In this document: piece after piece, positions 1 through 32,167 of the stretch
Layout: every line of letters starts with the position of its first letter
How positions within the stretch are numbered: the stretch's first letter is position 1
Source: Chitinophagaceae bacterium
GTDB lineage: Bacteria > Bacteroidota > Bacteroidia > Chitinophagales > Chitinophagaceae
Assembly (NCBI GenBank): GCA_025363075.1
Contig: JANYEP010000206.1
Location: 1 to 32,167, forward strand
DNA length: 32,167 nt
Direction of reading: 5' to 3'
Program-made: the position numbers and the translations under genes
The notes under the pieces: model-generated
What the model saw: the letters and a program-made list of their open reading frames with translations, nothing else
The model's database searches: none
What the model was told of the DNA's origin: nothing

Positions 1-51
1 CATAAATAGAATGTTAACGCTAAGATATATGAGTATTATAAACAAGTTTCA

Positions 52-98
52 TTTAACTAAAAAAGAAGCTACATGATGTAACTTCTTTTTTAGTTAAA
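52..98. terminator. Large perfect inverted repeat, probable bidirectional intrinsic terminator downstream of the permease gene
   Basis: TTTAACTAAAAAAGAAG (52-68) is the exact reverse complement of CTTCTTTTTTAGTTAAA (82-98). The inner TACAT-G-ATGTA is also self-complementary. A/T tracts give U-runs on both strands. Confidence 0.85.
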
Positions 99-115
99 AT
101 ATTATTTAGTTTAAA

Positions 116-1573
116 TTATTGATTGTTCAATTTGCTATTTCCCTTGCTGTATGCAAAGTAAATAACAAGACCCAAAGCCAACCAAGCAAACGATAAAAGT
201 TGGGCTCTATGATCTAAGTTATACATTAAAAATACATTGATACAAATACCACAAACTGCAATAACTGGCAATGCTGGTACTTTAAAGTTACGTTGTAAAT
301 TAGGCTCTCTAACTCTTAATAGCCATACAGCAATACATACCATTGTAAATGCAAACAAGGTTCCAAAACTTGTCATATCAGCAAGTGTATTAATAGGTGT
401 AAAACCAGCAACTAATGCAATAATTACTCCTAAGAATATTGAATTTTTGTAAGGAGTTTTATTTACAGGATGTAGTTCAGAAAAGAATTTTGGAATTAAT
501 CCATCTTTACTCATTCCTAAAAATATTCTTGATTGACCAAGCATCATTACCATTAATACTGATATTAAACCAACAGTTGCTGCAACAGTAATAATGAAAA
601 CAGCCCAAGGCATACCAGCAATTTCAAAAGCCATAGCTACTGGTGCTTTAATAGCGTTTGGATATTTGCCCAATGGATTAAAATCGTGATAGTTCATCAT
701 TCCTGTTAAAACCAATGAAACTAAAATATATAATACTGTGCAGACTAATAAAGAAGCGATAATTGCAAAAGGAACATCCTTTTTTGGATTGATTGCTTCG
801 CCAGCTTGTGTAGAAACAGCATCGAAACCTACATAAGCAAAAAAGATAGCAGCAGCACCAGAAATGATACCACCCCATCCATAAGCTTCATGAACTTTAG
901 TACCTTCTATAATTTGTGTAGCTTCAGGAATAAATGGAACCCAGTTAGCACTATGTACACAAAAAGCACCAACTATAATAACAAATAAAACGGCAGAAAC
1001 TTTTACAACAACTATAATATTGTTTGCTTTAGCAGCTTCTTTTGTTCCTTTTACAAGTAATGCTGTAACCAATAAAACAATAATTGTTGCAGGCAAGTTC
1101 ATAGAAAAACCAGTTCCCTGATAACTGCCTGGGTCTTGTGTTAACCAATTGGGCAAATGCACACCAAACAATCCAATTAATTTATTAAAATAGCCAGACC
1201 AACTAACTGCAACAGTCATTGAACCCATTGCATATTCAAGCACTAAACCCCAACCAATTATCCAGGCAAAGATTTCTCCTATAGTACCATAAGCATAAGC
1301 ATAAGCAGAACCTTCTACAGGAATCATACTTGCAAATTCAGAATAACAAAGTGCAGCAAATACACAAGCAATACCAGCAATAATAAAAGATAAAGCTAAT
1401 GCAGGACCCGCGTGATAATAAGCACCAGTTCCAGTTAATACAAATATGCCTCCACCGATGATAGCACCAATTCCAATAGCGGTTAAACTCCATTTGCCAA
1501 GCACTCGTTTAAGTTCGCTTTTCTTCATATCTGCCTCAAAGGCCTCAATAGACTTTCTTCTAAATAAACTCAT
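116..1573 (-). CDS. APC-family amino acid permease (cationic amino acid transporter-like)
   Basis: 485 aa ORF with an N-terminal 'LGKWSLTAIGIGAIIGGGIFVLTGTGAYYHAGPALALSFIIAGIACVFAALCYSEFASMIPVEGSAYAYAY' signature typical of APC permeases and about 12 hydrophobic segments. Confidence 0.93.
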   Translation of the reverse strand: MSLFRRKSIEAFEADMKKSELKRVLGKWSLTAIGIGAIIGGGIFVLTGTGAYYHAGPALALSFIIAGIACVFAALCYSEFASMIPVEGSAYAYAYGTIGEIFAWIIGWGLVLEYAMGSMTVAVSWSGYFNKLIGLFGVHLPNWLTQDPGSYQGTGFSMNLPATIIVLLVTALLVKGTKEAAKANNIIVVVKVSAVLFVIIVGAFCVHSANWVPFIPEATQIIEGTKVHEAYGWGGIISGAAAIFFAYVGFDAVSTQAGEAINPKKDVPFAIIASLLVCTVLYILVSLVLTGMMNYHDFNPLGKYPNAIKAPVAMAFEIAGMPWAVFIITVAATVGLISVLMVMMLGQSRIFLGMSKDGLIPKFFSELHPVNKTPYKNSIFLGVIIALVAGFTPINTLADMTSFGTLFAFTMVCIAVWLLRVREPNLQRNFKVPALPVIAVCGICINVFLMYNLDHRAQLLSFAWLALGLVIYFAYSKGNSKLNNQ

Positions 1574-1672
1574 AAACAGTTAGATTAATTTTAAAATTGA
1601 GTTGGAAAAGTAAGGATTTATTTTATTGTGCAAATAAAACTTTTAATATTGCTACAATAAGAACAAACTAAT

Positions 1673-2935
1673 ATGCAAACTTCACAAGCTTCTGCTCCAA
1701 AAAGTAAATTAACTATCTACATTGTTGCTGCAATGATTTTAGGTTTTGTGGTTGGATTACTAGTTTTCAACTATGCAGCACCAGAATTTCAAGTTGATTT
1801 CTCAAAAAATATTAAGCTACTGGGTACTGTTTTTATTCGTTTGGTTCAAATGATTATTTCCCCTTTAGTGTTCAGTACTTTAGTAGTAGGTATTGCAAAA
1901 CTTGGAGATTTAAAAGCTGTTGGCAGGGTAGGTGGCAAAGCAATGCTATGGTTTATTACAGCTTCTTTGGCTTCACTTTTATTAGGAATGGTTTTGGTAA
2001 ATTTTCTCCATCCAGGTAGCACTGATTTAAAAATGGCAAACATAGATGGAGCAGAGTTTAAGGAGCTTTCATCTAAAGTGCAGGAATTTAGTTTGGCAAA
2101 ATTTGTAGAGCATATTATTCCCAAAAGTGTGTTTGAAGCAATGGCTACCAACGAAATATTGCAGCTTGTAATCTTCTCTGTTTTTTTTGGCGTTGCGACA
2201 GCTTCTGTTGGTGAAAAAGCAAAGCCAATTATCAAGGCATTGGATGTGATAAGTGAAATTGTATTAAAGATTGTTGGCTATGTAATGCTGTTTGCTCCCA
2301 TTGGTGTTTTTGGAACAATAGCAGGTGTAGTTGCTAAAAAGGGCCCAAGCATTTTTAAGTTTTATGGAATTTATTATGGTAGTTTTTTAGTAGGAATTTT
2401 ATTGCTTTGGGTATTGCTTTGTAGTGTTGGTTTCATCATTCTTAAAAAGCGAATGCCAGAGTTGTTGAGGCGAATTAAAAACCCTTTACTCATTGCATTT
2501 AGCACTACAAGCAGCGAAGCTGTTTTTCCAAAACTCACTGAAGAGTTGGAAAAATTTGGTTGCAAGGATAAAATAGTTTCATTTATTCTTCCATTGGGCT
2601 ATTCTTTTAATTTAGATGGAAGTATGATGTATATGACATTTGCAAGTATTGCCATTGCTCAAATCTATGGAATTGATATGTCTGTAGGAACGCAGCTAAC
2701 AATGCTATTGGTTTTAATGCTTACCAGTAAAGGAGTTGCTGGTGTTCCAAGAGCGTCGCTCGTTGTAGTATTGGCAACCTGTGGAATGTTTAAGATTCCT
2801 TTGGAGGGTGTGGCTTTAATTTTACCAATTGATCACTTTTGTGATATGTTTAGAACAGCAACCAATGTGTTGGGGAACGCTTTGGCAACAAGCGTTGTAA
2901 GTAAATGGGAAGGAGAATTGGTGAATCCTGAATAA
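1673..2935 (+). CDS. Dicarboxylate/amino acid:cation symporter (DAACS/GltP family)
   Basis: 420 aa. Motifs 'AFSTTSSEAVFPKLTEELEKFG', 'LPLGYSFNLDGSMMYMTFASIAIAQ' and 'LTSKGVAGVPRASLVVVLAT' are characteristic of the family. Confidence 0.95.
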   Translation: MQTSQASAPKSKLTIYIVAAMILGFVVGLLVFNYAAPEFQVDFSKNIKLLGTVFIRLVQMIISPLVFSTLVVGIAKLGDLKAVGRVGGKAMLWFITASLASLLLGMVLVNFLHPGSTDLKMANIDGAEFKELSSKVQEFSLAKFVEHIIPKSVFEAMATNEILQLVIFSVFFGVATASVGEKAKPIIKALDVISEIVLKIVGYVMLFAPIGVFGTIAGVVAKKGPSIFKFYGIYYGSFLVGILLLWVLLCSVGFIILKKRMPELLRRIKNPLLIAFSTTSSEAVFPKLTEELEKFGCKDKIVSFILPLGYSFNLDGSMMYMTFASIAIAQIYGIDMSVGTQLTMLLVLMLTSKGVAGVPRASLVVVLATCGMFKIPLEGVALILPIDHFCDMFRTATNVLGNALATSVVSKWEGELVNPE

Positions 2936-2955
2936 AGAATTTTAATGTTGTATTT

Positions 2956-2995
2956 ACTTGCGTTCAACTTGCGATTAATTTAAGACCAACTTGCG
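2956..2995 (+). repeat. Three direct copies of ACTTGCG with 11 and 22 bp spacing
   Basis: ACTTGCG at 2956-2962, 2967-2973 and 2989-2995. The last two extend to CAACTTGCG. Confidence 0.75.
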
Positions 2996-3022
2996 TAAAA
3001 ACGTTCACTCACTTCCTAAAAA

Positions 3023-3066
3023 ACGGAAAGGCCAAAGGTAGAAACCTTAGCCCGTGTTTAATCCGT
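3023..3066 (+). other. Intergenic potential RNA structure
   Basis: AAGGT-AGAA-ACCTT hairpin (3035-3048), extended by GGC/GCC (3030-3032 / 3050-3052) and ACG/CGT (3023-3025 / 3053-3055). Alternative outer pairing is ACGGA (3023-3027) / TCCGT (3062-3066). Confidence 0.4.
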
Positions 3067-3184
3067 ACCCTATGAAAACAAACTTTAATAATTCCTTTCT
3101 ACAGGTGTTATATTATTTCTTTATTTCTGACATATATATAAACGGCTGCTGCTGAGTTTTATTTTGCAGCACCAAAAAAACATT

Positions 3185-3952
3185 ATGAAATTCATTGATA
3201 CACATAGCCATTTATACCTGCAAGAATTCGCCCAAGATATAGACACAGTAATGCTTAGAGCCAATAATGAAGATGTAAAAAAAATATTTTTACCAAGTAT
3301 AGATTCTTCTCATCATCAAGAAATGTTTTTATTGGAACAAAAATTTCCTGATGCTTGTTTTGCAATGATGGGTTTGCATCCCTGTTACGTTAAAGAAAAT
3401 TATTTAGATGAATTGAAAAAGGTAGAAAAATTGTTGAAACAAAGAAAATTTGCAGCAATAGGAGAAATAGGTTTAGACTTTTACTGGGATAAAAATTTTG
3501 CAAAGCAACAATATGAATCTTTTGACCAACAGATGCAGTGGGCATTGGATTATAATTTGGTCATCAACATTCACACAAGAAACGCAACACAAGAAGCTAT
3601 TGAAAGAGTAAAACCTTTTGCACAAAAGGGCTTGAAAGGAATTTTTCATTGTTTTGGTGGAACATTAGAAACAGCAAAGCAAATAATTGAGTTAGATTTT
3701 TTACTAGGCATTGGCGGTGTTGTTACTTATAAAAAATCTGGTTTAGACGAAGTATTAAAAAACATTTCCCTTGACTATATTGTTTTAGAAACAGATGCTC
3801 CTTATTTAACACCTGTTCCATATCGTGGAAAAAGAAATGAAAGCAGCTATATTAAAATTATTGCACAAAAAATTGCTGATATAAAAAAGGTAAGTATTGA
3901 AGAGATTGCAGCAACAACAACTGCAAACGCCGAAAAAATATATGGTTGCTAA
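3185..3952 (+). CDS. tatD: TatD family hydrolase (metal-dependent DNase)
   Basis: 'MKFIDTHSHLY', 'AIGEIGLDFYWD', 'INIHTRNA', 'IFHCFGGT' and 'VLETDAPYLTPVPYRGKRNES' motifs. The ORF-track start at 3164 is TTG; the ATG at 3185 better fits homologues. Confidence 0.95.
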   Translation: MKFIDTHSHLYLQEFAQDIDTVMLRANNEDVKKIFLPSIDSSHHQEMFLLEQKFPDACFAMMGLHPCYVKENYLDELKKVEKLLKQRKFAAIGEIGLDFYWDKNFAKQQYESFDQQMQWALDYNLVINIHTRNATQEAIERVKPFAQKGLKGIFHCFGGTLETAKQIIELDFLLGIGGVVTYKKSGLDEVLKNISLDYIVLETDAPYLTPVPYRGKRNESSYIKIIAQKIADIKKVSIEEIAATTTANAEKIYGC

Positions 3953-3983
3953 CTTTGAGATGTTATTTTCGCATTCCTAAAAT

Positions 3984-4070
3984 AGAGAGGTGTCCGAGTG
4001 GTTGAAGGAGCACGCCTGGAAAGTGTGTAAACGGGAAACTGTTTCGAGAGTTCGAATCTCTTCCTCTCTG
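3984..4070 (+). tRNA. tRNA-Ser(GGA)
   Basis: Acceptor AGAGAGG (3984-3990) pairs with CCTCTCT (4063-4069). D-arm is TCCGAGTGGTTGAAGGA, anticodon stem CACGC/GTGTG with GGA at 4018-4020, long variable arm, and T-loop TTCGAATC. CCA is not encoded. Confidence 0.96.
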
Positions 4071-4079
4071 CAAAAACCA

Positions 4080-4105
4080 TATAAAGAAAAAAGCTTTTCT
4101 TTATA
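4080..4105. terminator. Hairpin between tRNA-Ser and chrA, terminator-like or processing stem
   Basis: TATAAAGAAAA (4080-4090), loop AAGC, TTTTCTTTATA (4095-4105): perfect 11-bp stem. No strong T-run follows on the + strand. Confidence 0.55.
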
Positions 4106-4123
4106 GCCTGAATAATTACGCTA

Positions 4124-5383
4124 ATGGTTTTGCTACGCCATATCCCTTTTTTGCGAAGTGTTTTAACACACAGCCTCACCGCTTTTGGTGGCCCTCAAGG
4201 ACATTATGGAATGATGCTAAAAACATTTGTTCACCAACGCAGAGATGTTACAGAAGAAGAGTTGTTAGAGTTTAATGCTTTTTGTAATTTATTGCCAGGT
4301 GCATCATCAACGCAAACACTTGCCCTTATTGGGTTTAAACGAGGTGGATTGCCGTTAGCTTTTATCACACTACTCATTTGGATTTCGCCAGCTTGTGTTA
4401 TAATGGGTAGCCTATCTTTTTTAATTGATTATCTAAAAGATAGAAATTTACCTTTAAGCATTTTTAGGTTTGTACAGCCAATGGCTGTTGGTTTTATTAT
4501 GTTTTCTGCGTGGCGATTATTTCATATCAGCATTAAAAATACCATTACACAAATCATTTTGTTTGTGGCAGCAGCAGCCACTTTTTTATTCTTTAAATCT
4601 CCTTGGATTTTTCCTGCTGTTATTGTGTGTGCAGGCATTGCAACTAATTTTAGTGATAAAAGGATTCCTCAAGTTGGTGTTCCTCCAAAAAAAATAAAAT
4701 GGGGCAATTTTTTAATTTTTATTGCTTTGTTTTTAATGGCAGGCTATGCTAGTGAAACAGCATCTGAACAAAATTGGAAGAACAAAAAACTATTCAACCT
4801 TTTTGAAAATAATTACAGGTTTAGTAGCCTTGTTTTTGGTGGTGGCGATGTATTGATGCCATTGATGTATGAACAATATGTTGTGCGTCCACAAGCAGAA
4901 AGTGTGATTGAAACAAAACGTGATGTTTTGAAAATGGAGAAAGAAGATTTTCTTACTGGCTATGGAATAGTGCGAGCTATACCTGGTCCTGTTTTTTCTA
5001 TTGGTGCATACACAGGAGGAATGGTTACAAGAAGCGAAAACAGTGGGTTTTATCAACTATTGGGTTGCACTTTAGGAGGCATTGCAATCTTTTTGCCTAG
5101 TGCATTATTGGTACTTTTCTTTTTTCCCGTTTGGAATAATTTAAAAAAATATGCTGCTATTTATCGTTCTTTAGAAGGTATTAATGCAGCAGTTGTAGGC
5201 ATTATGATTGGGTCCATTTTTTATTTACTAAAAGATTTTTGCTACGAACAAATCTTGCAAAACAAACTCGATGGATGGCTGTCACTTGCTATTAGCATTG
5301 CTACTTTTATTATACTTCACAAAACAAAAATTCCTGCACCATTTGTAGTGCTTGCCTGTTTATTAGTAGGGTGGTTAATGTAA
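4124..5383 (+). CDS. chrA: Chromate efflux transporter, two-domain CHR family
   Basis: 419 aa. '[15 protein letters not shown]...[29 protein letters not shown]' in the N-half and '[17 protein letters not shown]...[22 protein letters not shown]' in the C-half are duplicated CHR domain motifs. Confidence 0.92.
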
Positions 5384-5387
5384 CCTT

Positions 5388-5996
5388 TTATTCTTTAGAA
5401 GCAACAGTGTTTAAGCATTGACCAATAAATGCAATTACTTCATCTTTGCCAGTTTTTTTCTCTGCACTTGTTACAAAACTTTGTGGTAAAAACTCCCATA
5501 ATTCTCGCATTGCATCAATAAACGCCTTTACATTTCTTTGGACAACACCAGGTTTTTCTTTGTCGGATTTTGTAAAAACAATGGTAAATGGAATTTGCCA
5601 TTCGCCTAATTGATTTACAAATTCCAGATCAATTTTTTGTGGTTTATGCCTGCTATCAATTAGCACAAAAACGTTCACAAGATTTTCTCTTTTACGCAAA
5701 TAATTTTCTATCATTTGCTCCCAACGTCTTCTGCTACTTTGAGCCACTTTTGCATAACCATACCCTGGCAAGTCAACCAAATACCAGCGATCATTGATTT
5801 CAAAATGATTTATCAATTGTGTTTTGCCTGGATTTGCTGATGTTTTTGCCAAATTCTTTTGATTCACCAGCATATTTATCAAAGAAGATTTACCCACATT
5901 GCTTCTACCAATAAAAGCAAACTCAGGTCTATCTGGCTTGGGACATAAATCGAAACTGGGAGCAGAAATTATATACTTAGCAGATTTTATTTGCAT
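5388..5996 (-). CDS. engB: Ribosome biogenesis GTP-binding protein EngB/YihA/YsxC
   Basis: P-loop 'GRSNVGKSSLINMLV', G3 'DLPGYGYAKV', G4 'TKSDK'; 202 aa. Confidence 0.96.
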   Translation of the reverse strand: MQIKSAKYIISAPSFDLCPKPDRPEFAFIGRSNVGKSSLINMLVNQKNLAKTSANPGKTQLINHFEINDRWYLVDLPGYGYAKVAQSSRRRWEQMIENYLRKRENLVNVFVLIDSRHKPQKIDLEFVNQLGEWQIPFTIVFTKSDKEKPGVVQRNVKAFIDAMRELWEFLPQSFVTSAEKKTGKDEVIAFIGQCLNTVASKE

Positions 5997-6041
5997 TTAG
6001 CAAATTTAGGCGAAGAAAAAACACAGCAAGTTTTTACATTT

Positions 6042-7055
6042 CTAAAACTTAAAATAACAACCCATTTCTACATAAAAAGAATTAGAAATTTTCTCTATCT
6101 GAGTTGCAGGTATAGTTACTTTTTTTAATGGATGTTGTGGGTCTGGAGTATATGTGTAGGGAAGAGGAACCTCTTGACCATTGGGCTTTGTTAGCTTATA
6201 TACTGTAGTAATAGGGTTTACAGCTGCAACATAAGTTGGTGTTAAAAAAAGCCCCCATTTGTCACTATCAAAATTAATAGGCAAAGAAAACTCGTACGAC
6301 ATTATTTGAAACGACGCATTACTATTTACACTCAAATTGTATTGTTGTTGAGCTGATGGTTGATTTTGTTGGTGCAGTCCTAATTTTTCTTCTTTCTTAC
6401 GTTTATAGTTTTGATAAGTACCAGATGTTCCAAAATATGCAGCAACAGTGGGTGTGATAGTAAATGTGCTTTTGCTTGTGTCGCTACTTAAACTAAAAGG
6501 ATGATCTAAAGAAAGTGTTAATGCGAAATCATTTTTACTGCTACCAAATATTACATTGCCCGAAGCATTAATGTTTACAACGCTTGCATTGTATGTGGAC
6601 GAACCTCCAATCTCAAATTTCGTGTCAGATTGAACATTATTGCTTTGATTATTATAAATGGGTTTGTTAAGATAAACACTTCCTCCAAAACGCTTGGTAG
6701 CATTAAAAGAATAACCCACATCAAAATTATAAACATCAACCCTTGCACTATCATTTGAAAGATAAGAAAGGCTTGCACTTGCATATAAACCAGATTTGTG
6801 ATTGTACTCAATTACTGGCGTTAAATAGGGTGTTAATAAAGAATCTTTTCTACCCTGATAAACAGAGTTGGAAAGATAGCTTGCCTGAATTTTGAAATAG
6901 GATTTAGCAGGTTTGTATTTAAACAAATCATCTATATTAATGGAGTCTAAAAAGCCTTTGGTATAAACAATGGAATCTTCTTGTGAATGGGCATAATAAC
7001 TACCCATCACAAGAAGACACAACATAAGTTTAAATTTTATAGACTTCAACATCAA
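6042..7055 (-). CDS. Secreted/outer-membrane protein of unknown function (beta-barrel-like)
   Basis: N-terminal signal peptide (KFKLMLCLLVMGSYYAHSQ), alternating beta-rich segments, terminal aromatic residue (…MGCYFKF). Confidence 0.65.
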   Translation of the reverse strand: MMLKSIKFKLMLCLLVMGSYYAHSQEDSIVYTKGFLDSINIDDLFKYKPAKSYFKIQASYLSNSVYQGRKDSLLTPYLTPVIEYNHKSGLYASASLSYLSNDSARVDVYNFDVGYSFNATKRFGGSVYLNKPIYNNQSNNVQSDTKFEIGGSSTYNASVVNINASGNVIFGSSKNDFALTLSLDHPFSLSSDTSKSTFTITPTVAAYFGTSGTYQNYKRKKEEKLGLHQQNQPSAQQQYNLSVNSNASFQIMSYEFSLPINFDSDKWGLFLTPTYVAAVNPITTVYKLTKPNGQEVPLPYTYTPDPQHPLKKVTIPATQIEKISNSFYVEMGCYFKF

Positions 7056-7061
7056 TGTTAA

Positions 7062-7472
7062 TTACAATAAAACTGCTTCAGAGGAAATAGCAGTATTAAG
7101 CAACTTGCTAATAGGGCAGTTTGCCTCTGCATCTTTTACGCTTGCCTGAAATTGCTCATTATCAATTCCTGGTACTTTTGCACTAACAATCAAGTGTGAT
7201 TTTGTAATAGCACCATCTAAAAATTCCAACTCGCATTTTGTTTCTAAACTATCAGCAGTAAAGCCAGCAGCATTTAAAACAAAGCTTAATTTCATTGTAA
7301 AGCATCCTGCGTGTGCAGCAGCAACAAGCTCTTCAGGATTAGTACCAATACCATCTGCAAAACGAGTATTGAAAGAATATTGTGTTTTGTTAAGAACACC
7401 ACTTTGAGTTGTTAAATTCCCGTTTCCTTCTTTACCAGAGCCATTCCAAACGGCAGAAGCTGTACGTATCAT
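7062..7472 (-). CDS. OsmC family peroxiredoxin-like protein
   Basis: 136 aa. 'NPEELVAAAHAGCFTMKLSFVL' and 'AEANCPISKLLN' contain the two conserved cysteines of the OsmC family. Confidence 0.92.
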   Translation of the reverse strand: MIRTASAVWNGSGKEGNGNLTTQSGVLNKTQYSFNTRFADGIGTNPEELVAAAHAGCFTMKLSFVLNAAGFTADSLETKCELEFLDGAITKSHLIVSAKVPGIDNEQFQASVKDAEANCPISKLLNTAISSEAVLL

Positions 7473-7574
7473 AATTTATATTTTTAGTTAGCGAAGATAT
7501 AATCATTTATTTACGATTTTGGCATAAAAATGTTATGTTTTCATTCACCTATATTTGATGTTGAAATAGACCTA

Positions 7575-8195
7575 ATGATGAAGAATTTATTTATTGCACT
7601 TGAAGGAATTGATGGCAGCGGAAAGAGTACACAAGTAAAATTATTAACAAAAAAATTGCAATCAATAGGGCATAAAGTTTATGCAACATTTGAACCAACA
7701 GACAGCCCAATTGGTAAAATGATAAGAGAAATTTTTAGTGGTAAAATGGAAGCAGACCACAAGGTAATAGCTGGCTTATTTGTTGCTGATAGATTGGATC
7801 ATTTACTCAACAAAACAAATGGTATTTTAAAAATGCTGGATGATGGTTATACTGTAATTACAGACAGATATTATTTTTCTTCTTATGCCTACCATAGCCC
7901 ATATATGTCGATGGACTGGGTAATTGAAGCCAATAGATTGAGTGCAGAACTACTTCGCCCAGACTTGAATATTTACATAGATATTTCTGCCGAAGAAAGT
8001 ATGAAAAGAATTGCTAAAGGAAGAGCTTCAACAGAACTTTATGAAACGTTGGATAATTTAAAAAACGTTAGAAGCCTTTATTTGCAAGCATTTGAGAAGT
8101 TGAAAAGTATTGAAAAAGTAAAAATTGTTAATGGAGAAAGAACAGAAGAAATTATTTCAGAAGATATTTGGCAACACATTCAAGCAATTATTTAA
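7575..8195 (+). CDS. tmk: dTMP kinase (thymidylate kinase)
   Basis: 'FIALEGIDGSGKSTQVKLLTKKL' P-loop, 'FEPTDSPIGKMIRE', 'DRYYFSSYAYH'. The ORF-track start at 7530 is likely too early; ATG 7575/7578 fits the family. Confidence 0.93.
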   Translation: MMKNLFIALEGIDGSGKSTQVKLLTKKLQSIGHKVYATFEPTDSPIGKMIREIFSGKMEADHKVIAGLFVADRLDHLLNKTNGILKMLDDGYTVITDRYYFSSYAYHSPYMSMDWVIEANRLSAELLRPDLNIYIDISAEESMKRIAKGRASTELYETLDNLKNVRSLYLQAFEKLKSIEKVKIVNGERTEEIISEDIWQHIQAII

Positions 8196-8221
8196 AACAT
8201 CAATTTTATATAGAATAGATT

Positions 8222-9148
8222 ATGGGACAGAGAGATTATTTTGATAAAAAACCAACGCTTGGACAAAACAACAATGCACTTGTTACTTTGTTTGGAGCTA
8301 ATGCTTTCATATTTCTTACACTTGTTTTTTTAAAGATAGTTTATTCATTAGATTATGGTTCTGCTGCTGAACCAATGTTTCAACAAAGAATTTTATATTG
8401 GTTTACACTATCACCACAAACACACCAATTGTTAGAAAAACCCTGGACAATATTGGTGTATATGTTTTCGCACTACAGCATTATTGGGTTTATAAGTAAT
8501 ATGCTATGGTTGTGGGCTTTTGGCTATGTGCTGCAAGATTTGGTAGGTAATAAAAAACTCATTCCAATTTATTTGTATGGTGGTTTTGTTGGTGGAGTAT
8601 TTTTTCTTTTATCTGCTAATTATATTCCCTTTATTCACGAAAAAATTAGTGGCAATTATTTATTAGAAGGGTGTAACGCTTCTATTGTTGCTGTTGCCAT
8701 AGCCACAACAACATTGTCGCCAAAATATAAAATGTTTCAACATATTGGCGAAGGATTTTCGTTGTGGATATTAACTTTAATTTTTATTGCTGTTGATATT
8801 TCTTTTGTGGCGTTTAGTAGCTTAGCCATTGCTATTGCTCACTTTGCAGCTGCGGTTGTTGGTTTTGTTTTTATTAAACAATTGCAAAATGGAAAAGACT
8901 GGAGTGCCTGGATGAACAATTTTGTATATTGGATTGATGATTTATTTAACCCCAATAAAAAGCATAAAAGAATAAAACAAGCAGATAGGGTTTTCTATAA
9001 AACCAATGAACCTATTTTTAGTAAAACAGCCAACGTAACAGAAAAACGAATTGATGAAATTTTGGACAAAATAAGCAAACAAGGCTACGAGAGACTTTCA
9101 AAAGAAGATAAAGATTTTTTGGAGAGAGCAAGCAAAGAAGCAGAATAA
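8222..9148 (+). CDS. Rhomboid-family intramembrane protein, catalytic serine apparently substituted
   Basis: 308 aa with multiple TM segments and a TM6-like 'IAHFAAAVVGF' (His). The TM4-like 'LLEGCNASIVAVAIATTTLSP' sits where rhomboid proteases carry GASG/GASA. Confidence 0.75.
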   Translation: MGQRDYFDKKPTLGQNNNALVTLFGANAFIFLTLVFLKIVYSLDYGSAAEPMFQQRILYWFTLSPQTHQLLEKPWTILVYMFSHYSIIGFISNMLWLWAFGYVLQDLVGNKKLIPIYLYGGFVGGVFFLLSANYIPFIHEKISGNYLLEGCNASIVAVAIATTTLSPKYKMFQHIGEGFSLWILTLIFIAVDISFVAFSSLAIAIAHFAAAVVGFVFIKQLQNGKDWSAWMNNFVYWIDDLFNPNKKHKRIKQADRVFYKTNEPIFSKTANVTEKRIDEILDKISKQGYERLSKEDKDFLERASKEAE

Positions 9149-10279
9149 ATGAACCAAAAAACCAAGCAAATACTTTTTAAGGGTTTAAATGCAATTGTTG
9201 CCATCAATGTTGTTTTATATCTATTGTCTTGTTTAACTCCTTTTGTAAACCCTGCTCACTTTTTTCCTTTTACTTTCTTGGCTTTGGCTTTTCCATTGTT
9301 GTTGTTGAGTATGATTTTTTGGATGCTTGTTTCTTTTTTTTATAAAAAAAAACAAGCTTTAATCCTGTTTGTTTTTCTCTTGTTGGGGTATAAAAATATT
9401 CATAGCACCTTAGGATTAAATTTTAGCCAGTCAACGTTACAAAGTAAGCAGGGTAATAGTTTCAGGGTATTATCTTGGAATGTAAAAGCGTTTTTATTAC
9501 AAGAAAAAAAAGCCGATACTGCAAATAACCCAATGCGTGAAATGTTGAAATTTATTAAAAGCACAAATGCTGATATTTTCTGTCTTCAGGATTTTGAACA
9601 AACAGAAGGAGAGTCTTATTTCCCATATATTAATTACATAAAAAATTCATTGCATTATCCCAACATTTATTTCTCGATAGATATTGATACATTGATGCCC
9701 AATGGTCGTTGTCGTTATGGTACTCTTATTTTTTCAAAATTTAATATTACAAATTCTGGCAGCATATCCTACACAGGAAATCATTTTAAAGAAAGTTTAG
9801 GCTATGCTGATTTAGAAATTGATAGGAAAACCGTTCGCATTTTTAATACACATTTACGCTCAATGTATATAGGTATGCATAATAAAAAAACGTATGATTT
9901 TAAATACGTAATTGACGATACTAATTTAGTGCTTCACAGTACCACGTTTGAAAAATTAAAACGCTTTGACACAGCACACGTGCAACAGGCAATGCTTATA
10001 AAATCAGTAATGGATACAACAAAAATACCATACATTTTTTGTGCAGATTTGAACTCTGTTTCATCATCGTATGTGTATCATCACATAAGTAAAAATCTCA
10101 CAGATGCCTTTGTAGAAAAGGGTTTTGGTTGGAGTGGAACATATAGTGGTATAGCTCCTTTTTTAAGAATTGACGTGGTATTGATGAGTAAAGAATTACA
10201 ACCAACAAATTACTTTTCGCCTCGTTTAGAATTATCAGATCACTACCCTATTGTTACAGATATTTCTTTTAAAAAGTAG
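9149..10279 (+). CDS. Endonuclease/exonuclease/phosphatase family protein with N-terminal TM segments
   Basis: 'FRVLSWNVKAF', 'ADIFCLQDFEQ', 'VRIFNTHLRS', 'IFCADLNSVSSS', 'RIDVVLMSK', 'LSDHYPIVTDI' are EEP-fold motifs. Three N-terminal hydrophobic helices. Confidence 0.92.
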   Translation: MNQKTKQILFKGLNAIVAINVVLYLLSCLTPFVNPAHFFPFTFLALAFPLLLLSMIFWMLVSFFYKKKQALILFVFLLLGYKNIHSTLGLNFSQSTLQSKQGNSFRVLSWNVKAFLLQEKKADTANNPMREMLKFIKSTNADIFCLQDFEQTEGESYFPYINYIKNSLHYPNIYFSIDIDTLMPNGRCRYGTLIFSKFNITNSGSISYTGNHFKESLGYADLEIDRKTVRIFNTHLRSMYIGMHNKKTYDFKYVIDDTNLVLHSTTFEKLKRFDTAHVQQAMLIKSVMDTTKIPYIFCADLNSVSSSYVYHHISKNLTDAFVEKGFGWSGTYSGIAPFLRIDVVLMSKELQPTNYFSPRLELSDHYPIVTDISFKK

Positions 10280-11662
10280 TTATCTTTCAAAGTACAAACT
10301 GTTACCACCAAGTTGGTTGAAACTAAATTCAATCTTGAAAACAATGTCATAAATTGTTGCAATGTCTAAGCCAATACCATAAGTATAAAGCAGTTTATTG
10401 TTGAGCTTATTGTAGTTCACATAAGGGTTTTGTACATAACCAACATTAGCGAAAATCTTGCCATAAAACTTAAATGGAATTTTGTTGTAAGTATCACCTT
10501 TTACAGGGAGATTCAAATTTTTGTTAAACAAATTTGTACCAACAGTTAATTTGTTTAACACACCAGCCATTCCATCTACAACATAATATTCTAAACCCTG
10601 CACTTGAAAACTTCCATAGCCCAATAAGTTTTGATTTATAAAATTGGGATTATAAGGAAACTTAATGGTAGCAATAGTTTCATTGCGAATGAATGATTTT
10701 TTTGAAATAGGTCTTGCAAATAAAACTGCTCCTGTTATTTGCGTAAGGTTGGACTCTTTATCCCAGCCACGTTCATACAAGCTAATGCTTCCTATGAATC
10801 CTTTTGTTGGATAAGCATTATAGTTGGTGTTGAAATATTGAAGGCTATAAGAAAAATCAAGATAGTTAAGTGATGTAATGCTATTGCCATAATAGTTTGG
10901 GTTAACAATAGCAACAGAATCATTTACTTTTTCAGCAGTGTAACCCAACCTAAACGTGTGTCTAAAGTGTTTGTTGGGTCGCATTGTAAAGGCAGCATCA
11001 ATTTTTGTGTAGGTTTTTGCATCGCCATTTTGCAGTTTAAAAAACTGTTGCTTGTTACTCGAGTCTGTTTGGTAATTTACTTCTTTTTGTTTCGATTGAG
11101 TAATACCAATACTAAATCCATTGGTTAGTTTTTTATTGACAAATGGACGATTGTAGTTTAATATCATTTGCCTGTTGTACCCAAAAATTAACCAAGCATT
11201 TAATCTATCATTATTACCTGAAAAATTGTTGTGGTAAAACTTTAAACCATAATTAACCCTATTCAAATCGCCGTGCTGATTAACCAACCAATCGTTAAAG
11301 TTTCTATCAACCAATTTAAAATATGGCAATGGAAAAATATACCAACGCTCTTTAAGCAATACAATAATTGCAACCTTGTTGCTATCTTGTTTTGCTACGT
11401 TAACAGTTACCTCAACAAACAAGGTTGTATTAAAAATAAACTCTCTACTTTGTTTTACTTTTTTTGCAAGCTCATCTACAGCAACAGTATCGCCTTTTTT
11501 CAAAAACATTTCCCTAAGAACAATATTTGTCTTTGTTTTTTTATTGCCAGAAATAATAATATCACCAATAATTATATGTGCTTTTTGCTGCGATAATGAA
11601 TCGCTTTGTGCAAATACATTCACGCTCAATAAAACCAAAATAACCAATAGGAGAAACTTCAT
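10280..11662 (-). CDS. POTRA-domain outer-membrane protein (BamA/TamA-like, Omp85 superfamily)
   Basis: Signal peptide. Single POTRA-like region 'IIIGDIIISGNKKTKTNIVLREMFLKKGDTVAVDELAKKVKQSREFIFNTTLFVEVTVNV' followed by a beta-barrel ending in '…FNQLGGNSLYFER'. Confidence 0.85.
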   Translation of the reverse strand: MKFLLLVILVLLSVNVFAQSDSLSQQKAHIIIGDIIISGNKKTKTNIVLREMFLKKGDTVAVDELAKKVKQSREFIFNTTLFVEVTVNVAKQDSNKVAIIVLLKERWYIFPLPYFKLVDRNFNDWLVNQHGDLNRVNYGLKFYHNNFSGNNDRLNAWLIFGYNRQMILNYNRPFVNKKLTNGFSIGITQSKQKEVNYQTDSSNKQQFFKLQNGDAKTYTKIDAAFTMRPNKHFRHTFRLGYTAEKVNDSVAIVNPNYYGNSITSLNYLDFSYSLQYFNTNYNAYPTKGFIGSISLYERGWDKESNLTQITGAVLFARPISKKSFIRNETIATIKFPYNPNFINQNLLGYGSFQVQGLEYYVVDGMAGVLNKLTVGTNLFNKNLNLPVKGDTYNKIPFKFYGKIFANVGYVQNPYVNYNKLNNKLLYTYGIGLDIATIYDIVFKIEFSFNQLGGNSLYFER

Positions 11663-11733
11663 TAATCTTAATATAATATTTTGAATATGGCGAATGTATG
11701 TTTTTTGAAGCCAATGTTTATAAGCCTTACAGC

Positions 11734-12966
11734 CTAATATAACATTCTTACTTTAATTGTTTCTTTTACTTGTTTAATCAGTTCAATTGCTTTTGTAGAA
11801 AGTTTTTTATCTACATCTAAAATCACATAGCCAATTAAATCATTTGTAGTAAGGTATTGCCCAAGAATATTGATTTTATTTGCCGAAAGTGTTGTATTAA
11901 TTGCACTTAATACCCCAGGAACATTATTATGAATATGTAAAATTCTGTGAGCATTTGCAACAGGTGGCAAACCAATTGCTGGCACAGTGTGTGAGCCATT
12001 TGTAATGCCTTTTTCAAGGTAGTTAAACAATTTATTGCTTACATCTTCGCCAATATTTTCTTGTGCTTCTTCTGTGCTGCCACCAATATGTGGCGTTAAA
12101 ATTACATTCGATAATCCTTGTAATGGCGTTGTAAAACTATCACCATTTTTTTCGGGTTCCCAAGGAAAAACATCTAAAGCAGCACCACTAATATGACCTT
12201 CTTTTAATGCAATAGCCAAAGCCTCTAAGTCAACAACAGTGCCTCTTGCATAGTTTATTAAGATACTTCCTTTTTTAAAATGTTTCAACATCGATTTGTT
12301 GATGATATTATCTGTTGATTCATTTTCTGGAATATGCAATGTAATAATATCAGCCTTACTTACAACCTGTTTAATATTGCTTGCACTATTTGCATTTCCT
12401 AATGGAAGTTTTGTTTCAACATCATAAAACAAAACCTTCATTCCAAGGCTTTCAGCCATTACACTTATTTGCGAGCCAATGTTGCCATAGCCAATGATAC
12501 CAAGGGTTTTGCCACGCAATTCAAAACTTCCTTTAGCCTCTTTAAGCCACAAGCCTTGGTGTGCAGCATTTGTTTTATCAATAATTCTTCTTATTAAAAT
12601 AATAGATAAACCAATCACCAATTCTGCCACACTTCTTGTGTTACTGTAAGGAGCGTTAAACACAACAACACCTTGTTTCGTAGCAGCCTTTAAATCTACC
12701 TGATTAACACCAATACAAAAGCAACCTATTGCTTGTAGCTTGGGTGCTGCTGCCAATATTTTTTTGGTAATTTGTGTTTTAGAACGAATGCCCAAAAGAT
12801 GCACCTCTTTCAATTCTTTTATCAGCTCATCTTCACTTAATGCACCATTAAGTTTGCGAACATTAGTGTAGCCATTTTGCTTAAAATGATTAACTGCTTT
12901 GTCGCTGATGTTTTCTAAAAAAAGAATATTTATTTTTTCTTTGGGATAACTTGTGTTGCTGCTCAT
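11734..12966 (-). CDS. serA: D-3-phosphoglycerate dehydrogenase with C-terminal ACT domain
   Basis: 'GKTLGIIGYGNIGSQISVMAESLGMKVLFYD', 'INYARGTVVDLEAL', 'LTPHIGGSTEEAQENIG', C-terminal 'HIHNNVPGVLSAINTTLSANKINILGQYL' ACT motif. Confidence 0.95.
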   Translation of the reverse strand: MSSNTSYPKEKINILFLENISDKAVNHFKQNGYTNVRKLNGALSEDELIKELKEVHLLGIRSKTQITKKILAAAPKLQAIGCFCIGVNQVDLKAATKQGVVVFNAPYSNTRSVAELVIGLSIILIRRIIDKTNAAHQGLWLKEAKGSFELRGKTLGIIGYGNIGSQISVMAESLGMKVLFYDVETKLPLGNANSASNIKQVVSKADIITLHIPENESTDNIINKSMLKHFKKGSILINYARGTVVDLEALAIALKEGHISGAALDVFPWEPEKNGDSFTTPLQGLSNVILTPHIGGSTEEAQENIGEDVSNKLFNYLEKGITNGSHTVPAIGLPPVANAHRILHIHNNVPGVLSAINTTLSANKINILGQYLTTNDLIGYVILDVDKKLSTKAIELIKQVKETIKVRMLY

Positions 12967-12999
12967 AGCTGCGAAAGTAAAGATGTAATAAATACCAAG

Positions 13000-13794
13000 C
13001 TATCTTTTGCTAATCATTGACGATAAAGGATAACGTAGATTTTCGTAACCCATCATATCAACTTTAATTGTGCCAACAACAATAGGGCTTTCAATTCTAA
13101 GAGGAATATGGTTAGCGTCGTCACTAACCCATACAGTCATATTTTCACCACCTTCAAAAATGGTTCCTTTAACAAGCAATGGCTTAAATTTTATCGCATT
13201 AAACTTGCCATACTTTGTTTTAATTTTTTCTTTGCCATCGTATTTTATGTAAAGGCTGTAAACCTCATTATCAAGAAACATATTAAATGGGATTTTATCG
13301 CCAGATTTATAGTTGTTGAAGTTGATGTTTCTTGCATAATATATAGAACTCAATACATCTTGCACACAATTTGGAACTTTAAAAACACCTTTAGCTGTTA
13401 CTGCTGTATTTGCTTTTTGGTTGAAAGTTACATTTTCATAAATCTTGTAACCACCCTCATTTGCATCTCTTAAAAATTTATATGGTTGCAATGTTGCTGT
13501 GTCAAAATAAGTTTCATATTTATCTCGCACTTTAAAAATCCAATCATAATTACTATTGCTTGATCCATCTCCAACAACGTGATAAACACTTTTGTTGTTT
13601 AGTTTTTCGAGTGTTGTTGTAAAACTTGCGTTACCAGCATTTACATACAAACCTATGACTGAGTAATAAATGGTGAAATCAATTTTTTCACCATTTTGAA
13701 AAGCTGTGTTTCTTATTCCACAAAAATCATCTCCAGCCGAAAGCCTTGTAAACATTAGCATTGCAGCCAGTGTAAATAAAATATTTTTTCTCAT
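13000..13794 (-). CDS. DUF3108 domain-containing secreted protein
   Basis: 264 aa with signal peptide. 'NGEKIDFTIYYSVIGLYVNAGNASFT…VYHVVGDGSSNSNYDWIFKVRDKYETYFD' resembles DUF3108 proteins. Confidence 0.8.
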   Translation of the reverse strand: MRKNILFTLAAMLMFTRLSAGDDFCGIRNTAFQNGEKIDFTIYYSVIGLYVNAGNASFTTTLEKLNNKSVYHVVGDGSSNSNYDWIFKVRDKYETYFDTATLQPYKFLRDANEGGYKIYENVTFNQKANTAVTAKGVFKVPNCVQDVLSSIYYARNINFNNYKSGDKIPFNMFLDNEVYSLYIKYDGKEKIKTKYGKFNAIKFKPLLVKGTIFEGGENMTVWVSDDANHIPLRIESPIVVGTIKVDMMGYENLRYPLSSMISKR

Positions 13795-13826
13795 TTAAAA
13801 TAGTATTCGTTAAAGAATTTGGTTTT

Positions 13827-14837
13827 TTACTGTCGCTTAAAAAGCTTTACACCCAATACAGACAAACTCCCTGCCAATGCTGGAAAAACTCTGTTAATAA
13901 ACCAAATGGCAGTAGCAGTAAATATTATTCCTGCCGTGTTTGGGCTAAGCAAACCTAGCAGTTGAATACTTATTTGTCCTCGTAAACCAAGCTCTGTTAT
14001 TGCAACTGTTGGGACAATTGCGAGGATTAAAAAAATCACACAAATCATTAGTGTTAGTAATACAATATTTGCCTCTACCTGAAAAACCTGAAGCAACAAC
14101 AAATACTGAACAACAAAAACTGCGTACCTAAAAAATGAAAGTAGTAAAACCTTGAATAAATCTTTTGTTGTAAAGTCTTCAACTTTTTGGATGAGGAAAG
14201 CATACTTTTTAATGAACCAAATTTTTTCAACTGCTTTTGTAACCCACGATAAACTAAAATAAACAAGCATTAATAAAATGGTACAAGTAACCAGCACAAA
14301 CATTAATCCATAGTACCAAAAAGAGGTTAAACCACCATCGCCCAAGCCTTTTTCTGCAAATAAAACCCTTGAAAAAAACAATGCAATAGCACCCATTACA
14401 AACGTTACTATCACTTGGCTCATACTTCCAACCATTGTTAAAGAAACAGAACGAAGCCTGTTACCCTCATCCAAAAACATTACCCTGCCTACATATTCAC
14501 CCAAGTTATTAATGGTGTTCAATGCAAATGCCTGCCCACTAAACACAGCACGAAAAGCTTTTAAAAATTTAATTTTTTGAACGCTTTTAATCAGCAATTG
14601 CCACTTTTTTGTTTCTATTCCCCAGTTTAAAAACATTAATAAAAACACTAAAAAGCATTGAATCCATTGGGTTGTAGAAAAATGGGTTCTAATATTATTC
14701 CAGGTTTGTTGTAAATCTTTTTGTTGAGTTATTTGTTTATAAATAGAGAAGGAAAACCAAATAAATAATATTGGACCAACAATGTAATTGATAAATATTT
14801 TTAATTGTTTGTTCAAACTATAGTGTTGTTTTACCAA
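13827..14837 (-). CDS. Lysylphosphatidylglycerol synthase TM region (UPF0104)-like integral membrane protein
   Basis: 336 aa polytopic. 'FRAVFSGQAFALNTINNLGEYVGRVMFL' and 'AIVPTVAITELGLRGQISIQLLG' family features. Confidence 0.8.
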   Translation of the reverse strand: MVKQHYSLNKQLKIFINYIVGPILFIWFSFSIYKQITQQKDLQQTWNNIRTHFSTTQWIQCFLVFLLMFLNWGIETKKWQLLIKSVQKIKFLKAFRAVFSGQAFALNTINNLGEYVGRVMFLDEGNRLRSVSLTMVGSMSQVIVTFVMGAIALFFSRVLFAEKGLGDGGLTSFWYYGLMFVLVTCTILLMLVYFSLSWVTKAVEKIWFIKKYAFLIQKVEDFTTKDLFKVLLLSFFRYAVFVVQYLLLLQVFQVEANIVLLTLMICVIFLILAIVPTVAITELGLRGQISIQLLGLLSPNTAGIIFTATAIWFINRVFPALAGSLSVLGVKLFKRQ

Positions 14838-14906
14838 TCAAAAATAGATGTTGATATGTAAAGTTTTAAAAGAGAAATGTTAAATCGTTGAAATAGTAAA
14901 CTTACT

Positions 14907-16184
14907 TTATTCAATAGTTACTAAGTAGTAATTCTTTTTACCTTTTTGCACCAATAAATATTTGTTGTGTAAAAGCAATGAGGAGTCAACTAACATTTGT
15001 AGTTCTTCTACTTTTTTTCTGTTAATCATTACGCCACCATTTTGAATCATTTTTTTTGCTTCGCCCTTACTTGGAAAAATATTAGTGTCTGCTAAAAAAG
15101 AAACAATATCTATTTCATCATTCATTTTTTTGGCTTCATAAGAAATTTTTACAATGCCTTCCATAGCTTCTAAATCGTCTATAGTAAGGCTTTCAGCAGG
15201 TGCTGACTGATTTGCAAAAAGTTTTTGTGTAGTTTCAATCGCATTATTTAATTCGTCTTTGCCGTGAACAAATTGTGTTACTTCTTCAGCTAACCTTTTT
15301 TGCAAATGCCTTTTACTTGCATCTTGTTTATGTGTTTCTATAATGCCAAAAACTTCGTCTTTGGGTAGCAATGTAAAAATCTTAATCCATTTTTCTGCAT
15401 CATCATCACTGCTATTTAACCAAAATTGATAGAATTGATAAGGCGTTGTTTTTGTTGCATCCAACCACACATTTCCTTTTTCTGTTTTGCCAAATTTTCC
15501 TCCATCTGCTTTTGTAATTAGTGGACAAGTAAATGCAAATGCCTCGCCACTACTTTTTCTTCTGATAAGTTCAGTGCCTGTAACAATATTTCCCCACTGA
15601 TCGCTACCACCCATTTGTAGTTTACAGTTTTTATTTTCATATAACCAATAAAAATCATAACCCTGAACAAGTTGGTAAGTAAACTCTGTGAAACTCATAC
15701 CAGTCTCGCCTTCCAGCCTTTTCTTCACACTGTCTTTACTCATCATATAGTTAACAGTAATATGTTTTCCAACATCACGAATGAAATTTAGAAAACTAAA
15801 ATTTTTAAACCAATCATAGTTGTTTACAATTTCAGCAGCATTGGGTTTTGATTTATCAAAATCTAAAAATTTTTCAAGCTGTTTTTGAACGCCTTCAACA
15901 TTATGATTCAATACCTCCTCACTCAATAAATTTCTTTCTTCACTTTTGCCACTTGGGTCACCAACCATACCTGTTGCACCACCTACAAGTGCATAAGGTT
16001 TATGTCCTGCTTTTTGCAAATGAACCAGTAACAAAATAGGCACTAAACTACCTATGTGTAAACTATCAGCAGTAGGGTCAAAACCAATGTAGGCACTCGT
16101 TAACTCTTTGTTTAATTGTTCTTCTGTGCCAGGCATAATATCCTGTATCATTCCTCTCCATTGTAGCTCTTCTATTAAATTCAT
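14907..16184 (-). CDS. tyrS: Tyrosyl-tRNA synthetase
   Basis: 'YIGFDPTADSLHIGSLVPILLLVHLQKAGH' HIGH motif, 'QMGGSDQWGNIVTGTELIRR', 'KFGKTEKGNVWLD' KMSKS-equivalent, C-terminal S4-like domain. Confidence 0.97.
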   Translation of the reverse strand: MNLIEELQWRGMIQDIMPGTEEQLNKELTSAYIGFDPTADSLHIGSLVPILLLVHLQKAGHKPYALVGGATGMVGDPSGKSEERNLLSEEVLNHNVEGVQKQLEKFLDFDKSKPNAAEIVNNYDWFKNFSFLNFIRDVGKHITVNYMMSKDSVKKRLEGETGMSFTEFTYQLVQGYDFYWLYENKNCKLQMGGSDQWGNIVTGTELIRRKSSGEAFAFTCPLITKADGGKFGKTEKGNVWLDATKTTPYQFYQFWLNSSDDDAEKWIKIFTLLPKDEVFGIIETHKQDASKRHLQKRLAEEVTQFVHGKDELNNAIETTQKLFANQSAPAESLTIDDLEAMEGIVKISYEAKKMNDEIDIVSFLADTNIFPSKGEAKKMIQNGGVMINRKKVEELQMLVDSSLLLHNKYLLVQKGKKNYYLVTIE

Positions 16185-16491
16185 TTGAGAAATTTTATAA
16201 AAATATCGTTATAAATATTGAGCTTCAAAGATGCAGAACTCAAATGATATTGATATAAAATTAATTGTAGCAAGTAGGGCTGTTAACAAAAACCTTCTAT
16301 AATATTTTAAGTTGAAAAGGGTGCATAAAATTATTAGTGCTATACTGCAAGTCATTGAGGGTTAGTAGCCTTAACAAAAAAGTTACTATAGCATTTAATT
16401 TTCTGTATAAAAATTTGGGTAAATACACAATAATAAAAAATATTTACTATGCAATCTGCGTGTATTAGTTACGTTATTTATAAACTAATTC

Positions 16492-16499
16492 TACATTTG
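16492..16499 (+). promoter_or_regulatory. Bacteroidota -7 promoter element TACATTTG upstream of clpS
   Basis: Matches TAnnTTTG. The ATG is only 4 nt downstream of the element (16504). Confidence 0.55.
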
Positions 16500-16503
16500 C
16501 GAT

Positions 16504-16806
16504 ATGATTGTGCAAAACGATTTTGATATTAAAGAACTAAACATTGTTGAAACTGTTACAGCTTCAAACTTTCCATTCAATTTAATTGTTTGGAACGATG
16601 AGGTAAATAGTTTTGAATGGGTGATTGATTCTTTAATGAAAGTTTGCAAACACAGTGAAGAACAAGCAGAGCAATGTGCTATGATTATTCACTTTCAAGG
16701 AAAATACGCTGTTAAAAATGGCGAGTTTGACAAGCTAAAGCCAATGTGTGACGCCATTACAGAAAGAGGAATCAATGCTACTATTGAGGAAGTGGTGAAT
16801 AAATAA
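16504..16806 (+). CDS. clpS: ATP-dependent Clp protease adaptor ClpS
   Basis: 100 aa. 'FNLIVWNDEVNSFEWVIDSLMKVCKHSEEQAEQCAMIIHFQGKYAVKNGEFDKLKPMCDAITERGINATIEE'. Confidence 0.93.
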   Translation: MIVQNDFDIKELNIVETVTASNFPFNLIVWNDEVNSFEWVIDSLMKVCKHSEEQAEQCAMIIHFQGKYAVKNGEFDKLKPMCDAITERGINATIEEVVNK

Positions 16807-16877
16807 AATACCTATTAAGTTTACTACACAGAATTTTAATTTATTCTATAGCAAGCCTATTCAATCTATCAATCTTC

Positions 16878-16885
16878 TACATTTG
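16878..16885 (+). promoter_or_regulatory. Bacteroidota -7 promoter element TACATTTG upstream of gldC
   Basis: Matches TAnnTTTG, 21 nt before the gldC ATG. It lies in the 12-mer TTCTACATTTGC, which is identical to the clpS copy. Confidence 0.6.
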
Positions 16886-16906
16886 CATTTTACTTAAACA
16901 AATAAA

Positions 16907-17257
16907 ATGCACACATCAACAATTAATATAGACGTTCATTTAAACAACGACAAAGTACCACAAGAAATAACTTGGAGTGCTGCAGATAGTACAGCAGATA
17001 TGCACCAAAAAGCAAAAGCAATGATGCTGGCATTTTGGGATGGTGCAGATAAAAGTGCTTTACGCATTGACTTGTGGACAAAAGATATGATGGTAGATGA
17101 AATGGCTGATTTTTTTTATCAAACGTTTATGGGAATGGCAGACAGCTACGATAGAGCAACACACAATCACGAACTGGTTGGGGATATGAAAAAATTTGCA
17201 AAAGATTTTATCAAAAAATTTAAAGACCAACAACTTAAAGAAAACAAAGCAAATTAA
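16907..17257 (+). CDS. gldC: Gliding motility protein GldC
   Basis: 116 aa. 'INIDVHLNNDKVPQEITWSAADS…AKAMMLAFWDGADKSALRIDLWTKDMMVDEMADFFYQTFMGMADSYDRAT' is GldC-like. Confidence 0.93.
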   Translation: MHTSTINIDVHLNNDKVPQEITWSAADSTADMHQKAKAMMLAFWDGADKSALRIDLWTKDMMVDEMADFFYQTFMGMADSYDRATHNHELVGDMKKFAKDFIKKFKDQQLKENKAN

Positions 17258-17276
17258 TTAAATAAACTTACATAAT

Positions 17277-17729
17277 ATGAACTTAGAACAACAAGTGATG
17301 GGTGAAATGAAAGACGCAATGAAAGCTAAGGATGAAGCTGCTTTGCGTGGTTTGAGAGCTATTAAGGCAGAAATTATTAAAGCCAAAACAGAGCCTGGTG
17401 CTAACGGTGAAATTTCTGCTGAAGGTGAATTGAAATTATTGCAAAAAATTGTGAAACAACGTAGAGATAGTTTAGAAATTTTCACAACACAAAATCGCCC
17501 CGACCTTGCTGTAAAAGAGCAAGAGGAAATTGCTATCATCGAAAAGTTTTTGCCTAAGCAATTGACAAGTGATGAAATTAAAGAAGCATTAAAAGCAATT
17601 ATTGCAGAGGTTGGTGCAAGTTCTCCTGCTGATATGGGTAAAGTAATGGGTGTTGCTACCAAGCAACTTGCAGGAAAAGCAGATGGCAAAGTAGTTTCAG
17701 GCTTGGTAAAAGAATTATTAGCACAATAA
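17277..17729 (+). CDS. GatB/YqeY domain-containing protein
   Basis: 'MKDAMKAKDEAALRGLRAIKAEIIKAKTEPG', 'EQEEIAIIEKFLPKQLT', 'DMGKVMGVATKQLAGKADGKVVSGLVKELL'. Confidence 0.95.
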   Translation: MNLEQQVMGEMKDAMKAKDEAALRGLRAIKAEIIKAKTEPGANGEISAEGELKLLQKIVKQRRDSLEIFTTQNRPDLAVKEQEEIAIIEKFLPKQLTSDEIKEALKAIIAEVGASSPADMGKVMGVATKQLAGKADGKVVSGLVKELLAQ

Positions 17730-17750
17730 AAAACTAATATTTAAAGTATT

Positions 17751-17789
17751 AAAACTAAACCGATGCTTCGGTTTAGTTTTTTCTTTTTT
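17751..17789 (+). terminator. Intrinsic terminator after the yqeY-like gene
   Basis: AAAACTAAACCGA (17751-17763), TGCT loop, TCGGTTTAGTTTT (17768-17780): perfect 13-bp stem followed by TTCTTTTTT. Confidence 0.9.
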
Positions 17790-17808
17790 AAGACTTTAAT
17801 TTTTATTT

Positions 17809-18345
17809 ATGTTCATAGATATACTTTTTTTATTTCTCATTATTTCAGCTGTAATAAAGGGTTACAGCAAAGGGTTAATAGTTGCAATATTTTCTTTTGC
17901 AGCTGTTATAATAGGATTGGCTGCTGCACTAAAGCTTTCATCAACAGTTGCAGTATGGCTACAAAAAAGCGTTAGCATTTCAAGTTATTGGTTGCCATTT
18001 GTTGCATTTGCATTGGTAATGGTTGGTGTTATTTTTTTGGTAAAAATGGGAGCAAAATTTGTTGAAAAAACAGTTCAGTTTGTTATGATGGGCTGGGTAA
18101 ATAAATTGGGCGGAATAGCTTTGTATGCTGCATTGTACACAAGCGTTCTAAGTGTAGTCTTATTTTATTTCGACAAAATGCAACTCATTAAACAAGAAAC
18201 CTTTGTTGCTTCAAAATCTTATTGGTTCATTCAGCCCTGGGCTACAAAAGTGATTGCCATATTTGGCAAAATAATCCCAATTTTTAAAGATGTGTTTCAG
18301 CAACTGGAAACATTTTTTACAAGTAGTGCCAAAACATTTTCGTAG
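17809..18345 (+). CDS. CvpA family membrane protein
   Basis: 178 aa. 'DILFLFLIISAVIKGYSKGLIVAIFSFAAVIIGLAAALKLSSTVAVWL' and 'VNKLGGIALYAALYTSVLSVVL'. Confidence 0.88.
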   Translation: MFIDILFLFLIISAVIKGYSKGLIVAIFSFAAVIIGLAAALKLSSTVAVWLQKSVSISSYWLPFVAFALVMVGVIFLVKMGAKFVEKTVQFVMMGWVNKLGGIALYAALYTSVLSVVLFYFDKMQLIKQETFVASKSYWFIQPWATKVIAIFGKIIPIFKDVFQQLETFFTSSAKTFS

Positions 18346-19236
18346 TTAATCTATCACAAGGCTTCCAAATTTTTCAGCATCATATTCGTGCTTCCAACGC
18401 TTATGAGTCCATAAATAATTTGATGGATTTTGCTTAATTTTTTCTTCAATAAAATTTACAAGTGATTTTGTTATAAAGCCATCAGGTGTTTCGTTTGGTG
18501 TTGTAGTTAACAATGTTGTTTCAAGTTTATAATAGCCCCTTTTTATACTGTTTATATACACCATTACAACAGCTGTATTTTGATTTTTTGAACCTTTTTC
18601 TGGACCCTTTACAAAGGCGGTTTTCTTTCCAAAAAAATCGACCCAATATGCATTGTGTGGATTGTGTGGATTCTGATCGGCAGCCAAACCTAGTGTATAT
18701 GGCTTGTTTGAATATTGATGAAATTTTGAACGAAATTCATTGTTTGAAATAAGAATTGTTCCAAATCTTGAACGCATATCAAACATTATTTTATCAAATG
18801 CTTTATTGCTCATTGACGCATAAATACCCAGCCAATTATTTTTTAAATAAAAAGCAGCAGCAAAGTTCATAAACTCATAATTAAAAAAATGTCCTGAGTG
18901 CAATTGAATACTTTGTTGCTTTGAAGAAAGCTCTTCCAGTAAAACTCCATCAAATTCGACCCTGCGTAAAAACGCCTTTTTTGAAATAGAGATTAGCTTA
19001 ATGGTTTCAATAAAAGTGTCAACAAATCGATGATAAAAATCTTTTGCTATTCTTATTTTCTCTTGTTCTGTTTTATTTGGGAAAGCGATAGACAGGTTGT
19101 TCATCACAACGCCTTTTCTATAACCCAAACAATAGTAAATTAGAAAATAAATTCCATCACTAATAAAATATAAGACTCTTAATGGTAAGAGAGATAACAA
19201 GTAAAAAAAAGGGAATATAATGTAGTAAAGGAACAA
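18346..19236 (-). CDS. Lipid A biosynthesis lauroyl/myristoyl acyltransferase family protein
   Basis: 'LLPLRVLYFISDGIYFLIYYCLGYRKGVVMNNLSIAFPNKT', 'LHSGHFFNYEF' (HX4E), 'WTHKRWKHE'. Start appears to be TTG at 19236 with an upstream in-frame TGA. Confidence 0.88.
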   Translation of the reverse strand: MFLYYIIFPFFYLLSLLPLRVLYFISDGIYFLIYYCLGYRKGVVMNNLSIAFPNKTEQEKIRIAKDFYHRFVDTFIETIKLISISKKAFLRRVEFDGVLLEELSSKQQSIQLHSGHFFNYEFMNFAAAFYLKNNWLGIYASMSNKAFDKIMFDMRSRFGTILISNNEFRSKFHQYSNKPYTLGLAADQNPHNPHNAYWVDFFGKKTAFVKGPEKGSKNQNTAVVMVYINSIKRGYYKLETTLLTTTPNETPDGFITKSLVNFIEEKIKQNPSNYLWTHKRWKHEYDAEKFGSLVID

Positions 19237-19263
19237 TAATCAGAGATTAGGAGTCAGGCTTCT

Positions 19264-19304
19264 AAAAAAGTTATTGCTGTTATAAAATCTATAACAGCAA
19301 TAAC
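19264..19304 (-). terminator. Intrinsic terminator of gcvH (minus strand)
   Basis: GTTATTGCTGTTATA (19270-19284) / TATAACAGCAATAAC (19290-19304): perfect 15-bp stem with loop AAATC. T6 tract on the minus strand (19269-19264). Confidence 0.9.
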
Positions 19305-19324
19305 AAAATATTTATAAATCAAAT

Positions 19325-19702
19325 TTATCCAACCAATGCTTCATAATCAGCTGCACTCAATAAAGCGTCAATCTCAGCAGGATTATCAACAGTAACTTTC
19401 ACCATCCAGCCACCGGTGTATGGTTCATTGTTTACAAGTTCAGGATTTTTTTCTAATGCAGCATTCACTTCTGCAATTGTTCCTGCAACAGGAAGAAATA
19501 AATCACTAACGGTTTTAACGGCTTCAACACTACCAAAAATTTCACCAGTTGCAAAACTTTTTCCAACAGAGTTTATATCGCAAAAAACAATATCGCCAAG
19601 TTCACTTTGAGCAAACTCAGTAATACCAATAGTTGCAACGTTTCCTTCTAATAAAATCCATTCGTGGTCTTTTGTGTAGCGTAGGTTTGATGGGAAATTC
19701 AT
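19325..19702 (-). CDS. gcvH: Glycine cleavage system H protein
   Basis: 125 aa. '[36 protein letters not shown]' and lipoyl-lysine site '[16 protein letters not shown]'. Confidence 0.97.
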
Positions 19703-19713
19703 AATCTGAAATT

Positions 19714-20406
19714 TTAGTTAATTATTTTAATTTTCATTCTTACATTTTTAATAGGACGATCTGTTGTATAAACTTGCGTGGCAGCTATTTTATCAAGAAC
19801 ATCCAAACCAATATAAACCTCACCAAACACTGTGTAGTTCTGGTCTAAAAAAGGAGTTCCACCAATTCTTTGATAAATTTCTTTTTGGTCTTTTGTATAA
19901 ATGTTTGAATTATTTAACTGTGCAGTGTCAGCCTTTTTTCCTTGCACAATATAGAACTGGCAATTGCTGCTTTTCTTCTCTGGGTTATTATCTCTTGCAG
20001 CAGCCAATGCTCCTTTTTTATGAATCAAATTACTTCTGAATTCTGCTGGAATCATTGGTTGGTTTGGTACTTCGCCTGCACCAAGTGTAGCTGTGCTATC
20101 TGCGTGTTTACTTGTTGGGTCGCCTCCTTGAATCATAAAACCATTGATAACCCTATGAAATAACAAGCTATCGTAAAAACCTTGCTTTACCAACTTTATA
20201 AAATTATCTCTGTGTAAAGGAGTGCTGTTATATAAACGTGCTGTCATTACACCAAAATCTGTGGTAATTTCTACGATTGTCTCATTAGATTTTGGTTTGC
20301 CACTATTTGCCTGTGTTGTTATAGGCTTTACCACTTTTGATTTTGCCTTTTGAGCAAATAATCCAATTGAAAAAAACAATGTTGCTACTAAAAATAATTT
20401 CTTCAT
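19714..20406 (-). CDS. Cyclophilin-type peptidylprolyl isomerase, secreted
   Basis: Signal peptide. '[32 protein letters not shown]', '[27 protein letters not shown]', '[16 protein letters not shown]'. Confidence 0.95.
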
Positions 20407-20409
20407 TTA

Positions 20410-20757
20410 TTAAATAAATTCTTGTTGTTCAAAATAAAAAAGAATGTGGTCTTTTAAAAAATTTTCTTGTTCAATTAATCCAAATGATGGTAACTCTTTT
20501 AATTGTGTAAAATGTGGCCAACCTTCAGCATCAATCAATTCAAGCTCATAATAACCACTGCTTTTAAGCACAGTACAAACAGCCACGTGCATTAAATCTT
20601 GCTTTTGCTCCTTGCTAATTTTTTCTACCAAAAAACCTGTTTCCTGCAATCCAATTAAAAATAGAATGGCTTCTGTATCTGGTTTTTTTCCAAATTTGTC
20701 AAGCAACTTCGCCTCCAAACTCCACCATCGCTGCTGCAAATCATCTTTCACATTCAT
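20410..20757 (-). CDS. Conserved hypothetical protein (cytoplasmic, 115 aa)
   Basis: Intact ORF 3 nt downstream of the next operon member on the same strand. No family recognised. Confidence 0.7.
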   Translation of the reverse strand: MNVKDDLQQRWWSLEAKLLDKFGKKPDTEAILFLIGLQETGFLVEKISKEQKQDLMHVAVCTVLKSSGYYELELIDAEGWPHFTQLKELPSFGLIEQENFLKDHILFYFEQQEFI

Positions 20758-20897
20758 CGGGCAAAAGTAATGTTTAAAGACATATTGAAATCAATCGTTT
20801 TATTTAAACAAAAAATAGTAAACACAAACACTATCAAAATAAATTTTTACTCTTAAGTAAGCGTTTGCAGTATTTTCGGCAAATCAATTTTAATGCG

Positions 20898-23693
20898 TTA
20901 ATGAAATACTTTTTTATACTGTTTAGTACCACATTTTTTTCTTGCCAATTATTTGCACAAAGTGCTTCAAAGCCATACTGGCAGCAGCAAGTAAGTTACA
21001 ATATTGCAGTTTCTTTAAACGATAAAGACAACACTATTGATGCCTTGGAAAAAATTGTTTACACAAATAATTCACCTGATACTTTAAAGTTTATTTGGTT
21101 TCACATTTGGCAAAATGCATATAAAAATGATAAAACTGCGTTTAGCGAACAACTATTAATAAACAGCAGAACAGATTTTTATTTTAGTGATGAAAAAGAT
21201 AGAGGTTATACAAATAGACTTGATTTTAAAGTTGATGAAACAAGTGCAAAAATTGAAGCTCATCCACAATATATAGACATTGTGAAACTATTGCTACCAA
21301 AGCCTTTGCCACCAAATCAAAGCATTGCAATTGAAACTCCCTTTCATTCAAAATTGCCTTATAATTTTTCTCGTGGTGGGCATATCGGTAAAGATTATCA
21401 GCTAACACAATGGTATCCAAAACCAGCAGTATATGACAACAGAGGTTGGCACGAAATGCCATACCTTGATCAAGGTGAATTTTATAGTGAGTTTGGTAAT
21501 TTTGAAGTGAACATAACTGTGCCAGGAAATTATTTAGTTGCAGCTACAGGTGAGTTGAAAACAGCATCAGAACTGGATTTGCTGAAGAAGTTGGGCAAAA
21601 TGAAACTTGCAGAACAGCCAAACTATTTAGTTGAAGATGAAGTTGAAATAAAGAAAAGCTTTTTTCCTGCAAAGCCTATTAAAAAAGTAGCGATTGCAGC
21701 AGCAAAAGAAACAAAAAATATGGAAACAAAAACACTTCTTTTTACACAAAATAATGTTCACGATTTTGCCTGGTTTGCAAGTAAAAACTTCTTAGTTCAA
21801 TATGATACTGTGCAATTAAATAGTAAAGTAGTTGACTGTTTCAATTTTATTTCAAAAAGTAGAGAAAGAAGATGTAAAAACAATGTTCGCTTTATAAAAT
21901 CTACATTAAAAAACTATGGCAAATGGATTGGAGAATATCCCTACAACACAGCAACAGTAGTAGTTGGCAAGCAAAATAAAGAGGATGGAATGGAATATCC
22001 AACCATAACTTACATTAATATTGATGATAGTTCTTGGAGTATCGGCGAAATAATTTCTCACGAACTTGGACACAATTGGTTTTATGGAATACTTGCCAGC
22101 AACGAAAGAGAACATCCGTGGATGGATGAAGGGATGAATAGTTTTTATGATAAACGAAGTGAAGTTGAACCAAAGATTGTAAATAGCACTATGAATATGT
22201 TTTTTAATTCATTAATTAAAATTCACAAAAACATCGGGATAGACACAAATTCATTAGCTTATCCAAAGTATTACTATGACTTGATTGTTTATGAAAAAGC
22301 TGCTATTTGGATGAAGCAATTAGAAAAATATTTGGGTAAAAATGTTTTTGATTCTGCAATGAATGTTTATTATAAACAATACCAATTTAAGCATCCATAT
22401 CCTCAAGATTTCAAGAGAATAATTGAACAGGTTTCTGGCAAAAATATTGATAAATTGTTTGCAAAATTATATAACAAAGAACCATTTGATAGGTCAATTA
22501 AAAAAACAATTAAACCAGCGTTTTTCTTTCCATTTAAAGAGACAAATAAATATAATCACATTTCAATTACTCCAACTGTTTCATATAATTTTTATGATGG
22601 AATACGCTTGGGCATTGCATTACACAACTATCAACTGCCTTTACCCAAGTTTCAATTTGCGATAAATCCAAGTTATGGAACGAATAGCAAAGCATTCAAT
22701 TTTTTTGGACGAGCATCTTATAATATTTATAAAAAGAAATCTTGGTTGGAAATTGCAACAAGTTTTCAAAAATATACTTACGATGATTTTAGACCAGATG
22801 CAACAAACGAACATTATTATTTATCCGTTAATCGTTTTGTACCATCAATAAAATACACGATGTATAAAAATGATTTACGCTCCACAGAACGTACTGTTAT
22901 TGGGTTTAAAACATTTTACTTGAACACACAAAACTTAAATTATACAAACAAAGACACGAACAATATTTATTCAACAAAGTCTTATATCAATCGTTTATAC
23001 ATCACAAAATTTGATACCAGAATTTTATATCCTTATAGTTTAAATTTGAACATTGATCAAACAGAAGACTTGCTACGACTGGCTTTCACAGCAAAAGAGT
23101 TTTTTAATTATGGCAAAAGAAACGATGGTGTTGCTGCTCGTTTTTTTGCAGGAAAAATATTTTACACCAAATCAAAAACATTTTTAACACAATATAATAA
23201 TAGTCAATATCAATTAAACCTAAGTGGTGCAAATGGTTATGAAGACTATACTTTCAGTGATTATTTTATTGGAAGAAGGGAGGTGCAAAGAGGTTGGCGT
23301 GGACAACAAATTATGGAGCGTGATGGGTTTTTTAAAGTAAGAACAGATTTGCTTGGAAGCAAAATTGGCGTTACTGATGATTGGTTAATGTCAGTAAATT
23401 TAAACTTCGATTGCCCAACTTTTCCAACCCTGAAAGCCTTTGTGGACGTTGGTACTTATGCAGATGCTTGGAATGATAATTCAACAAATGGTAGATTTTT
23501 ATACGATGCAGGTTTGCAACTATCTTTCTTAAAAAATGGTATCAATATTTATTTTCCAATCCTTAACAGTAAAGATTTTCGAGATTATAACCAATCATAC
23601 ATTGGTAAAAATATTTTTGCAAAATCAATTAGTTTTAGCATCAATATTCAAAATTTACAACTCAATAAACTGAGTAGAAATATTCCTTTATAA
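20898..23693 (+). CDS. M1 family metallopeptidase with C-terminal outer-membrane beta-barrel-like domain
   Basis: Signal peptide from ATG 20898 (MKYFFILFSTTFFSCQLFAQ). 'DGMEYPTITYIN' and 'HELGHNWFYGILASNEREHPWMDEGMNSF' (HEXXH at 22059-22073). The ~400-residue C-terminus is beta-rich with 'FIGRREVQRGWRGQQ'. ORF track starts at 20865. Confidence 0.9.
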   Translation, partial: LMKYFFILFSTTFFSCQLFAQSASKPYWQQQVSYNIAVSLNDKDNTIDALEKIVYTNNSPDTLKFIWFHIWQNAYKNDKTAFSEQLLINSRTDFYFSDEKDRGYTNRLDFKVDETSAKIEAHPQYIDIVKLLLPKPLPPNQSIAIETPFHSKLPYNFSRGGHIGKDYQLTQWYPKPAVYDNRGWHEMPYLDQGEFYSEFGNFEVNITVPGNYLVAATGELKTASELDLLKKLGKMKLAEQPNYLVEDEVEIKKSFFPAKPIKKVAIAAAKETKNMETKTLLFTQNNVHDFAWFASKNFLVQYDTVQLNSKVVDCFNFISKSRERRCKNNVRFIKSTLKNYGKWIGEYPYNTATVVVGKQNKEDGMEYPTITYINIDDSSWSIGEIISHELGHNWFYGILASNEREHPWMDEGMNSFYDKRSEVEPKIVNSTMNMFFNSLIKIHKNIGIDTNSLAYPKYYYDLIVYEKAAIWMKQLEKYLGKNVFDSAMNVYYKQYQFKHPYPQDFKRIIEQVSGKNIDKLFAKLYNKEPFDRSIKKTIKPAFFFPFKETNKYNHISITPTVSYNFYDGIRLGIALHNYQLPLPKFQFAINPSYGTNSKAFNFFGRASYNIYKKKSWLEIATSFQKYTYDDFRPDATNEHYYLSVNRFVPSIKYTMYKNDLRSTERTVIGFKTFYLNTQNLNYTNKDTNNIYSTKSYINRLYITKFDTRILYPYSLNLNIDQTEDLLRLAFTAKEFFNYGKRNDGVAARFFAGKIFYTKSKTFLTQYNNSQYQLNLSGANGYEDYTFSDYFIGRREVQRGWRGQQIMERDGFFKVRTDLLGSKIGVTDDWLMSVNLNFDCPTFPTLKAFVDVGTYADAWNDNSTNGRFLYDAGLQLSFLKNGINIYFPILNSKDFRDYNQSYIGKNIFAKSISFSINIQNLQLNKLSRNIPL

Positions 23694-23704
23694 AGCCAAG
23701 TTTT

Positions 23705-24043
23705 ATGCCTCAAGAAATAACATTGAATCAAGCACAGCAACAAGTTGATGAATGGATAAAAGCCATTGGTGTTCGCTATTTCAACGAATTAACCAACCTT
23801 GGAATTTTGGTAGAAGAAGTAGGCGAACTATCAAGATTAATGGTTAGAAAATTTGGCGAGCAATCTTTTAAAAACAATGAAGCAGAAAAAGATTTAGGTG
23901 ATGAAATGGCTGATGTGCTATGGGTTTTAATTTGCCTGGCAAATCAAACTGATGTTAATTTAACTGATGCTTTGCAAAAAAATTTTGAAAAGAAAACAAC
24001 AAGAGATAGAACAAGACACGTTGAAAATGATAAGTTAAAATAA
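23705..24043 (+). CDS. MazG-like nucleotide pyrophosphohydrolase
   Basis: 112 aa. 'LGILVEEVGELSRLMVRKFGEQ…EKDLGDEMADVLWVLICLANQTDVNL' (EExxE…ExxD). Confidence 0.92.
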   Translation: MPQEITLNQAQQQVDEWIKAIGVRYFNELTNLGILVEEVGELSRLMVRKFGEQSFKNNEAEKDLGDEMADVLWVLICLANQTDVNLTDALQKNFEKKTTRDRTRHVENDKLK

Positions 24044-24058
24044 ATAGATTTTTACTTT

Positions 24059-25231
24059 ATGAATAACGCTTTCCTTAAATCTCAATTCTTACTTAGAGAT
24101 GATATTACATACTTAAATTTTGGCTCTTTTGGTGCTTGTGCAAAACCTATTTTTGAAAAGTATCAGCAAATGCAATTAGAGCTTGAACAAGAACCTGTGC
24201 AATTTATAACAGCCAATGGAATTCAATATTTACAAGCATCTCGAGATGCTTTAGGAAATTTTGTTGGTTGCAATGGAGACGATTTGGTGTTTGTTACCAA
24301 TCCATCCTATGCAGTAAATATTATTGCAAAGAGTTTTGATTTAAAGGCAGGAGATGAAGTGCTTACGACAAATATTGAATATGGTGCTTGCGATAAAACC
24401 TGGAATTATTACTGCAAGAAAGCAGGTGCAAAATATGTTCGTCAAAACATTGAATTCCCTTTAACTACCAAGGAAGAATTTGTAGAACAGTTTTTTAAAG
24501 GGCTTACGCCAAAAACAAAACTTGTTTTCATTAGCCATATCACAAGTGCTACAGGCTTGCGTTTACCTGTTGAAGAAATTTGTGCTATAGCAAAACAAAA
24601 AGGCATTATGACTTTTGTTGATGGTGCTCACGCTCCTGGGCAAATTCCTTTAAACCTATCAACATTGCAAGCAGATATTTACACAGGTGCTTGCCACAAG
24701 TGGATGATGACACCCAAAGGCAGTTCATTTCTTTATGTTAAAAAAGAGTATCAAAAACTGTTTGATCCATTGATTGTAAGTTGGGGTTATGATAGTGCGT
24801 TTCCATCTCACTCACAGTTTTTAGATTATCACCAAATGCAGGGTACAAGAGACTTTTCAGCATTTTTAACTATTCCAACTGCTATAGATTTTATGCAAAA
24901 AAATGATTGGGAAAATGTTGCAAAAAATTGTAGAGAATTAGTAAAAGCAAATGCTTCAAGGTTTTGTAAACTATTAAACGCACAACCATTAACACCAATC
25001 AACGATGACTTTTTAGTGCAGTTGTATAGCATAGAAATTAAAACACAAGAGCCAGAAAAATTGCACCAATTATTATTTGAAAAATACAAAATACAAATTC
25101 CAGTAATGAGGCAGGATAACAAAGTTTTTATCAGGTATTCCATTCAGGCATTCAACGCACAAGAAGATTTGAATAAACTAGCAAATGCCTTGGAGGACAT
25201 TATAGCTAAAACTGATTTGATAATAGTTTAA
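24059..25231 (+). CDS. Aminotransferase class V-fold PLP-dependent enzyme (isopenicillin-N epimerase-like)
   Basis: 390 aa. 'YLNFGSFGACAKPIFEKYQ', 'VFVDGAHAPGQIPLNL' type motif, PLP-lysine region 'YTGACHKWMMTPKGSSFLYV'. Confidence 0.92.
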   Translation: MNNAFLKSQFLLRDDITYLNFGSFGACAKPIFEKYQQMQLELEQEPVQFITANGIQYLQASRDALGNFVGCNGDDLVFVTNPSYAVNIIAKSFDLKAGDEVLTTNIEYGACDKTWNYYCKKAGAKYVRQNIEFPLTTKEEFVEQFFKGLTPKTKLVFISHITSATGLRLPVEEICAIAKQKGIMTFVDGAHAPGQIPLNLSTLQADIYTGACHKWMMTPKGSSFLYVKKEYQKLFDPLIVSWGYDSAFPSHSQFLDYHQMQGTRDFSAFLTIPTAIDFMQKNDWENVAKNCRELVKANASRFCKLLNAQPLTPINDDFLVQLYSIEIKTQEPEKLHQLLFEKYKIQIPVMRQDNKVFIRYSIQAFNAQEDLNKLANALEDIIAKTDLIIV

Positions 25232-25233
25232 AA

Positions 25234-26523
25234 CTATCTCAACACTTTCATCTTTATCATTTCAATTCTTGTATCACTAACATTAAGAATGTCGAATTGA
25301 TAATTATCAATAATGATACTTTCTTTAGCTGCAGGAATGGCTTCGTGCTTGTCAATGATGTAGCCACTAAGCGTTTCAGATTCTGTATCTTCAGAGAATT
25401 TTAAATCGAAATTTTCTTTTAAATAATCCAGTTCCAATCTACCACTAAAAATAAATTCTGATTGGCTGATTTGCTTTTCAACAAACTCTTCAACATCGTG
25501 TTCATCCTTGATTTCACCAAAAATTTCTTCCAATAAATCTTCCATTGTAATAATGCCAGCTGTGCCACCAAATTCATCAATTACCCACGCAATGCTTTTG
25601 TGTTCTTTAGTAAATTTATTAATCAAATCGGCAGCTCCCATACTTTCTGGAACAGCAGGAATTGGTAATAAAATTTCCTTAACAGTATTGGGTTTTTTAA
25701 ATAAATCTAATTGATGAATATAACCTTTTATCTCATCAATACTATCATCATAAACAATCAATTTGCTCAACTTAGTATTTACAAAATGTTGTTTCAATTC
25801 AGCAATAGATGTATTAATATCAATTCCTTCAATCTCTGTTCTTGGTACCAAACATTCACGAATTTTAATGGTTGGCAAACTCATTGCATTTTTCAAAAGC
25901 TCTTTGCTGTGTTCAGGATTATCTTCTCCATGTTCTTCGTTTTGTGTAATGAAATGCTCTAAGTCAATGTGGGTGAAGGCTTCGGTTTTATTTTTAACAT
26001 TGATGTTAAATAAATATTTTAAAATCCACTCAGCAACATCAACAAAAAATGAAGCAAGAGGTTGCAGAATATTATAAAAAAAGTTTGCAATGGGCGAAAA
26101 GAAAACCAATAAAGAATCATTTTTACCTCTAAAAATTGCTTTAGGAATAAATTCTCCAAAAACCAGTACAACAAATGTTGATAAAGCAGCATCGACAAGT
26201 AATTTCAAAAACTGATTTTCGATTTTTAGTGGAGACCAAATAGACGTGTGCAATAGTTCGCTGAAGAGTAAACCATATATAACCAAAAAAATATTTAAGC
26301 CAACTAAACAGCTGCCAATAAACTGTGCAGGTTGCTCCATAAACTTTCCTAAAATAATACCACTGCTTTTGCCTTGCTTTTTCTTAAGCTCAATACTCAA
26401 GCGATTTACGCTAACAAAAGCAATTTCGTAGCCCGCAAAAAAACCAATAAAAATGAGGGTGATAGCAATCCACCCAATAATATAAAGTTCACTCATTAAC
26501 ACGAAAGTAAGAAAATGTGTCAT
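25234..26523 (-). CDS. CNNM/CBS-pair/CorC_HlyC domain 'hemolysin family' protein (GldE-like)
   Basis: 429 aa. CNNM TM domain, 'MSLPTIKIRECLVPRTEIEGID', 'IAWVIDEFGGTAGIITMEDLLEEIFGEIKDEHD', C-terminal CorC_HlyC. Confidence 0.92.
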   Translation of the reverse strand: MTHFLTFVLMSELYIIGWIAITLIFIGFFAGYEIAFVSVNRLSIELKKKQGKSSGIILGKFMEQPAQFIGSCLVGLNIFLVIYGLLFSELLHTSIWSPLKIENQFLKLLVDAALSTFVVLVFGEFIPKAIFRGKNDSLLVFFSPIANFFYNILQPLASFFVDVAEWILKYLFNINVKNKTEAFTHIDLEHFITQNEEHGEDNPEHSKELLKNAMSLPTIKIRECLVPRTEIEGIDINTSIAELKQHFVNTKLSKLIVYDDSIDEIKGYIHQLDLFKKPNTVKEILLPIPAVPESMGAADLINKFTKEHKSIAWVIDEFGGTAGIITMEDLLEEIFGEIKDEHDVEEFVEKQISQSEFIFSGRLELDYLKENFDLKFSEDTESETLSGYIIDKHEAIPAAKESIIIDNYQFDILNVSDTRIEMIKMKVLR

Positions 26524-26590
26524 TGCTATAAATATTTATTATATAAAAAGCATATTGGGTTTATGTTTATCTTGCATTAAATCTTACTTT

Positions 26591-27184
26591 ATGGAAATCA
26601 ATTTTGACGAGTTGCTTACTGTAACTTTTACACTTTTTGCCATTATAGATATTGTTGGTTCTGTGCCAATGCTAATAGCTTATAAAGAAAAAATGGGAGG
26701 CTTAAATTCTATAAAAGCTACATTGATTTCTGGTGCATTAATGGTATTATTCTTTTTTGTTGGTAAACCTTTTTTAGGCTTGCTTGGCGTTGATGTAAAA
26801 TCGTTTGCTGTAGCTGGTTCTATTGTTATTTTTATATTAGGATTAGAAATGGTTTTAGGTATAGAGTTTTTTAAATCAGAAAAAGATTCAAAGGCTGGAA
26901 CTATTGTGCCTATTGCATTTCCATTAATTGCAGGCTCAGGAACACTTACATCAATAATGAGTTTAAAAGCTACATTTGAAAAGCACGACAAAAACGAGTA
27001 TATCATTTTGATAGCTATTTTCATCAACCTTATTATCGTTTATTTAACACTCATCTCATTAAACACTATCGAAAGAATTTTAGGCAAGGCAGGATTAATG
27101 GCTGTTCGTAAGTTTTTTGGTGTTGTTTTACTTGCAATTGCTGTAAAAATATTTACAACCAATATGGGAGCATTTGGTAAATAA
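26591..27184 (+). CDS. MarC family membrane protein
   Basis: 'FTLFAIIDIVGSVPMLIAYKEKMGG', 'VPIAFPLIAGSGTLTSIMSL', 'ERILGKAGLMAVRKFFGVVLLAIAVKIF'. ATG at 26591 is preferred over the track's TTG at 26555. Confidence 0.9.
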   Translation: MEINFDELLTVTFTLFAIIDIVGSVPMLIAYKEKMGGLNSIKATLISGALMVLFFFVGKPFLGLLGVDVKSFAVAGSIVIFILGLEMVLGIEFFKSEKDSKAGTIVPIAFPLIAGSGTLTSIMSLKATFEKHDKNEYIILIAIFINLIIVYLTLISLNTIERILGKAGLMAVRKFFGVVLLAIAVKIFTTNMGAFGK

Positions 27185-27254
27185 TTAAAATCAAGGCAAA
27201 AAGGAAAAGCCAAAAAGCATTTCTTTTGCAAATTCAAAATTCATAACATACAAT

Positions 27255-28304
27255 ATGCTTTCTCACTTCCTTACCTACGATGACATTCAATTGGTGCCAT
27301 CATTTTCATCAGTTTCTTCTAGAAAAAATATTAGCCTTGCAACCAAAGTTACAAAAAACTATAGTCTTTGTATTCCCTTGGTAGCAAGCTGTATGGACAC
27401 AGTGTGTGAACATAAAATGGCTATCGCTATTGCACAAATGGGAGGCGTTGGTTGCATACATAGGTTTATGACTATTGAGCAACAATCAAAAGAAGTTGCT
27501 AATATTTTGGTTGGTTTAAAGGAAGAAAAAGTAAATGCTATTTGGAAAACCAGTGGCATTGAAAATATTCCAGTAATGGCTGCTGTGGGTGCAAATGGCG
27601 ATTATGCAGAACGAGCAACTTCACTTGTAAATGCTGGTGCAAATATTATTTTAATTGATGTGGCTCACGGTCATCACAAAAACGTTAAAGATGCGATTGC
27701 TGCACTAAAAAAATCTTTACCAAAACATATTGACATTATAGCTGGAAATATTGCAAGTGCCAAAGCTGCACAAGATTTGGAGGCTTGGGGTGCTGATGGT
27801 TTAAGAGTAGGTGTAGGAGGAGGCTCTCTTTGCACAACACGCATAAAGACTGGTTTTGGCGTACCAAATGTTACTTGTCTGCAACAAATTATTTCAGTTT
27901 CTACAATTCCAGTGATGGCAGATGGTGGCATTAAAACAAGTGGAGATATTGCAAAAGCATTGGCTTTAGGCTCACATTGTGTAATGTTGGGGTCGTTAAT
28001 TGCTGGTACTAAAGAAGCTCCTGGACAAGTGATAGAAAAACCAAATGGGCTGTATAAACGCTATCGTGGTGCAGCATCTTTAGAAACTAAAACTGTTCAC
28101 GGTCAAGAACAAAGAAATGTTGAAGGAGAATCAACTGTTATTCCTTTTAAAGGTGGGGTTAAGTTTGTTATTGCAGGACTGCTCGATGGTGTTCGTTCTG
28201 CATTGAGTTATGGCGGTGCAAATAACTTAAATGAATTTAGACCCGAATTTGTAATTGTAACCAATGCTGGGCAAGCAGAAGCGAAACCACATTTGTTGTT
28301 TTAG
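27255..28304 (+). CDS. IMP dehydrogenase/GMP reductase family protein lacking CBS domains (GMP-reductase-like)
   Basis: 349 aa. 'LTYDDIQLVPSFSSVSSR', 'DVAHGHHKNV', 'VGVGGGSLCTTRIKTGFGVPN' catalytic Cys loop, 'MADGGIKTSGDIAKALALGSHCVMLGSLIAGT'. No CBS insertion. Confidence 0.88.
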   Translation: MLSHFLTYDDIQLVPSFSSVSSRKNISLATKVTKNYSLCIPLVASCMDTVCEHKMAIAIAQMGGVGCIHRFMTIEQQSKEVANILVGLKEEKVNAIWKTSGIENIPVMAAVGANGDYAERATSLVNAGANIILIDVAHGHHKNVKDAIAALKKSLPKHIDIIAGNIASAKAAQDLEAWGADGLRVGVGGGSLCTTRIKTGFGVPNVTCLQQIISVSTIPVMADGGIKTSGDIAKALALGSHCVMLGSLIAGTKEAPGQVIEKPNGLYKRYRGAASLETKTVHGQEQRNVEGESTVIPFKGGVKFVIAGLLDGVRSALSYGGANNLNEFRPEFVIVTNAGQAEAKPHLLF

Positions 28305-28377
28305 ATAAAAAATCTTACATAAAGGGGAAATTTATAGAATATTGGAAAAAACTTTTCCACAAACAACCCCAAACCCC

Positions 28378-28385
28378 TACTTTTG
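28378..28385 (+). promoter_or_regulatory. Candidate Bacteroidota -7 promoter element (TACTTTTG) for rpoB
   Basis: Matches TAnnTTTG, 96 nt upstream of the rpoB ATG. A weak TTTTCC -33-like element lies 19 nt upstream (28353-28358). Confidence 0.45.
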
Positions 28386-28481
28386 CAATCCTTTATTTTT
28401 TAGATTGGTACCACAAGTGAGTTATGGCCATTAAAACACTTGTAAAATTGCATATTTTTAGCTAAACCGGATTACACATTT

Positions 28482-31400
28482 ATGTCTACAACAACCTTAA
28501 ACACTAGGATTAATTTTGCTAAAACAAAACACCTAGCAGCAGCTCCTGACTTACTGGATATTCAGTTAGAGTCTTTCAGAGAGTTTTTTCAGTTGGAAAC
28601 AACGCCAGATAAGCGTAATAACGAGGGATTGTTTAAAGTATTTAAGGAAAACTTTCCTATTACAGATACTCGTAACATCTTCGTATTAGAGTTTTTAGAT
28701 TACTTTATTGATCCACCACGCTACACAATTGTTGAGTGTATGGAACGTGGATTAACTTATGCTGTGCCTCTAAAAGCCAAGCTTCGTTTAAGTTGTAATG
28801 ATGAAGAACACGTAGATTTCCAAACGATTGTTCAAGATGTATTTTTAGGGAACATTCCTTATATGACACCAAGAGGAACTTTCGTTGTGAATGGTGCTGA
28901 GCGTGTAATTGTTTCTCAATTACATCGTTCTCCAGGGGTTTTCTTTGGTCAATCTACTCATCCTAATGGTACTAAAATTTATTCTGCTCGTGTAATTCCT
29001 TTTAAAGGAGCTTGGATGGAGTTTGCTACAGACATTAACAATGTTATGTATGCATATATTGACAGAAAAAAGAAATTCCCCGTAACTACTTTATTACGTT
29101 CAATTGGTTTTGAAACTGATAAAGACATTTTGGAATTATTTGGAATGGCTGATGAAATTCCTGTGGATGCAGAAGGTTTGCAACCTCACGTTGGTAGAAA
29201 ATTAGCTGCTCGTGTTTTAAGAACTTGGGTAGAAGATTTTGTGGATGAAGACACAGGTGAAGTTGTGAGTATCGAACGTAACGAAATCGTTATGGAGCGT
29301 GATACAGTTTTAGATGAGGATGGTATTGAGACCATTGTTGAAATGGGTATTGAAAGTATCTTTATTCAAAAAGAAGAATTGGGTGGAGATTATGCTATTA
29401 TTTACAATACACTAAATAAGGATACTTCAAACAGTGAGTTGGAGGCTGTTCAACACATCTATCGCCAATTGCGTGGTGCTGATGCTCCAGATAATGAAAC
29501 TGCACGTGGTATAATTGATAAATTATTTTTCTCTGACAAACGTTATGATTTAGGAGAAGTAGGTCGTTATAAAGTAAACAGAAAGTTAGAACACGCAACC
29601 CCAATTGATAAAAAGGTTTTAACAAAACAAGATATCATTGAAATCATCAAATACTTAGTTCGTTTAACGAATGCTAAGGCAGAAATTGATGATATTGATC
29701 ACTTATCAAATCGTCGTGTGAGAACAGTTGGCGAACAATTATATGCTCAATTTGGAGTAGGATTGGCACGTATGGCTCGTACAATTCGTGAAAGAATGAA
29801 TGTAAGAGACAATGAGGTTTTCACACCTGTTGATTTGATTAATGCTCGTACACTTTCTTCTGTTATTAACTCATTTTTTGGTACATCTCAATTATCTCAA
29901 TTCTTAGATCAAACTAATCCGCTTTCTGAAATTACGCACAAACGTCGTATTTCAGCATTAGGACCCGGAGGTTTAAGTAGAGAAAGAGCGGGTTTTGAGG
30001 TTCGTGACGTACACTACTCACACTATGGTCGTTTGTGTACTATTGAAACACCAGAGGGGCCAAACATTGGTTTGATTTCTACACTTTGCGTTCATGCTGC
30101 TATTAATGATATGGGCTTTATTGAAACGCCATATCGTAAAGTTGATAATGGAAGAGTGAATTTGAAAGAATTCAAATTTATGAGTGCAGAGGAGGAAGAA
30201 GAAAAGAAAATTGCACAATCAAATACACCAATTGATGATAAAGGTAATTTCCTTGAAGAGAAAATTGTAAGTAGAGATACTGGTGATTTCCCAATTTTAG
30301 ATAAAGCCGATGTTCAATATATGGACGTTGCACCAAACCAAATTGTTGGTTTGTCTGCATCATTAATTCCTTTCCTTGAACATGACGATGCTAACCGTGC
30401 CTTGATGGGATCGAATATGCAACGTCAAGCTGTACCATTAATTAGAATGGATGCACCAATTGTAGGTACTGGATTAGAAGCAAAAGCAGCATTGGATGCT
30501 CGTATTCAAATTCACGCAGAAGGAACTGGTGTTGTTGAGTTTGTTGATTCAAGAGAAATACACATTTTGTATGATAGAAATGATGGCGATAGGCTTATTT
30601 CTTTCGACAATGATTTGATGATTTATAAACTAACTAAGTTCGTTAAAACAAACCAATCTACTTGTATTAACCTACGTCCTGCTGTTAAAAAAGGACAAAA
30701 AGTTAAAAAAGGCGATTTCTTAACTGAAGGTTATGCTACCCAAAATGGTGAATTAGCTTTAGGTAGAAACTTGGTGGTTGCATTTATGCCTTGGAAAGGT
30801 TACAACTTTGAGGATGCGATTGTAATTAACGAAAAAGTGGTGCGTGAAGATTTATTTACTTCTTTACACATTGATGAATATGAATTAGAAGTTAGAGACA
30901 CTAAATTAGGTGAGGAAGAATTAACTTCTGACATTCCAAATATTAGTGAAGAAGCAACTAAAGACTTAGATGAGTATGGTATTGTAAGGATTGGTGCTAC
31001 TATTAAAGAAGGCGATATTTTGATTGGAAAAATTACTCCAAAAGGAGAAAGTGATCCAACTCCAGAAGAAAAATTATTGCGTGCAATCTTTGGTGATAAA
31101 GCAGGAGATGCAAAAGACGCTTCTTTAAAAGCTCCAAACGGAACTGAGGGAACTGTTATCGACAAAAAATTGTTTCAACGTGCTAAGAAAGATAAAAATT
31201 CTAAAGTTCGTGAAAAAGCAGCTTTAGAAAAAGTTGAAAAAGCATATCATTTGGTTGTTGATGCTTTAAAAGAACAGTTAGTTGGTAAACTTCAAATTTT
31301 ATTGAAAGACAAAACTTCTAATGGCGTAACAAATAGTTATGGTGAAGTTTTAATTGGAAAAGGAGTTAAATTCAATTCTAAAAACCTTTCAACATTAGAT

Positions 31401-32167
31401 GTTCAAGGTATTAATCCATTAGGTTGGACAGGCGAAGAAAATGTTGACCAAGCTATCAATACTTTATTGCACAACTACACTATTAAGTACAACGAAGAGT
31501 TAGGTAGATTTAAACGTGATAAGTTTAATATTTCAATTGGTGATGAATTACCTGCTGGTGTATTAAAACTTGCTAAAGTATATCTTGCAGTAAAGCGTAA
31601 GTTGAAAGTGGGAGATAAAATGGCTGGTCGTCACGGAAATAAAGGTATTGTTGCTAAAATTGTGCGTGCCGAGGATATGCCATTTATGGAAGATGGAACA
31701 CCTGTTGATATTGTGTTAAATCCATTGGGTGTACCTTCTCGTATGAACTTAGGACAAATTTATGAAACCATTTTAGGTTGGACAGGTTTGAAACTTGGTA
31801 GAAAATATGCAACACCAATTTTCGATGGTGCAACCACTACCGAAATTGAAAACTTGTGTGTTGAAGCTAATATTCCTTTAAACGGACATACTTATTTGTA
31901 TGATGGCGAAACGGGCGAAAGATTTCACCAAAAAGCAACTGTGGGTGTTATTTATGTAATTAAACTACATCATATGGTGGATGATAAAATGCACGCTCGT
32001 AGTATAGGACCATATAGCTTAATTACACAACAACCATTGGGTGGTAAAGCACAGTTTGGTGGTCAAAGATTTGGTGAAATGGAGGTTTGGGCATTGGAGG
32101 CCTATGGTGCCGCTAACATTTTACAAGAATTATTGACACTTAAATCTGATGATATTATTGGTCGTGC
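28482..32167 (+). CDS. rpoB: DNA-directed RNA polymerase subunit beta (3' end truncated by window)
   Basis: Open frame from ATG 28482 ([36 protein letters not shown]…) to the window edge. '[66 protein letters not shown]' and '[29 protein letters not shown]' are diagnostic. Absent from the ORF track because no stop occurs. Confidence 0.98.

Follow-up and report, generated by a model that had tools for sequence, protein, structure and literature searches.

An M1 metallopeptidase and a C-terminal barrel that computation assigns to the Omp85 fold are joined here in one polypeptide; this is an old fusion that occurs widely in Bacteroidota. The gene lies at 20901..23693 on the forward strand of the window, by which we mean the whole 32,167-nucleotide stretch of DNA that was analysed (Chitinophagaceae bacterium, contig JANYEP010000206.1), and it encodes 930 amino acids followed by a stop codon. 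Barrels of the Omp85 kind normally insert proteins into the bacterial outer membrane or pass them through it, so that Omp85 proteins serve to build and maintain this membrane; to our knowledge few enzyme-Omp85 fusions have been described so far. The product is likely a Sec-exported, two-domain M1 aminopeptidase that is anchored at the outer membrane by its Omp85 barrel and faces the periplasm. The protein would be exported by Sec and lose a type I signal peptide, its C-terminal 16-strand Omp85-superfamily barrel would anchor it in the outer membrane, and the two-domain M1 part would hang on the periplasmic side, where other Omp85 proteins have their POTRA domains. There, on the inner side of the outer membrane, it would remove N-terminal residues from unfolded chains or from peptides such as newly imported oligopeptides. 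We infer the outer-membrane location, the periplasmic side, the activity and the substrates, along with any gating of the barrel.

The gene, its export signal and the peptidase half

The open frame runs without interruption from 20865 to 23693 (+). ATG 20901 is the likely translation start because it aligns with the start of a homologue from the same genus (L065) and because a signal peptide begins there; residues are numbered from this codon. A preliminary description of this DNA had placed the first base at 20898, which belongs to a Leu codon immediately 5' of the likely ATG; the open reading frame it described was borne out. Residues 1-19 (20901..20957, +) are a type I signal peptide, predicted from the sequence and from the pattern in homologues, with cleavage expected between FA and Q (19/20), leaving Gln at position +1. 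A cut after A, G, S or T and before Q is found in 100 of 115 homologues, and the site in the window protein agrees with the Bacteroidetes "Q-rule", by which Gln occupies +1 after signal-peptide cleavage (PMC5837995). Lipoprotein anchoring was considered and rejected: only 4 of 120 M1-barrel frames have a lipobox-like pattern, and the Cys near the signal peptide of the window protein is absent from the same-genus homologue.

Residues ~25-522 (20973..22466, +) comprise domains I and II of an M1 peptidase, as judged by PF01433 (E 3.6e-17; 63.1 bits against a gathering score of 27.7) and by M1 aminopeptidases of the PDB that match it in sequence and in fold. The homologue alignment identifies the substrate-anchoring motif GMEYP, equivalent to GxMEN, at residues 363-367 (21987..22001, +), the zinc motif HELGH at residues 387-391 (22059..22073, +) and the third zinc ligand, E410 (22128-22130, +), so that both the HExxH(x18)E zinc site and the GxMEx motif are intact. 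The HELGH/E410 site is invariant across 53 aligned homologues. Among 115 fusions, which are the homologues retrieved through M1 searches, the zinc site is present in 112-113 and the M1 catalytic residues are conserved in 112. From these residues we infer that the M1 half would be an active zinc aminopeptidase. The preliminary description had recognised an M1 peptidase in the N-terminal part, rightly, and had called it complete; this holds for the catalytic residues but not for the domains, as the protein has neither domain III (beta-sandwich) nor domain IV (helical). Two-domain M1 enzymes exist, however, and domains III and IV are therefore not a defining requirement of family M1. A fold search with the full-length model returned the two-domain M1 of Deinococcus radiodurans with a TM-score of 0.77 (normalised to that target), which shows that two domains alone make a known M1 unit.

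The predicted barrel, its loop 6 and its orientation

The C-terminal part was modelled with AlphaFold2 using a 53-sequence family alignment, both in the whole protein (pLDDT 89.3, pTM 0.84) and as residues 525-930 separately (pLDDT 90.3, pTM 0.87). An all-beta C-terminus had been proposed from about 22540, and the models place its onset at residue 551 (about base 22551). They contain approximately 16 strands, the last of them short, in a predicted Omp85-type barrel covering residues 551-914 (22551..23642, +), followed by a 16-residue C-terminal tail (to 23690, +). The barrel was also searched separately because Foldseek with the full-length model was dominated by M1 enzymes. Against the PDB, the barrel alone gave Omp85-superfamily structures in 50 of 50 among the matches listed (best E 1e-8), including CdiB, Sam50, TamA, BamA, FhaC and Toc75. 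TM-scores to Omp85 structures were 0.37-0.49 with large rmsd, and such moderate values indicate a relation at the level of the fold.

Profile comparison points the same way. With hhalign, the family profile matched Bacteroidota Omp85 barrels at E 1.6e-5, and the negative controls gave 0.85 (reversed profile), 0.52 (TonB barrels) and 0.41-0.96 (ten column shuffles). An independent set of 20 homologues from two further families, f4 and f5, matched Omp85 barrels at E 2.8e-6. Subclade sets fell below significance when used alone, the sequences of the window's own clade at E 0.04 and a Hymenobacter set at E 0.16. The Omp85 models of Pfam (including PF01103) and NCBIfam matched the barrel in 0 of 53 family members, and single-sequence searches of Pfam, NCBIfam and PDB sequences with the barrel gave no match. 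The missing Pfam match and the modest TM-scores would fit a soluble beta domain, or a porin-type or TonB-type barrel of the outer membrane, that resembles Omp85 by convergence. This is very unlikely, given that Omp85 structures made up all of the fold matches listed, that the TonB and shuffled controls were negative and that the independent f4/f5 set gave the same result. Computation thus shows the C-terminus to be a predicted barrel of Omp85 fold. What the preliminary description had proposed, an M1 peptidase joined directly to an Omp85-like barrel, is upheld by AlphaFold2, Foldseek and profile comparison in agreement: the C-terminus is modelled as a membrane barrel with Omp85 neighbours and not as a beta-sandwich or ARM-repeat domain, and its profile matches Omp85 barrels but not the controls.

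The VRGF motif in loop 6 is important for BamA and FhaC function. In the model, a 72-residue loop between strands 11 and 12 (residues 756-827; 23166..23381, +; AlphaFold2 and homologue alignment) sits at the position of Omp85 loop 6, and across the 115 fusions it contains D782 in 113 and R792, Q803 and G809 in 112 each. The canonical [VIL]RG[FY] motif is absent from these 115 fusions, and the Arg conserved in 112 of them, R792, is a different one. The string QRGW, once read as the [VI]RG[FY] motif of loop 6, is present, but its R797 is a one-residue insertion private to the window protein (1 of 115), and that assignment has to be dropped. The FVDVG pattern proposed along with it is genuine and conserved: strand 13 (LKAFVDVGTY, residues 844-853; 23430..23459, +) carries the Omp85-like [FY]xDxG pattern, with F/Y847 in 113, D849 in 106 and G851 in 99 of the 115 fusions.

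A 28-residue linker (residues 523-550; 22467..22550, +) separates the two halves. It stands at the site of a third domain (D3), the M1 beta-sandwich of ~90 residues, which most homologues outside the window's clade have between M1 and barrel. This insert could have been taken for a POTRA domain; that was ruled out because the same domain is found in M1 enzymes that have no barrel, which identifies it as M1's own beta-sandwich. No POTRA domain was found in the window protein by Pfam or by inspection of the linker, nor in the homologues, which have the M1 beta-sandwich there instead. POTRA-less Omp85 subfamilies exist, according to a survey of the superfamily (PMC4104836). Elsewhere in the window, at 10280-11662 (-), a second Omp85-like gene encodes a signal peptide and one POTRA domain (PF07244), with a C-terminal PF01103 match below threshold (19.6 bits).

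Could the barrel be an Omp85 remnant that only keeps the enzyme attached to the outer membrane and lets nothing pass? The lack of POTRA domains and the altered loop-6 motif would fit such a passive tether, and PlpD suggests that an Omp85 scaffold can be put to new uses (PMC11116518). Across the family, however, particular residues of the loop and of strand 13 are strongly conserved, enzyme-dead homologues included, and we regard a purely passive barrel as possible but doubtful.

Orientation bears on a different alternative. In the AlphaFold2 barrel, the N- and C-terminus lie at the end with turns of 2-8 residues, and the long loops are at the opposite end. If the barrel delivered its M1 domain to the surface of the cell in the style of type Vd secretion, the enzyme would digest external peptides, a useful activity outside the cell; some Omp85 relatives, FhaC among them, do translocate proteins. 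Bacteroidota already export proteases through type IX secretion, however, and the M1 domain is large and N-terminal to the barrel, which the chain enters on the short-turn side. PlpD, the closest precedent for such display, was originally described as secreting its enzyme (PMC4104836), but the enzyme domain, long thought secreted, was shown in 2024 to stay periplasmic (PMC11116518). Chain entry on the short-turn side, together with the PlpD precedent, makes a tethered, periplasm-facing enzyme likelier than self-secretion, and surface display appears quite improbable.

Spread of the fusion and its enzyme-dead homologues

A search for the same architecture, a check that the preliminary description had suggested, found it in many Bacteroidota genera. 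The single-frame M1-barrel fusion recurs in dozens of genera, which argues that it is neither chance nor a gene-fusion artefact, and its taxa include Chitinophagaceae, Hymenobacteraceae, Saprospiraceae, Lewinellaceae, Crocinitomicaceae and others. The C-terminal region occurs in 63 of 100 sampled genomes of the window's family, and in 58 of 297 genomes sampled across the phylum the barrel is matched over its full length with 150 bits or more. In the M1 tree the window protein falls in a clade of 67 proteins that lack the third domain (support 99), consisting of 49 M1-barrel and 18 M1-only proteins, the M1-only group having support 100. On these sequences, the M1 beta-sandwich domain was lost in the window's clade, and the sister paralogue lost the barrel and kept M1. 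At five loci (L075, L077, L085, L177 and L192) a barrel-less secreted M1 paralogue of ~524-567 aa lies directly upstream of the M1-barrel gene. Two M1-barrel homologues (L187, 5934-8940, and L122) are split over separate frames, by pseudogene formation or sequencing error.

Genes next to the fusion recur in 38-46 Chitinophagaceae loci (e.g., L070, L074, L162, L171) and encode a Gfo/Idh/MocA oxidoreductase, a bacterial sugar transferase, IspD and an unannotated protein of ~309 aa. They are absent around the window's copy, for which the conserved-neighbour analysis gave no functional lead.

In families f4 and f5, all 20 homologues fetched (L251-L270) keep the M1-sandwich-barrel arrangement and have no HExxH. 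E365, H387 and E388 are substituted in 20 of 20 and E410 in 19 of 20, and R747, Q803, G809, Y847 and D849 of the barrel signature are retained in every one; each of 30 f5 genomes has the barrel, as do 5 of 6 f4 genomes. Within the window's clade or close to it there are also single enzyme-dead M1-barrel homologues (L084, 5538-8114, whose catalytic segment is largely rewritten, L171 and L179). By this computation, catalysis appears to have been lost at least four separate times with the barrel retained. Assembly errors could be among the three single cases, but they are hardly an explanation for f4 and f5, where 20 cases in two families show consistent replacement residues. Since the enzyme is dead in these families, peptidase activity is not the whole of the conserved function, and we would argue for a separate conserved function, carried by the barrel or by the M1 fold as a binder of peptides. 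The barrel therefore probably does more than anchor, in that the lineages without catalysis have retained both it and an M1-fold domain that would be able only to bind.

Such a function could be that of an insertase or translocator of Omp85 type that binds its substrates through the M1 fold in place of POTRA domains, with catalysis a secondary trait that depends on lineage. The f4 and f5 homologues, which have lost the catalytic site and kept the barrel signature, the barrel in all 30 f5 genomes and the three further independent losses near the window's clade all favour it. Set against this, most other lineages keep the catalytic residues almost unchanged, the canonical VRGF motif is missing and the sister paralogue retained M1 and dropped the barrel; we consider this reading rather unlikely. 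Somewhat further along the same line, and unlikely as a whole, the M1 fold may have taken over the POTRA role in a distinct Omp85 machine of Bacteroidota and capture the N-termini of peptides where a gated barrel opens to the periplasm, trimming them in some lineages and only binding them, as a pseudopeptidase, in f4 and f5, with the barrel serving import, insertion or quality control linked to recognition of the N-terminus.

The periplasm-facing M1 aminopeptidase that we favour would have a further implication. Bacteroidetes block protein N-termini with pyroglutamate, which was suggested to protect them from the cell's own periplasmic proteases (PMC5837995). A resident periplasmic aminopeptidase, if real, would bear on this blocking, although that is speculation.

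Comparison with known systems

A fusion of a peptidase to Omp85 that is widespread in Bacteroidota and yet missed by Pfam and NCBIfam widens the range of the Omp85 superfamily. The loss of catalysis with the barrel kept, and the converse in the sister paralogue, raise the question of which half does the conserved work. We found no literature on M1-Omp85 proteins, in a search whose coverage was incomplete, so that absence is no proof. The fusion is not mentioned in the passages covered of recent papers on BAM and TamL of Bacteroidota and of a 2026 BAM review. Heinz and Lithgow distinguished ten Omp85 subfamilies, and the section of their survey consulted here describes no M1 fusion (PMC4104836).

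Several known proteins resemble one half of the fusion. The TamL/BamA-like Omp85 proteins of Bacteroidota have the barrel fold in common with it and a detectable profile similarity, but they differ in having POTRA domains, often a lipid anchor and clear PF01103 matches. The two-domain M1 of Deinococcus radiodurans (PDB 6a8z, 6iff, 6kp1) shares domains I and II with the fusion, as well as the zinc site and the GxMEx motif; unlike the fusion, it and other M1 aminopeptidases have no barrel. The same difference sets apart the secreted M1-only paralogues (~530 aa; Niastella, Flavitalea, Pedobacter and others), which form the sister clade of the window's M1 and are sometimes encoded by the adjacent gene.

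Closer in architecture are Omp85 barrels with other N-terminal domains. PF00149 is the calcineurin-like metallophosphatase family. It characterises the "Metallo" subfamily of Omp85 proteins, which likewise has a non-POTRA N-terminal domain on an Omp85 barrel and is called a "metalloprotease", yet is not an M1 peptidase (Heinz and Lithgow, 2014; PMC4104836). That label on PF00149 Omp85 proteins could mask that a true peptidase-Omp85 fusion is something different. The PlpD-type patatin-Omp85 proteins (PL-Omp85, "type Vd") similarly combine a signal peptide, an N-terminal enzyme and a C-terminal 16-strand Omp85 barrel in one chain. The present fusion differs from them in its enzyme, an M1 metallopeptidase and not a patatin lipase, in having no POTRA domain that could be found, in its loop-6 motif and in its occurrence in Bacteroidota. 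Pfam finds no patatin domain in the window protein, which places it outside type Vd as defined by patatin plus POTRA. Fusions of enzymes to Omp85 barrels were thus already known, and we rate M1 as a new enzyme partner among them.
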